A DNA stretch of 64,000 bases, from positions 1,984,001 to 2,048,000 of the forward strand of contig NZ_CP028339.1 in NCBI RefSeq assembly GCF_003030465.1. The letters are read 5' to 3'. Numbering within the stretch: the first letter of the stretch is position 1; each line of letters starts with the position of its first letter. Source of the stretch: Thauera aromatica K172 (GTDB lineage Bacteria; Pseudomonadota; Gammaproteobacteria; Burkholderiales; Rhodocyclaceae). The notes beneath the pieces were generated by a model. The model ran no database searches. It was given only the letters and a program-made list of their open reading frames with translations, and had not been told where the DNA came from. The position numbers and the translations under genes were made by a program. Below, in pieces: positions 1 through 64,000 of this stretch.

Positions 1-1215
1 TCGATGGGGGAGATCGCCGCCGACATCCGCGCCCGGCTCGTGAACCTGCCCGCTGCGATCGCGATCGGCCAGCCGATCTCACACCGCATCGACCACATGC
101 TCTCGGGCGTGCGTTCGCAGATCGCGATCAAGATCTTCGGCGAGGATCTCGACACGCTGCGGGGGCAGGCCGATGCGCTGCGGGCGCGGCTGGCCGGCAT
201 CCCCGGACTCGCGGATCTGGAAATCGAGAAGCAAGTGCTCGCGCCGCAGATCAAGGTGCGCATCGACTATGCCGCAGCGGCCCGCTATGGCGTGCCGGCA
301 CCGCAGATCCTGGCCGCGCTGCAGAACCTCGTCGAGGGCGAGAAAGTCACCCAGATCGTCGAAGGTGGAAGGCGTTTCGCGCTGGTCGTGCGCCTGCCCG
401 AATCGGCGCGTTCGGTCGAGGGGCTCGCGCAGATCCTCATCGAAACGCCCACCGGCCACGTCCCGTTGTCGAAACTCGCGTCGATCGAGGATGGTGACGG
501 GCCGAACCAGGTCAGCCGCGACGACGGCAAGCGCCGCATCGTGCTGTCGGCCAATGCGCAGCAACGCCCGCTCTCGGAAATCGTCGAGGACATCCGCGCG
601 GCGGTGGCCGACATGAAACTGCCCGAAGGCTACTTCATCACGCTCGGTGGGCAGTTCCAGGCACAGGAAGAAGCGTCGCGTCTCGTGGGGCTGCTGTCGA
701 TCGTGTCGCTCGTGCTGATGTTCGTCGTGCTCTACAGCCGCTACAAGTCGGTGCGTCTCTCGGCGCTGATCATGGCCAACATTCCGCTCGCGCTGGTGGG
801 CGCAGTGATCGGCCTGTGGATCTCCGGCCAGCCCTTGTCGGTCGCGGCGCTCATCGGCTTCATCACGCTCGCCGGCATCTCGGTGCGTAATGGAATCCTG
901 AAGGTCAGCCACTACATCAATCTGATGCGCATCGAAGGCGAGAGCTTCGATCACCAGATGATCCTGCGCGGCTCGCTGGAACGGCTATCGCCGGTGCTGA
1001 TGACGGCGCTGGTGACGGCCTTTGCGCTGGCACCGCTGCTGTTCGAGGCCGAACGCCCGGGTACCGAGATCCTGCACCCGGTCGCGGTGGTGATCTTCTC
1101 GGGGCTCATCAGCTCGACGCTCCTCGATACCTTCCTCACCCCGGCGATGTTCTGGCTTTTCGGCCGCCGCGACGTCGAGCGCCTGCTCAACGACCGCAAT
1201 GCCGAAGCGTTCTGA
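1..1215 (+). CDS. CusA/CzcA-family heavy-metal RND efflux pump, C-terminal part (5' end outside window)
   Basis: This is the C-terminal 400 or so residues of an inner-membrane RND proton antiporter of the heavy-metal (HME) type, the pump of a tripartite CusCBA/CzcCBA-like system that drives metal ions across the envelope. The frame is open from the first base, so the start lies upstream. The first half is periplasmic porter/docking domain (GVRSQIAIKIFGEDLD; PAPQILAALQNLVEG). The second half has the last membrane helices, including the segments LLSIVSLVLMFVVLYSR, IPLALVGAVIGLWISG and GFITLAGISVRNGIL. A full-length family member is about 1,040 residues. Substrate (Cu/Ag or Zn/Co/Cd) cannot be read, because the diagnostic helix-4 region is missing. 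A His-rich periplasmic protein follows 41 bp downstream, probably in the same transcript. Confidence 0.9.
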   Translation, partial: SMGEIAADIRARLVNLPAAIAIGQPISHRIDHMLSGVRSQIAIKIFGEDLDTLRGQADALRARLAGIPGLADLEIEKQVLAPQIKVRIDYAAAARYGVPAPQILAALQNLVEGEKVTQIVEGGRRFALVVRLPESARSVEGLAQILIETPTGHVPLSKLASIEDGDGPNQVSRDDGKRRIVLSANAQQRPLSEIVEDIRAAVADMKLPEGYFITLGGQFQAQEEASRLVGLLSIVSLVLMFVVLYSRYKSVRLSALIMANIPLALVGAVIGLWISGQPLSVAALIGFITLAGISVRNGILKVSHYINLMRIEGESFDHQMILRGSLERLSPVLMTALVTAFALAPLLFEAERPGTEILHPVAVVIFSGLISSTLLDTFLTPAMFWLFGRRDVERLLNDRNAEAF

Positions 1216-1256
1216 CGCTGATCCGCTTACACAATCGAATCCTGAAAGGAGAAAAC

Positions 1257-1643
1257 ATGAAACTCTCGAAGCTCATCACGCTTGCCGCCCTGGTGGCCGT
1301 CGGTCCTGCCTTCGCGGCGGACAAGCACGACCACGCGCACGAACATGAGTCCATGCACGGCGGCCTGGTGGTCGAGGTCAAGGATGTCGACCTCGAACTC
1401 GTCGCCAAGCCGGACGTCATCCAGCTGCACCTGCGCGATCACGGCAAACCGGTTGATGTGACCAACGGCAGCGCCAAGCTCACGCTCCTGTCCGGCACCG
1501 ACAAACAGGAAGTCGAACTCAAGCCTGCCGGCGACCGGTTGGAGTCCAAGGGAAGCTTCAAGGTGGGCGCCGGCACCAAGTTGGTGGCCGTCGTCACGCT
1601 GCCGGGCAAGCCCTCCACCACGGCGCGCTTCACGCTGAAGTGA
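1257..1643 (+). CDS. Small periplasmic His-rich protein of the RND operon
   Basis: A 128-residue protein with a clear Sec signal peptide (MKLSKLITLAALVAVGPAFA, cleavage after AFA). The mature N-terminus is rich in His and acidic residues (DKHDHAHEHESMHGG), a likely metal-binding stretch. The rest looks like a small beta-sandwich with no catalytic motif. An AAAGGAG ribosome site lies 7 bp before the ATG. It follows the RND pump by 41 bp, which suggests a periplasmic metal chaperone or buffer for the pump. I do not recognise a named family; the metal-handling role is inferred from composition and context only. Confidence 0.75.
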   Translation: MKLSKLITLAALVAVGPAFAADKHDHAHEHESMHGGLVVEVKDVDLELVAKPDVIQLHLRDHGKPVDVTNGSAKLTLLSGTDKQEVELKPAGDRLESKGSFKVGAGTKLVAVVTLPGKPSTTARFTLK

Positions 1644-1708
1644 CGTCGTCCGCTTGCCCGCAGCACGTCGCTGCGGGCGGCCAACTCATGTAACCCAGAG
1701 GTGACCCA

Positions 1709-2086
1709 ATGAAAACTCTTGTGGCAGGAATGGTTGCCGTTGCCGTCGGTGGACTGGGCGGCTGTGCGAGCCCCACCGTGTTCGAAGGGAAATACGCGCA
1801 GGACGATGGGTGGCGCAAAGGAACTGTTGTCGAAATCGGTCCGGCGAATAGCTTGAAGCGGCCTTCGTTCTATGACTGCAGGGCCGAGGCGTCCGACGCG
1901 GAAGGCGACAAGCCGTACGTGATGGTTGCGTTTCTGCGCAATGGCCACCCGTACGCGCGCGCCGCAAAGTTGCCTGCCGATGCGCAATTGCAGGTCGGTG
2001 ACAAGGTGTATGTGAACTTCAAGGACTGCAACGCACCGATCCCGAAGCGCAGCTCATCAACATCTGACGAGAAGGACTTCAATTGA
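1709..2086 (+). CDS. Small predicted outer-membrane or periplasmic lipoprotein, function unknown
   Basis: A 125-residue protein with a lipoprotein signal: a hydrophobic stretch followed by the lipobox LGGC, putting the lipidated Cys near residue 19. The mature part has two further Cys (YDCRAE and FKDCNAP) that could pair. It contains a DKVYVNF-type segment resembling a small beta-barrel fold. An AGAGGTGA ribosome site precedes the ATG. It lies 65 bp after the His-rich periplasmic gene on the same strand and may belong to that operon. No family was recognised. Confidence 0.65.
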   Translation: MKTLVAGMVAVAVGGLGGCASPTVFEGKYAQDDGWRKGTVVEIGPANSLKRPSFYDCRAEASDAEGDKPYVMVAFLRNGHPYARAAKLPADAQLQVGDKVYVNFKDCNAPIPKRSSSTSDEKDFN

Positions 2087-2170
2087 TGCGCCTGTCGCGC
2101 GGGACGCCAGGGATTGTTGCGACGGATCAACGCCCCAAGGGTCCGGGTTCGCCTCGTCAGGACCAAGACG

Positions 2171-2728
2171 ATGCATGACGACGTCCATCACGAAGCCTGG
2201 CGCGATCGAGTGGCCCCGGAACTGCTCGACGCGGTTCGCCAGGGCAAGATCCCGGAAGTGCTGAGATGGCTGGAGGACGGACTTCCCGCCGATTGGCAAG
2301 ATACCGAGGGGTGCAGCTTGATCTTCCTGGCGGCATATCACCGTCGGTGGGCCGTTATTGACGGCCTGTTGGCGCACGGCGCATCAGTCGACCTGCCCGA
2401 TCGTCGGGGATGGACGCCGCTCTTCTGGGCCGCTTTCAACGGCCATGCGGACATCGTTTCATTCCTGATCGGCCGTGGCGCCAATCCAGACGTGCGGAAC
2501 GAGGACGGGGAGTGGCCCTTGTTCTGGGCCGTCTACAAGGGGCACACAGCAGTTGTCCGGCATCTCCTGATCGGCGGTGCGAAGCGGAACCAAATCGATG
2601 CGGACGGACACGACGAGCTCTGGCTCGCAAAAAATTTGGGCCGACAGGACATCGTTGCCATCTTGGAGGGGCCTCGAGGCCCGCGCCCAAACCGTGCCCT
2701 GCGTGGGACTTCGGACGAGGGCATTTGA
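2171..2728 (+). CDS. Ankyrin-repeat protein
   Basis: A 185-residue soluble protein with about four ankyrin repeats. The clearest is GWTPLFWAAFNGHADIVSFL followed by IGRGANPDVRN; flanking copies read CSLIFLAAYHRRWAVIDGLL and EWPLFWAVYKGHTAVVRHLL. Ankyrin repeats are protein-interaction scaffolds, so the partner and role are unknown. I chose the ATG at 2171, which has TCAGGA about 8 bp upstream; an in-frame TTG at 2114 would add 19 Arg-rich residues and looks less likely. There is no signal peptide. The gene appears less GC-rich than the lutABC genes downstream, consistent with accessory DNA. Confidence 0.75.
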   Translation: MHDDVHHEAWRDRVAPELLDAVRQGKIPEVLRWLEDGLPADWQDTEGCSLIFLAAYHRRWAVIDGLLAHGASVDLPDRRGWTPLFWAAFNGHADIVSFLIGRGANPDVRNEDGEWPLFWAVYKGHTAVVRHLLIGGAKRNQIDADGHDELWLAKNLGRQDIVAILEGPRGPRPNRALRGTSDEGI

Positions 2729-2920
2729 TTCGGCCTCTCCACCCTTGCTCGCCAGCCGCGCGGGGCCGGGAACAGCGGACCTCTAGGCAAGATCCTGGCA
2801 ACAGACCCGGAACTGACCGCATTCCCGGTGCAGTTGTACCGAAAATCTCGTTCTTGCCCCAGAACGTGGCCAACAGGCGTGATAATCCGCGATTATCCCG
2901 TGTCGTAATATGCATTTTCA

Positions 2921-2990
2921 TACGCGTACGATCATTGACAATAGTATGTACAGGCGTACCATGTAATACAGTACGTAAAAATCAGGGGTG
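2921..2990 (+). promoter_or_regulatory. Candidate promoter/operator of the KfrA-like gene with repeated GTAC motifs
   Basis: An AT-rich stretch just before the KfrA-like gene. A perfect -35 hexamer TTGACA (2935-2940) is followed by a weak -10 (TACCAT at 2957-2962, spacer 16). Four GTAC tetramers (2926, 2948, 2956, 2971) lie within 50 bp and sit either side of the -35. KfrA proteins are known to repress their own promoter, so these could be operator elements. The assignment is inference. Confidence 0.4.
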
Positions 2991-2995
2991 TCGCG

Positions 2996-4084
2996 ATGGC
3001 CAGAAGCGGGATCTACAAGTCCGAGGTGGTGCGGGCACGTGACGCGTTGCGCGCGCAGGGGCGACACCCATCGATCGACGCCATTCGGGTCGAACTCGGC
3101 AATACCGGCTCAAAGGCAACGATTCACCGCTACTTAAAGGAGATCGAAGAGGAAGAGGGCGGAACCGGCGGCACACAGGTTGCCGTGAGCGAGGCAATCC
3201 AGGACCTCGTCGGCAGGCTGGCCGGCCGCTTGCACGAAGAGGCCGATGCCCGGATCGCGGAGGCAAAAACCCGCTATACCGGCGAAATTGCCCAACTCAA
3301 GGACGCGCTCCGGCAGCAGCGCCAAGAGGGTGAAGCACTCAAGACCCAGTTGCAGCATACCGAATCCCTGTTGAGCGAGGAGAGTGACCGTCATCGCCAG
3401 ACGGCACTCACGCTGCAACAGGAGACCGTGCAGCGCGCGCAGGCCGCGCAACAGGTTGCCGATCTGCAGTCACAACTGGCGCAAGGCGAACAGCACCGGC
3501 AATCACTGGAGGACAAACACCGTCACGCCCGCGAAGCCCTGGACCATTTTCGGCAGGCGGCCAAGGAACAGCGCGATCAGGAGCAGCGCCAGCATGAGCA
3601 GCAGACCCAGCACCTGCAGGCCGAACTGAGGCAACTGAATCAGACGCTCGGAACCAAACAGGATCAACTGACCGGGATCAGCCGGGACAACGCCCGCCTG
3701 GCGGCCGAGTTGTCGCAGGCCCATGCGCAGCTTCACCAGACTCAGACGGAGGCGCGATCGCTCCGAGACGAATTGTCGGTGGCCAAGGAAACCGGGCAAC
3801 GCGTCGAGGCGCTGGGCCAACGCCTGGCGGAGCGGGAACTGCAGATCGAGGATCTGCTGCGCGGCAAGAGTGTGGTCGAAGCTACGCTCGCCGAACAGGC
3901 CGAACGTCGTCAAGCCCTGGAAATCGAGCTTGGGGCCGCCCGGGCGTCCTTATCCATACAGGAAAAAGTGATTGCGGACATGCATGCACAGCTTCTACGT
4001 CATGGCAGCCGCCGGAAACAAAGCGGCAAACAGGACCACGTCGCGGGAGTCGGCGAGAAAGCCGCAACGCCCACCGCACCATAA
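2996..4084 (+). CDS. KfrA-like N-terminal DNA-binding, long coiled-coil protein
   Basis: A 362-residue protein. Residues 1-60 match the KfrA_N-type helix-turn-helix region (KSEVVRARDALRAQGRHPSI, then GNTGSKATIHRYLKEI). Residues about 70-345 are an almost uninterrupted Gln/Glu/Ala-rich coiled coil, and the C-terminal 20 residues are basic and disordered. KfrA is a plasmid-encoded repressor and partition accessory factor; chromosomal copies usually mark integrative or plasmid-derived DNA. Here it stands alone, without parAB or an integrase. A GGGGTG ribosome site precedes the ATG. Its GC content is visibly lower than that of lutABC. The role could be nucoid or element structuring or transcriptional repression; the sequence does not decide. 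Confidence 0.75.
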   Translation: MARSGIYKSEVVRARDALRAQGRHPSIDAIRVELGNTGSKATIHRYLKEIEEEEGGTGGTQVAVSEAIQDLVGRLAGRLHEEADARIAEAKTRYTGEIAQLKDALRQQRQEGEALKTQLQHTESLLSEESDRHRQTALTLQQETVQRAQAAQQVADLQSQLAQGEQHRQSLEDKHRHAREALDHFRQAAKEQRDQEQRQHEQQTQHLQAELRQLNQTLGTKQDQLTGISRDNARLAAELSQAHAQLHQTQTEARSLRDELSVAKETGQRVEALGQRLAERELQIEDLLRGKSVVEATLAEQAERRQALEIELGAARASLSIQEKVIADMHAQLLRHGSRRKQSGKQDHVAGVGEKAATPTAP

Positions 4085-4343
4085 TTAAACATTTAAAACA
4101 TACGCTTACAGCTCGAAAGTCCTAATATTGGCTTCATCCCGGCGCCGCAGGAGCCAAAATCTTTTGTTGCAAAACAACGGTTTGCGGCGGATATGTACAG
4201 TTTTTCCCTTCATCCCGGTCATACCCCATCCATGTTCCGGGCGTCGCCGATCGGTGGCGGGCGAGCTGAATATCAGTGTTATCAGCAGTCGCGGCGGGGT
4301 TGCGGCTGCTGCAGAATGGACAAAACCTTCGGAGACGATGCGC

Positions 4344-5180
4344 ATGAGCCACTCCCCCTTCGCCGCACCCAACACCACCCGCGTGGCGCCGCCGCCGGCG
4401 CCGCCGCGCAGTTACCCGGCGAAACCGTCCGATGCGTACCTGTTCGGCACTTGCGTACTCGACCTGTTCTTTCCGGATGCGGGCATGGACGCGATCCGCC
4501 TGCTCGAGCGCGAGGGCATCCGGGTCCATTTTCCGCAGGCCCAGAGCTGCTGCGGCCAGCCTGCCTACACTTCGGGCTACACCGACGAGGCCCGTGCCGT
4601 GGCGCGCGCGCAGCTTGCCCTGTTCGGCGGTGACTGGCCGGTGGTGGTGCCCTCGGGCTCGTGCGCCGGCATGTTCCGCCACCATTACTTCGAGCTGTTC
4701 AAGGACGAGCCGGAAACCCTGGCGCAGGTCGCCGCGCTGGCCGAGCGCACCTACGAACTGGCCGAGTTCCTGCTGAACGTGTGCCGGGTGCAGCTGCGCG
4801 ACAGCGGCGCACCGGTCAGGGTCGCATTGCACACGTCCTGTTCGGCACGGCGCGAGATGAACACCCACGAGCACGGCCGCGCGCTGCTCGCCCAGTTGGC
4901 CGGGGTGGAGCGGGTCGAGCATGACCACGAGAGCGAATGCTGCGGCTTCGGCGGCGCGTTCAGCGTGCGCATGCCCGATATTTCCGGGGCGATGGTGCGC
5001 GACAAGGCCGCTGCGCTGAACGCTTCGGGGGCCGCCGAAGTGGTGAGTGCCGACTGCGGCTGCCTGCTCAACATCAACGGTGCGTTCGAGAAGCAGGGCG
5101 ACACCCTGCGCGGTGAACACCTGGCCAGCTTCCTGCTGCGCCGCACGGCGGCCAAGGCTGGGCAGGAGGCGGGGAAATGA
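4344..5180 (+). CDS. lutA: L-lactate utilisation protein LutA (Fe-S, CCG-domain oxidoreductase subunit)
   Basis: A 278-residue cytoplasmic protein with two Cys-rich CCG domains. The first has SCCGQPAYTSGY near residue 70 and the second ECCGFGGAFSVRMP near residue 200. These bind Fe-S or heterodisulfide-reductase-like clusters. LutABC together oxidise L-lactate to pyruvate. The ATG at 4344 was chosen because GGAGA sits about 8 bp upstream; an ATG at 4338 is too close to that site, and the longer in-frame extension from 4128 looks non-coding. A short Pro-rich leader (PPPAPPRSY) precedes the conserved region. The stop overlaps the lutB start (ATGA), so the genes are translationally coupled. Confidence 0.93.
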   Translation: MSHSPFAAPNTTRVAPPPAPPRSYPAKPSDAYLFGTCVLDLFFPDAGMDAIRLLEREGIRVHFPQAQSCCGQPAYTSGYTDEARAVARAQLALFGGDWPVVVPSGSCAGMFRHHYFELFKDEPETLAQVAALAERTYELAEFLLNVCRVQLRDSGAPVRVALHTSCSARREMNTHEHGRALLAQLAGVERVEHDHESECCGFGGAFSVRMPDISGAMVRDKAAALNASGAAEVVSADCGCLLNINGAFEKQGDTLRGEHLASFLLRRTAAKAGQEAGK

Positions 5181-6616
5181 GCGCCGCCGTCGGACAAGCG
5201 GGAGTGCCGATCGCCTTCAAGCGCAACGCCCGCGAGGCGCTGGGCGATGCCCAGCTGCGGCGCAACTTCCGCGGTGCGATGGACTCGCTGATGGCCAAGC
5301 GCCTGGTGCAGTTTCCCGATGGCGACGAGCTCGAGCGCCTGCGCGCCTTCGGCAACCGGGTGCGGGCGCGGGCGCTGTCGAAGCTGCCCGAACTGCTCGA
5401 GCGCCTCGAGGCCAGGCTGACACGCAACGGCGTCAAGGTGCACTGGGCGGAGACGGTGGACGAGGCCAATGCCATCGTCCAGCGCATCGCCGAGACCCAT
5501 ACGGCGAAGAAGGTGATCAAGGGCAAGTCGATGGTCAGCGAGGAAATGGAGATGAACCATTTTCTCGCCGCACGCGGCGTCGACTGCCTGGAGTCGGACA
5601 TGGGCGAGTTCATCGTCCAGCTGCGCGAGGAGAAGCCCTCGCACATCATCATGCCGGCGATCCACCTCAATGCCGGGCAGGTCGCCAAGCTGTTCCACGA
5701 CAAGCTCGACGTGGACTACACCGAAGATGTCGACCGCCTGATCCGGATCGGGCGCGAGACCTTGCGGCGCAAATTCTTCGAGGCCGATATCGGCGTCTCC
5801 GGGGTGAACTTCGCCGTCGCCGAAACCGGCTCCCTGCTGCTGGTGGAAAACGAGGGCAACGGCCGGATGTCGACGACCGTGCCGCCGGTACATATCGCGG
5901 TGACCGGGATCGAGAAAGTGGTCGAGAACCTGCGCGACGTGGTGCCGCTGCTGTCGCTGCTGACGCGTTCGGCGACCGGCCAGGCGATCACCACCTATGT
6001 GAACGTGATCTCCGGCCCGCGCAAGGACGAGGAACTCGACGGCCCGCGCGAAGTGCACCTGGTACTGCTCGACAACGGCCGCAGCCAGGCCTTTGCCGAC
6101 AGCGAGCTGCGCCAGACGCTGAACTGCATCCGCTGCGGCGCCTGCATGAATCACTGCCCGGTCTATACCCGCATCGGCGGCCACGCTTACGGCACGGTGT
6201 ATCCGGGGCCGATCGGCAAGATCGTGACCCCCCACATGCTCGGCCTGGAGGTCACCCGCGACCTGCCCACGGCTTCGTCGATGTGCGGCGCCTGCGGCGA
6301 AGTCTGTCCGGTGAAGATCCCGATTCCCGCCTTGCTCCGCCGCCTGCGCGAGGAGGCGGTGCGGCCACCGCAGGCCGAGCCGCACTTCATGCGCGGCCAG
6401 GGGGCGAAGTATTCGGCCAAGGAGACTCTGGTGTGGAAGGCCTGGCGCAAGATGAACACTTCGCCCGCGCTGTACAAGGCCTTCACTTACGCCGGAACCC
6501 GCTTCCGTGGTCTGATGCCGCCCAGGATCGGCCCCTGGACCGAGCACCGCAGCGCTCCCCGGCTCGCTCCGCGCACGCTGCACGAACTCGCCCACGACCA
6601 TCTCGGTGACGAATGA
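5177..6616 (+). CDS. lutB: L-lactate utilisation iron-sulfur protein LutB
   Basis: A 479-residue protein. An N-terminal LUD domain (about residues 60-300) is followed by a pair of ferredoxin-type [4Fe-4S] motifs: CIRCGACMNHCP from residue 317 and CGACGEVCPVKIP from residue 370. A DUF3390-like tail follows. LutB is the central electron-transfer subunit of the LutABC lactate oxidase. It overlaps lutA by 4 bp and is followed by lutC after 7 bp, so the three form one operon. Length and motif order are as usual for the family. No lactate permease or LutR regulator is adjacent in this window. Confidence 0.95.
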   Translation: MSAAVGQAGVPIAFKRNAREALGDAQLRRNFRGAMDSLMAKRLVQFPDGDELERLRAFGNRVRARALSKLPELLERLEARLTRNGVKVHWAETVDEANAIVQRIAETHTAKKVIKGKSMVSEEMEMNHFLAARGVDCLESDMGEFIVQLREEKPSHIIMPAIHLNAGQVAKLFHDKLDVDYTEDVDRLIRIGRETLRRKFFEADIGVSGVNFAVAETGSLLLVENEGNGRMSTTVPPVHIAVTGIEKVVENLRDVVPLLSLLTRSATGQAITTYVNVISGPRKDEELDGPREVHLVLLDNGRSQAFADSELRQTLNCIRCGACMNHCPVYTRIGGHAYGTVYPGPIGKIVTPHMLGLEVTRDLPTASSMCGACGEVCPVKIPIPALLRRLREEAVRPPQAEPHFMRGQGAKYSAKETLVWKAWRKMNTSPALYKAFTYAGTRFRGLMPPRIGPWTEHRSAPRLAPRTLHELAHDHLGDE

Positions 6617-6623
6617 GGACTGA

Positions 6624-7295
6624 ATGAACGCCAGGGACAGGATTCTCGCCAGGCTGCGCACCAGCCTGGAAGGCACGACGGCGCTTGCCGACGACTATGA
6701 CGAGGCGCTGGTGACCGAGCCGTGGCGCTATGCGCCCGAACGGCGGATCGCCCGCCTGCGCGAAATGCTCGAGGCCGTGCACGGCGAGACCGCGCTCACC
6801 ACCGCCGCGCAATGGCCGGCGCGGGTGCTCGAAGCGCTCGCCGCACGCGCCATCGAAGAGCTGCTGGTCGCGCCGGAAAGCGCTCATGGGCGGCAGCTGG
6901 CCGCTCATCTCGCCGCTGCCGGCGGCACGCTGCGCCTGAAGGCCTATGACCGCCCGGTCGAGGCCTGGAAGGACGAGCTGTTCTTCCATACCCCGGCCAG
7001 CCTCACCGGCACCCTCGGCGCCATCGCCGCCACCGGCAGCCTGGTGCTGTGGCCGACGCCGCAGGAGCCCCGCCTGATGAGTCTGGTGCCGCCCTTGCAT
7101 ATCGCGCTGCTGAAGGCGAGCGAAGTCCATGACAACCTGTACGAAGCGATGCGTGCACAGGGCTGGACGGAGGGCTTGCCGACCAATGCGCTGCTGGTTT
7201 CGGGCCCGTCGAAGACGGCCGATATCCAGCAGACCCTGGCTTATGGCGCGCACGGGCCGAAGGAGTTGCTCGTGCTGATCCTCGAGGACGCCTGA
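6624..7295 (+). CDS. lutC: L-lactate utilisation protein LutC (LUD domain)
   Basis: A 223-residue LUD-domain protein, the third subunit of the lactate-oxidising LutABC complex. The core motifs are SLTGTLGAIAATGSLVLWPT and the ligand-binding stretch VSGPSKTADIQQTLAYGAHG. An N-terminal helix NARDRILARLR is typical. The coding end is striking: the TGA stop (7293-7295) touches the left inverted repeat of the IS1182-type element. The protein ends in VLILEDA and has a normal family length, so at most a few residues were altered. It is probably functional. Confidence 0.93.
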   Translation: MNARDRILARLRTSLEGTTALADDYDEALVTEPWRYAPERRIARLREMLEAVHGETALTTAAQWPARVLEALAARAIEELLVAPESAHGRQLAAHLAAAGGTLRLKAYDRPVEAWKDELFFHTPASLTGTLGAIAATGSLVLWPTPQEPRLMSLVPPLHIALLKASEVHDNLYEAMRAQGWTEGLPTNALLVSGPSKTADIQQTLAYGAHGPKELLVLILEDA

Positions 7296-7311
7296 GAGTT
7301 TGTGAAAATTT
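7295..7311 (+). repeat. Left terminal inverted repeat of the IS1182-type element
   Basis: AGAGTTTGTGAAAATTT. It pairs imperfectly with 8792-8808. It includes the last base of the lutC stop codon. A TATAAT hexamer inside the element at 7329-7334 is a likely -10 for the transposase. Confidence 0.75.
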
Positions 7312-7368
7312 CCCGCCAATTCATTTGGTATAATTCTTGCATTCCAGCCACCCTCCGGTAACCCAGTC

Positions 7369-8667
7369 ATGACAGCTCACGCCCGCGTGGTTCTGCCGAA
7401 CCGCAGCCAGATGGAGTTTCGCGCCAGCGACCTCGAGTCGCTGCTGCCGGAAGGTCATCGGGCGCGGCTGGTGTGGTCGTATGTGGCCGGGCAGGACTTG
7501 GGGCGCTTCTATGAGCGGATCCGGGTGCGTGAGGGCGGGGTTGGTCGGGCGGCGATTGCGCCGGAGATCCTGCTGTCGCTGTGGCTGTACGCGACGCTCG
7601 ACGGGGTGGGTAGCGCGCGCGAGGTGGCGCGCCTGACCGATGCGCATGATGCGTACCGTTGGTTGTGCGGCGGGGTGCAGGTCAATTACCACACGCTGTC
7701 GGACTTCCGGAAGGATCACGGCGAGGCGCTCGACGAGTTGCTCAGCGCCAATGTGGCAACGCTGATCGACGCCGGGGTGGTGAAGCTGCGCCAGGTGGCG
7801 CATGACGGCATGCGGGTGCGGGCCAGCGCGGGGGCGGGATCGTTCCGGCGCGAGGACAAGCTCGCGGGCTACCTGGAGGCGGCCCGCGAGCGGGTTGCGC
7901 AACTCAAGGCCGAGCTCGAAGCCGACCCGGGCAAGGCCGATCGGGCTCGTCAGGCGGCACGGCTGCGCGCGGCCCGTGAGCGCGAGGCCCGGGTGGCTGA
8001 GGCGCTGGCGCGCTTGCCCGAGCTCGAAGCGATCAAGCGCCGCCAAGGCAAGGCCGCCGATCAGGCGCGCGCCTCGACGACCGATGCCGAGGCGACGGTC
8101 ATGAAGATGGGCGACGGCGGGTTTCGGCCCGCCTACAACCCGCAGTTGGCCAGCGACGTCGATTCGCTGGTGATCGTGGGCGTCGAGGTGGCCACGGCGG
8201 GAAGTGATCAGGGTCAGATGGTGCCGATGATCGAGCAGGTGCGCGAGCGTTGCGGTCAGGCGCCCGAGGCCTGGCTGGTCGATGGCGGCTTCGTGGGTCA
8301 CCAGCAGGTCGAACAAGCCAGCGCGCACACCACGGTGTACGGGCCGGTGCCGGCGGCCAAGGACAAGACGGTGGATCCGCACCAGCCCAAGCCGGATGAC
8401 AGTCCTGCGGTGGCGGCGTGGCGAGCGCGCATGGGGACCGACGAGGCCAAGGCGATCTATAAGAACCGCGCCGCAACCGCCGAGTGCGTCAATGCCCAAA
8501 GCCGCAACCGGGGACTGCAGCAGTTCCGCGTGCGCGGACTGGCCAAGGTCAAGTGCGTGGTCCTGTTCTTTGCCTTGGCCCACAACCTGATGCGTATGGC
8601 CAGCCTCGCGCCGGAGATGCTCGCCCTCGGGAAAGGTGCGTCTGCAGTGACCGGAATCGGGGCTTGA
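7369..8667 (+). CDS. IS1182-family (DDE) transposase
   Basis: A 432-residue transposase. The N-terminal DUF772-type region (RIRVREGGVGRAAIAPEILL, LWLYATLDGVGSAREVARL) is followed by the catalytic core. The first Asp lies in VAHDGMRVRASAG, the second region is WLVDGGFVG, and the Glu follows in the C-terminal part (NRAATAECVNAQSRNRGLQQ). A charged coiled coil separates the first Asp from the rest. The reading frame is unbroken and the length is normal for IS1182 members (about 430-530), so it may be active. Its strand is the same as lutABC, but it has its own -10. Confidence 0.92.
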   Translation: MTAHARVVLPNRSQMEFRASDLESLLPEGHRARLVWSYVAGQDLGRFYERIRVREGGVGRAAIAPEILLSLWLYATLDGVGSAREVARLTDAHDAYRWLCGGVQVNYHTLSDFRKDHGEALDELLSANVATLIDAGVVKLRQVAHDGMRVRASAGAGSFRREDKLAGYLEAARERVAQLKAELEADPGKADRARQAARLRAAREREARVAEALARLPELEAIKRRQGKAADQARASTTDAEATVMKMGDGGFRPAYNPQLASDVDSLVIVGVEVATAGSDQGQMVPMIEQVRERCGQAPEAWLVDGGFVGHQQVEQASAHTTVYGPVPAAKDKTVDPHQPKPDDSPAVAAWRARMGTDEAKAIYKNRAATAECVNAQSRNRGLQQFRVRGLAKVKCVVLFFALAHNLMRMASLAPEMLALGKGASAVTGIGA

Positions 8668-8791
8668 ACGTACGAAACGGCGAAAAACGACCCGAAAAAC
8701 CAGATAACGCGAGTGCCTTTATGCTGAACAGATCATCTGGCCGCCACGGCGGTCACAAGCCCACTTGCGCCCCCTTCGGTGGGCATAACCG

Positions 8792-8808
8792 AAAAGCTCA
8801 CAAGCTCT
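8792..8808 (-). repeat. Right terminal inverted repeat of the IS1182-type element
   Basis: It reads AAAAGCTCACAAGCTCT on the plus strand and pairs with 7295-7311. The chromosome resumes at about 8809, in the short 3' flank of the opposing ACS/GNAT gene. A GC-rich imperfect hairpin (about 8825-8850) lies between and may help end that gene's transcript, but no U-run follows it. Confidence 0.7.
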
Positions 8809-8856
8809 GAGGAAAGGATGCTCGCCCCCGGCCCGCATGGCGGGGCCGGGAGGCCC

Positions 8857-11589
8857 TCATTTGGCCGCCGCTTGCGTCGTGGGTGCAGCGCTGGCGGCAG
8901 GCTGCAGGTCGAGTTCGGCGCGCACGATGCCGGACTCGCCCGAGGGGACGAAGCGGAACTCGAGGAACTGCAGCAGCTTGAGCATCGGCTCGTTTTCCGA
9001 CATCACGTCGCCGACGAAGCGGCGGATGCCGCGCTGGCGGGCGTAGTCCATCAGCTTGTTCATCAGCAGCGTGGCGAGGCGCTGGCGCTTGATGTCGGAG
9101 CGGATGACGAGGGCGAACTCGGCGGTGTCGTTGTCCGGATCGGCCACCGCGCGCGCCACGCCGAGCGTTTCCGGCTTGCCGTCGGCATCGATCGCGCTGG
9201 CGATGAAGGCCATTTCGCGGTCGTAGTCGATCTGGGTGAGGCGTGCCATTTCGCGGCGCGGAAACTTCGGGATGTAGTGGAAGAAGCGGTAGGTGAAGTC
9301 CTGCCGCGTCAGCCGCGACAGGAAGTCGTAGTGCGCCGGCTCGTCCTCGGGGCGGATCGGACGCAGCAGGATTTCGCGCCCATCGCGCAGCGCCGCTTTT
9401 TCTTCCAGCGCCTTCGGGTAGGGCTGGATGGCGAGGCGGTATTCCTGGCGCGGCTCGGCCGACAGGCGGATGTGGGCGTCGATCGCCTGCACGCCTTTTT
9501 CATCGGCGAACAGGGGGTTGATGTCGAGCTCGGCGATTTCCGGCAGGTCGACGACGATCTGCGACACCTTGGTCAGGGTCAGCGCGATCGCGTCGCGGTC
9601 GGCCGCCGGCAGATGCGGGCGCGCGTCGAGCAGGGCGGCGGCCTTGGTGCGGTCGATGAGGTCGTGGGCGAGCGGCAGGTTCAACGGCGGCAGGCCGACG
9701 CCGAGGCCGCGGTAGATTTCGAGGGCGCGGCCGCCTTCGCCGAACAGGATCAGCGGCCCGAACAAGGCGTCGGTGGTGACGCCGATGAGCAACTGCCGGG
9801 CATGGCCGCGCAGCACCATGCGCTGCACGGTAAAGCCGCCGATGGTGGCGTCGGGGTGGGTGCTGCCGACGCGCGCCAGCATGCCGTGGGCGGCGGCCTC
9901 GACCGCTTCGGCGGTTTCCAGGTTCAGCGCGATGCCGCCCACGTCCCATTTGCGGCGGATGTCGCGCGACATCACGGTGAGCGCGACCGGCAGGCCGATG
10001 CGCTCGGCGATCCGCCCGGCCTCTTCCGGGGTCGCGGCGAGGTGGGTCTGCACCACCGGGATGCCGTAGGCCTCGAGGATGGCCTTGGAGTCGGCCTCGC
10101 TCAGGCTGGTGCAGCCGGCATCGAGCGCGGCCCGGATCACGCCGCGCGCGCGGGCGACGTCGGGCCTGAACTCGACCGGTTCGGACGGCGGTACCTGGGT
10201 CAGCACTTCCGAGGCGATGCGGTGGTTGAACATGTGGAGGAAGGCGCTCGCCGCATGTTCGGGGGTATCGAAAGTGGCGATGCCGGCATCGACGAACAGG
10301 CGGCGCTCCTCGGCGACGCTTTCGTCGCCGACCCAGCAGGTCATGACGTTGCCGCCGATCTCACGCACGGTCTTGATCACGCTGTGAGCCACGTCCATGC
10401 TCTTGCTCAGGGCGTTGGGTGTGTGCATCAGCAGCACGGCGTCGCCGTCCTGCTCTTCCTGCAGCACCTTGAGCACTTCCTCGTAGCGCGAGGGGGCGGA
10501 GTCGACCTTGATCTCGACCGGATTCTGCCCGTCCCAGTCCGGCGACAGGATCCGGCGCAGGCGGGTTACGGTCTGCTCCTTCAGGGGCGGCATCATGTAG
10601 CCGCTCAGATAGAGGCTGTCCTCGACCATGACTCCGGCGCCGCCGCCGTTACTCACCGCCACCAGGCGATTGCCGCGCAGGGGGCGGGAGCGGAGCACGG
10701 TCTCGACCGCGCCGAACATTTCGTCGAGGTGATCGACGCGCAGGATGCCGGCCCGTCGCAACACGGCGTCATGGACGTCGTCGCTGCTGACGAGGTTGGG
10801 AACGTCGAGGAACAGGGGGTCGGAGACCCCGAGCAGGCGATTGTTGGGTGAGCGCCCGGCCTTGATCGCGACCACCGGCTTGTTGCGCGCGGCGGCGCGG
10901 GCCGCGGCCATGAAGCTGCGGCGCTCGTGGATCGATTCGATGTAGAGCAGGATCGCGCGGGTATCGGAGTCGCTGCCGAGAAAGTCGAGCACTTCGCCGA
11001 AACCGATGTCGAGGCCGTCGCCCAGCGACACGAAATAGGACAGGCCGACTTTCTTGCGCAAGGCCCAGTCGAGCACCATGGTACCGACCGCGTCGCGCTG
11101 CGACACGAAGGCGAGCTTGCCGGGCTGGACCTGGATCTGGGAGAAGGTCGCATTCAGCCCCAGCCCGGGCACCAGGATGCCGAGCGTGCTGCCGCCGAGC
11201 AGACGGATGCCGTGACGCCGGGTGGCTTCGAGGATCGCCACCGAGATCGGGCGGCCGTCGGCGCCGATCGTCGTCGCCAGCTGGTTGGCCATGACGATGA
11301 CCGCGCGCGTGCCGCGTCGGCCGAGCTGCTCGATCAGCTCCGGGATGACCTTGGGCGGGGTGCAGATGATCGCGAGGTCGGGCGTCTGCGGCAGGGCGGC
11401 GACGTTGGGGTAGGTGAGGACGCCGGCTACCGATTCGTACTTCGGATTAACCGGCATGATCGGGCCGGCGAAGGTGCCCGCCAGCAGGTTGCGCATCAGC
11501 ACGTTGCCCATGCGCCGGTGGCGCACGGTGGCCCCGATCACGGCGATGGAGCGCGGATTGAACAGGCTTTGGAGGTGTCGGAAACTCAT
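8857..11589 (-). CDS. Pat-like fusion: NDP-forming acyl-CoA synthetase domains plus C-terminal GNAT acetyltransferase
   Basis: A 910-residue protein. In order: CoA-binding Rossmann domain (FNPRSIAVIGATVRHRRMGN), succinyl-CoA-ligase-like domain (LVAVSNGGGAGVMVEDS), ATP-grasp domain (residues about 490-720), and a GNAT domain (last 160 residues, with FLSRLTRQDFTYRFFHYI and ENEPMLKLLQFLEF). This is the architecture of the protein lysine acetyltransferase Pat/YfiQ, which silences acyl-CoA synthetases by acetylation. An acyl-CoA synthetase activity is the alternative. The usual glycine-rich acetyl-CoA loop of GNAT is altered here (KRQRLATLLM). The ATG at 11589 starts the conserved MSFRHLQ. It lies downstream of the catabolic cluster on the same strand, where a CoA ligase would be a natural target. 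Confidence 0.88.
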   Translation of the reverse strand: MSFRHLQSLFNPRSIAVIGATVRHRRMGNVLMRNLLAGTFAGPIMPVNPKYESVAGVLTYPNVAALPQTPDLAIICTPPKVIPELIEQLGRRGTRAVIVMANQLATTIGADGRPISVAILEATRRHGIRLLGGSTLGILVPGLGLNATFSQIQVQPGKLAFVSQRDAVGTMVLDWALRKKVGLSYFVSLGDGLDIGFGEVLDFLGSDSDTRAILLYIESIHERRSFMAAARAAARNKPVVAIKAGRSPNNRLLGVSDPLFLDVPNLVSSDDVHDAVLRRAGILRVDHLDEMFGAVETVLRSRPLRGNRLVAVSNGGGAGVMVEDSLYLSGYMMPPLKEQTVTRLRRILSPDWDGQNPVEIKVDSAPSRYEEVLKVLQEEQDGDAVLLMHTPNALSKSMDVAHSVIKTVREIGGNVMTCWVGDESVAEERRLFVDAGIATFDTPEHAASAFLHMFNHRIASEVLTQVPPSEPVEFRPDVARARGVIRAALDAGCTSLSEADSKAILEAYGIPVVQTHLAATPEEAGRIAERIGLPVALTVMSRDIRRKWDVGGIALNLETAEAVEAAAHGMLARVGSTHPDATIGGFTVQRMVLRGHARQLLIGVTTDALFGPLILFGEGGRALEIYRGLGVGLPPLNLPLAHDLIDRTKAAALLDARPHLPAADRDAIALTLTKVSQIVVDLPEIAELDINPLFADEKGVQAIDAHIRLSAEPRQEYRLAIQPYPKALEEKAALRDGREILLRPIRPEDEPAHYDFLSRLTRQDFTYRFFHYIPKFPRREMARLTQIDYDREMAFIASAIDADGKPETLGVARAVADPDNDTAEFALVIRSDIKRQRLATLLMNKLMDYARQRGIRRFVGDVMSENEPMLKLLQFLEFRFVPSGESGIVRAELDLQPAASAAPTTQAAAK

Positions 11590-11734
11590 GACCCGCGACC
11601 GAGAATTCAGATGAAATACCAGTGTAATGCACTGGGCGGCATCTGTAAGCATCCCGGGGAGGGGAGCTTGTCCGGTGGCGTGCGCGGGCCGTGGGGCACG
11701 GCGGCGCGGGGCCGCCGTGTGCCTGCGGGGAGTT

Positions 11735-12190
11735 TCAGGCCTGCTGGGCTTCGAGCAGATCGACGCCGTCGGCGGCGAGGAAGCGGCGCAACCGTTCGCG
11801 CAGCGCCGGCGGAATGGTGATGCCGTGCAGGCCGTCGAGTCCGGCGACCACGCGGACCAGGATGGCGCGCATGCGCACCTGTTCGCCGACCCGGCCTTCG
11901 ACCCTGATCGTGAACGACTTGTTACCGAGGCGGGTGACGAGCAGGCTCAGGCACAGAATGTCGCCGATCTTGCTGGGGGCGATGAAGTCGACCTCGATAC
12001 GTGCGGCGGGGACGCCGATGCGATCGTTCATGTGGAGATCGGCAAAGCTCGTGCCCATGCCTTCGATGAACCAGTCCTCGACCAGCTCGTCGATGATGAC
12101 CAGGTATTCGGGGTAAAAGACGATGCCGGCGGGGTCGCAGTGATGGAAGCGGATCAGGTGATTTTTTTCGAACGCGGTGTTGGGGTGCAT
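11735..12190 (-). CDS. 4-hydroxybenzoyl-CoA thioesterase-family hotdog protein
   Basis: A 151-residue single hotdog-fold thioesterase. The motif HHCDPAGIVFYPEYL near residue 17 carries the Asp used by Pseudomonas-type 4-hydroxybenzoyl-CoA thioesterases, so a hydrolase acting on an aromatic or alicyclic acyl-CoA is likely. In aromatic-CoA clusters such enzymes recycle CoA from dead-end thioesters. It lies 137 bp downstream of the TRAP binding protein gene, beyond a probable terminator, and 145 bp upstream of the ACS/GNAT gene. The ribosome site is weak. YbgC-like enzymes are the alternative; the CDPAGIV motif favours the 4-HBT subgroup. Confidence 0.85.
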   Translation of the reverse strand: MHPNTAFEKNHLIRFHHCDPAGIVFYPEYLVIIDELVEDWFIEGMGTSFADLHMNDRIGVPAARIEVDFIAPSKIGDILCLSLLVTRLGNKSFTIRVEGRVGEQVRMRAILVRVVAGLDGLHGITIPPALRERLRRFLAADGVDLLEAQQA

Positions 12191-12225
12191 TGGAAGAGTC
12201 TTGTTGTGGTTGGCGGGAGAGGAGA

Positions 12226-12271
12226 AAAAAGGGGGGAGAAAAGGGGCGACCCCGGGCTACGGGGCCGCCCC
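12226..12271 (-). terminator. Rho-independent terminator after the TRAP binding-protein gene
   Basis: On the minus strand, a GC-rich hairpin (arms GGGGCG and CGCCCC at 12243-12271, with an inner CCCG/CGGG stem) is followed by TTTTC, a C-run and TTTTTT. It lies between dctP-like (12328) and the thioesterase gene (start 12190), so it would reduce read-through into the latter. Confidence 0.65.
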
Positions 12272-12327
12272 GCCGGCATCGCCGCGCGGGCTTATGCCGG
12301 CACTGCCGAGGCCGCTGTGCGCAGCGC

Positions 12328-13362
12328 TTATTGTGCCCGGTGTTTTTCGACCAGCTTGCGTGCTTCGTCCAGCATGGCCTGGCCTGGATAGCCCTTGGCC
12401 GTTACTTCTGTCACCCATTCGGCCGCAATCTTATCGCCGATTCCGCGCCACTTGCTGGTTTCGGATGCGGGAATGGTGTTGAACTGGTTGCCGTTCCTGA
12501 TCGCCACTTCGCGCGAGGGCGCGGCCGAATCGTCCCACGCACGGCCCAGGCGGGCGGAAAGCTCGATCCCCGAGTTGGCGTCGATGACCTGTTTCAGATC
12601 GGCCGGCAGGCTGTCGTACTTGGCCTTGTTCATCGCCACCACGAATACTGCCGAGTACAGTGCCGGTTCGGTTGCAGCCGTTTCGGAATGATAGCGGGTC
12701 AGTTCGTGCAGCTTCATCGATGGCACGATTTCCCATGGCAGCAGGTAGCCGTCGATGACGCCTTTGGAGACTGCCTCCACCACTGCCGGCATCGGCATGC
12801 CGACCGGTGAGGCGCCCATCTCGGCCAGCATCTTGTTGGTCAGACGGGTCGGCGCGCGCATCTTCAGGCCTTTGAAATCCTCCATCGTCTGGATCGGCCG
12901 CTTGCTGTTGTGGGCCTGTCCATTGTCATGGACATGGAAGGCCAGCGGCTTGACCTGGGCAAAGTCCTTTTGCCCATATTTTTCATAGTATTCCCACAGC
13001 GCCCGGCTGGTTGTTTCCGCCTTGTGGGACATGAAGGGCAGCTCGAACACTTCGACCGAGGGGAAGCGGCCCGAGTTGTAGCCCGGCAGGGTCCAGCCGA
13101 TGTCGGCAATGCCGTCGACGACTTGCTGGAACACCTGGGTCGGGGTGCCGCCGATCTGCATCGCCGGGTAGATCTGGCACTTCATGCGGTTGTTCGACTC
13201 GGCTGCGATCTTGTCGCACCAGGGCACCAGCTGCTGATGTCCGAGTGCCGTGGTCGGCCACATGTGCGACACCTTCAGGATGACTTCCTGGGCCGTCGCC
13301 GCCGTCGTGAATAGCGCTGCTGCTGTGGTGACCAGCACTGCGCTCAGGTGCTTTCCTCTCAT
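12328..13362 (-). CDS. TRAP-type (DctP-family) periplasmic solute-binding protein, orphan
   Basis: A 344-residue secreted protein. The signal peptide (MRGKHLSAVLVTTAAALFTT, cleavage near TATA-QEV) is followed by a DctP fold: VILKVSHMWPTTALGHQ at the N-terminus and the hinge region KGLKMRAPTRLTNKMLAEMG with the conserved Arg for a carboxylate ligand. TRAP transporters import organic acids with an Na+ or H+ gradient and need DctQ and DctM membrane subunits. Neither is present in this window. Its place in the CoA cluster suggests an aromatic or alicyclic carboxylate ligand (inference). GAGGAGA lies about 9 bp before the ATG, which decides the start. A terminator follows. Confidence 0.9.
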   Translation of the reverse strand: MRGKHLSAVLVTTAAALFTTAATAQEVILKVSHMWPTTALGHQQLVPWCDKIAAESNNRMKCQIYPAMQIGGTPTQVFQQVVDGIADIGWTLPGYNSGRFPSVEVFELPFMSHKAETTSRALWEYYEKYGQKDFAQVKPLAFHVHDNGQAHNSKRPIQTMEDFKGLKMRAPTRLTNKMLAEMGASPVGMPMPAVVEAVSKGVIDGYLLPWEIVPSMKLHELTRYHSETAATEPALYSAVFVVAMNKAKYDSLPADLKQVIDANSGIELSARLGRAWDDSAAPSREVAIRNGNQFNTIPASETSKWRGIGDKIAAEWVTEVTAKGYPGQAMLDEARKLVEKHRAQ

Positions 13363-13508
13363 GCTTCGCTTCTCCTCACATGCGCCACTTGGTGTGATGC
13401 AGGACGGGTTCCCGTGGCTGTGACCCGCCCTGAAATGACCGGCTTTCTGACCGGCATTTTTGTTCCGATGGTACAGCAATGCAGCGTCAGGATCGGCGCG
13501 AACGAGGC

Positions 13509-14279
13509 TCAGCCGCCGCGGAACACAGGGGGGCGTTTTTCCAGGAAGGCGCGCATGCCTTCTTTCTGGTCCGCGCTTGCGAACAGCAGCTGGAAAGCCT
13601 TGCGCTCGAGCATCAGGGCGGTGTCGAGCGAGGCATCCTGACCGGCAAGGAGGACCTCCTTGATCTGGGCGATGGCAAGCGGTGGCAGGGTGGCGATGTG
13701 GCGGGCCAGTTCGAGGGCACGCGCCTGGACCGCGTCATCGGCCACCACTTCGCTGGCCAGGCCCATCGCCAGGGCTTCGCGCGCGCTCACCGGGAGGCCG
13801 GTGAGGACCATTTTCATCGCCTGGAACTTGCCCACGGCGCGAGTCAGGCGCTGGGTGCCGCCGGCGCCAGGCATGATGCCGACCTTGACTTCGGGCTGGC
13901 AGAAACTCGCGCCTTCTCCGGCGATGATGATGTCGGCGTGCATTGCGAGTTCGCAGCCGCCGCCCCAGGCATAGCCGTTGACCGCGGCGATGACCGGTTT
14001 CGGACAGGCTGCGATCGCCTGCCACAGGCGCTGGGTCTGGCGCAGCATGATCTCGATCGCACCGGCGTCGGCCATTGCGCGGATGTCGGCGCCGGCGGCG
14101 AAGCAGCGCTCGCCGCCGGTGAGGACGATGCAGCGTACTTCGGCCGCCTGGCCGAGACGGTCGAAGTGCTCGGCCAGTGCGCTGCGGACTTCCTGGTTGA
14201 GGGCGTTGCGGGCGTCGGGGCGGTTCAGGCGGACGACGGCGACATCGGGTGTCGGCTGCTCGACCAGTACTACGCTCAT
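13509..14279 (-). CDS. Enoyl-CoA hydratase (crotonase family), canonical active site
   Basis: A 256-residue crotonase. Both catalytic glutamates are present: GGGCELAMHAD and QPEVKVGIMPGAGGTQRL. The oxyanion-hole segment is CFAAGADIRAMAD. It should hydrate a 2-enoyl-CoA to a 3-hydroxyacyl-CoA. It resembles PaaF and BadK-type hydratases of aromatic pathways. It lies downstream of the CoA ligase gene but is separated from it by a probable terminator, so it may have its own promoter. The dctP-like gene follows after 146 bp. The physiological substrate is not known. Confidence 0.9.
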   Translation of the reverse strand: MSVVLVEQPTPDVAVVRLNRPDARNALNQEVRSALAEHFDRLGQAAEVRCIVLTGGERCFAAGADIRAMADAGAIEIMLRQTQRLWQAIAACPKPVIAAVNGYAWGGGCELAMHADIIIAGEGASFCQPEVKVGIMPGAGGTQRLTRAVGKFQAMKMVLTGLPVSAREALAMGLASEVVADDAVQARALELARHIATLPPLAIAQIKEVLLAGQDASLDTALMLERKAFQLLFASADQKEGMRAFLEKRPPVFRGG

Positions 14280-14303
14280 GAGGGACTCCTGAAGCAGGAT
14301 AGG

Positions 14304-14336
14304 GCGAAAAACCGGCAGACGTGAATCAATCTGCCG
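14304..14336 (-). terminator. Rho-independent terminator after the CoA ligase gene
   Basis: Minus strand: a 7-bp perfect stem (CGGCAGA/TCTGCCG, 14313-14336) with a 10-nt loop is followed by GGTTTTTCGC. It sits between the ligase stop (14362) and the hydratase start (14279) and marks the probable end of the five-gene transcript. Confidence 0.7.
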
Positions 14337-14361
14337 CGCACGGGGATTGCTTCACCCTTGT

Positions 14362-15933
14362 TCAGAGGGTCGCCTGCAGCATGTCGCGCAGCCGATATTT
14401 CTGCACCTTGCCGGTGGCCGTGCGTGGTAGCTCTTCGAGGAACTGGATCGTGCGCGGACACTTGTAGATCGACAGCGTGCCGCGCAGGGTCGTCATCACC
14501 GCTTCGCTCAGCTTCTGCTGGCTCGCCGACGGATCCTCGGGGACGATGAACAGGGTCAGCCGGGTCAGACCGTCGTCGTTGGGAACGGCGACCACCACGG
14601 CTTCGGCAATGCCCGGCACGGCCGATGCGCAGCTTTCGATTTCCCCCGGGCTGACCCATTGGCCGGAAATCTTGAGCATGTCGTCGGCACGACCGTTGTG
14701 GTACCAGAAGCCGTCGGCATCGAAGCTGAACATGTCGCCCGGGTAGTACCAGCCATCGCGGAGGGCTTTTTCGGTGGTCTCGGGCAGCTTCCAGTAGCCG
14801 ACGAATTGCGATGCCATGCGGATGGCGATCAGGCCCGGCGTGTCGGGGGTGGTGATCTCGTTGCCCAGCTCGTCGAGCAAGCGGACTTCCGCCCAGGGGA
14901 CGCGCTTGCCGCAGGAGCCGATCCGGTACGCGTCGGGGCGGGCGCACAGGAACAGGAACACGGTTTCCGAGGCGCCGATGCCTTCGGTGATGGGGATGCC
15001 GAAGGTGTCGAGCCATTGCTGGCCGATATTCTCCGGCAGTTTTTCCCCGGCCGAGACGAAGTGGCGGATGTCGCGCATGGCTGCCGATTCGCCCGCACCC
15101 TCGCGCAGCAGGTTGCGGTACATCACCGGGGTGCTGAACAGGATCGTCGGCCGGTGGCGCGCGGCCGTGGCCATGACGCGCTCGGCGTCGGGCCATCCGG
15201 GGGCGACGATGACGGTGGCGCCGCACTGCAGGCCGCCCATCAGGGAATGGCCGAGCGACCAGCCGAAGAACATCTTCGAGGTGGTGAATACCCGGTCCCC
15301 GGGCTTGATGCCAAAATACTCGCGTTCCAGGCGGTCGGCGATCAGCACCGAACGATGGGCGTGCATGACCGCTTTCGGGCGCCCGGTGGTGCCGGACGAA
15401 TACAGCCAGTAGGCGACATCGTCCGGCGCGACCTGAACGGACTCCAGGGTGGCGGCCTGGCCATCGAGGAAGTGCTTGAAGGCGATGATGGCCGGAGCGG
15501 GGGCTTCGTCGCCGCGGACGACGACCTGCGGCGGCTGCTCGAGCTCGCCGGCGATCTGCTGGTATAGGTGGAGGAACTCAGCGTCGATATAGAGCAGACG
15601 GCAGGCGCTGTCCTGGATCACATAGAGGACGTCGCGCGGGGCGAGGCGTACGTTGAGGGCGACCGCGACCGCGCCGATGCGCAGCGTGCCCAGATAGGCC
15701 GCGACCAGTTCGGGAGAGTCGTCCATCAGGAAGAGGACGCGATCGCCCTTGCCGACGCCATGGGCCCGGAGGGCGTTGCCGTGACGGTTGGTTGCGGCAT
15801 CGAGCTCGCGGTAGGTGATCGAGCGCTCTGCGCACAGCATCGCGGTTTGTTCGCCGAGGCCCTGCGCCAGGGGACGGCCGATGATCTCGTCGGCGGCGTT
15901 CATGCTTTGTTGCGGCTGCAGTTGTTCAGACAT
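14362..15933 (-). CDS. Benzoate-CoA-ligase-family aryl/alicyclic acid CoA synthetase
   Basis: A 523-residue AMP-forming acyl-CoA synthetase (ANL superfamily). The ATP-binding P-loop YSSGTTGRPKAVMHAH, the ADSP region (DGWYYPGDMF) and the C-terminal catalytic Lys (PRTATGKVQKY) are intact. Length and motif wording place it with benzoate-, hydroxybenzoate- and 2-aminobenzoate-CoA ligases. It would activate an aromatic or alicyclic acid with ATP and CoA, the entry step of the cluster. It looks close to what I recall of the Thauera 3-hydroxybenzoate-CoA ligase, but I could not compare sequences. GGAG lies 9 bp before the ATG. A terminator follows. Confidence 0.9.
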   Translation of the reverse strand: MSEQLQPQQSMNAADEIIGRPLAQGLGEQTAMLCAERSITYRELDAATNRHGNALRAHGVGKGDRVLFLMDDSPELVAAYLGTLRIGAVAVALNVRLAPRDVLYVIQDSACRLLYIDAEFLHLYQQIAGELEQPPQVVVRGDEAPAPAIIAFKHFLDGQAATLESVQVAPDDVAYWLYSSGTTGRPKAVMHAHRSVLIADRLEREYFGIKPGDRVFTTSKMFFGWSLGHSLMGGLQCGATVIVAPGWPDAERVMATAARHRPTILFSTPVMYRNLLREGAGESAAMRDIRHFVSAGEKLPENIGQQWLDTFGIPITEGIGASETVFLFLCARPDAYRIGSCGKRVPWAEVRLLDELGNEITTPDTPGLIAIRMASQFVGYWKLPETTEKALRDGWYYPGDMFSFDADGFWYHNGRADDMLKISGQWVSPGEIESCASAVPGIAEAVVVAVPNDDGLTRLTLFIVPEDPSASQQKLSEAVMTTLRGTLSIYKCPRTIQFLEELPRTATGKVQKYRLRDMLQATL

Positions 15934-16093
15934 CGTGCTTGCTCCGAATCGCGGTAAATCGCCCCGCTGGGGCGGATGGGGCGGCATAGGGAACCGGGCG
16001 TGCAGTTGACGCTAGGGCACGATCGGGTCCGCTGGCCGGCACCGATGATCCGACCGGGCTGCTCGCTTCGGCGGGCAGGCCCGGCAGGCCTGC

Positions 16094-17260
<1,167 letters not shown>

Positions 17261-17324
17261 TGCACGCTCCACTTGCTTGTTGAGTCATCGGCCGCATTTA
17301 ATGCGGACGGTATATCCGGTCAGG

Positions 17325-18107
17325 TCACATCATTTCGCCGCCGGCGACCGAGATCGACTGGCCGGTGATCGCCTCCGAGCCCGGCAGGCACAGCCAGAGG
17401 ACCGCGTTGGCGACTTCCTGGGGCCGGACCAGGCGGCCCTGGGGGTTGAAGCGGGTCAGTTCGGCCAGCGCTTCGGCCTCGCTGCGCCCGGTCTTGGTCT
17501 GAATGTTCGAGACCGAGTCGCGGACGATGTCGGTGTCGGTGTAGCCGGGGCAGACGGCATTGACGGTAACGTTCTTCCGCGCCGTCTCCAGGGCCAGGGC
17601 CCGGGTCAGGCCGATCACGCCGTGTTTGGCGGCACAGTAGGCACTGACGTAAGGGTAGCCTTTCTGTCCTGCGGTGCTGGTGATGTTGATCACGCGCCCC
17701 CAGCCGGCGGCGAGCATTCCGGGCAGAACGGCCCGGGTGCCGAGAAAGACGCCGGTGAGGTTGACGTCGAGCATCTGCTGCCAGAGTGCGGGGTCGGTCT
17801 TGACGAACGGCGCACTGAGCGCCTGGCCGGCATTGTTGACCAGGATGTCGACCGGGCCGAGGCGTGCCTGCGCTGCGGCAAAGGCGGCTGCGACCGAATC
17901 GGCCTGGGCGACGTCGACGGCTTCGCAGTGCACCTGGCTGAATGCACGCAGCTCCTCTGCCTGCTGTTCCAGCCGGGGAAGGGTTCGCCCCATCAGGGTG
18001 ACGGCGGCGCCCTGTTCCGCCAGGCTGTGGGCGATGGCCGCACCGATACCGCGGCCGCCACCGGTGATCACCGCATGTTTTCCGGAAAGTGCACGACTAT
18101 GCGTCAT
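17325..18107 (-). CDS. Short-chain dehydrogenase (3-hydroxyacyl-CoA dehydrogenase type)
   Basis: A 260-residue classical SDR. It has the nucleotide-binding GGGRGIG near residue 17, the NNAG motif, and the catalytic Ser/Tyr/Lys set (NITSTAGQKGYPYVSAYCAAK). The C-terminal AITGQSISVAGGEMM is the standard SDR ending. In this operon it would oxidise a hydroxyacyl-CoA to the ketoacyl-CoA. The C-terminal loop (SNIQTKTGRSEAEALAELTR) resembles 3-hydroxybutyrate-dehydrogenase-like SDRs. Cofactor: no basic residue follows the first glycine loop strand in a decisive place, though GRT could favour NADP. Confidence 0.88.
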   Translation of the reverse strand: MTHSRALSGKHAVITGGGRGIGAAIAHSLAEQGAAVTLMGRTLPRLEQQAEELRAFSQVHCEAVDVAQADSVAAAFAAAQARLGPVDILVNNAGQALSAPFVKTDPALWQQMLDVNLTGVFLGTRAVLPGMLAAGWGRVINITSTAGQKGYPYVSAYCAAKHGVIGLTRALALETARKNVTVNAVCPGYTDTDIVRDSVSNIQTKTGRSEAEALAELTRFNPQGRLVRPQEVANAVLWLCLPGSEAITGQSISVAGGEMM

Positions 18108-18141
18108 CGGCAGGAGTCCTTGGCAGGGTTGGAGGGCGGCA

Positions 18142-18169
18142 GGCGGGCGCAGTACAGGAGGCGCCCGCC
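18142..18169. other. Strong GC hairpin in the intergenic gap of the catabolic operon
   Basis: A perfect 9-bp inverted repeat, GGCGGGCGC and GCGCCCGCC, with a 10-nt loop in the 72-bp gap between the divergent crotonase gene and the second SDR gene. No U-run follows on either strand, so it is more likely an mRNA-stability or processing element than a terminator. Confidence 0.45.
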
Positions 18170-18179
18170 GTGCCTGGCT

Positions 18180-18998
18180 TCAGTTGCCTTCGAAAACCGG
18201 CTTCTGCTTGGCCACGAAGGCGTTGTAGGCGCGGGTGAAATCCTGCGTCTGCATGCAGATGGCCTGGGCTTCAGCTTCCGTTTCCAGCGCCTGTTCGATG
18301 CTCATGTCCCATTCCTGGTGCAGGCACTTCTTGGTCATGGCGTGGGCGAAGGCCGGGCCGTTGGCCAGCGACAGGGCCATTTCCTGGGCCTTGGCGAGGA
18401 CCTGGTCGGGTGCGACGAGGTCGTTGAAATAGCCCCAGGCCTGGCCTTCCTGGGCGCTCATGACGCGGCCGGTGTAGAGCAGCTCGGAGGCGCGGCCATG
18501 GCCGATGATGCGCGGCAGGATCGCGCACGCACCCATGTCGCAGCCGGCGAGGCCGACGCGCACGAACAGGAACGCGGTCTTGGCGTCGGGAGTGGCGTAG
18601 CGCATGTCGGAGGCCATCGACACGATCGCGCCGGCGCCGGCGCAGATGCCGTCGATGGCGGAGATGATCGGCTGCGGGCAGGTGCGCATTTCCTTCACCA
18701 GATTGCCGGTCATGCGGGTGAAGGTGAGCAGCCCGTTCATGTCCATCTTGGTGAGCGGGCCGATGATGTCGTGCACATCGCCGCCGGAGCAGAAGTTGCC
18801 GCCGGCGCCGGTGATGACGATCGAGCGCACGTCATCGACGTACTGGAATTTGTGGAAGGTGTCGCGCAGTTCGGCATAGCTTTCGAACGTGAGCGGATTC
18901 TTGCGGTCGGGGCGGTTCAGGGTGATGGTGGCGACGCGGTTGGCGACTTCGAGCTTGAAGTGTTCGGGATGCCAGTCGGCGGCTTTCAGCTTGTACAT
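18180..18998 (-). CDS. Divergent crotonase-family protein lacking both hydratase glutamates
   Basis: A 272-residue crotonase-fold enzyme. The oxyanion-hole segment [14 protein letters not shown] is present. At the first catalytic position the usual GGG-x-E is replaced by [11 protein letters not shown], and at the second the PE motif is replaced by [19 protein letters not shown]. An Asp in GCDMGA is a possible replacement. Simple hydration is therefore doubtful. Hydrolytic C-C cleavage, as in BadI/MenB-like members, or isomerisation are alternatives. The wording resembles the crotonase of 2-aminobenzoyl-CoA clusters (recollection). GGAG precedes the ATG. It is the second gene of the operon, 48 bp after the BadH-like SDR. 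Confidence 0.85.
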
Positions 18999-19046
18999 TG
19001 CAGTCTCCGGGATGTGATTCGGGTTGATCGTGTTCGGACCGCGGTC

Positions 19047-19796
19047 TCAGCCGACCATGGTCATGCCGCCGCTGACGCTCAGCACCTGGCCGGTGATGAA
19101 GTCGGAGTCGCTGCTGGCGAAGAACAGCACGGCATCGGCGATTTCGGACGGCTTGCCGAGGCGGCGCATCGGGGTCGCCTTGACGAAGGCTTCCTGGTGC
19201 TTTTCAGGCACGGCGGCGAGCAGCGGAGTGTCGGTGGGGCCGGGGCAGACGCTGTTGACGTTGATCTTGTAGCGCGCCATCTCGCGGGCCAGCGCCTTGC
19301 CGAAGGCGATCGCACCGCCCTTGGCGCCCGAATACACCGTTTCGCCCGTGCTGCCGACGCGGCCGGCATCGCTCGCCACGGTGATGACCTTGCCGCCCCG
19401 GCCGCGGGCGATCATGCCGCCCAGGAAGGCGTGGGTGACGGCGACCGGTCCGAGCAGGTTGAGATCGATGACCTTGCGCCAGAAATCGGGACTGTTTTCC
19501 ATGAAGGGCTGGATCTTCCCCCAGCCGGCGACGTTGACCACGATGTCGACTTCAAGGCCGTTCTCTTCCACCGCCTTGGCGAACACCCCGACCGAGTCGA
19601 GGCTGGTGACGTCGAGCGGGAAATAGTCGGCCTTGCGCCCGCTTTCACGGATGGCTGCAGCCACGGCGGCGCCTTTTTCCTGGTCGAGGTCGCCGATCAC
19701 TACGTGTGCTCCGGCCGCAGCCAGCGTTTCTGCCGTTGCCCGACCGATACCGGACGCGCCGCCGGTGACAACTGCCGTTTTGCCCTCAAGTCGCAT
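19047..19796 (-). CDS. SDR oxidoreductase similar to BadH (2-hydroxycyclohexanecarboxyl-CoA dehydrogenase)
   Basis: A 249-residue SDR and the first gene of the minus-strand catabolic operon. It has the nucleotide loop GGASGIG, NVAGWGKIQPF, and the catalytic Ser/Tyr/Lys in SDAGRVGSTGETVYSGAK. The stretches SDAGRVGSTGE, VCPGPTDTPLL and FITGQVLSVSGG closely match what I recall of Rhodopseudomonas BadH, which oxidises 2-hydroxycyclohexanecarboxyl-CoA. A ring hydroxyacyl-CoA substrate is therefore likely. GGAGG 8 bp upstream fixes the ATG at 19796; in-frame sequence further upstream runs into the promoter and operator. Confidence 0.88.
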   Translation of the reverse strand: MRLEGKTAVVTGGASGIGRATAETLAAAGAHVVIGDLDQEKGAAVAAAIRESGRKADYFPLDVTSLDSVGVFAKAVEENGLEVDIVVNVAGWGKIQPFMENSPDFWRKVIDLNLLGPVAVTHAFLGGMIARGRGGKVITVASDAGRVGSTGETVYSGAKGGAIAFGKALAREMARYKINVNSVCPGPTDTPLLAAVPEKHQEAFVKATPMRRLGKPSEIADAVLFFASSDSDFITGQVLSVSGGMTMVG

Positions 19797-19911
19797 TTGT
19801 TCGAACCTCCGGATTGGGATCATAGATTTCGCCGGACGAGCGCTGCGCCGCTTTGCGCTCGATCGGTGTGCTTGCGGGTGCCGTTGAATAACGGGACGGC
19901 ACCGCATGTGA

Positions 19912-19925
19912 TGAATGATCATTCA
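19912..19925. promoter_or_regulatory. Probable TetR operator, perfect 14-bp palindrome (site 1)
   Basis: TGAATGATCATTCA is a perfect palindrome. With four flanking bases (GTCA) it recurs at 20047 with one mismatch. It overlaps the predicted -10 of the minus-strand operon, so binding would repress. The TetR gene at 21066 is the obvious candidate ligand-responsive repressor (inference). Confidence 0.7.
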
Positions 19926-19943
19926 GTCAGATTTCGAAGTCAA
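19915..19943 (-). promoter_or_regulatory. Candidate promoter of the minus-strand catabolic operon
   Basis: Minus strand: -35 TTGACT (19943-19938), 17-bp spacer, and -10 GATCAT (19920-19915), giving a leader of about 110 nt before the BadH-like gene. The -10 is embedded in operator site 1. The -10 is weak, which suits a tightly regulated promoter. The 352-bp gap 19797-20148 otherwise holds only this promoter, the two operator sites and the promoter of the plus-strand crotonase gene. Confidence 0.45.
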
Positions 19944-20046
19944 GGAAATTTTGAGCGGCCCTGGAGTGCCGGTATTTCTGTTGTTAATAAAAGGCTTTGA
20001 TCGTTGGTGTGCTTGATTTTCGAGTTCCGGCATGCGACTCTTCGGA

Positions 20047-20060
20047 TGAATGATCAATCA
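20047..20060. promoter_or_regulatory. Probable TetR operator, near-perfect palindrome (site 2)
   Basis: TGAATGATCAATCA, followed by GTCA as at site 1, gives 17 of 18 identical bases between the two sites. It lies 89 bp before the plus-strand crotonase start and 135 bp from site 1, close to 13 helical turns, so both could lie on one DNA face and be bridged. Confidence 0.65.
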
Positions 20061-20148
20061 GTCATTGCGGCCCAGGCGGACATATGGCCTGGGGTATGCG
20101 CAGATGAGCTGGATCTCCCCACTCAACCCAACGAAACGAAAGGAAGCC

Positions 20149-20907
20149 ATGATTTCCCTGAATATCGATGGAGCGGTTGCCACCGCCACGCTGTGCCGCC
20201 CCCCGGTCAATGCCATCAACGACGAATGGCTGGATCGCTTCAATGAAATCCTGGACTGTGTCGAAGCCAATGACGAGGTCGGAGTGCTGTGGATTCGCAG
20301 CAATCAGCGTGTTTTCTGCGCCGGGGCCGATCTCGAACTGATCCGGACACTTTTTTCGACCGAAGCGGGGCGGGCGCAGATGATTGCCAGCACGCGGCGC
20401 ATGCAGGAGGCTTTTGCGCGGCTCGAACGTTTGCCGAAAGTGTCGGTCGCCGAGATCGGCGGCGCTGCGATGGGCGGTGGTTTCGAACTCGCGCTGGCCT
20501 GCGACCTGCGCCTGGTCGCCGAGGAGGCCAGCGTCGGCCTTCCCGAAGCACGGCTCGGGCTGCTCCCCGCCGCCGGTGGAACCCAGCGCATGACCCGGAT
20601 CTGCGGTGAAGCGGTGTCCCGCCGCCTGATCCTGGGGGCGGAACTGATCAGCGGTGCGCAGGCGGTGACCCTCGGCTGTGCCCATCGCAGCGCGCCGGCG
20701 GCCGAACTCGAGCGTCTCGCCCGCGAGCAGGTCGCCCGCCTCGCGGAATTGCCGGCGCAGGCGCTGGCGGCCTGCAAGCACTGCATCTTCGCTGCGCTCG
20801 ACGGTACGGTGGACGGTTACGAAGTCGAGCTCGAGGGCAGCGCCGCCTTGCTCGCCGCGCCGGATACCCAGGCGAGGGTGCAGCAGTTCCTCGCCCGGCA
20901 GAAATGA
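20149..20907 (+). CDS. Enoyl-CoA hydratase/isomerase family protein (third crotonase)
   Basis: A 252-residue crotonase with both glutamates in place (GGGFELALACD and LPEARLGLLPAAGGTQRM) and the oxyanion-hole segment FCAGADLELI. It should act as an enoyl-CoA hydratase. The ATG at 20149 follows AAAGGAAG by about 6 bp; an in-frame ATG at 20050 overlaps operator site 2 and is rejected. It is transcribed divergently from the main catabolic operon and stands 158 bp before the TetR gene, probably in one transcript, so it is likely under the same control. Confidence 0.88.
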   Translation: MISLNIDGAVATATLCRPPVNAINDEWLDRFNEILDCVEANDEVGVLWIRSNQRVFCAGADLELIRTLFSTEAGRAQMIASTRRMQEAFARLERLPKVSVAEIGGAAMGGGFELALACDLRLVAEEASVGLPEARLGLLPAAGGTQRMTRICGEAVSRRLILGAELISGAQAVTLGCAHRSAPAAELERLAREQVARLAELPAQALAACKHCIFAALDGTVDGYEVELEGSAALLAAPDTQARVQQFLARQK

Positions 20908-21065
20908 TTCGTGCCGCCCGTCCCGCCTTGTCGGGGGAGGAGTGGATCCAGGACAATGCACGCCGCCTCGGGTGAGGTACAGGGCCGCCGACCTGCAGTG
21001 GTCCGCGGCCTGCCGGCTGCGCAGCCCTTGCAGGACGGACAAAAGTGTCAATAGGAAGAACGACG

Positions 21066-21752
21066 ATGAGTGCAGCGGGAGAGGTGAAGAGTGTGGTGTC
21101 CGACCCCAGGTTGGTCGAGGAGCGCAGGCGGCAGATCATCCTCGCGGCGGTCGAGCTGTTTTCCGAGGAGGGCTACCACACGACCACGATCCAGCAGATC
21201 GCACGCAAGGCCGGTACCAGCACAGGCTTGATTTACCAGTATTTCGGCGACAAGGAAGATGTGCTCTTCCTGACGCTCAAGCTGGTCATCGATTCCTACG
21301 AGAATGAGATCCCGCCGCACCTGGAAGGGGTGTCCCATCCCGTGGAGCGGCTGTGCAAGGCCTTGGCGGCGTACTGCAGCATCGTCGACCGGCTGCGCGA
21401 CGCCACGGTGCTGGCCTACCGTTCCACCATGTCGCTGCGCGCCGAGCGCCGGAGCCTGATCAAGGATGGGGAAACGCGCACCAATCAGCTGATCGAAGGG
21501 TGCGTGCGCGCGTGCACCAGCGCCGGCTTCATGCGCCCGGTCAACGAGCACCTGCTGGCCTATCAGTACGTGATGTTCGCCCACTCGTGGGCGCTCAAGC
21601 ACTGGTCTTACCGGAACCGCTACACCTTGGAAGAATATGTCGCGGAGGGCACCCAGCTTCTGGTGGAACCTTTCCTGACCGCCAAGGGCCACCTGGTGCT
21701 GGCCAGCCTGCGCGCCGCGGAAGAGTCTGCGGCCAGTCCGCCGGTGTGCTGA
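21066..21752 (+). CDS. TetR/AcrR-family transcriptional regulator
   Basis: A 228-residue repressor. The N-terminal helix-turn-helix is textbook TetR (RQIILAAVELFSEEG, then IARKAGTSTGLIYQYFGDKE). The ligand domain has the KstR2/FadR-like features common among acyl-CoA-responsive TetR proteins (AYRSTMSLRAERR, FAHSWALKHW). AGGAAG before the ATG at 21066 decides the start over a GTG at 21045. It likely binds the paired palindromes at 19912 and 20047 and is released by an acyl-CoA of the pathway. Both the target and the ligand are inference from position. Confidence 0.88.
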   Translation: MSAAGEVKSVVSDPRLVEERRRQIILAAVELFSEEGYHTTTIQQIARKAGTSTGLIYQYFGDKEDVLFLTLKLVIDSYENEIPPHLEGVSHPVERLCKALAAYCSIVDRLRDATVLAYRSTMSLRAERRSLIKDGETRTNQLIEGCVRACTSAGFMRPVNEHLLAYQYVMFAHSWALKHWSYRNRYTLEEYVAEGTQLLVEPFLTAKGHLVLASLRAAEESAASPPVC

Positions 21753-21786
21753 GTCGCGCGCGCAGCGGATCCGGCCGGGATTGTGC

Positions 21787-22494
21787 TTATTCCGGACGCT
21801 GCGTGTGCAGCAGGTAATTGACGTCGGTGTCGGTGCCGAGCGAATAGACCTTGGTCAGAGGGTTGTAGCTCAGGCCGATGAGTTCCGCCGTGTCCAGGCC
21901 GGCGTTGCGGCAATAACGCGTCAGCTCCGACGGTTTGATGAATTTCGAATATTCGTGGGTGCCGGCCGGGAGCAGCTTGAGAACGTATTCGGCGCCGATC
22001 ACGGCGAATAGATAGGACTTCAGGTTGCGGTTGAGGGTCGAAAAGAAGACGTGCCCTCCCGGCTTTGCCAGCCGGGCGCAGGCGGCGATCGTGCTCGCCG
22101 GGTCGGGAACGTGCTCGAGCATTTCCATGCAGGTGACGACATCGAACGTGCCGGCCTGCTCGTCGGCAAAAGCTTCGGCGCTGATCAGGCGGTAATCCAC
22201 GTTCCAGCCGCTTTCGAACAGGTGCAGGCGGGCGACGCTGAGTGCTTTTTCCGACAGGTCGATACCGCTGACCCGGGCGCCCAGCGCAGCCATGCCCTCG
22301 GCCAGGATCCCTCCTCCGCAGCCGACGTCGAGCACGGTCCTGCCGTCGAGCGCGACCTTGTCGTTGATCCAGCCCAGGCGCAAGGGGTTAATTTCGTGCA
22401 GGGGCTTGAATTCGGATGCGGGATCCCACCAGCGGTGGGCGAGGTCGCTGAATTTCTGGAGTTCTGCAGGATCGGCGTTGAGTGAGCTCATCAT
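21787..22494 (-). CDS. ubiG: Ubiquinone biosynthesis O-methyltransferase UbiG
   Basis: A 235-residue SAM-dependent methyltransferase that carries out both O-methylations of ubiquinone. Features are [19 protein letters not shown] at the N-terminus, motif [17 protein letters not shown], and [10 protein letters not shown] and [20 protein letters not shown], all characteristic of UbiG. There are two tandem ATG codons; the first is given. It is convergent with the TetR gene and lies 120 bp after the OmpA-family gene, beyond a terminator. Confidence 0.96.
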
Positions 22495-22567
22495 TCGAAG
22501 AAGCCAAGGTGGGTTGTCGGTTCGGACTGCCGGGTTCCCGGTCCGTTCAGGAAACTTCGGTACAGAA

Positions 22568-22596
22568 ACGAAAAAGCCCCGCCGAGGCAGGGCTTT
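22568..22596 (-). terminator. Rho-independent terminator after the ompA-like gene
   Basis: Minus strand: hairpin with arms AAAGCCC/GGGCTTT and inner GCC/GGC (22573-22596), followed by TTTTTCG. It lies 19 bp past the OmpA-family stop codon and before ubiG. Confidence 0.8.
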
Positions 22597-22614
22597 CGCA
22601 TGACGGCTGCAGGA

Positions 22615-23322
22615 TTACTTGGAGCCGATGACTTCCACTTCGACGCGGCGATCCGGCTGCAGGCAGGAAATCTGCGCGGCGCGGCCACGGACGCTGTCGC
22701 ACTGCTTGCCGGTGACGGGCTGGGTTTCGCCCTTGCCTTCGGTGTAGATGCGGTTGGCGTCGACGCCCTGGGAAACGAGGTAGGTCTTCACCGCGGCGGC
22801 GCGGCGCTCGGACAAACGCTGGTTGTAAGCGTCGGAGCCGATGCGGTCGGTGTGGCCGACGGCGAGGATCACTTCGAGCTTCAGCGACTTGGCCTTGGTC
22901 GCCAGTTCGTTGAGCTTGGTCTTGCCTTCGGGCTTGAGCACGGCCTTGTCGAAGTCGAACAGGGCGTCAGCCGAGAGCTTGATCTTGTCGGCGGTGGGCT
23001 TCGGTGCAGCCTTCGGGGCCGGTGCGGCGGCGACCGGGGCGACACACTTGTCCTTGGCGACGATGTCGGAGTCGCACGCGCAGCCGGCCGGGAACTCGCC
23101 GGCCATGGCGGTCGAAGCGGCTGCCGGGCTCCAGTAGCCAGTGCGCCAGCACAGGCCGGCGCCGCTGCGGGCGACGACATTGCGGGCATCGATGACGTAG
23201 GGGATTTCGCCCTTGCCGTCGACAACCACGTCCTTTACTTGCGCGAACGCGCCGGGGGCGGAAAGGCCGATCGAGGTGATGGCGGCCAGCATCAGCATCT
23301 GCTTCTTGGATTGTTTGATCAT
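22615..23322 (-). CDS. OmpA-family outer-membrane protein with peptidoglycan-binding domain
   Basis: A 235-residue secreted protein. The signal peptide (MLMLAAITSIGLSAPGAFA) is followed by a short Cys-containing region (CWRTGYWSPAAA; CACDSDIVAKDKC), a Pro/Ala/Lys linker and a C-terminal OmpA domain (ALFDFDKAVLKPEGKTKLNE; GHTDRIGSDAYNQRLSERRA). The OmpA domain anchors the outer membrane to peptidoglycan. The N-terminal part is too short for an eight-strand barrel. GAGGAAA precedes the ATG at 23322. It is the abundant-porin-type gene of many Rhodocyclales, followed by its own terminator. Confidence 0.92.
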   Translation of the reverse strand: MIKQSKKQMLMLAAITSIGLSAPGAFAQVKDVVVDGKGEIPYVIDARNVVARSGAGLCWRTGYWSPAAASTAMAGEFPAGCACDSDIVAKDKCVAPVAAAPAPKAAPKPTADKIKLSADALFDFDKAVLKPEGKTKLNELATKAKSLKLEVILAVGHTDRIGSDAYNQRLSERRAAAVKTYLVSQGVDANRIYTEGKGETQPVTGKQCDSVRGRAAQISCLQPDRRVEVEVIGSK

Positions 23323-23425
23323 GGTTTCCTCTTTGTAGGGCGAGTCGCCGGAATTGCCACTGAAACGCGAAGATGAAGGCAGCCGCGAAGCCATCTCCAT
23401 GCCGGATGAACCATAGCTATCCAGT

Positions 23426-24745
23426 TCAATTAACAATTTTAGTTTGCCACACTGAAACCGCACGGAGCAATTCGCTGTCGTTAATATGCAACAGCGGGAC
23501 GCCTTTGTCCACGCGGGATTCGCCGTTTACCCACACATGGGTGACGTGTTCTCGACCCGCAACGTAGACGAGATGCGACACCGGATCGAAACAGGGGCGG
23601 CTTTCCAGGTCGCCGAGGCGAATGGCGCACAGGTCCGCCTGCTTTCCGGGGGTGATGGAGCCGATGGAGGCGTCCAGCCCGAGTGCCTGGGCGCCTGCCA
23701 GTGTCGCCATGCGCAGCGCAGTGTGGGCCGGGACGGCGGTCGCGTCGAGGGTGCCGACCTTGGCGAGCAGGGCGGCGTGACGCATTTCCTGGAAAAGATC
23801 GAGGCGATTGTTGCTCGCCGCACCGTCGGTGCCGAGTCCGACTCGAAGCCCGGCATCGAGCAGGCGCGGTACCGGCGCGATGCCGCTGGCGAGCTTCATG
23901 TTCGAGGTCGGGCAGTGGGCGATGCTGCAGTTGTAGCGGGAGAGGAGCTCGATGTCGCTTTCGTCCATCTGCACGGCGTGCACGCCGATGAAGTTTTCGC
24001 CGAGCAGGCCGAGGCGGGCGAGGCGGGCGAGGGGGCGCTGGCCGTCGGTGGCGAGTGCGTTGTGGATTTCGTCGGCGGTTTCGTGGATGTGGACATGGAG
24101 CGGGAGCCGGAGCTCGTCGGCAAGCGCGCGGGCGCGGATGAAGCTGGTGTCGGAAACCGTATAGGGGGCGTGCGGTGCGATCGAGAACGAGATCAGCGGG
24201 TGGCCAAGCCAGCGCTCGCGGGCGGCGAGGCCTTTGCGTAGGCAGTCGTCGGCATCGCTGGCGTAGGAAGTGGGGAATTCCAGCATGACCAGGCCGAGGA
24301 CTGCGCGCATGCCGGCCTCGGCGAAGGCCGCGGCGGCGGACTCGGGGTAAAAGTACATGTCGCTGCAGGTGGTGATTCCCCCGCGCAGCATCTCGGCGGC
24401 GGCGAGCAAGGTGCCGTCGCGGACGAAGGCCGGCGAAACGTGCCGGCCTTCGGCGGGCCAGATCGCGTCCTGCAGCCAGCGCATCAGGGGAAGATCGTCG
24501 GCGAGGCCGCGCATCAGGCTCATCGCCGCGTGAGTGTGCAGATTGACCAGGCCGGGGATCAGCACATGCTCGGCCAGTTCGACCTGCCTTGTCGCGCGGA
24601 AGCGGGTGAGCGCTTCGCTGCGGGGCAGGGTCGCGACGATGCGGCCATCGCGTACGGCGATCGAGTGGTTGTCGAGAACGGTTCCGGCAGGCTCGACGGG
24701 GACGGTCCAGCGGGCATGGATCAACAGGTCGATGGCTTCGGTCAC
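23426..24745 (-). CDS. Amidohydrolase, S-adenosylhomocysteine/methylthioadenosine deaminase-like (TRZ/ATZ family)
   Basis: A 439-residue metal-dependent deaminase. Metal and active-site motifs are GLVNLHTHAAMSLMRGLADD, HIHETADEIHNA, HCPTSNMKLASGIAPV and GTDGAASNNRLDLF. This pattern fits the MtaD/SAH deaminase branch of the TRZ/ATZ family; guanine deaminase and chlorohydrolase branches are alternatives. The GTG at 24745 has GGAG 6 bp upstream and fits the conserved start. SAH is the by-product of the nearby UbiG methyltransferase, which makes an SAH-clearing role attractive (inference). It is divergent from the kinase gene. Confidence 0.85.
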   Translation of the reverse strand: MTEAIDLLIHARWTVPVEPAGTVLDNHSIAVRDGRIVATLPRSEALTRFRATRQVELAEHVLIPGLVNLHTHAAMSLMRGLADDLPLMRWLQDAIWPAEGRHVSPAFVRDGTLLAAAEMLRGGITTCSDMYFYPESAAAAFAEAGMRAVLGLVMLEFPTSYASDADDCLRKGLAARERWLGHPLISFSIAPHAPYTVSDTSFIRARALADELRLPLHVHIHETADEIHNALATDGQRPLARLARLGLLGENFIGVHAVQMDESDIELLSRYNCSIAHCPTSNMKLASGIAPVPRLLDAGLRVGLGTDGAASNNRLDLFQEMRHAALLAKVGTLDATAVPAHTALRMATLAGAQALGLDASIGSITPGKQADLCAIRLGDLESRPCFDPVSHLVYVAGREHVTHVWVNGESRVDKGVPLLHINDSELLRAVSVWQTKIVN

Positions 24746-24961
24746 AACAAACTCCACGGCAGGATGGTCGCCCTCCGCCGGTGAAGGGCGGGCGTCGGGG
24801 AGGGGCTGCGGGAGTTTAAACACGTGGCCGAGGAGCGAACAACCGCTGCCGTGCCATCCGGCGGTGCGCATCCGCGCTGCGCTCGTGCCCCCGACCGGGT
24901 TCGTGCGACAATCGACGCTGGCCACGTCCGGCGGCAGCATGAAACCTGCTGTTTCAATTGC

Positions 24962-26323
24962 ATGAACCGGCTTCCTACCCGCATCGGAAAATACCGCATC
25001 GTCGAGGAGATCGGCCGCGGCGCAACTGCGACCGTGTACCTCGCGCAGAGCGATGATCACCCGTCGCCGGTGGCGCTCAAGCACGTCCGCTTCGACGACA
25101 AGGTCAAGGACGAGGCCAAGTGGAACCGGCGTCTGACCAAGCTGCTGAAGGCCGAGCGCGCGGTGTGCGAGCGCCTGGACCACCCGCACATCATCCGCAT
25201 CTTCGATGTTGCGATCGAGCCCGACCAGGCCTACGTGGTGATGGAGTATTTCCCCGGAGGCTCGCTCGAGCGCTATTGCAGCTTCGAGAACCTGCTGCCG
25301 ATCCATCGCACGATCGGCATCGTCTTCAAGTGCTGCATGGCGCTCGATCATGCCTTCCGCCAAGGCATCGTGCACCGCGACATCAAGCCTGCCAACATCC
25401 TGGTCGATGATCAGGACAACGTGAAGATCACCGACTTCGGCCTGGCGCTCAACATCAGCAAGAAGATCGATACCGACTCGACTTTCATCATGGGCGTCGG
25501 CTCACCGGCTTACATGAGCCCGGAACAGATCAAGGGCTATCCGCTGAACCAGAAGACCGATCTGTATTCGCTCGGCGTGCTGCTGTTCCACATGCTCACC
25601 GGCCGGCTGCCGTTCAGGGGCGGCAGTCCGGCACAGCTGGTTTACAAGATCATCAATGCCGACCCGCCTTCGGTGTCGCAGCTCAACCCCGACGTGCCCG
25701 AGCAGATGGATGCGGTGATCCGTAAGGCACTGGAGAAGGATCTGTATTCCCGCTACCGCAACGGCGCTGAATTCGCCAAGGATCTCGCCGCGGTGCGCTA
25801 CCGCATTGTCGACGACAGCCACGTTCCCCCCGATGGCGGCCGTTTCGCCGCGCTGCGCGGGTTGGCCTTTTTCACCGAGTTCGAGGATGTCGACTTGTGG
25901 GAGGTGGTGCGGGTCAGCTCGTGGCGCAGGGTCGAGCGCCATGTCGCCCTGATGCGGGAAGGGGCGTCCGATCCGCGCTTCGGCATCGTACTCGAGGGCC
26001 GGGTGGAGCTCTCGATCGAGGGGAGGAGGGTGATGGAGCTCGGGCCGGGGGAAGTGTTCGGGGTCCAGGCCTGGCTCGATCAGCTCGAGCACCGCCACAT
26101 GCATACGGTGATTTCGCTTGAGCCGCTCCATTACCTGGAGATCAATCCGGCCGCGCTCTCCCTGGCCAGCGAGGAGGTGCTGGAACGCTTCCGCCGCCAG
26201 CTGGGCACCGTCCTCGTGCGCCGCCTGGCGCTGCTCTCGAAGCAACTCGCCGTGAGCGCGGCGGAGGCGGTGAAGGCCGAGCGCAGCGTGGGCCCTCACG
26301 AACTGCAGTTGCTCGGCTCCTGA
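24962..26323 (+). CDS. Serine/threonine protein kinase with C-terminal cyclic-nucleotide-binding domain
   Basis: A 453-residue cytoplasmic protein. Residues about 11-275 form a Hanks-type kinase with glycine loop EIGRGATATVYLA, catalytic HRDIKPAN (138-145), DFGLA, and an activation segment ending in GSPAYMSPEQ. All catalytic residues are present. Residues about 310-430 form a cNMP-binding-like beta-roll (GIVLEGRVELSIEGRRVMEL, GPGEVFGVQAWLDQ). No membrane segment is seen. The ATG at 24962 has no strong ribosome site; an upstream in-frame ATG at 24824 would add a Cys- and Arg-rich leader unlike any kinase N-terminus. No phosphatase gene is adjacent. Confidence 0.88.
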   Translation: MNRLPTRIGKYRIVEEIGRGATATVYLAQSDDHPSPVALKHVRFDDKVKDEAKWNRRLTKLLKAERAVCERLDHPHIIRIFDVAIEPDQAYVVMEYFPGGSLERYCSFENLLPIHRTIGIVFKCCMALDHAFRQGIVHRDIKPANILVDDQDNVKITDFGLALNISKKIDTDSTFIMGVGSPAYMSPEQIKGYPLNQKTDLYSLGVLLFHMLTGRLPFRGGSPAQLVYKIINADPPSVSQLNPDVPEQMDAVIRKALEKDLYSRYRNGAEFAKDLAAVRYRIVDDSHVPPDGGRFAALRGLAFFTEFEDVDLWEVVRVSSWRRVERHVALMREGASDPRFGIVLEGRVELSIEGRRVMELGPGEVFGVQAWLDQLEHRHMHTVISLEPLHYLEINPAALSLASEEVLERFRRQLGTVLVRRLALLSKQLAVSAAEAVKAERSVGPHELQLLGS

Positions 26324-26398
26324 GCCTTTCGGCGGTATTCCGGTCCGCGCCGAGCAGCCCCGGGCAGGCTTGAGGCCGCCTCGGGAGCGGGGGGCATT

Positions 26399-27496
26399 TC
26401 AGCGTTCCGCTCCGCTCGCCAGCGCCCGTTCGCGAGTGCCGGCGAGGGCTGCCGCATCGGGCGGGGGACGCTCGAGCCAGCTGCCCAGGTGCTGGCGGGC
26501 AAGATCGGCGAGGGCGTCGATCCAGGCCGCTTCCTCATTCAGGCAGGCGATGTAGTGGAACGCCTTTCCGCCCTTGCCGAGGAAAGCCTCCTTGCATTCG
26601 ATGGCGATCTCTTCGAGGGTCTCGAGGCAGTCGGAGACGAAGCCCGGACACATCACGTCGACCCGGCCCACGCCCTGCGCCGCCAAGGCTTCGAGCGTCG
26701 GCTGGGTGTAGGGCTCGAGCCAGCGGGCCTTGCCGAAGCGGGACTGGAAGCAGACCAGAACGCGGTCCGGTTCGAGTGCGAGCGCTTCGGACAGGAGGCG
26801 GGCGGTGGTCCGGCATTCGCAGTGGTAAGGGTCGCCCAGTTCGAGTGTGCGCCGCGGCAGGCCGTGAAAGCTCAGCACCAGGCGGTCGGGGCGGCCGTGG
26901 GCGGCCCAGTGCCGGCGCACGGTGCCGGCGAGCGCCGCGATGTAGGCGGGATGGTCGTGGAAGTCGCGCACGAAGCGCAGCTCGGGCGGGTTGCGCCAGT
27001 GCTGCAGGCAGTGCGCGACCTCGTCGAACACGGTGGCGGTGGTGCTGGCCGAGAACTGCGGGTACAGCGGCAGCACCAGGATGCGGGTGCAGCCGCGGGC
27101 GCGCATCGCATTCAGGGTGGTCGGGATCGAGGGGGCGCCGTAACGCATCGCGTAGCGGATGTCGAGTCCGTCGTGGCCTGCATCGGCGAGATGCCTGGCA
27201 AGCAGCCCGGCCTGGCGCAGCGTGTGCACCAGCAGCGGCGAGCCTTCATCCATCCAGATGCTGGCGTATTTTTTGGCGGAGGCCGCCGGGCGCGTATTGA
27301 GGATGATGCCGTTGAGGATCGGCCACCACAGCAGGCGCGGGATTTCGACGACGCGCGGGTCGGAGAGGAACTGCTTCAGATAAGGGCGCACGGCGGCCGG
27401 GGTCGGCGCTGCGGGGGTGCCCAGGTTGACCAGCAACACGCCGGTGCGTGCCGCGCTGCCATGCTTGAAGGAAGGCTCCATCCAGTAACGGGACAT
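26399..27496 (-). CDS. hemH: Ferrochelatase HemH
   Basis: A 365-residue ferrochelatase that inserts Fe2+ into protoporphyrin IX, the last step of protoheme synthesis. Key features are [20 protein letters not shown], the metal-binding His in [17 protein letters not shown]-type wording ([17 protein letters not shown]) and [14 protein letters not shown]. It follows hrcA by 47 bp on the same strand, a synteny common in betaproteobacteria. It is convergent with the kinase gene, with a 75-bp gap holding no clear terminator. Confidence 0.96.
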
Positions 27497-27543
27497 GGGG
27501 ATCCTGGTTTATCGGGCCGGCACCGAGCCGGCCGCGGCGATGT

Positions 27544-28572
27544 TCAATGATTGGAAGACAGGGCGTTCGACAGCAGCCGCGCGGTGATGTCGACGATCGG
27601 GATCACCCGGTCGTAGGCCATGCGCGTGGGGCCGATGACGCCGACCGAGCCCACCACCTGGCCGTCGACTTCGTAGGGGGCGGTGATCACGCTGCAGCCG
27701 TCGAGCGGGGCGAGCCCCGACTCGCCGCCGATGAAGATCTGCACGCCTTCGGCCTTGTTCGAGAGCTCGAGGAGCTGCATCAGGCTGGTGCGCTGTTCGA
27801 AAAGCTGGAACAGCTCGCGCAGGCGGGTCATGTTGGAGGACAGGTCCTCGATGCCGAGGAGGTTGGTTTCGCCCGAAATGACGTAGCTGGTGGCGTTTTC
27901 TTCCGCAGCCTGGGTGCCGGCATCCACGGTCGCCGACATCAGCTCGGTCATGTCGCTGCGCAACTGGCGCAACTCGTTGGTGAGACCGTGGCGGATCTCG
28001 TCGAAGGAGCGGCCGGCGAAGTGCTCGTTGAGGTAGGCGGCGGCATTGCCGAGTTCGCCCGCAGTGTAGGCCCGGCGAGTGAGCAGGATGCGGTTCTGCA
28101 CGTCCCCCGCGGTGGTCACGATGATCAGCAGGATGCGGTTTTCGGCCAGGCTGATGAATTCGAACTGGCGGATGCGGGCGACGTCCTTGCGCGGCGCGAC
28201 GACCACTCCGGCGAATCGGGTGAGGTCGGACAGCAAGTGGGACGCGGAATTGAGCACGCGCCTTGGCTGGTCGGGCTGGAGCTGATCTTCGAGTGCCCGG
28301 ACGCGGGCGTTGGCCAGCGGCTGCACGGTGAGCAGCGCATCGACGAAGAAGCGGTAGCCGCGTGCGGTGGGAATGCGCCCGGCCGAAGTGTGCGGACTGG
28401 CGATGAAACCCATGTCTTCGAGGTCGCTCATCACGTTGCGCACCGTCGCCGGCGACAGCTCGAGCCCCGAATAGCGCGACAGCGCACGCGAGCCGACGGG
28501 TTGCCCATCCGCGATATAGCGTTCGATCAGGGTCTTCAGCAGGATTTGGGAGCGAGGGTCGAGCGAATTCAT
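27544..28572 (-). CDS. hrcA: Heat-inducible transcription repressor HrcA
   Basis: A 342-residue repressor of class I heat-shock genes; it binds CIRCE elements. The N-terminal winged helix ([39 protein letters not shown]) and [20 protein letters not shown] are diagnostic. The ATG at 28572 begins [12 protein letters not shown]; no CIRCE is seen upstream. It is divergent from nadK with a 130-bp gap, and is followed by hemH. A TAGAAT -10 on the minus strand near 28596 may drive it. Confidence 0.96.
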
Positions 28573-28702
28573 GGTGGAAATCGAATATTGCTTTGATTCT
28601 AACAGCCTGTCGCGAAGCGTTGAAAAACTGTGACCCCCGCCCGCCTGCCGCTGCACTGCCGATGCGCCAGTCCGCTACCCGGATGTGGTTTAATCCGGCC
28701 CC

Positions 28703-29587
28703 ATGAGCACGAATTTCCGGACGCTTGCCCTCATCGGCAAATACCAGAGCCCCGACGTTGCGGAGTCGGTGCTGACGATCGCCCGCTTTCTGCGCGAGCG
28801 CGGCCTGCTGGTGTGGATCGAGCAGGGTACGGCGAGTTCCATCGGCGGCGCCGCCGATTTCGCGGCGGCGAGCTACGAGTGCATCGCCGCCGAGGCCGAT
28901 CTCGCGGTGGTGGTCGGTGGCGATGGCACGATGCTCAACACTGCCCGCCGCCTGGTTGAGCACGCCGTGCCGCTGGTGGGCATCAATCTCGGGCGATTGG
29001 GGTTCCTGACCGATATCGCGCGCAGCGACGCGCTCGCACGCCTGGATGAGATCGTCGCCGGCCGTTACACCGAAGAAGTCCGCTTCATGCTCGATGCCGA
29101 AGTGTTGCGTGGCGGCGTACGCGTTTTCCATACCCTCGCGCTCAACGATGTCGTCGTGAACAAGGGCGAACTCGGGCGCATGATCGAATTCGAGCTCTCC
29201 GTGGACGGCGAGTTCGTGTACACCCAGCGTTCGGATGGCATGATCGTGAGTTCTCCGACCGGTTCGACCGCCTACGCGCTGTCATCGAACGGTCCGATCC
29301 TGCACCCGAGCGTCGGCGGCATCGCGCTCGTGCCCCTGTGCCCGCACGCGCTCACCGCCCGCCCGATCACCCTGCCCGATTCGTGCCGCATCGATATCGT
29401 GCTGCTTCCGCCTCAAGATGCCCGGGTCCATTTCGACGGCCAGGCCCGCTTCGATCTGCGCGCCGGGGACTGCGTCCGGGTGAGCCGTTCGCCGCACTCG
29501 CTGCGCCTGCTGCACCCCGAGGGCTACAGCTACTTCGCGATGTTGCGCGAGAAGCTGCACTGGAGTGCCGAGCCCAGACATGACTGA
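28703..29587 (+). CDS. nadK: NAD kinase
   Basis: A 294-residue ATP-dependent NAD kinase that makes NADP. The hallmark GGDGTMLNTAR near residue 74, NLGRLGFLTD, and the second conserved region SPTGSTAYALSSNGPILHP are all present. Length is normal. It is divergent from hrcA and followed after 130 bp by recN; the nadK-recN order is conserved in many proteobacteria. Confidence 0.97.
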   Translation: MSTNFRTLALIGKYQSPDVAESVLTIARFLRERGLLVWIEQGTASSIGGAADFAAASYECIAAEADLAVVVGGDGTMLNTARRLVEHAVPLVGINLGRLGFLTDIARSDALARLDEIVAGRYTEEVRFMLDAEVLRGGVRVFHTLALNDVVVNKGELGRMIEFELSVDGEFVYTQRSDGMIVSSPTGSTAYALSSNGPILHPSVGGIALVPLCPHALTARPITLPDSCRIDIVLLPPQDARVHFDGQARFDLRAGDCVRVSRSPHSLRLLHPEGYSYFAMLREKLHWSAEPRHD

Positions 29588-29717
29588 TGCGCGCCCTGAC
29601 ACGGCGGGTTCGGGGAAGCGGCTCCTGCGCCCAATCCCCCGCTCCCGCCGCGGTGCAGCCGGTGCTTTTCGATGCCGTCCGTAATCCAACGACCAGCCGC
29701 CCCGTCCCGACCTTGCC

Positions 29718-31388
29718 ATGCTGCGCAGCCTGACCATCCGTGATTTCGTCATCGTCGATCGACTCGAGCTCGAATTCGGTGCCGGTTTCGGCGCGCTCAC
29801 CGGCGAGACCGGTGCCGGCAAATCGATACTGCTCGACGCGCTGGGGCTGGCACTCGGTGGGCGGGGCGACGCGACCATGGTGCGCGCCGGGTGCGAGCGC
29901 GCCGAGGTGGCGGCGGAGTTCGACGCGCCCGATGCCGAAGCGTTCACGTGCTGGCTGCAGGAGCAGGGGCTGGGCGCCGACGACGGCGGGCTGATCCTGC
30001 GCCGCACGATCGATGCCGGCGGTCGCAGCCGGGGGTGGATCAACGGCAGCACGGTGACGCTGGCGCAGTTGCGCGCAGCCGGCGAATGGCTCGCCGACAT
30101 CCATGGCCAGCATGCCCACCATGCGCTGCTGCGCGCCGAGGCGCAGCGCGCCCTGCTCGATGCCCGTGCGAGTGCCGGGCCGCTCGCTGCCGAAGTGGCC
30201 GGCCTGCACCGCGAGTGGCAGCGACTGGCGCGCCTTCACCGCGAGGCCGAGGCCGATTCGGCCGGCTCGGCGCGCGAGCGCGAATTGCTCGGGTGGCAGC
30301 TGCGCGAGCTCGAAGAGCTCGCTTTCGACGCCGGCGAATGGGACGAGCTCAATGCTGAACACAGCCGCCTGGGCCATGCCGCCGGCCTGATCGAGGGGGC
30401 CGACGAAACGCTTGCCGCACTCGGCGAGGGCGATCTGGCGCTCTGTTCCAGCCTGCGTCACCTCGGCGGGCGGATCGCGGCGCTGGCCGGCTACGACCCC
30501 GGGCTCGGTGATGTGCGCGAACTCTTGACCGCCGCCGCGATTCAGGCCGACGAGGCCCTGCATGCGCTGCGTCGCTACCGTGATCGCCTCGAACTCGACC
30601 CCCTGCGCCTGCGCGCGGTCGAGGCGCGCATTGCCGCCGTGCTCGATACCGCACGGAAATACCGGGTCGCTCCGCACGAACTGCCCGAACTGCAGCGCCA
30701 GTGGCAGCTGCGGCTCGAGACGCTGGAGGCGACCGCGGACCCGGCGCGCCTGGCTGCGGCCGAGGCGGGCGCACGCCGCGCGTTCGAAGACGCCGCCGGC
30801 CGGCTGACCGCAGCGCGCCAGCCGGCGGCGCAGCGCCTGTCGGCGGAAATTACCGCGGCGATGCAGACATTGGCGATGGCCGGAGGGCGGTTCGAGGTTG
30901 CGCTGCGTCCTTGTGAACCCACTGCGCATGGTCTGGAGGTGGTGGAGTTCCAGGTCGCGGCCAACGCGGGCCAAGCTTTGCATGGCATGGCGAAAGTCGC
31001 CTCAGGGGGCGAACTGTCGCGGATCGGATTGGCGATTCAGGTCATGGTCAGCCGTGATTCGGCGGTGCCGACGCTCATCTTCGACGAGGTCGATGTCGGC
31101 ATCGGCGGCCGGGTGGCGGAGATCGTCGGCACCCTGCTCGCACGCCTGGGGCGGGACCGCCAGGTATTGTGCGTGACGCATCTGCCCCAGGTCGCGGCCC
31201 GTGCCGACTGGCAGTGGCGCATCGCCAAGCTCGAGCGTGGCGGTGAAACGCTGAGCGAAGTCACGCCGCTCGATGCCGACGGCAGGATCGACGAAATCGC
31301 CCGCATGCTGGGCGGAGTGAAGATCACCGCGACGACCCGCGAACATGCTGCGGAAATGCTCGGGCGGGATGCCTCCGGCCGTGCTTGA
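29718..31388 (+). CDS. recN: DNA repair protein RecN
   Basis: A 556-residue SMC-like ATPase for double-strand-break repair. The N-terminal Walker A (GETGAGKSILLDAL), a central coiled-coil region with many Arg/Glu/Ala residues, the ABC signature ASGGELSRIGLAIQ and Walker B TLIFDEVDVGIGG are in order. Length is usual. The 130-bp gap from nadK shows no LexA box that I can identify with confidence. It is convergent with fur. Confidence 0.96.
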   Translation: MLRSLTIRDFVIVDRLELEFGAGFGALTGETGAGKSILLDALGLALGGRGDATMVRAGCERAEVAAEFDAPDAEAFTCWLQEQGLGADDGGLILRRTIDAGGRSRGWINGSTVTLAQLRAAGEWLADIHGQHAHHALLRAEAQRALLDARASAGPLAAEVAGLHREWQRLARLHREAEADSAGSARERELLGWQLRELEELAFDAGEWDELNAEHSRLGHAAGLIEGADETLAALGEGDLALCSSLRHLGGRIAALAGYDPGLGDVRELLTAAAIQADEALHALRRYRDRLELDPLRLRAVEARIAAVLDTARKYRVAPHELPELQRQWQLRLETLEATADPARLAAAEAGARRAFEDAAGRLTAARQPAAQRLSAEITAAMQTLAMAGGRFEVALRPCEPTAHGLEVVEFQVAANAGQALHGMAKVASGGELSRIGLAIQVMVSRDSAVPTLIFDEVDVGIGGRVAEIVGTLLARLGRDRQVLCVTHLPQVAARADWQWRIAKLERGGETLSEVTPLDADGRIDEIARMLGGVKITATTREHAAEMLGRDASGRA

Positions 31389-31449
31389 ACGCGCTTGCCG
31401 CCCGCGCCTGGTTCCTGCGCCTGGCGCTTTTCGCCGCGGGAGAGCTTGC

Positions 31450-31908
31450 TTACTCCGGTGAGGAGCGGCTTTCGGCGTCGGCGTCGCGGTGCGGGCAGTT
31501 CTCGCGCTTGCAGTCGGCATAGATGTAGAGCGCGTGCTCGCGGATCGCGAAGCCGCGCTCGGTGGCGATCTGGTTCTGCCGGCGCTCGATTTCGGGGTCG
31601 AAGAACTCCTCCACCTTGCCACACTGCATGCAGACGATGTGGTCGTGGTGCCCCCCCTTGTTGAGCTCGAAAACCGCCTTGCCCGACTCGAAGTAGTGGC
31701 GCTCGAGCAGCCCCGCCTGTTCGAACTGGGTCAGCACCCGGTAAACCGTGGCGAGGCCGATGTCCATGCCCTCGTTCATCAGGGTGCGATAAACGTCCTC
31801 GGCGGTGAGATGGCGCTGATCCGAGCTCTGGAAGAGGTCGAGGATCTTCAGGCGCGGATAGGTCGCCTTCAGACCGATGTTTTTCAGATTCTTGGAGTTG
31901 TCGGACAT
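31450..31908 (-). CDS. fur: Ferric uptake regulator Fur
   Basis: A 152-residue Fe2+-responsive repressor. The winged helix ([39 protein letters not shown]) is followed by the metal sites [16 protein letters not shown] and CKRENCPH. The ATG at 31908 begins [19 protein letters not shown], the normal Fur start. It is divergent from bamE, a standard betaproteobacterial arrangement. The 154-bp shared gap is AT-rich near 31998-32012 and probably carries both promoters. Confidence 0.96.
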
Positions 31909-32062
31909 GGGAGCCTGTTGGGGAAAGGAGCGGCGGATGGCAGGGTCGGCATGAACGAGCGGGCCTCGCGAGACGTGGAACGCCCTGTAGTGCCACCGTA
32001 TGTTATATTTTTTGCCCCTTTCTGAGAACTGCGACCACGTCGCGCCAGCCCCGATACCTTTC

Positions 32063-32473
32063 ATGCCCTCCTATCTCGTCGCGGCGCTCGTCGCCGCCAG
32101 TGTGCTCGCCGGCTGCTCCTTCGATTCGATTGTCGGAGTGGTCGATCCGTACCGCATCGATGTCCGCCAGGGCAATTACGTCGACCAGGAAATGGTTTCC
32201 CAGCTTCGCCGCGGCATGACGCGCGACCAGGTACGCTTCGTCATGGGATCGCCGTTGGTCGTGGACATGTTCCGCGAAGATCGCTGGGAGTACGTCTATC
32301 GTTTCCGTCCCGGCCGCGGCGACGTCCAGCAGCGCGTGATCTCGGTGTTCTTCGTCGACGACCTGCTCGACCGGGTCGAAGGCGACGTGCAGCCGGCGGC
32401 TGCGGCCGGCAGCCGGGCCGATACCCCCGAGCGCAGCCGCGTGGTCGAGGTCGCGCCCGCCGCCGATCGCTGA
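32063..32473 (+). CDS. bamE: Outer-membrane assembly lipoprotein BamE (SmpA/OmlA)
   Basis: A 136-residue lipoprotein of the BAM complex that folds outer-membrane proteins. The lipobox LAGC puts the lipidated Cys near residue 17. The SmpA/OmlA fold is shown by [37 protein letters not shown] and DRWEYVYRF. An Ala/Pro-rich tail follows. The ATG at 32063 gives a compact signal; the upstream in-frame ATG at 32000 would overlap the promoter. A terminator follows before dapB. Confidence 0.95.
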
Positions 32474-32495
32474 TTTCCGTACCGCTCGTGGTCTT

Positions 32496-32525
32496 GCCCG
32501 GGGCTGTCGCCGGGCTTCGCTTTTT
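32496..32525 (+). terminator. Rho-independent terminator between bamE and dapB
   Basis: A GCCCGG/CCGGGC stem (32496-32515) with an 8-nt loop, followed by TTCGCTTTTT. It lies 23 bp past the bamE stop and just before the dapB ribosome site. Confidence 0.65.
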
Positions 32526-32540
32526 GAGGATTAGAGTTTC

Positions 32541-33347
32541 ATGGCTGACATTCGTGTAGCGATCACCGGAGCATCCGGCCGCATGGGCAGGATGCTGATC
32601 GAGGCCGCGCTGAAGGAAGAGGGCGTTATGCTCGCCGCCGCCTTCGATCGCCCGGGAACACCCTTTGTCGGCCGCGATGCCGGCGAGATGGCGGGCGTGG
32701 CGACCGGGGTGATGATCGGTGACGATGCCCGTGCAGCGATCGCAGCTGCCGACTGCGTGATCGATTTCACCCGTCCCGAAGGCACGCTCGCGCATCTGGC
32801 GCTCGCGCGCGAACTGGGGCGCGCGGTGGTGATCGGCACCACCGGCTTCGACGCCGCGGGCAAGGCGGCGATCGCCGAGGCCGCACGCGCGATCCCGGTC
32901 GTGTTCGCGCCCAACATGGCGGTCGGGGTCAATGCCGTGTTCCGGCTGCTCGAAGTCGCGGCGCGCATCCTGTCCGAAGGCTACGACGTCGAAGTCATCG
33001 AGGCACACCACCGTTTCAAGGTCGATGCGCCGTCCGGCACTGCCTTGCGGATGGGGGAAGTCGTTGCCCGCGAGCTCGGGCGCAGCCTCGAGGCGTGCGC
33101 GATTTACGGACGCGAGGGCCATACCGGCGAGCGCAAGGCCGATACCATCGGTTTTTCGACGATTCGCGGTGGCGACGTGGTGGGAGACCACACGGTGCTC
33201 TTCGCCGGTATCGGCGAGCGCATTGAAATCACCCACAAATCGGGAAGCCGCATGCCGTACGCGCTGGGCTCGATGCGCGCGGCGAAGTATCTCGCCGGGC
33301 GGCGTGAAGGTCTGTTCGACATGCAGGACGTTCTCGGCCTGCGCTGA
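32541..33347 (+). CDS. dapB: 4-hydroxy-tetrahydrodipicolinate reductase DapB
   Basis: A 268-residue NAD(P)H-dependent reductase of lysine and diaminopimelate synthesis. The Rossmann loop [18 protein letters not shown], the substrate site [20 protein letters not shown] and the C-terminal [20 protein letters not shown] are all characteristic. Length is standard. The histidine kinase gene begins 7 bp after its stop codon. Confidence 0.97.
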
Positions 33348-33354
33348 GCGCGAC

Positions 33355-35919
33355 ATGGACGGGCACGCCGGCAGAAGGAGCGGGGAGGCGGGCGACCTTC
33401 CTGCTTCGATGGCGGGGGATGAGCCCGGCGACGAACTGCAGCGTGTGCGCCGGCATCTGGCGCTGATTTCGGCCAATACCGCCACCGCGGTCTGGGAGTT
33501 CGATCTGCGCAGCGGTACGCTGCAGCTCGACGAGCGCTGGTGCGGGCGCCTCGGTTACCGCGCGGAGCGGCTCCGTGCGGCGCTCGCGGACTGGCCGGCG
33601 CTCGTTCAGGCGGACGACCGCCGGGCCATGCAGGCCCGCCTGCGCGCGCACCTGCGCGGCGAATCCGCGGAGTTCCACATCGAGCTCCGGGTACGGAGCG
33701 CGGCCGGTGCCTGGCATTGGGTCGAGGCGCGGGGCGCGGCCGCAGACCGCGCAGCCGACGGCCGCTGGTGCAGCGTGCTGGGCACGGTCCGCGACATCAC
33801 CGGGCGCAAGGTGCGCGAACTGGAACTGCTTGAAGCCAAGGAAGCGGCCGAAGCGGCGAGCCGGGCGAAAGGCGATTTCCTCGCCAACATGAGCCATGAG
33901 ATCCGCACGCCGATGAACGGCATCATCGGAATGACCGAGCTGCTGCTCGATTCGGACCTCGGCGGCGAACAGCGCGAATATCTACGCACGGTGAAATCCT
34001 CGGCCGAGGCCTTGCTCACCATCCTCAACGACATCCTCGATTTTTCCCGCGTCGAGGCGGGCCGGCTCGAACTCGAGCACATCGATTTCGCCGTCGGCGC
34101 GCTGCTCGCGGAAACATGCCGTACCCTGGCCTTGCGCGCCGCCCAGAAAGGCGTCGAGCTGTTCTTCGAGATCGGTGCCGAGGTGCCGGCGGTGCTGTGC
34201 GGCGACCCCACCCGGCTGCGCCAGATCCTGCTCAACCTGGTCGGCAATGCGGTCAAATTCACCGATCGCGGGGAAATCGAAGTCACCCTCGAGCGCCTCG
34301 GCGCCACCGTGCATCCCGCGCTGCTGCGGTTTTCGGTGCGCGATACCGGCTGCGGAATTCCCGCGGAAAAGCTCGGCGGCATCTTCGACGCCTTTTCCCA
34401 GGCCGACACCTCGGTCACGCGGAAATACGGCGGCACCGGGCTCGGGCTGGCCATTTCGCGTCGTCTCGTCGAGCGGATGGAGGGCACTCTCGAAGTCGAC
34501 AGCGCACCGGGAAAGGGAAGCGTTTTCAGCTTCACGCTGCCGTTCGAGGGAGTGGCCGAGCTGCGCTCCGGAGGCGGGGACGTGTTGTGCGGGGCGCGCG
34601 TGCTGGTCGCGGCGCGCAATCCCGCCTTCGGCGAATGCCTCGGCCGGATCATGCGCCGCCGGGGGATGCGTCCCCTGGTCGCGGTCGGCGCTGAGGCCGT
34701 GCTGGCCGCCCTCGGTGGCGCGTGCGACGGCCGCGACCCCTTCGACTTCCTCGTCATGGACGCGGAGCTCCCCGAGCCGGCCGGCTTCGCCCTGGCGCAG
34801 CGCTTTGCCGAAGCCGACCCGCGGCACGACCGCCTGGTGATGATGCTGTCCAGCCATTCGCAGCGCAATGACGCGGCGCGCTGCGACCAGCTGGGGCTGC
34901 CGTTCCGCCTTGTCAAACCGTTTTCCGGCGACGACCTGTTCGATGCACTGAGCATGGCGCGCAGCGGCGCCATGGCGGGCGCGCTGGGGGATGAGGCGCT
35001 GGCGCCGGCGTTCGATCCGTCCTTCTCCGGATTGGCTGCGGCCGGCGCGGAGGCGGGCGATCGCACGCTCGACATCCTCGTTGCCGAAGACAACCCGGTC
35101 AATCAGATGGTCGCGGTGCGGATGCTCGAGCGTGCCGGGCATCGGGTCACGCTTGCCGCCAACGGCGAAGAGGCGCTGGAGGCGATCGATCGGCGACGTT
35201 TCGATCTCGTGCTGATGGATGTGCAGATGCCGGTGATGGGCGGTATCGAGGCTACCCGGGCAATCCGCGCCCGTGAGGCGCGGCGCAGCTGGGTGGCGCA
35301 GGGCGCGTGGACGCCGGTGCCGATCATCGCGATGACCGCGCATGCGATGGAGGGCGACCGCGAGCGCTGTCTCGATGCGGGCATGGACGATTACCTTTCC
35401 AAACCGGTTCGCCCCCAGGCCCTGTTTGCCGCGATCGAGCGGGTGCACCGGCGCCTGGTCGGCACGGATGGGGAGGAGGACGGCTCCGACGCCCTCGATC
35501 GACCCGAATGCGGTGACGACGAGCGCGGCTGCATCGTCTGCCTGGATGAGACGCGCGCGATGTTTGACGGCGACGAGGCCGTGGTGCAACAGCTGCTCGC
35601 CGTCTTCCTGCGCGATGCCGGGCGGACGGTGAGCGAGCTGCAGCGGGCTGCGGCCGGACTGGATTACGCCCGCCTCGGCGAGCTCGCACATGCCCTCAAG
35701 GGCTCGCTCGGGCTGTTCGCCGCGACCCGCTCGGTCGATGCGGCGCAGCGCCTCGAGGAACTGGCACGGGCCGGCGACCCTGCTGCCGCGACGCTCCAGG
35801 CCCGGGTCCTGATCGATGAGATCGGACTGCTGACCCGGGCCGTGTGCGGCGAGGCGGCGGCTCTCGCGCAGGCTGCGTGCGGGGCTGCGGAGAACGGCGG
35901 CCGGGGAGCTGCGCAGTGA
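33355..35919 (+). CDS. Hybrid sensor histidine kinase (PAS-HisKA-HATPase-REC-REC-Hpt)
   Basis: An 854-residue BarA-like kinase without obvious membrane segments, hence probably cytoplasmic. Order: PAS (about residues 30-150), HisKA with phosphoacceptor His181 ([16 protein letters not shown]), HATPase ([25 protein letters not shown]), a first receiver from about 412, a second receiver from about 570 with Asp622 ([13 protein letters not shown]), and an Hpt domain with His779 ([11 protein letters not shown]). The first receiver lacks the acidic pair that binds Mg2+ (VLVAARNP instead of the AEDNP of the second), so it is probably a pseudo-receiver. It begins 7 bp after dapB; no output regulator is adjacent. 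Confidence 0.92.
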
Positions 35920-35972
35920 CGGGGGCCGTGCGCCCCTGCTTGCTCGCGCGGGCCTCTGCCGGGCGGGCGAAT

Positions 35973-36001
35973 TTGCCTTCAAACGCCCGAAAATATACAA
36001 T
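35973..36001 (+). promoter_or_regulatory. Predicted sigma-70 promoter of carA
   Basis: TTGCCT (35973-35978), a 17-bp spacer and TACAAT (35996-36001). It predicts a start near 36008 and a leader of about 108 nt containing a terminator-like hairpin before carA. Confidence 0.65.
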
Positions 36002-36015
36002 TCTGCGGTTTATAC

Positions 36016-36050
36016 AGCGGGATCGGCCCAGAGGCTCGTCCCGCTTTTTT
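36016..36050 (+). terminator. Terminator-like hairpin in the carA leader (possible attenuator)
   Basis: A perfect 7-bp stem, AGCGGGA (36016-36022) with TCCCGCT (36039-36045), has an inner GCC/GGC pair and ends in six T. It lies between the predicted carA promoter and the carA start, so it would end most transcripts unless prevented. It could instead terminate the upstream kinase gene. A second perfect 7-bp hairpin, GGGCAGG/CCTGCCC, follows at 36060-36083, just before the ribosome site. Confidence 0.6.
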
Positions 36051-36115
36051 GCACATGCCGGGCAGGGATCGAACTTCCTGCCCCCAGATTTTCAAGCTGA
36101 ATCCAGGAGTTTCTC

Positions 36116-37258
36116 GTGAGTGCATTCCCGTCCGCCCTCCTTGCGCTTGCCGACGGAACGGTGTTTCACGGCAAGGGTATCGGCGCGGTTGGCAGCACGG
36201 TCGGCGAGGTCGTGTTCAATACCTCGATGTCGGGGTATCAGGAAATCCTGACCGACCCGAGCTATTGCCGCCAGATCGTTACGCTGACCTATCCGCATAT
36301 CGGCAACACCGGCGTCAATGCCGAGGACGTCGAGTCCTTCAAGGTGCACGCGGCCGGCCTCATCATTCGCGATTTGCCGATCCTGCCGTCCAACTTCCGC
36401 ATGAGCCAGCGCCTCGACGCCTATCTGCAGGCCGCGGGGGTGGTTGCGATCGCCGGGCTCGATACCCGCAAGCTCACCCGCGTGCTGCGCGAAAAAGGCG
36501 CCCAGGCCGGCTGCATCGTTACTGCCGGCGCGGGCGAGACGCTCAGCGCCGAAGCCGCCGTCGCCCAGGCGCGCACCTTCCCCGGCCTCGCCGGGATGGA
36601 CCTCGCCAAGGTTGTCAGCGTCAGCGAACGCTACGACTGGAAGCAGGGCGAGTGGGCGTTGGAGGGCGGCTACACCGATCGTGCCGATGGCCGCTTCCAT
36701 GTCGTCGCCTACGACTACGGTGTCAAGTACAACATCCTGCGCATGCTCGTCGAGCGCGGCTGCCGTCTCACCGTGGTGCCGGCGCAGACGCCGGCGGCCG
36801 AAGTGCTGGCGCTCAATCCGGATGGGGTGTTCCTGTCCAACGGCCCGGGCGACCCCGAACCCTGCGACTACGCGATCGCCGCCATCCGCGAGATCGTCGC
36901 CACGCGCACGCCGACCTTCGGCATCTGCCTCGGTCACCAGCTGCTGGCCCTGGCCTCGGGGGCGAAGACCATGAAGATGGCCACCGGCCACCATGGCGCC
37001 AACCACCCGGTGAAGGATCTGGACAGCGGCAAGGTGCTGATCACCAGCCAGAACCATGGCTTCGCGGTCGACCCCTCGACGATGCCGGCGAACCTGCGCG
37101 TCACCCACGTGTCGCTGTTCGACGGCACCAACCAGGGGCTGGAGCGGACCGACGTCCCGGCGTTCTCCTTCCAGGGCCATCCGGAAGCGAGCCCGGGCCC
37201 GCACGACGTCGCCTACCTCTTCGACCGTTTCATCGGTTTGATGCAAGCCGCCGCGTAA
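36116..37258 (+). CDS. carA: Carbamoyl-phosphate synthase small subunit CarA
   Basis: A 380-residue glutamine amidotransferase subunit; it releases ammonia from Gln for CarB, feeding arginine and pyrimidine synthesis. N-terminal [20 protein letters not shown] and [16 protein letters not shown] are typical, and the class I GATase nucleophile Cys lies in [12 protein letters not shown], with the His/Glu pair in [11 protein letters not shown]. Translation starts at GTG (36116) with CAGGAG about 6 bp upstream. Confidence 0.97.
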
Positions 37259-37346
37259 CACGGCATCCGGCGGGTCCGTCCCGCCGTCCCCCGTTTTCGA
37301 TGCGCGCGCATCCGGCGCCGCATCAAGGAATCATCGAGGCAAGACA

Positions 37347-40573
<3,227 letters not shown>

Positions 40574-40577
<4 letters not shown>

Positions 40578-41050
40578 ACAAGACTCCGCTTACCGTGGCC
40601 GGCGCCGAGAAGCTGCGCGCCGAACTCCACCGCCTGAAGACCGTCGAGCGTCCGAACGTGATCGCTGCGATCGCCGAGGCACGCTCGCATGGCGACCTCT
40701 CGGAAAACGCCGAATACGAGGCCGCCAAGGACCGCCAGGGCTTCATCGAAGGCCGCATCATGGAGGTCGAGGCCAAGCTCGCCAACGCCCAGATCATCGA
40801 CCCGAAACTGCTCGATGCCGACGGCCGCTGCGTGTTCGGCGCTACCGTCGAACTCGAGGATCTCGATTCCGGACAGATCGTGACCTACCAGATCGTCGGC
40901 GACGATGAAGCCGACATCAAGGACAGCAAGATTTCGATCAGCTCGCCGATCGCCCGCGCGCTGATCGGCAAGTACGCCGGCGATATCGCCGAAGTACAGG
41001 CGCCGGGAGGCGTGCGCGAGTACGAAGTGATCGACGTCCGTTACCTCTGA
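40574..41050 (+). CDS. greA: Transcription elongation factor GreA
   Basis: A 158-residue factor that rescues backtracked RNA polymerase. The N-terminal coiled coil carries the acidic tip ([20 protein letters not shown]), and the C-terminal FKBP-like domain ends [14 protein letters not shown]. Its ATG overlaps the carB stop, so it is translationally coupled to carAB, a common betaproteobacterial order. It is convergent with yhbY. Confidence 0.97.
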
Positions 41051-41152
41051 TCAGATGCCGAGGCGGTCTCTGCGGAGGCAGTCTCTGCGGCGATGATCGC
41101 GCGTGCGCTGCCGGCCGCTTCCGCCGCCCCTGCTGTGCGGGCGGCGGGCATG

Positions 41153-41178
41153 AAAAAGGCGGTGCGCTGCACCGCCTT
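41153..41178 (-). terminator. Strong Rho-independent terminator, yhbY side
   Basis: A perfect 10-bp stem AAGGCGGTGC/GCACCGCCTT (41156-41178) with a 3-nt loop, followed on the minus strand by TTTTTC. It ends the yhbY transcript and faces the greA transcript; on the plus strand only two T follow. Confidence 0.85.
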
Positions 41179-41212
41179 GCCGTTGGGTACCGATCGGCGC
41201 TGACGCAGTGCT

Positions 41213-41668
41213 TCAGCGACCGCGCGAACCGGTGCCTCGTCCGCGTGGCGCCGGGCTGCGTGCAGGCGAGCGGCGCGATTCGGTGCTGGCCTTGGCGAGC
41301 GCAGCGCGGCGTGCGGCGGCGGCGAACGCGGCTGCGGATTTGGCGGTGGCAGCGCGCACCGGCTTCTTCTCCTGCGCGGCGGCGGGCTTGTCCTCTTCGC
41401 GGCGTGCGCGCCAGACGATCAGGATATTGCCGATGTGCTGCACCGGGCTGGCATCGAGGGTGGCGCACAGCTCTTCCATCAGGGCGTCGCGCTGCTCGCG
41501 CTCGGTGCCCTGGACCTTGATCTTGATGAGTTCGTGCGCCTGCAGCGAGCGTTCGATCTCGGCCACGACGTTGGGGGCGAGGCCGTTGCCCGCGATGGTG
41601 ACCACGGGGTTCAGGTGATGGGCGCGTGCGCGCAGATCTCGGCGCTGTGCCGGGGTGAGCTCGGTCAT
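41213..41668 (-). CDS. YhbY-family CRS1/CRM-domain RNA-binding protein with basic C-terminal extension
   Basis: A 151-residue protein. The first 95 residues form a complete CRM domain ([38 protein letters not shown], and the GxxG-like loop region before ILVWRARRE). The domain binds pre-50S ribosomal RNA in E. coli YhbY. The last 55 residues are an Ala/Lys/Arg/Ser-rich tail absent from the roughly 100-residue E. coli protein, probably a disordered RNA-binding extension. It is divergent from rlmE, also a 23S rRNA-acting gene, as in E. coli. Confidence 0.93.
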
Positions 41669-41757
41669 TGAAATTCTCTGGGTGCTTGACTTCCTTGGGA
41701 CCCGGATTCTACCCCGAGTGCGTGCCCCGTGCCCGCGCCGGAACTGCGGACGAACGG

Positions 41758-42381
41758 ATGAAGAAGAACAAGACCAGTCGTGCCTGGGTGCACGATCACC
41801 TCAACGATCCTTACGTGCAGCGCGCACAGGCCGAAGGCTACCGCGCGCGTGCCGCGTACAAGCTGATCGAGATCGATGACCGCGACCGGCTCCTGAGGCC
41901 GGGAGCGGTAGCGGTCGATCTTGGCGCGGCCCCCGGCTCCTGGTGCCAGGTCGCGGTCAAGCGCTGCGCCCCGAACGGACGGGTGTTCGCGCTTGACCTG
42001 TTGCCGATGGAAGCGGTCGCCGGGGTCGACTTCCTGCTCGGCGACTTCACCGAAGAGGCCGTGCTCGAAGCCCTCGAGGCCCGCCTCGAGGGGGCGCAGG
42101 TCGATGTCGTGCTGTCGGACATGGCGCCGAACCTGTCCGGCGTCGCGGCCGTGGACCAGGCGCGCTCGATCCACCTGTGCGAGCTTGCGCTCGACTTCGC
42201 CCGTCGCCACCTGAGGCCGGGCGGTCATTTTCTCGTCAAGGTGTTCCAGGGCGAGGGTTTCATGGCCTATCGCAAGCAGATGGAAGCGGCTTTCGCCAGC
42301 GTCCAGGTGCGCAAGCCGAAGGCTTCGCGCGATCGCAGTGCCGAAGTCTATCTGCTGGGCAAGGGGCCGCGCCCGTTCTGA
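41758..42381 (+). CDS. rlmE: 23S rRNA (uridine-2'-O)-methyltransferase RlmE (FtsJ/RrmJ)
   Basis: A 207-residue SAM methyltransferase for U2552 of 23S rRNA. SAM motif I is [15 protein letters not shown]; the catalytic set includes the Asp in [11 protein letters not shown] and the Lys in [11 protein letters not shown]. The start [20 protein letters not shown] is characteristic. The ATG at 41758 was chosen over the far upstream 41668, which overlaps the opposing yhbY start codon. It precedes ftsH, the usual heat-shock pair. Confidence 0.96.
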
Positions 42382-42428
42382 GTGCTCGGGCGGGCGAACG
42401 ATTGCCTTTCCCAATCGCTCCCATTGGT

Positions 42429-42457
42429 TTGCCCGTGGGAACGTTCACCACTAGAAT
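42429..42457 (+). promoter_or_regulatory. Predicted promoter of ftsH
   Basis: TTGCCC (42429-42434), a 17-bp spacer and TAGAAT (42452-42457), leaving a leader of about 45 nt before the ftsH start. Confidence 0.5.
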
Positions 42458-42508
42458 CGGTCAGTCGCGTACAGATACAGGCCGCAGCGGCCTTCGGGGA
42501 ACAGAACG

Positions 42509-44401
<1,893 letters not shown>

Positions 44402-44441
44402 GTCCTTCCCCGCCTCCGCCTTCGGAGGCGCACCCGACAAG

Positions 44442-44470
44442 ACGGGCCGGCATGTCCGGCCCGTTTCCTT
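44442..44470 (+). terminator. Terminator after ftsH
   Basis: A perfect 9-bp stem ACGGGCCGG/CCGGCCCGT (44442-44464 with a 5-nt loop), followed by TTCCTT. A smaller CGCCTCCG/CGGAGGCG hairpin lies at 44411-44430. The 183-bp gap to folP holds nothing else I can identify. Confidence 0.7.
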
Positions 44471-44584
44471 GCTGCGCCTGAATCCGTACCTGCCTGTGAG
44501 CGCCCCGGGAAACGGCTTTGCCGTTTCTGCCCCCCATGGGGCGAAAAAACCTGGGGCGGTCCGGCGTTTTCCTGTGAGTCCTTC

Positions 44585-45415
44585 ATGTCTTTTCTGCTTT
44601 GCGGCCGCTTCCGGCTCGACCCCAGCCAGCCGCGGGTGATGGCGATCATTAACCTCACCGACGACTCCTTTTCCGGCGATGGTTCCCGCGGCGATCTGGC
44701 GGCGGCGATCGGTCGCGCCGAACGTGCGCTCGAAGAAGGGGCGGACATGCTCGACATCGGCGCCGAATCCACCCGTCCCGGCTCCGATCCGGTCCCTGAA
44801 CAGCAGGAACTCGAGCGCGTGGTCCGCTTCGTCGAACACACCCGTGACTGGCAGGTGCCGCTGTCGATCGACACAGTGAAGCCGGCGGTGATGCGTGCCG
44901 CGCTCGCCGCCGGGGCCGACATGATCAACGACATCAACGCCTTTCGCGCCGAGGGTGCGATCGAGGCGGTCGCCGGAAGTACGGCGGCCCTGTGCGTGAT
45001 GCACATGCAGGGTGAGCCGCGGACCATGCAGCTCGCCCCCCGCTATGGCGACGTCGTCGCCGAAGTCGAGGACTTTCTCGCCGAGCGCGTGCATGCGCTG
45101 GAAAGCGCCGGCGTCGAGCGCGAGCGTATCGTGCTCGATCCCGGCTTCGGTTTCGGCAAGTCGGTCGAACACAACTACACCCTGCTGCGCGAACTCGCGC
45201 GCTTCGGCCGCGGCGGGCTTACCGTGCTCGCGGGGATGTCGCGCAAGTCGATGCTGGGGGCGGTCACCGGCCGGGCGGTGGATGCGCGCATGCCGGCGAG
45301 CGTTGCCGCGGCGCTGATCGCGGTGCAGCGCGGCGCCCATATCGTCCGCGTGCATGATGTCGGCCCGACCCGCGACGCGCTCAAGGTGTGGCAGGCGCTG
45401 GCGGCGGTGTCATAA
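44585..45415 (+). CDS. folP: Dihydropteroate synthase FolP
   Basis: A 276-residue synthase joining pABA to the pterin pyrophosphate in folate synthesis; it is the sulfonamide target. Signature 1 VMAIINLTDDSFSGDGSR and signature 2 GADMLDIGAESTRPGSDP are intact, and GMSRKSMLGAVTGR is near the C-terminus. Note NLTDDSF in place of the more common NVTPDSF. It is followed by glmM after 32 bp. Confidence 0.96.
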   Translation: MSFLLCGRFRLDPSQPRVMAIINLTDDSFSGDGSRGDLAAAIGRAERALEEGADMLDIGAESTRPGSDPVPEQQELERVVRFVEHTRDWQVPLSIDTVKPAVMRAALAAGADMINDINAFRAEGAIEAVAGSTAALCVMHMQGEPRTMQLAPRYGDVVAEVEDFLAERVHALESAGVERERIVLDPGFGFGKSVEHNYTLLRELARFGRGGLTVLAGMSRKSMLGAVTGRAVDARMPASVAAALIAVQRGAHIVRVHDVGPTRDALKVWQALAAVS

Positions 45416-45447
45416 TCCGCGGTTTCGAACGACGGTAGGGAGCGAGC

Positions 45448-46800
45448 ATGGGGCGCAGGTATTTCGGCACCGACGGGGTGCGCGGCAGGGTCGGAGAGGT
45501 GCCGATCACGCCCGAGTTCGTGATGCGCCTGGGCTACGCCGCGGGGGTCACCCTGGTCGCGCGCGAGAAGCTGCCGGCCGGTGAGCATCCGGCGGTGCTG
45601 ATCGGCAAGGACACGCGCATTTCGGGCTACATGCTCGAAGCCGCGCTCGAAGCCGGGTTTTCCGCTGCGGGTGTCGATGTCGTGCTCGCCGGGCCGATTC
45701 CAACTCCGGCGGTGGCCTACCTGACCCGGGCGCTGCGCCTGCAGGCCGGCGTGGTGATCTCCGCTTCGCACAACCCGTTCTACGATAACGGAATCAAGTT
45801 CTTTTCCGCCGGCGGGGCCAAGCTGGCCGATGCGGTGGAGGCCGAAATCGAGTCCCGCCTCGATCAGCCGATGGGGTGCGTCGAAGCGGCCCGGCTGGGC
45901 AAGGCGCGGCGGGTGGCCGACGCGGGCGGTCGCTATATCGAATTCTGCAAGAGCACCTTCCCCAACGAGCTCGACCTGCGCGGCATGCGCATCGCCATCG
46001 ACTGCGCCCATGGCGCCGCCTATCACATCGCCCCCAAGGTTTTCCACGAGCTCGGTGCCGAAGTCCTGCCGGTGGGAGTCGAACCCAACGGCCTCAACAT
46101 CAACGATGGCGTCGGCGCGACCCGCCCCGAGCACCTGAAAAAGGCGGTGCTCGCCCAGCGGGCCGACCTGGGGATCGCCCTCGACGGCGACGCGGACCGC
46201 CTGATCATGGTTGACCACCGTGGCGAGATCTACGACGGCGACAAGCTGCTCTACGTGGTGGCGCGCGCACGCCACGCCGAGGGCCGCCTGGACGGCGTGG
46301 TCGGTACGCTGATGAGCAATCTCGGCTTCGAGCATGCGATTGCCCGTCTCGGCGCGCCGTTCGCGCGGGCCAAGGTCGGCGACCGCTACGTGCTCGAACT
46401 GCTGCACGAACGCGGCTGGAAGCTCGGCGGCGAGAATTCCGGCCATATCATCTGCCTCGACCGCCACACCACCGGCGACGGGATCGTCTCGGCGCTGCAG
46501 GTGCTGGCGGCGCTCAAGCAGCAGGGGCAGACGCTGGCTGAAGCCTGTGCGGACCTCGTGTTCTATCCCCAGCGACTGGTCAATGTGCGCCTGCCGGCCG
46601 GATTCGACTGGCAGGCCGATGCCGATATCGCGGCGGCGCGGGCACAGGCCGAGGCCGAACTGGGCGACAGCGGGCGGGTGCTGCTGCGTCCGTCCGGCAC
46701 CGAGCCCCTGCTCCGGGTGATGGTCGAGGGGCGCGACGGCGGACTGGTCGAACGCCTGGTGGGCGACCTCGCCGCCGCGGTGGAGCGTGCGATCGCCTGA
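45448..46800 (+). CDS. glmM: Phosphoglucosamine mutase GlmM
   Basis: A 450-residue mutase converting glucosamine-6-phosphate to the 1-phosphate for peptidoglycan and LPS. The start [17 protein letters not shown], the phosphoserine loop [18 protein letters not shown], the metal loop [11 protein letters not shown] and the phosphate-binding [15 protein letters not shown] are all present. A GGGAGCGAGC ribosome site precedes the ATG. The folP-glmM pair after ftsH is conserved in proteobacteria. Confidence 0.97.
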
Positions 46801-46830
46801 TCCACCCGCGCTGCGGCGCGGCCCGTCTCG

Positions 46831-46876
46831 CTGTCATGTGTCGTGTCACAGCGGTGTAACAAAGCATTCATACACT
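46831..46876 (+). promoter_or_regulatory. Pho box and promoter of pstS
   Basis: Three 7-bp direct repeats at 11-bp spacing: CTGTCAT (46831-46837), CGTGTCA (46842-46848) and GGTGTAA (46853-46859 region), each separated by 4 bp. A -10 candidate TACACT (46871-46876) follows about 11 bp later. This is the arrangement of PhoB-activated promoters, so pst expression should rise at low phosphate. Confidence 0.8.
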
Positions 46877-46917
46877 CTCGTCCGTCTGAACGAAGTTCAA
46901 CTGACGGAGAGGGTCTC

Positions 46918-47916
46918 ATGAAAGTTTTCAAGTTCGCTGCTGCTGCCGTTGCTGTCGCCGGTGCTTTCGTTTCCGGCGGTGCCGCCGCCCAGGCGCTGGT
47001 GAAGGTCGATGGTTCCTCGACGGTGTTCCCGGTCACCGAGGCCGTGGCCGAGGAGTTCCAGAAGGCGAAGAAAGGCGGTGTGCGCGTGACGGTCGGCGTC
47101 TCGGGCACCGGCGGCGGCTTCAAGAAGTTCTGCCGCGGCGAAACCGACATCTCCAACGCTTCGCGCCCGATTTCGAAGAAGGAAATCGACGACTGCAAGG
47201 CCGCCGGCATCGAATTCATCGAGCTGCCGATCGCCTTCGACGCCCTCACCGTGGTGTTGAATCCCAAGAACGACTGGGCCGACAAGGGCATCAGCGTCGC
47301 CCAGCTGAAGGCCATGTGGGAGCCGGCCGCGCAGGGCAAGGTCATGAAGTGGAGCCAGGTGAACCCCGCCTGGCCCGATCGCGACCTGACGCTCTACGGC
47401 GCCGGCGCCGATTCGGGCACCTTCGACTACTTCACCGAAGCGGTCACCGGCAAGTCCAAGTCCAGCCGTGGCGACTTTACCGCCTCGGAAGATGACAACG
47501 TCCTGGTGCAGGGCGTGTCGCGCGACGTCAATGCGCTCGGTTTCTTCGGCTTCGCCTACTACGAAGAGAACAAGGACAAGCTCATGGCGGCGAAGATCAT
47601 CGCCGCCGACGGCAAGCCCGCAGTCGGCCCGTCGATGGAAACGGTGCTCGACGGCAGCTACACTCCGCTGTCGCGCCCGATCTTCATCTATGTGAACGCC
47701 AAGTCGCTCGGGAAGCCCGAAGTCAAGGAGTTCGTCGAGTTCTACAACAAGGAAGGCGCGGCGCTGGCGGCCGAAGTCAAGTACGTGCCGCTGCCGAAGA
47801 AGGCCTACGACTACAACATCGAGCAGGTCGCCAAGCTCGCCAAGGGCACCAAGTTCGGTGGCGAGAACAAGGTCGGCATCACCATCGAAGAGCTGATGTC
47901 GCTCGAAGCCAAGTAA
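46918..47916 (+). CDS. pstS: Phosphate ABC transporter periplasmic binding protein PstS
   Basis: A 332-residue secreted protein with signal peptide ending [10 protein letters not shown]. Phosphate-binding loops are [36 protein letters not shown] with NASRPI, and [18 protein letters not shown]. It captures periplasmic phosphate for PstCAB. GGAGAGGG precedes the ATG. The Pho box lies about 60 bp upstream. A hairpin after the stop probably limits read-through, giving more PstS than membrane components. Confidence 0.97.
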
Positions 47917-47931
47917 AGCCTCGTGCGGAAC

Positions 47932-47962
47932 GCCCCCGGAGGCGAAGCTCCCGGGGGCTTTT
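47932..47962 (+). terminator. Partial terminator between pstS and pstC
   Basis: Arms GCCCCCGG and CCGGGGGC with an AG/CT extension around a short loop, followed by TTTT. Its position in an operon suggests differential expression rather than a full stop. Confidence 0.7.
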
Positions 47963-48001
47963 CCCGTTCCGGGAGCATTAATGCCAGACAAGGATTTACC
48001 C

Positions 48002-48952
48002 ATGACGACCAGCACCGCCGCAGCGCCCGCTGCGGGTGCATTGCCTGTCACCAGCGAGCGTCTGAAGAAGAAGCGCACACGTCACGTCAAGGAACGGGCG
48101 ATCGAAGCACTGCTGTTCTTTGCCGCCTTCATTTCCGTGTTCACGACGGCTGCGATCCTCTACGTCCTGATCTCCGAATCGGTGCTGTTCTTCCAGCAGG
48201 TGTCGATTTTCGACTTCCTGACGGACACGCAGTGGACGCCGCTCTTCGCCGACCCGCACTACGGCATCCTGCCGCTGCTCTCCGGAACCATCACGGTCGC
48301 CGGTGTCGGCCTGCTGCTGGCGATCCCGGTCGGCACCATCATCGCCGTGTATCTGTCGGAGTTCGCATCGGTCGGGGTGCGGGAAGTGGTCAAGCCTCTC
48401 CTCGAGATGCTCGCCGGCGTGCCGACCATCGTCTTCGGCTATTTCGCGCTGCTCTTCGTCACTCCCTTGCTGCAGCGGATCTTCCCCGACCTGCCCGGTT
48501 TCAACATGCTCTCGGCCGGGCTGGTGGTCGGCATCATGATCGTGCCCTACATCAGTTCGTTGGCCGAGGACGCGATGCGCGCGGTGCCCATGAGCCTGCG
48601 TGAAGGCTCCTATGCGATGGGGGCGACCCGCTTCCAGACTGCGATCAAGGTGGTGGCGCCAGCGGCAACGTCCGGCATCGCCGCCGCGTGCATCCTCGGC
48701 GTGTCGCGCGCGGTGGGCGAGACCATGGTGGTGGCGGTGGCCGCCGGCATGCAGCCGAAGTTCACCTTCAATCCGATGGAGGGGGCCGGCACGATCACCG
48801 CCTACATCGTGCAGGTGGCGCTGGGCGATCTGCCGCACGGCGAGCTTGCCTATCAGACCATCTTCGCCGCCGGGCTCACGCTGGTGCTGTTGACGCTGGT
48901 GTTCAACATCCTCGGTTACTGGCTGCGCCGCAAGTTCCGCGAGACCTACTGA
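48002..48952 (+). CDS. pstC: Phosphate ABC transporter permease PstC
   Basis: A 316-residue permease with six predicted helices. A basic N-terminus (LKKKRTRHVKERAIEALLFF) precedes the first helix. The EAA loop lies around SLREGSYAMGATRFQTAIKV, and VSRAVGETMVVAVAAG is characteristic of PstC. The ATG at 48002 follows AAGGA; an in-frame ATG at 47981 would add seven residues and also has a possible ribosome site. It ends 2 bp before pstA. Confidence 0.95.
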   Translation: MTTSTAAAPAAGALPVTSERLKKKRTRHVKERAIEALLFFAAFISVFTTAAILYVLISESVLFFQQVSIFDFLTDTQWTPLFADPHYGILPLLSGTITVAGVGLLLAIPVGTIIAVYLSEFASVGVREVVKPLLEMLAGVPTIVFGYFALLFVTPLLQRIFPDLPGFNMLSAGLVVGIMIVPYISSLAEDAMRAVPMSLREGSYAMGATRFQTAIKVVAPAATSGIAAACILGVSRAVGETMVVAVAAGMQPKFTFNPMEGAGTITAYIVQVALGDLPHGELAYQTIFAAGLTLVLLTLVFNILGYWLRRKFRETY

Positions 48953-48954
48953 CC

Positions 48955-49887
48955 ATGACTGACAATCACGAGCAACACCTGCAGGGGATCCGCGCCCTGA
49001 TCCAGCGGCACAAGCGCTGGGACATGATTTTCGGACTGGTCGGCCTGTCGGCGATGATGATCTGCGTGCTGACGCTGTTTGCACTGTTCGCGCAGATGAC
49101 GATCGACGGCTTGCCGCGCCTGAGCTGGGAGTTCCTGACCAGCTTCCCGTCCCGCAGGGCCGGACAGGCGGGCATCCTCTCCGCATGGGTGGGAACGACG
49201 CTGGTCATGCTGGTGACGCTGGTTGCCGCAGTACCGATCGGTGTGGCCGCAGGGGTCTATCTTGAGGAGTACGCGCCGAAGAACTGGATCACCGACATCA
49301 TCGAGATCAACGTCACCAACCTCGCCGGTGTGCCGTCGATCATCTATGGGCTGCTTGCGCTCGGCATCTTCGTCCATGCCTTCGGCTTCGGCCAGAGCAT
49401 CCTCTCCGCGGGCCTGACGCTCGGCCTGCTGATCCTGCCCGTGGTGATCGTCGCCACGCGCGAGGCTATCCGCGCCATCCCCCAGGCTGTCCGCGAGGCG
49501 GCCTACGCCTGCGGCTGCACCACCTGGCAGCTGGTGCGCGACCACATCGTGCCGTATTCGGGCGCCGGCATCCTCACCGGGGTCATCATCGGCCTCGCCC
49601 GTGCGATCGGCGAGACTGCGCCGATCATCACCATCGGCGCGCTCACCTTCATCGCCTTCCTGCCGCCGGCACCGTTCGCGGGCGAGCCGCCGGCAGGCCT
49701 GTTCGACTGGCTGTTCGCGCCGTTCACGGTGATGCCGATCCAGATGTTCAACTGGGTGTCGCGTCCCGACCCGAACTTCCACTACAACGCCGCGGCCGCC
49801 GGCTTCATCCTCGTCTTCATGACGCTGGCCATGAACGGGCTGGCGATCTGGCTGCGCTACCGCCTGCGCCGCAACATCAAGTGGTGA
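48955..49887 (+). CDS. pstA: Phosphate ABC transporter permease PstA
   Basis: A 310-residue permease pairing with PstC. A cytoplasmic N-terminus ([15 protein letters not shown]) precedes six helices; [15 protein letters not shown] and the EAA loop [20 protein letters not shown] match Pst[17 protein letters not shown] is the conserved late segment. It starts 2 bp after pstC and is followed by pstB after 68 bp. Confidence 0.95.
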
Positions 49888-49955
49888 GTGCGGCGGCGAC
49901 CGACGCGCGCGCCGTGGGCGTGCCCACGACCCCCGGATTCTTTCGAGAGCACAGC

Positions 49956-50738
49956 ATGAAAACACCTGCTACCCCGTTGGCGCTGAAGTCCGAAGTGCGC
50001 GACTTCAACTTCCACTACGGCCAGTTCCACGCCCTCAAGGGCATCTCCTTCCCGGTCTACGACAAGAAGGTCACCGCCCTGATCGGGCCGTCCGGCTGCG
50101 GCAAGTCCACGCTGCTGCGCTCGTTCAACCGCATGCACGACCTCTACCCGGGCAACCGCTATGCGGGCGAGATCCGCCTCTACCCGGACAATACCAACCT
50201 GCTCGCCGCCGACGTCGACCCGATCGAGGTGCGGATGCGTATCAGCATGGTGTTCCAGAAGCCCAACCCCTTCCCGAAGTCGATCTACGAGAACGTCGCC
50301 TACGGCCTGCGCGTGCGCGGCGAGAAGAACCGTGCGGTGATCGACGACAAGGTCGAGCAGGCGCTCAAGGATGCGGCGCTGTGGGACGAGGTCAAGCACC
50401 GTCTCAACGAGCTCGGCGCCAATCTCTCGGGCGGCCAGCAGCAGCGCCTGTGCATCGCGCGCGCGCTCGCCACCGACCCCGAGATCATCCTGTTCGACGA
50501 GCCCACCTCGGCGCTCGACCCGATCGCCACCGCAAGCATCGAGGAACTGGTCACCGAACTGAAGGACAAGGTGACGATCCTGATCGTCACCCACAACATG
50601 CAGCAGGCGGCGCGCATCTCGGATTTCACCGCCTACATGTACCTGGGCGAACTGGTCGAGTTCGGCGTCACTGACGAGCTGTTCCTGAAGCCGAAGAAGA
50701 AGGAAACCGAGGACTACATCACCGGCCGCTTCGGCTGA
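49956..50738 (+). CDS. pstB: Phosphate ABC transporter ATP-binding protein PstB
   Basis: A 260-residue ABC ATPase. Walker [21 protein letters not shown], the PstB-specific [20 protein letters not shown], signature [16 protein letters not shown] and Walker [14 protein letters not shown] are all present. It closes pstSCAB; phoU, which often follows, is absent here, and the next gene is on the opposite strand. Confidence 0.97.
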
Positions 50739-50800
50739 GTTCGGGCCGCACCGCGGCGCGGCTCGGGCAAACCGGGTGGCGGGGGGTGCGACGGCCGTAG

Positions 50801-51742
50801 TCAAGCATGCGGGGGCAGTCCCGCGGGGCGCGCGCAGCCGTGCTCGCAGCCGAGGCTCTCGATCTGCAGCGTCATGTGGCCGATGCCGAAGCGCTCGTGC
50901 AGTCCGTGGGCGACTTCATCGAGGAAAGCCGTGTCGGGCGGGGGCGCGGGCATCACGACGTGGGCGGTGAGGGCGATGTCGCGCGTGCTCATCGCCCACA
51001 CGTGCAGATCGTGAACGCTTTCCACGCCGGGCCGGTTCGCGAGCCAGCGATCGACCTCAACCAGGTCGATATGCTCCGGGACGCCATCGAACAGCAGGTG
51101 CACCGACTGGCGCAGCAGCCCCCAGGTGCCGGCGACGATGACGGCGGCGATGACGAGGCTGGCGAGCGGGTCCAGCCAGGCCCAGCCTCGCCACAGGTAG
51201 AGCGCGCCGCTGGCGGCGACCCCGAGCGAGACCAGCGCGTCGGCCGCCATGTGGAGGAAGGCGCCGCGGATGTTGAGGTCCGATTTGCGTCCGGCGATGA
51301 ACAGTGCGGCGGTGAGGGCGTTGATCAGCACGCCGATGGTGGCGACCGCGACGACGGTCACGCCTTCGGTGGCGGTCGGCGCCCGCAGTCGTTCCGCCGC
51401 TTCCCAGGCGAGGGCTCCCATCGCTACCAGCAGCAGCACCGCGTTGGCGAACGCGGCGACAATCGATGCCCGTTGCCAGCCGTAGGTGTGGCGCCGGTCG
51501 GGTTTCAACTGCCCGGCCAGCGCGCCGGCCCACGCCAGCAACAGCCCGGCCACGTCGGACAGGTTGTGTCCGGCGTCGGCCAGCAGGGCGAGTGAGCCGC
51601 TCCGCCAGCCGTAGAACGCCTCGACGGCAACGAAGCCCAGGTTGAGGGCGACGCCGATGGCGAACGCGCGGTTGAAGGCCGTAGGGCCATGGGCGTGGCC
51701 ATGCTCGTGGTCGCCTCCGCCGCCGATCGCGTGGGCACTCAT
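50801..51742 (-). CDS. Cation diffusion facilitator (CzcD-type metal exporter)
   Basis: A 313-residue CDF protein with six membrane helices. The His-rich N-terminus (HEHGHAHG) and the metal site residues in helix 2 (LLADAGHNLSDVAG) and helix 5 (HMAADALVS) give the HD-HD pattern of Zn/Cd/Co exporters. The C-terminal cytoplasmic domain (VESVHDLHVWAMSTRDIALT) is standard and ends with a Cys/His pair region (CEHGCAR). GGAGA lies 9 bp before the ATG at 51742. It uses the proton gradient to export Zn2+-like ions to the periplasm. Confidence 0.94.
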   Translation of the reverse strand: MSAHAIGGGGDHEHGHAHGPTAFNRAFAIGVALNLGFVAVEAFYGWRSGSLALLADAGHNLSDVAGLLLAWAGALAGQLKPDRRHTYGWQRASIVAAFANAVLLLVAMGALAWEAAERLRAPTATEGVTVVAVATIGVLINALTAALFIAGRKSDLNIRGAFLHMAADALVSLGVAASGALYLWRGWAWLDPLASLVIAAVIVAGTWGLLRQSVHLLFDGVPEHIDLVEVDRWLANRPGVESVHDLHVWAMSTRDIALTAHVVMPAPPPDTAFLDEVAHGLHERFGIGHMTLQIESLGCEHGCARPAGLPPHA

Positions 51743-51903
51743 CGTCCGGTTCTCCTTGTCTCCTTGCGAGGCATCGTGTGACGGCAAGCCGCATCGCACC
51801 GCCCGCGTTGATTCGAGAGTCTGCCGCCCGTTCGCTCGTGCGGGGCCCGCAGGGCACGGCGCGCAGGTGCCGCTGCCCGCGGGATCGAGCAGCGAACGGA
51901 TCG

Positions 51904-52140
51904 CTACCTGGCCCGCAGTGCCGTGTCGAGCTGATCGACGAGTTCGGCCCAGTCCGCATCCTCGGCCAGTTTCTCGCGCAGGAAGCTCGCCTGCGCGTTG
52001 GTCCAGAACGGGGCGTCGGCCAGTTTCACGCGCTCGGGCAGCGGCGCGTGGGTGCGGATGAAGGTTGCGATGGCGTCGGCGTCGTCGGGCAGTCCGAGCT
52101 GGGCGAACAGATCCTTCAGTGCGTGTACCGGTGGTTCCAT
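51904..52140 (-). CDS. DUF2789 family protein
   Basis: A 78-residue soluble protein (start MEPPVHALKDLFAQLGLPDD) matching the DUF2789 family, which is small, helical and of unknown function. DAPFWTNAQASFLREKLAED is the most conserved stretch. AAGGAGA before the ATG supports translation. It lies between the acr3 and CDF genes on the same strand. The 161-bp gap between it and the CDF gene shows no feature. Confidence 0.85.
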   Translation of the reverse strand: MEPPVHALKDLFAQLGLPDDADAIATFIRTHAPLPERVKLADAPFWTNAQASFLREKLAEDADWAELVDQLDTALRAR

Positions 52141-52254
52141 TCCATTCTCCTTGGCGGCGAAGCGGTTGCGCCACCCTGCTCGAACTATAGTCCATGCCTT
52201 TGCGGGTGATCGCCGTGCTGGTGACTGTCGGCGCGGGCGTGGGAAAAGGAACGC

Positions 52255-52299
52255 GGGCGGAGGGAGCGAGGGCGGAGGGAGCGCGGGCGGAGACGCTCG
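52255..52299. repeat. Three tandem 15-bp repeats beside the acr3 stop codon
   Basis: GGGCGGAGGGAGCGA, GGGCGGAGGGAGCGC and a degenerate GGGCGGAGACGCTCG follow head to tail, 7 bp from the acr3 stop. The first two differ at one base. This is a simple replication-slippage array with no sign of function. Confidence 0.7.
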
Positions 52300-52306
52300 C
52301 CCCGTC

Positions 52307-53389
52307 TCAGGTGGAAGCCGGCAGGACGCGCTCGTACCAGCGCCGCGTGCGTGTCACCATCTTCACCAGCCACAGCATCACCGGCACCTCGATCAGCACG
52401 CCGACCACCGTCGCCAGGGCGGCGCCGGAGTCGAAACCGTAGAGCACGATCGCCACCGCCACTGCGAGCTCGAAGAAGTTGGAGGCGCCGATCATCGTCG
52501 CCGGTCCGGCGATGTCGTGGCGCACCTTGAGCTGGCGGTTTAGTCCGTAGCCGAGTGCGGCGATGAACAGGGTCTGGAGCAGGATCGGCAGCGCGAGCAT
52601 GGCGATGATCGCCGGCTGGGCGATGATCGTGCTGCCCTGGAAGGAGAACAGCAGCACCAGGGTGGCGAGCAGGGCGAGGATGGAGAAGGGGCCGATGCGC
52701 GCCAATGCGGCATCGAAGACAGCGCGCCCTCGCCGCAGCAGGCGGGCGCGGATGAACTGGGCGATCGCCAGCGGAATCACGATGTACATCCCCACCGACA
52801 GCGTCAGCGTGTCCCACGGCACCGGGATCGACGATACGCCCAGCAGCAGGGCGACGATCGGGGCGAAGGCGAACACCATGACGAGGTCGTTGAGCGCGAC
52901 CTGGGTCAGGGTGAAGTTGGCGTTGCCGTGGCACAGGTTGCTCCACACGAACACCATCGCCGTGCACGGCGCGGCGCCGAGCAGGATCAGGCCGGCGATG
53001 TAGCTGTCGAGCTGTTCCGCCGGCAGCCAGGGGGCGAACACGTGGCGGATGAAGATCCAGCCCAGCAACGCCATCGTGAACGGCTTGACCGCCCAGTTCA
53101 CGAACAGGGTCACGGCCATGCCGGCCTTCTGCTCGCGCACTTCGTGCAGCGCGCCGAAGTCGATCTTCATCAGCATCGGGATGATCATGACCCAGATCAG
53201 CAGCCCGACCGGGAGATTGACGTGGGCGATTTCGAGTGCGCCGACCGCCTGCGCGACGTCGGGTGCGACCTCGCCGAAGGCGGTGCCGGCGACGATGCAG
53301 AGGAATACCCAGACGCTGAGGTAGCGCTCGAAGAAACCGATCGGGGCGCCGGCTGCTTTGTTGCCGGCAATTTCACATTGGACGGACAT
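52307..53389 (-). CDS. acr3: Arsenite efflux permease Acr3
   Basis: A 360-residue membrane protein of the ACR3 (bile-acid/arsenite) family with about ten helices. The conserved Cys of the arsenite site is in ILLGAAPCTAMVFVWS, and helix residues VALNDLVMVFAFAPIV and GASNFFELAVAVAIVLYGFD are characteristic. It exports As(III), possibly with ArsA as an ATPase partner. It is the last gene of the ars operon, 119 bp after arsA. Confidence 0.95.
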   Translation of the reverse strand: MSVQCEIAGNKAAGAPIGFFERYLSVWVFLCIVAGTAFGEVAPDVAQAVGALEIAHVNLPVGLLIWVMIIPMLMKIDFGALHEVREQKAGMAVTLFVNWAVKPFTMALLGWIFIRHVFAPWLPAEQLDSYIAGLILLGAAPCTAMVFVWSNLCHGNANFTLTQVALNDLVMVFAFAPIVALLLGVSSIPVPWDTLTLSVGMYIVIPLAIAQFIRARLLRRGRAVFDAALARIGPFSILALLATLVLLFSFQGSTIIAQPAIIAMLALPILLQTLFIAALGYGLNRQLKVRHDIAGPATMIGASNFFELAVAVAIVLYGFDSGAALATVVGVLIEVPVMLWLVKMVTRTRRWYERVLPAST

Positions 53390-53508
53390 CGAGGTTCCAG
53401 TGGAATGTGGAAATGGGAGGGCGAAGGAACGGGAGGAGGAATGGTAGAAGGATAGGGCGGAAGGGCCGGATGGCTGGAACGCGAGCCGCCCGCTGCGCCG
53501 GGCGGAAA

Positions 53509-55314
53509 CTAGCGGTTGTGCCCGGCGAGTGCCCGCAGGCGGTCGACGCCGACCGGCTCTTCGGCCTGCAGCGGCACCAGTGCGACGCGGCGGGCATGAT
53601 GCTCGCGCACCACGGCGATCTGCGCGCCTTCTGCGGCGGCACGGTGGGCGAGCAGGGGCGCATGCGGAGTGGCTGCAGCCAGGCTGTTGTTGATGATCCA
53701 CGCCCATGGCTCGATGCCGGCGCGGCGCAGGTCGGTCTGCAGGCGGGCGGCTTCGAGCACCGGCGTGGTTTCGGCCAGGGTGACGATCAGCACCTTGGTC
53801 CGGGCCGGGTCCTGCAACTGCATCATCGGTGTCAGGTAGTGGTGCTCGCCGCGCTTGTCCATGTTGCGCGCGACCTCGCGGTGGTAAGCGCCGGTGGCGT
53901 CGAGCAGCAGCAGGGTGTGGCCGGTGGGGGCGGTGTCCATGACGACGAACTTGCGCCCGGCGTCGCGGATGATGCGCGAGAAGGCCTGGAAAACGGCGAT
54001 TTCCTCGGTGCACGGCGAGCGCAGGTCTTCCTCGAGCAGGGCGAGGCCGCGCGCGTCGAGAGCCCCGGCCTGGGTAGCGAGCACCTCGTTGCGGTAGCGC
54101 TCGGTTTCGGCCTGCGGATCGATGCGGCTGACGGCGAGGTGGGCGAGCCCGCCGGCGAGGGTTTCGTCGAGATGGGCGGCCGGGTCGGAGGTGCTCAGGT
54201 GCACATCGTGGCCGCGGTGGGCGAGCTCCACTGCGATCGCCGCGGCCAGCGTGGTCTTGCCCACTCCACCCTTGCCCATCAGCATCACCAGGCCGTGGCC
54301 GCCCGGGGCGATCTCATCGACCAGGGCGGAAAGTCCGGGCAGGGCGGGAAGCGGTTCCGGCGCGCGCTCCGCATGCGAGCCGGCGGCGGTGCTCGTGCCG
54401 GCCGAGGCTGCCGCTTCCGGCGCGAGCAACGCGCGCAGGGCGGCCAGACCGACGAGGTTGAAAGGCATCAGCGCGATGCGGTCGGTGGGTAGTGCCCGCA
54501 GGACGGCCGGATAGCGCTCGAGCGCCTCGGCTTCGCGGCGGGCGATCGCCGCGGCGAGCGCATCGTCCTCTACGGCTGCGGCCGGCAGCACGCCGTTAAT
54601 GACCAGGAACTGACGCTCGAGGCCGATCGCGGCGAGCTCTTCGTGAGTGCGTGCGACTTCGCGCAGGGTCGAGGCCTGGGCGCGGGCGACCAGGACGAGG
54701 CGGGTCAGGGTGGGGGCCGCGAGCGCATCGACCGCCGCGCGGTATTGCTGGCGCTGCTTTTCCAGTCCGGCGAGGGGGCCGAGGCAGGAAGCGCCGCTGC
54801 TGCTGTCGTCGAGGAAGCCGGTCCACGCTCCGGGGAGCTGGAGCAGGCGGATGGTGTGGCCGGTCGGGGCGGTGTCGAACACGATGTGCTCGAATGCGTG
54901 CGCCAGCTCGCGGTCGGTGAGCAGGCCGGTGAACTCGTCGAAGGCGGCGATCTCGGTGGTGCACGCGCCCGAGAGCTGTTCTTCGATGCCGCGCACCACG
55001 CTGTCGGGGAGGACGCCGCGGACCGGGCCGACGATGCGTTCACGGTAGCTGCGGGCGGCTGCTTCGGGGTCGATCTCGAGCGCCGACAGCCGTGGCACGG
55101 CGGGAATCGGGGTGATGCGGTTGCCGATCTCGACGCCGAACACCTGGCCGACGTTGGAGGCCGGATCGGTGCTGACCAGCAGCACCCGGCGGCCGGCATC
55201 GGCCAGGCGGACCGCGGTGGCGCAGGCGATCGAGGTCTTGCCGACGCCACCCTTGCCGGTGAAGAACAGGTGGCGGGGTGGGTGTTCGAGAAAGCGCATC
55301 GCGGCTGGCGTCAT
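53509..55314 (-). CDS. arsA: Arsenical pump-driving ATPase ArsA
   Basis: A 601-residue duplicated ATPase. Each half has a P-loop (FFTGKGGVGKTS and LMGKGGVGKTT) and the DTAPTGHT signature. The three Cys that bind As(III) in E. coli ArsA are conserved in context: GACTTEIAAFDEF, SCLGPLAGLEKQ and SPCTEEIAVFQAF. It couples ATP hydrolysis to arsenite export. The ATG at 55314 has no visible Shine-Dalgarno site, nor does an in-frame ATG at 55299, so translation may depend on another mechanism. ArsD delivers As(III) to it. Confidence 0.95.
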   Translation of the reverse strand: MTPAAMRFLEHPPRHLFFTGKGGVGKTSIACATAVRLADAGRRVLLVSTDPASNVGQVFGVEIGNRITPIPAVPRLSALEIDPEAAARSYRERIVGPVRGVLPDSVVRGIEEQLSGACTTEIAAFDEFTGLLTDRELAHAFEHIVFDTAPTGHTIRLLQLPGAWTGFLDDSSSGASCLGPLAGLEKQRQQYRAAVDALAAPTLTRLVLVARAQASTLREVARTHEELAAIGLERQFLVINGVLPAAAVEDDALAAAIARREAEALERYPAVLRALPTDRIALMPFNLVGLAALRALLAPEAAASAGTSTAAGSHAERAPEPLPALPGLSALVDEIAPGGHGLVMLMGKGGVGKTTLAAAIAVELAHRGHDVHLSTSDPAAHLDETLAGGLAHLAVSRIDPQAETERYRNEVLATQAGALDARGLALLEEDLRSPCTEEIAVFQAFSRIIRDAGRKFVVMDTAPTGHTLLLLDATGAYHREVARNMDKRGEHHYLTPMMQLQDPARTKVLIVTLAETTPVLEAARLQTDLRRAGIEPWAWIINNSLAAATPHAPLLAHRAAAEGAQIAVVREHHARRVALVPLQAEEPVGVDRLRALAGHNR

Positions 55315-55472
55315 GGAGGAAGAAAAGCGGAGGAAGAAAAGCGAAAGGGGCGACGGGAGCGCTGGGGGCAAACGCAGCCAGAGCTTGGGCTGCGTGCAGG
55401 GAACTTTGCCGGGAAGTGCGGGAGTGCGGCGCGGACCCGCCCCCGCAGGGCGGGGACGGGGGCGTGCAGCGC

Positions 55473-55835
55473 TCAGCCGCAGTGGCCGCCGCTGCAGCAG
55501 TTGCCGGCCGGCACCGGATTGAGCTTGGGCGAGGATACGCCGGCCCAGCGCGACAGTTCGGCGCGGTTCGGGTAACGGCCGGCGAGCATCATTTCGCCGT
55601 CGACCAGGACCAGGGGCAGGGCGTCCTCGCCCGAACGCTCGAGGAAGGCCTTGACCACCGCGTTGGCGGCGAACGCCTGGGGGTCCATGGCGAGGTTGAA
55701 GCGCTCGATGGCGATGCCTTCTTCCTTGGCCCAGTCGAGGTCGGCGGCGGCCTTGGCGAACAGCGGATCGACGTCGGTGCCGCAGACGCCGGTGGGGCAG
55801 CACAGCGCGGGGTCGAAAATCTGGATGGTGCTCAT
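55473..55835 (-). CDS. arsD: Arsenic metallochaperone ArsD
   Basis: A 120-residue thioredoxin-fold chaperone that hands As(III) to ArsA. The metal site Cys12, Cys13 and Cys18 is intact (LCCPTGVCGTDVD), and the C-terminal Cys pair plus single Cys are at 113, 114 and 119. AGGAGAA 7 bp upstream fixes the ATG. It lies between arsC and arsA; the 158-bp gap to arsA contains no clear regulatory site. Confidence 0.95.
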   Translation of the reverse strand: MSTIQIFDPALCCPTGVCGTDVDPLFAKAAADLDWAKEEGIAIERFNLAMDPQAFAANAVVKAFLERSGEDALPLVLVDGEMMLAGRYPNRAELSRWAGVSSPKLNPVPAGNCCSGGHCG

Positions 55836-55909
55836 GTTGCGGTTCTCCTGTGGAACGTGCGTGGGTGCCATCCAGGGGGCCTGCATGGCGGGATTGAAAG
55901 CTTGCCGCG

Positions 55910-56395
55910 CTATTTTGCCGGCATGAGGGTGCCGATGCGCGCGAGTTCGCGCCGGAAGCGTTCCGGATCCCGTGCGGCAAGGTCGGCCGGCAGGGCGAGG
56001 AAGGCTTCGATGCGGTGGCGCAGGATGCGGTAGGCGGATTCGAACGCGGCGTCGATTTCGGCCGCCGTGCCGGTGGCTTTGGCAGGGTCGTCCACGCCCC
56101 AGTGGGCGCGCGGCACCGGGGCCAGATAGACCGGGCAGGTTTCGCCCGCGGCGCTGGCGCAGACGGTGATGACCACGTCGGGCGTGGCGGGCAGGTCGTG
56201 CCACGACTTGCTGCGATAGCCCGCGGTGGGGATCCCTTCGCGGGCGAGCAGCGCCAGCGCGTTCGGATGGACGTAGCCGGCCGGCTGGCTGCCGGCGCTC
56301 ACCGCCCGCAACGGGGCGGGTGCCAGCGCATTGAACGTCGCTTCGGCAAGAATGGAGCGGCAGGAATTGCCGGTACACAAGAAAAGAACGTTCAT
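55910..56395 (-). CDS. arsC: Arsenate reductase ArsC (low-molecular-weight phosphatase type)
   Basis: A 161-residue reductase of the thioredoxin-coupled, LMW-PTP-fold class, with the P-loop FLCTGNSCRSILAEA at the N-terminus. The downstream Cys residues in ITVCASAAGETCPV are the relay pair that resolves the As adduct. It reduces arsenate to arsenite for export. Its ATG overlaps the arsR stop (ATGA), so the two are translationally coupled. Confidence 0.94.
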   Translation of the reverse strand: MNVLFLCTGNSCRSILAEATFNALAPAPLRAVSAGSQPAGYVHPNALALLAREGIPTAGYRSKSWHDLPATPDVVITVCASAAGETCPVYLAPVPRAHWGVDDPAKATGTAAEIDAAFESAYRILRHRIEAFLALPADLAARDPERFRRELARIGTLMPAK

Positions 56396-56772
56396 GAGCG
56401 GCCGGGTCCTTCGGCAGGGCAGTCGAGCGGGGGGAGCAGGGCGGCGAGGCCGGGCTGGCTCCGGCGGAAGTCGACGCATTCTTGCGGACGCCCCGCGCAG
56501 CAGTTTTCGGTGAGGTAGGCGATGACTTCGAGCATCGTTTCGATGTTGGCGCGGTAGCGCTGGAAGCGCCCTTCCTGTTCCACCCCCAGGAGCCCGGATT
56601 GGGTCAGATTCTTGAGGTGGAAGGACAGATTGGTCGGCGGTATGTCGAGCGCGGCGGCGATTTCGCCCGCGACCATGCCCTCGCGCCCGGCGACCACGAG
56701 GCAGCGATAGACGTCGAGGCGGATGCCGGACGACAAGGCTTCGAAGACCTGCAGGGCGGTTCGTTTCTCCAT
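56392..56772 (-). CDS. arsR: Arsenical-resistance repressor ArsR
   Basis: A 126-residue winged-helix repressor (LSSGIRLDVYRCLVVAG, then EIAAALDIPPTNLSFHLKNL). The As(III) site appears to be a C-terminal Cys triad, Cys91, Cys92 and Cys99 (ENCCAGRPQEC), like the Acidithiobacillus-type ArsR rather than the alpha-3 CxC type of E. coli plasmid ArsR. It heads the arsR-arsC-arsD-arsA-acr3 operon and is divergent from tpiA. Confidence 0.94.
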   Translation of the reverse strand: MEKRTALQVFEALSSGIRLDVYRCLVVAGREGMVAGEIAAALDIPPTNLSFHLKNLTQSGLLGVEQEGRFQRYRANIETMLEVIAYLTENCCAGRPQECVDFRRSQPGLAALLPPLDCPAEGPGRS

Positions 56773-56789
56773 CCGATTCTTTTTGATGA

Positions 56790-56805
56790 TTCAAATATTG
56801 TTGAA
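56790..56805. promoter_or_regulatory. Candidate ArsR operator
   Basis: An inverted repeat TTCAA(N6)TTGAA lies 18-33 bp upstream of the arsR start in an AT-rich patch. A position over the arsR promoter fits self-repression. Binding is inference. Confidence 0.45.
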
Positions 56806-56865
56806 CTGTCTGGATGCTAATCCGACTCCGAGCACAGTGCAAGCGCCCGATACCCGCCCGGTACC

Positions 56866-56893
56866 GGACCCGCCGCTGCGGAGCGGCGGGTCC
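56866..56893. other. Strong hairpin separating the ars and tpiA promoters
   Basis: A perfect 11-bp stem GGACCCGCCGC/GCGGCGGGTCC with a 6-nt loop in the divergent gap. No U-run follows on either strand; it may act as a barrier between the two promoters. Confidence 0.45.
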
Positions 56894-56909
56894 GAGCGGC
56901 GGGACCGAT

Positions 56910-56938
56910 TTGCGGGGCATGGCACGGCACTCTATAAT
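56910..56938 (+). promoter_or_regulatory. Predicted sigma-70 promoter of tpiA
   Basis: TTGCGG (56910-56915), 17-bp spacer, and a perfect TATAAT (56933-56938). The leader would be about 26 nt. Confidence 0.65.
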
Positions 56939-56970
56939 CCATCGGTTTAGCTTGTAGATGACTACGCCAC

Positions 56971-57708
56971 ATGATCAGACTCGTCGCCGGCAACTGGAAG
57001 ATGAATGGCAGCCTTGCCGCCAATCGTGTTCTGCTCGATCGCCTCGAGGCCGCCCCGGGAGTGGAGATCGCGGTGTGCGTCCCCTATCCCTACCTCGCCC
57101 AGCTCCAGCAGCGGCCGGCCGGACTGGCGCTCGGTGCGCAGGACGTGAGCGAGTTCGCGGCCGGGGCCTATACCGGGGAAGTGAGTGCGTCGATGCTGGC
57201 GGAGTTCGGCTGCCGCTATGTCATCGTCGGTCATTCCGAGCGCCGGGCGCTGTTCGGCGAAGGGAATCTCGCCGTCGGGCGCAAGGCGCATGCTGCGCTG
57301 GCAGCAGGGGTGGTGCCGATCGTCTGTGTCGGCGAAACGCTTGCCGAACGTGACGCCGGGCAGGCGATGGAAGTGGTGGGGCGCCAGCTCGCGGCGGTGC
57401 TCGAAGTCCTGGGGGCGGCGGCGATGTCGTCCGTCGTGCTTGCTTACGAGCCGGTATGGGCGATCGGCAGCGGGCGTTCGGCCGATGTCGGGCAGATCGC
57501 CGAAGTGCATGGCGGCATCCGTGCCTGGCTCGCGGCGCATGGTGTCGACGCGGAATCGGTGCGGACCCTGTACGGCGGCAGCGTCAAGCCCGGGAATGCG
57601 CACGAGATTTTCATGGCGGCGAATGTCGATGGCGGCCTGATTGGCGGGGCGTCGCTGGAGGCGGGTGATTTCATGGCGATCTGCCGCGCTGCGGCGGATG
57701 TGGCCTGA
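56971..57708 (+). CDS. tpiA: Triosephosphate isomerase TpiA
   Basis: A 245-residue glycolytic and gluconeogenic enzyme interconverting DHAP and glyceraldehyde-3-phosphate. Substrate Lys in AGNWKMNGS, catalytic His in [14 protein letters not shown], catalytic Glu in [14 protein letters not shown], and the phosphate loop YGGSVKPGN are all present. It is followed after 39 bp by secG, the standard order in proteobacteria. Confidence 0.98.
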
Positions 57709-57747
57709 TTGGTTGTTTAATCGGTTGGTCTTTTTTCAAGGTTCGTG

Positions 57748-58107
57748 ATGGGCGACTATCTTTTTTCCCTGGTGCTCACTGTCCATGTGCTGGTCGGTCT
57801 GGCGGTCATTGGGCTCGTTCTTGTGCAGCACGGCAAAGGTGCCGACATGGGGGCGGCATTCGGCAGCGGATCGTCGGGCAGCCTGTTCGGTTCGTCCGGG
57901 TCGGCGAACTTCCTGAGTCGCACGACGGCGGTGCTGGCGACGGTGTTTTTCATCACCAGCCTGGGCTTGAGCTATCTCGCCAGCAACAAGCCGGCCGCGC
58001 CTTCCAGTGTCATGGAAGGGGTGCAGGGCGCGCCTGTCGGCGAGCAGATGCCGGCCGCTCCGAGTGCTCCGGTGGATACCTCTCCGGCACAGTCGATTCC
58101 CAAATAA
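57748..58107 (+). CDS. secG: Protein translocase subunit SecG
   Basis: A 119-residue membrane protein with two helices ([20 protein letters not shown] and [19 protein letters not shown]) linked by the conserved [21 protein letters not shown] Pro/Ala/Ser-rich tail follows. It assists SecYE in preprotein export. ATG at 57748; a GTG immediately upstream (57745) is an alternative. It precedes tRNA-Leu and nuoA, a conserved synteny. Confidence 0.95.
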
Positions 58108-58123
58108 TTATGCGTGCGAGTCT

Positions 58124-58151
58124 TTGCGCACTGCGTAAAAACCCGTATAAT
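58124..58151 (+). promoter_or_regulatory. Promoter of the tRNA-Leu gene
   Basis: TTGCGC (58124-58129), 16-bp spacer and a perfect TATAAT (58146-58151). The predicted start is about 16 nt before the mature tRNA. Confidence 0.7.
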
Positions 58152-58173
58152 TCTTTGGCTTTCTGAACGAAGC

Positions 58174-58258
58174 GCCGACGTGGTGAAATTGGTAGACACG
58201 CTATCTTGAGGGGGTAGTGGCGAAAGCCGTATGAGTTCGAGTCTCATCGTCGGCACCA
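58174..58258 (+). tRNA. tRNA-Leu(GAG), CCA end encoded
   Basis: A class II tRNA of 85 nt including CCA. The acceptor stem GCCGACG pairs with CGTCGGC; the D arm is GTG/CAC. The anticodon stem CTATC/GGTAG encloses loop TTGAGGG, giving anticodon GAG. A long variable arm (TGGCGAAAGCCG) and T arm ATGAG/CTCAT complete the fold. It reads CUC and CUU leucine codons, frequent in this GC-rich genome. Confidence 0.97.
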
Positions 58259-58264
58259 TATTCC

Positions 58265-58292
58265 GGAAACGCCCGCAAATGCGGGCGTTTCC
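58265..58292 (+). terminator. Hairpin after tRNA-Leu
   Basis: A perfect 12-bp stem, GGAAACGCCCGC with GCGGGCGTTTCC, around AAAT, starting 6 bp after CCA. There is no long U-run downstream, so termination may be partial and allow read-through into nuoA. Confidence 0.65.
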
Positions 58293-58362
58293 ATGCAGAG
58301 CAGCCAAAACAATAATTGCAGCGCATCGTTGACGCTGTCGAACGCAATGGGGGTTTCTGAAC

Positions 58363-58737
58363 ATGCTGGAAAATTATTTTCCCGTATTGGTGTTCATTCT
58401 CGTTGGACTTGGTTTCGGGCTTGCTCCTGTCATTCTTGGGCGACTTCTCGCGCCTTATCGCCCTGACGGCGAAAAGCTCTCTCCCTACGAATGCGGCTTC
58501 GAGGCGTTTGAAGACGCCCGCATGAAGTTCGATGTTCGCTATTACCTGATCGCCATTCTCTTCATTCTGTTCGATCTCGAAATCGCCTTCCTCTTTCCGT
58601 GGGCGACGGTCTTTCAGGAATTCATTGCCGCCGGCGAGCTGGCCTGGTTCGTGTTCGGCTCGGTGATGGTCTTTCTCACGGTTCTGGTCATCGGGTACAT
58701 CGTCGAGTGGAAAAACGGCGCACTCGACTGGGAGTAA
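58363..58737 (+). CDS. nuoA: NADH-quinone oxidoreductase subunit A
   Basis: A 124-residue membrane subunit of complex I with three helices. The loop [20 protein letters not shown] carries the conserved Cys and acidic residues near the quinone-site junction, and [20 protein letters not shown] is the hallmark second helix. It opens the nuo operon, 3 bp before nuoB. Confidence 0.97.
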
Positions 58738-58740
58738 TGC

Positions 58741-59217
58741 ATGAGCATTGAGGGCGTCTTCCGCGAGGGGTTCGTTACCACCTCGCTCGATGCGGTCATC
58801 AATTGGACGCGCACCGGTTCCTTGTGGCCGATGACCTTCGGTCTGGCCTGTTGTGCGGTGGAGATGATTCATGCGGGCTGTTCGCGCTATGACCTCGACC
58901 GCTTCGGCGTCGTGTTCCGGCCCAGTCCGCGCCAGTCCGATCTGATGATCGTGGCCGGGACGCTGTGCAACAAGATGGCGCCGGCGCTGCGCAAGGTTTA
59001 CGACCAGATGTCGGAGCCGCGCTGGGTCATTTCCATGGGCTCTTGCGCCAATGGTGGCGGCTATTACCACTATTCCTATTCGGTCGTGCGTGGTTGCGAC
59101 CGGATCGTGCCGGTCGACGTCTATGTGCCGGGCTGTCCGCCGACGGCCGAGGCGCTGATCTACGGCATTCTGCAGCTCCAGAACAAGATCAAGCGCACCA
59201 ATACGATTGCGCGCTGA
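58741..59217 (+). CDS. nuoB: NADH-quinone oxidoreductase subunit B
   Basis: A 158-residue subunit carrying cluster N2, the last Fe-S centre before quinone. Ligands are the tandem Cys in GLACCAVEM, the Cys in [13 protein letters not shown] and the Cys in [12 protein letters not shown]. It is cytoplasmic and attached to the membrane arm. It is followed by nuoC after 14 bp. Confidence 0.98.
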
Positions 59218-59231
59218 AGGGTGTCCCAGAC

Positions 59232-59837
59232 ATGAGTGTCAAACTTGAACGCCTGAGCCAGACCTTGCGCGATGTGTTCGGCGACCGCATCCGGTCGCTG
59301 GTGCTCGATCGCGGCGAGCTCACGATCGAAGTCGCCGCCGCCGAGTACCTGCGCATCGTGCGCAAGCTCCGCGACCATGAGGAGCTGCGCTTCGATCAGC
59401 TGATCGACATTTCCGGGCTCGATTATTCCGCTTACGGCAATGCTCCGTGGGAAGGTCGGCGCTTCGCTTCGGTGGCCCATCTGACTTCGGTCAGGCACAA
59501 CTGGCGGCTGCGCGTGCGGGTGTTCGCCGAGGATGACGGTTTCCCGGTGGTCGATTCGGTCGTCGATGTGTGGCCGAGCGCCAACTGGTTCGAGCGCGAG
59601 TCCTTCGACCTGTACGGCATCCTGTATGCCGGTCACCCCGACCTGCGCCGCATCCTCACCGACTACGGTTTCGTCGGTCATCCGTTCCGCAAGGACTTCC
59701 CGGTGTCGGGCTATGTCGAAATGCGCTACGACCCGGAGCAGGGCAGGGTCGTCTATCAGCCGGTGACCATCGAGCCGCGCGAGAACACGCCGCGCATCGT
59801 GCGCGAAGAGAACTACGGGGACGTCGGCCATGGCTGA
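59232..59837 (+). CDS. nuoC: NADH-quinone oxidoreductase subunit C
   Basis: A 201-residue peripheral-arm subunit, separate from NuoD as is usual in betaproteobacteria. The region [20 protein letters not shown] with [20 protein letters not shown] is the complex I 30-kDa signature. It overlaps nuoD by 8 bp. Confidence 0.97.
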
Positions 59838-61083
59838 GATCCGCAACTACACGATCAACTTCGGCCCGCAGCATCCTTCCGCCCACGGCGTCCTGCGCCT
59901 GGTGCTGGAGCTGGATGGCGAAGTCGTCGAACGCGCCGATCCGCATATCGGCCTGCTTCACCGCGGTACCGAAAAGCTCGCCGAGACCCGCACCTGGGTG
60001 CAGTCGGTGCCTTACATGGACCGCCTCGACTACGTCTCGATGATGTGCAACGAGCACGCCTACTGCATGGCGATCGAGAAGCTGCTCGGCGTTCAGGTGC
60101 CGGAGCGCGCCCAGTACATCCGCGTGATGTTCGACGAGGTCACCCGGATTCTGAACCACCTGCTCAACATCGGCACCCACGCGCTCGACATCGGCGCGAT
60201 GACGATGGTGCTGTACACCTTCCGTGAGCGCGAAGACCTGATGGACGTCTACGAGGCGGTGTCCGGCGCGCGCATGCACGCGGCCTACTACCGGCCGGGT
60301 GGCGTCTATCGCGACCTGCCTGACCGGATGCCGAAGTACGAGGTCAACAAGTTCAAGAACGAGAAGACGGTCCGCGAGCTCAACGCCAGCCGCGAAGGCT
60401 CGCTGCTCGACTTCCTGGAAGATTTCACCGACCGCTTCCCGACCTACTGCGACGAATACGAGACCCTGCTCACCGACAACCGGATCTGGAAGCAGCGTAC
60501 CGTCGGCATCGGCGTCGTTTCGCCGGAGCAGGCGCTGGCGTGGGGCTTCACCGGCCCGATGCTGCGCGGTTCGGGCATCGCCTGGGACCTGCGCAAGAAG
60601 CAGCCCTACGAAGTCTACGACCGCATGGACTTCGACATTCCGGTGGGCAAGAACGGCGACTGCTACGACCGTTATCTGTGCCGCATGGAAGAGATGCGCC
60701 AGTCCAACCGCATCATCCGCCAGTGCATCGACTGGCTGCGCAAGAATCCCGGGCCGGTGATCACCGACAACCACAAGGTCGCCCCGCCCGCGCGTGCGGA
60801 CATGAAGTCGAACATGGAAGAGCTGATCCACCACTTCAAGCTCTTCTCCGAAGGCATGCACGTGCCGAAGGGCGAAGTCTATGCCGCGATCGAGCATCCG
60901 AAGGGCGAGTTCGGCGTCTATGCCGTTTCCGATGGGGCCAACAAGCCGTATCGCCTGAAGCTGCGCGCGCCGGGCTTCGCCCACCTCGCGGCGATGGACG
61001 AACTGGCCCGCGGCCACATGATCGCCGACGTGGTCGCGATCATCGGCACGATGGACGTGGTGTTCGGCGAAATCGACCGCTGA
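59830..61083 (+). CDS. nuoD: NADH-quinone oxidoreductase subunit D
   Basis: A 417-residue, 49-kDa-type subunit that forms the quinone pocket with NuoB. The start [19 protein letters not shown] and [14 protein letters not shown] give the conserved quinone-site His and the 49-kDa signature. The C-terminus ends DVVFGEIDR as usual. It is followed by nuoE after 98 bp. Confidence 0.98.
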
Positions 61084-61181
61084 GCGAAAGTGCCGCGCGC
61101 GTCCGTACGAAGGGAATCGGCGCCTGCGGGCGCCACGGTATCAAACAAGAATCGGCAGGCTATCCGGAAGATCAAGACGAC

Positions 61182-61657
61182 ATGCTGAGCCAGGAATCGC
61201 TGCAACAGATCGATCGAGAGATCGCAAAATATCCGCCCGAGCAGAAGCAGTCCGCGGTGATGTCCGCGCTGCGGATCGCGCAGGTGGAAAAGGGCTGGCT
61301 GCCGAAGGAACTCATCGAGTTCGTGGCCGATTATCTCGACATGCCGGCGATCGCCGCCTACGAGGTGGCGAGCTTCTACAACATGTACGACCTCGAGCCG
61401 GTCGGTCGGCACAAGATCACCGTGTGCACCAACCTGCCTTGTGCGCTGTCCGGCGGCGTCCATGCCGCCGACTACCTCAAGCACAAGCTCGGCATCGACT
61501 TCAACGAGACCACGCCCGACGGCAAGTTCACGCTGAAGGAAGGCGAGTGCATGGGCGCCTGTGGCGACGCCCCGGTGCTGCTGGTGAACAACCATCACAT
61601 GTGCAGCTGGATGACCACCGAGAGGATCGACCAGATTCTGGCCGAGCTGGACAAGAA

Positions 61658-61661
<4 letters not shown>
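61182..61661 (+). CDS. nuoE: NADH-quinone oxidoreductase subunit E
   Basis: A 159-residue 24-kDa subunit with a thioredoxin-like [2Fe-2S] domain (cluster N1a). Ligands are [11 protein letters not shown] and [12 protein letters not shown]. The stretch [20 protein letters not shown] is family-typical. Its stop overlaps the nuoF start (ATGA). Confidence 0.97.
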
Positions 61662-62970
<1,309 letters not shown>

Positions 62971-62977
<7 letters not shown>

Positions 62978-64000
62978 AGATCGAAATCGACGGCAAGCAG
63001 GTCCAGGTCAATGACGGCAGCACTGTGATGGATGCAGCCGTGGTGGCCGGGGCCTACATCCCGCACTTCTGCTATCACAAGAAGCTGTCCATCGCCGCCA
63101 GCTGCCGGATGTGCCTGGTCCAGGTCGAGAAAGCGCCCAAGCCGCTGCCCGCCTGTGCCACGCCGGTGACCAACGGCATGAAGGTATGGACCCACTCCGA
63201 GCAGGCGGTGAAGGCGCAGAAAGGGGTGATGGAGTTCCTCCTCATCAACCACCCGCTCGACTGCCCGATCTGCGACCAGGGCGGCGAATGCCAGCTCCAG
63301 GATCTGGCCGTCGGCTACGGTTCTTCCGCTTCGCGCTACCAGGAAGAAAAGCGCGTCGTGTTCAACAAGAACCTCGGCGCCCTCGTCTCCACCGACATGA
63401 CGCGCTGCATCAACTGCACGCGCTGCGTCCGCTTCACCACCGAAATCGCCGGCGAGATGGAAATGGGCCAGGCCTTCCGCGGTGAGCATGCGGAGATCAT
63501 GCCCTTCATCGAGCGCACGATCGACACCGAACTGTCGGGCAACATCATCGACCTCTGCCCGGTCGGCGCCCTGACCTCGAAGCCGTTCCGCTTCGCCGCA
63601 CGCACCTGGGAGCTGTCGCGGCGCAAGTCGGTGAGCCCGCACGATTCGCTCGGCGCGAACCTGATCGTCCAGACCAAGCACGACGTGGTCAAACGCGTGC
63701 TGCCGCTTGAAAACGAAGAACTCAACGAATGCTGGCTGTCGGACAAGGACCGCTTCTCCTATGAAGCGCTCGCCAGCGAGCAGCGCCTGACCACGCCGAT
63801 GATCAAGCAGGGCGGGCAGTGGAAGGCGGTCGACTGGCAGGCTGCGCTCGAATTCGCCGCCACCGGGCTGCGCGGGATCGCCAAGGATCATGGCGCGGCC
63901 GCCCTCGGTGCGCTCGCCTCGCCGCATTCGACGGTCGAAGAGCTCTACCTGCTGCAGAAGCTGATGCGCGGACTGGGCTCGGACAACGTCGATTTCCGCC
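62971..64000 (+). CDS. nuoG: NADH-quinone oxidoreductase subunit G (3' end outside window)
   Basis: The first 343 residues of the 75-kDa subunit; the frame is still open at the window end. An N-terminal [2Fe-2S] domain ([20 protein letters not shown]), the His-Cys region ([15 protein letters not shown]) and a [4Fe-4S] motif ([13 protein letters not shown], with [15 protein letters not shown]) are in order; a molybdopterin-like domain begins after about residue 220. The ATG overlaps the nuoF stop by 7 bp. Confidence 0.96.

What the first reader, a model, noticed from the sequence alone, without database searches (positions are those of the whole stretch)
8857..21752. CoA-dependent catabolic module resembling aromatic-acid clusters, but with no ring-attacking enzyme
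Seen: a CoA ligase of the benzoate type, an acyl-CoA dehydrogenase, two SDRs (one BadH-like), three crotonases, a hotdog thioesterase, a TRAP binding protein and a TetR regulator in 13 kb. Known: similar sets accompany 2-aminobenzoyl-CoA monooxygenase clusters in Azoarcus, cyclohexanecarboxylate (Bad/Ali) pathways, and the Thauera 3-hydroxybenzoate genes. Here neither a flavin monooxygenase/reductase nor a benzoyl-CoA reductase is present. Inference: this is a peripheral module for a hydroxylated or alicyclic acid whose ring is reduced by an enzyme encoded elsewhere, or which enters already saturated.
Basis: partly seen in the sequence, partly recalled or inferred. Interest (0 to 1): 0.75.

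Follow-up and report, generated by a model that had tools for sequence, protein, structure and literature searches.

The report
Thauera 3-hydroxybenzoate (hbd) gene cluster
This looks like the known set of genes with which denitrifying bacteria break down 3-hydroxybenzoate without oxygen; the enzyme that attacks the ring is not missing but lies elsewhere on the same chromosome, with the genes for benzoate breakdown.

Summary
The ten genes are real and correctly recognised, but the interval starts one gene too early. The ligase (14362-15987, -) passes the curated cut-off for 3-hydroxybenzoate-CoA ligase HbdA (1069 bits, cut-off 1000). The genome holds one class I benzoyl-CoA reductase, BcrCBAD, about 0.6 Mb away, so 'no ring-attacking enzyme' is true only of the cluster. 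The ferredoxin beside it is identical over 80 of 80 residues to PDB 1rgv (Thauera aromatica, recalled), so this may be the organism of the 2001 paper on anaerobic 3-hydroxybenzoate metabolism. The 931-aa synthetase at 8857-11652 is a chromosomal neighbour; the hbd segment (about 11.7-21.75 kb) lies between it and ubiG, a place without hbd genes in other genomes of the genus. Two things I did not find in the papers searched: 18 of 21 non-Thauera hbd loci carry bzd-type reductase subunits in the locus, none of three Thauera loci does; and a palindrome TGAnTGAnnnnTCAnTCA stands before hbd transcription units, in 11 loci also before reductase genes, as likely operator of the TetR regulator. Verdict: a known pathway with an outsourced reductase.

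The parts
11735..12190 (-). Hotdog (4HBT) thioesterase, inside the inserted segment; with hbd seen only here and in G067 (L076)
   Evidence: Pfam 4HBT 1.1e-10; 94% in L076, no hit in L042 or L005
12328..13479 (-). TRAP transporter binding protein DctP, without dctQ/dctM beside it
   Evidence: PF03480 6.7e-48; dctM lies in 13 of 21 non-Thauera hbd loci; DctM matches of this genome are all outside the window
13509..14279 (-). Crotonase Ech1 with both hydratase glutamates (residue roles recalled); next to hbdA only in the Thauera loci
14362..15987 (-). HbdA, 3-hydroxybenzoate-CoA ligase; likely start at 15933 (523 aa, 57.5 kDa)
   Evidence: NF053567.1 1069.2 bits, cut-off 1000; length and mass
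16094..17272 (-). Acyl-CoA dehydrogenase, substrate not settled by families
   Evidence: PF00441, PF02770, PF02771; all 21 NCBIfam hits below cut-off
17325..18107 (-). Short-chain dehydrogenase SDR1 (Ser-Tyr-Lys present)
   Evidence: PF00106 1.8e-64; alignment
18180..18998 (-). Crotonase Ech2, PRK08258 family, lacks both hydratase glutamates; candidate ring-processing isomerase or hydrolase
   Evidence: NF006107.0 491.5 bits, cut-off 330; 98% in T. phenylacetica; alignment
19047..19922 (-). Short-chain dehydrogenase SDR2, nearest to BadH but below its cut-off; likely start at 19796
   Evidence: TIGR03206 264 bits, cut-off 431; sequence
19912..19929 (.). Candidate TetR operator 1 (TGAATGATCATTCAGTCA), overlapping the second hexamer of a promoter-like site for the operon that starts with SDR2
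   Evidence: promoter-like site 19943-19915 (-), 1 found against 0.4 in shuffles
20047..20064 (.). Candidate TetR operator 2 (TGAATGATCAATCAGTCA), before the crotonase-tetR pair
20050..20907 (+). Crotonase Ech3 with both hydratase glutamates; likely start at 20149
   Evidence: NF005803 1.5e-45, below cut-off
21045..21752 (+). TetR-family regulator, presumed local repressor
   Evidence: PF00440 3.4e-17; a relative in 19 of 21 non-Thauera hbd loci, the other two (L011, L019) cut by contig ends

Best explanation
This is the hbd cluster for anaerobic degradation of 3-hydroxybenzoate in a Thauera (perhaps T. aromatica). 3-Hydroxybenzoate, taken up with the help of the TRAP binding protein, is activated by HbdA to 3-hydroxybenzoyl-CoA. 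The ring is then reduced by the ordinary ATP-dependent class I benzoyl-CoA reductase BcrCBAD, encoded about 0.6 Mb away, to a 3-hydroxy-dienoyl-CoA. The cluster's crotonases, two SDRs and acyl-CoA dehydrogenase carry this hydroxylated alicyclic thioester through hydration, oxidation and ring opening to an open-chain product at the level of 3-hydroxypimeloyl-CoA. The divergent tetR product represses both operons through palindromes TGAnTGAnnnnTCAnTCA and is probably relieved by a pathway CoA ester. Shown by sequence: gene families, one BCR in the genome, conservation of the palindrome, place of insertion. Inferred: that Bcr acts on this substrate here, order of steps after reduction, which crotonase opens the ring, repression and inducer.
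For: HbdA over the curated equivalog cut-off; the T. aromatica 3-hydroxybenzoate:CoA ligase is reported as a 60-kDa monomer of narrow specificity (PMC8388817, passages), here 57.5 kDa. BcrC, B, A, D, Had and Oah all above NCBIfam cut-offs, no second reductase set. Gene order as reported for T. aromatica, had-oah-dch-bcrCBAD-fdx (PMC6449761, passages; here dch was assigned by place and crotonase similarity only). Ferredoxin 80 of 80 identical to 1rgv. The core genes recur in 21 non-Thauera hbd loci, in 18 with BCR subunits in the same locus and in 11 with the palindrome before a BCR subunit gene. In the genus HbdA is over cut-off in 3 of 29 genomes and BcrD in 5 of 29, the 3 being among the 5. 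Route in Aromatoleum: reductive dearomatisation to 3-hydroxydienoyl-CoA, then 3-hydroxypimeloyl-CoA, TRAP uptake under anoxia (PMC9765128, passages).
Against: No activity, growth or expression data for this strain. The genome also holds a PRK08255-type salicylyl/2-aminobenzoyl-CoA monooxygenase and BoxB, so ring attack with oxygen is not excluded. Ech2 belongs to a family (PRK08258) that I recall from 2-aminobenzoate clusters too. HbdA identity to named Aromatoleum species is only 68-70%, to T. phenylacetica 76%. Three of 28 genomes searched have no BcrD-family match, two of them (G047, G049) with an HbdA locus, though both are small bins and the G049 locus has a BzdO-type gene. The paper on the T. 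aromatica cluster is not held, so no letter-by-letter comparison was made.
Confidence: 0.9

Rival explanations
1. The module belongs to a hybrid aerobic route: the ligase makes 2-aminobenzoyl-CoA or salicylyl-CoA, which the PRK08255-type flavin monooxygenase/reductase encoded at C1:2746954-2749323 attacks, and the cluster processes the product.
For: The monooxygenase is in the genome, 1356 bits against a cut-off of 1078, with no benzoate-type ligase found in the 18 kb around it; the best solved relative of the ligase is an anthranilate-CoA ligase (4wv3); Ech2 is over the PRK08258 cut-off.
Against: Ligase is over the HbdA equivalog cut-off; no palindrome with up to one mismatch lies near the monooxygenase; the same core genes lie with bzd-type BCR subunits in 18 of 21 other loci; T. 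aromatica's benzoate-CoA ligase is reported to be broad and to take 2-aminobenzoate (PMC8388817, passages).
Confidence: 0.05
2. A Bad/Ali-type cyclohexanecarboxylate pathway in which an already saturated acid enters and no ring reduction is needed.
For: CoA ligase, acyl-CoA dehydrogenase, hydratases, BadH-nearest SDR and crotonase in one cluster.
Against: BadH 264 bits (cut-off 431), TIGR03207 175 bits (cut-off 575), NF043006 233 (cut-off 650). The published pathway has a MarR-type BadR (PMC9795900, passages); here TetR with another palindrome.
Confidence: 0.02
3. An mbd-type cluster for 3-methylbenzoate or a 3-halobenzoate rather than 3-hydroxybenzoate.
For: Also a meta-substituted benzoate and a TetR-type repressor (PMC4424350, passages).
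Against: The MbdR operator ATACN10GTAT occurs 0 times in the window (only 0.01 expected by chance) while another palindrome is conserved; mbd has an ABC transporter and its own reductase (recalled), neither is here; the ligase model is HbdA.
Confidence: 0.03

Closest known systems
3-hydroxybenzoate gene cluster of Thauera aromatica (Laempe et al. 2001, J Bacteriol 183:968; not held; content recalled, reference seen)
   Same: 3-hydroxybenzoate-CoA ligase beside SDR and crotonase genes, reduction by the common benzoyl-CoA reductase (recalled); perhaps the same locus
   Different: not compared, as neither the paper nor its sequence was at hand
Aromatoleum and other Rhodocyclales hbd loci (A. aromaticum 'HbcL', 'BcrADB'C'', PMC2907700, table passage; loci L006-L025, L030)
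   Same: hbdA, acyl-CoA dehydrogenase, SDR2, Ech2, Ech3, tetR and the palindrome
   Different: 18 of 21 carry bzd-type BCR subunits in the locus and 13 of 21 carry dctM; the window has neither, and has a further crotonase, Ech1, next to hbdA
bad/ali cyclohexanecarboxylate cluster
   Same: enzyme classes
   Different: models below cut-off, other regulator type
mbd 3-methylbenzoate cluster of Azoarcus sp. CIB
   Same: TetR-type repressor, meta-substituted benzoate
   Different: operator and transporter, own reductase (recalled)
abm 2-aminobenzoyl-CoA cluster of A. evansii (content recalled)
   Same: aryl-CoA ligase and PRK08258-type crotonase
   Different: no monooxygenase in this cluster; one is encoded about 0.74 Mb away

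Membership tests
hbd 3-hydroxybenzoate cluster | 3-hydroxybenzoate-CoA ligase (HbdA equivalog) | tested here: met
   NF053567.1 1069.2 bits, cut-off 1000
hbd 3-hydroxybenzoate cluster | conserved partners: acyl-CoA dehydrogenase, SDR2, Ech2, Ech3, tetR | tested here: met
   all five present; of 21 non-Thauera loci acdh 21, sdr2 21, ech2 20, ech3 19, tetR 19, the misses (L011, L019) at contig ends; in L011 acdh and sdr2 are pieces
hbd 3-hydroxybenzoate cluster | a class I benzoyl-CoA reductase available in the genome | tested here: met
   BcrC, B, A, D over cut-offs, one set
hbd 3-hydroxybenzoate cluster | reductase subunits inside the locus (as in other genera) | tested here: not met
   none in the window, L076 or L005/L042; EbN1-type linkage is not needed for the pathway
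hbd 3-hydroxybenzoate cluster | induction by and growth on 3-hydroxybenzoate without oxygen | not testable with these tools
   needs culture
bad/ali cyclohexanecarboxylate | BadH and AliB over model cut-offs | tested here: not met
   264 of 431 and 175 of 575 bits
abm 2-aminobenzoate | monooxygenase/reductase in the cluster | tested here: not met
   PF00724 has 4 matches in the genome, none in the window; the PRK08255-type one is at C1:2746954-2749323
mbd 3-methylbenzoate | MbdR operator ATACN10GTAT | tested here: not met
   0 matches in the window

The most novel reading that the evidence does not exclude
The hbd core is a reductase-independent cassette: the same ligase, crotonases, SDR and TetR regulator work with locally encoded, co-regulated bzd-type reductase subunits in Aromatoleum and other Rhodocyclales, but in Thauera the cassette lacks reductase and dctQM genes and borrows a bcr-type reductase outside its regulon. 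One repressor recognising TGAnTGAnnnnTCAnTCA would hold the parts together, perhaps including the distant dctPQM at C1:1.160-1.164 Mb, whose two promoter regions carry one-mismatch copies. Whether Thauera lost these genes or the others gained them was not tested.
Probability: 0.5. Interest if true: 0.45.

Novelty: already known. Interest (0 to 1): 0.33.

Why it matters
It removes an apparent gap: no unknown ring-attacking enzyme needs to be sought. It offers a testable regulon (a short palindrome and its TetR protein) for anaerobic 3-hydroxybenzoate breakdown, and shows one catabolic gene set beside two different types of benzoyl-CoA reductase, which bears on how anaerobic aromatic pathways are put together and placed in chromosomes.

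Tried and rejected
Rejected: the 931-aa synthetase as a member of the module. Rejected: a second benzoyl-CoA reductase in the genome (PF01869 two hits, PF06050 two hits, all in the bcr operon). Rejected: reductase copies next to hbd as one separate old clade. In a tree of 34 BcrA/BzdQ-type rows (33 different) the 9 hbd-linked rows need 5 changes, not 1, and several sit beside the other bzd-type copy of the same genome; in Aromatoleum they look like recent duplicates (inference). In that tree only rows on the hbdA contig near hbdA were labelled as linked; L061, L064 and L066 come from other contigs of their bins and were labelled 'other', and L021 and L065 are the same sequence.

Not conclusive: the HbdA scan of relatives gives matches in 41 of 41 genomes because the model also hits general ligases; only rows over the cut-off were used. 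The TetR protein had no NCBIfam match at E 1e-60 or better, a strict limit. The search of solved structures with SDR2 at E 1e-45 gave nothing, also a strict limit. The exact palindrome at C1:887163 lies at the start of an Amidase_2 gene and the one-mismatch site at 1319279 at the start of a crotonase gene; neither fits the regulon clearly. Background for the palindrome (54 loci, 329,671 bases: 2 exact, 6 with up to one mismatch) was not clean, as some of those stretches overlap hbd-linked reductase genes. The promoter-like site is within what shuffles give (1 against a mean of 0.4). The loci are related, so conservation among them is not independent evidence.

Papers: the 2001 T. aromatica paper is not held. 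A description of this palindrome or of an HbdR protein was not seen in the listings, nor in the passages of the papers opened; the library lacks most subscription journals.
Full report
OBSERVATION. Pfam gives clear families for nine (thioesterase, DctP, two crotonases, benzoate-type ligase, acyl-CoA dehydrogenase, two SDRs, TetR protein); the third crotonase was scanned with NCBIfam only (E 1.5e-45, below that model's cut-off). Eight of the ten lie on the minus strand with short gaps; Ech3 and tetR run divergently.

IDENTITY OF THE SUBSTRATE. The ligase passes the curated cut-off of the equivalog model for 3-hydroxybenzoate-CoA ligase HbdA (1069.2 bits, cut-off 1000) and that of the benzoate-CoA ligase family (404, cut-off 375). 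The nearest named relatives by tblastn are Thauera phenylacetica (76%) and Aromatoleum species (68-70%). A review gives the T. aromatica 3-hydroxybenzoate:CoA ligase as a 60-kDa monomer from anaerobic cells, acting on 3- and 4-hydroxybenzoate, with very narrow specificity (PMC8388817, passages); the window protein from its likely start is 523 aa and 57.5 kDa.

WHERE THE RING IS ATTACKED. The window's genome (G000, 3.71 Mb, two contigs) has two PF01869 matches and two PF06050 matches, all in one operon at C1:1.376-1.384 Mb. Their NCBIfam matches are BcrC 838 (cut-off 421), BcrB 947 (487), BcrA 934 (578), BcrD 569 (313), with Had 677 (339) and Oah 740 (464) beside them; dch between them was assigned by place and crotonase similarity, not by a model. 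The order had-oah-dch-bcrCBAD-fdx is that reported for T. aromatica (PMC6449761, passages). The ferredoxin beside them matches PDB 1rgv at 80 of 80 residues; that 1rgv is from T. aromatica is recalled. In G067, the other genome with the same insertion, the ferredoxin is 98% identical to that of G000. So the genome may be T. aromatica, but no call names it. BoxB and a PRK08255-type monooxygenase are also encoded, away from the window.

[quoted passage not shown] For Aromatoleum the published route is reductive dearomatisation to 3-hydroxydienoyl-CoA and on to 3-hydroxypimeloyl-CoA, with TRAP-type uptake under anoxia (PMC9765128, passages).

COMPARISON OF LOCI. 26 loci came from one scan. Four (L026-L029) are distant (27-45%) and show no acdh, ech2, ech3 or tetR hit; they were left out of the counts, though L026, from a gammaproteobacterial bin, has its 45% ligase 4 kb from bcr-type genes. 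Of the remaining 22, one is T. phenylacetica (L005; the same contig was read again as L042) and 21 are other Rhodocyclales or betaproteobacteria. In the 21: acdh in 21, sdr2 in 21, ech2 in 20, ech3 in 19, tetR in 19, sdr1 in 17 (absent from L012, L013, L018, L024), dctM in 13, and benzoyl-CoA reductase subunits in 18. The three without a reductase gene (L009, L011, L019) are cut by contig ends. These subunits were found by tblastn with the proteins of L021 and L044; only those of L021 were scanned with models: BzdN 824 bits (cut-off 454), BzdO 931 (cut-off 449), while its activase subunit is over the general activase cut-off only. Five loci (L012, L013, L014, L018, L024) show only a BzdO-type gene. 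None of the three Thauera loci (window, L076, L005/L042) has a reductase gene. 'BcrADB'C'' for 3-hydroxybenzoate in A. aromaticum is already in print (PMC2907700, table passage), so special subunits there are not new; the contrast with Thauera is what this comparison adds.

Of 28 genomes (the 26 behind those loci, G000 and G024) 25 have some TIGR02261 (BcrD) match, but only 4 are over its cut-off (G000, G024, G041, G062), as this model is made for the bcr type; G024 and G041 look like one genome. The three without a match are G047, G049 and G064, the first two with an HbdA locus (L011, L013). In the genus, HbdA is over cut-off in 3 of 29 genomes (G000, G024, G067) and BcrD in 5 of 29; the three are among the five. 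A tree of the BcrA/BzdQ-type subunit does not put the hbd-linked copies in one clade (5 changes): in Aromatoleum they are close to other bzd-type copies, while the Thauera enzyme is of the other type.

REGULATION. A palindrome TGAnTGAnnnnTCAnTCA occurs twice in the window, at 19912-19929 and 20047-20064, exact, both in the divergent promoter region; 100 shuffles gave a mean of 0.05 matches with one mismatch allowed and none reached 2. In the whole genome there are three exact places (these two and 887163) and three with one mismatch; the reversed pattern gives none. In 23 hbd loci (L005-L025, L030, L076) 79 sites with at most one mismatch were found, none lying 30 bases or more inside a matched gene, and 21 of 23 loci have an exact site (L022 and L023 have none). 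They stand before sdr2, sdr1, hbdA, dctP, dctQ, ech2, ech3 or tetR and, in 11 loci, before a reductase subunit gene; three sites (L010:18589, L019:80, L020:15789) have no assigned gene. In 54 other loci (329,671 bases) there were 2 exact and 6 with up to one mismatch, against 48 and 87 in 27 hbd-query loci (498,147 bases, L026-L029 included). Operator 1 overlaps the second hexamer of a promoter-like site TTGACT-17-GATCAT, as for a repressor, though such a site is within chance. No palindrome lies in the 30 kb read around the bcr operon even with two mismatches, so in this genome the reductase is outside the presumed regulon.

TRANSPORT. DctP in the window has no DctQ/DctM beside it. The two one-mismatch palindromes at 1160057 and 1164433 lie before a dctP-dctQ-dctM set and before a divergent dctP (dctM 58%, dctQ 40% to those of the hbd locus L007). 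In T. phenylacetica a dctM-dctQ-dctP set lies near hbd tetR (L042). This suggests that the distant set serves the orphan DctP; it is inference.

BOUNDARY AND ORIGIN. In G008 and G020 the order is lutC, synthetase, ubiG, ompA without hbd genes; in G024 synthetase, ubiG, ompA; in G009, G017 and G006 lutC, ubiG, ompA. In the window and in G067 the hbd segment lies between synthetase and ubiG. So the module is about 11.7-21.75 kb and was most simply inserted there as a block; in T. phenylacetica it sits at another place. A transposase gene (7369-8667) stands between lutC and the synthetase in the window but not in G067.

MECHANISM AFTER REDUCTION. Ech1 and Ech3 keep the two glutamates of hydratases; Ech2 lacks both and has an aspartate where dienoyl isomerase-type crotonases have one (alignment; residue roles recalled). 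I take Ech2 (81-100% identical in the 22 hbd loci where it was found, L005-L025, L030 and L076 without L011) as the enzyme of a special ring step, and Ech1 and Ech3 as hydratases. By formula, a 3-hydroxydienoyl-CoA is an isomer of 6-oxocyclohexenecarbonyl-CoA, so reaching 3-hydroxypimeloyl-CoA needs two waters and no net oxidation; the SDRs and the acyl-CoA dehydrogenase must then balance each other or act later. This is my own reckoning and not tested.

VERDICT. A known pathway, perhaps even the known locus; the apparent absence of a ring-attacking enzyme is explained by BcrCBAD elsewhere. The added details are the corrected boundary, the contrast in reductase linkage and the candidate operator.

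Noticed in passing
8857-11652 (-): 931-aa ADP-forming acyl-CoA synthetase with a C-terminal GNAT domain, next to ubiG in three other genomes of the genus without hbd genes at that place.
   Followed up: yes
7369-8667 (+): Transposase (DUF772, DDE_Tnp_1_6) between lutC and the synthetase, absent at this place in G067.
   Followed up: partly
G000:C1:1160057 and 1164433 (L087:7057, 11433): One-mismatch copies of the hbd palindrome before a dctPQM TRAP set and a divergent dctP far from the window.
   Followed up: partly
G000:C1:2746954-2749323 (L090:8954-11323): PRK08255-type salicylyl/2-aminobenzoyl-CoA monooxygenase-reductase (1356 bits, cut-off 1078) with no benzoate-type ligase found within the 18 kb read.
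   Followed up: partly
G000:C2 (L039): Second contig of 53.8 kb; its first 20 kb match plasmid records with trb and trfA genes at about 100% (AM261282).
   Followed up: no
L078 (G067:C1:3676001-3692000): A second benzoyl-CoA reductase-like set in G067 with dch, oah and had relatives at 61-66% and a benzoate-type ligase, perhaps for another substituted benzoate.
   Followed up: no
L026:9620-19165: Gammaproteobacterial bin with a 45% HbdA-like ligase 4 kb from fdx (62%) and bcrDAB genes (71-83%) like those of the window's genome.
   Followed up: no
L025:3245-3741: In Aromatoleum buckelii the hbd-linked BzdQ-type gene matches only in pieces and no BzdP-type gene was seen, while the BzdN/BzdO-type genes remain.
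   Followed up: no
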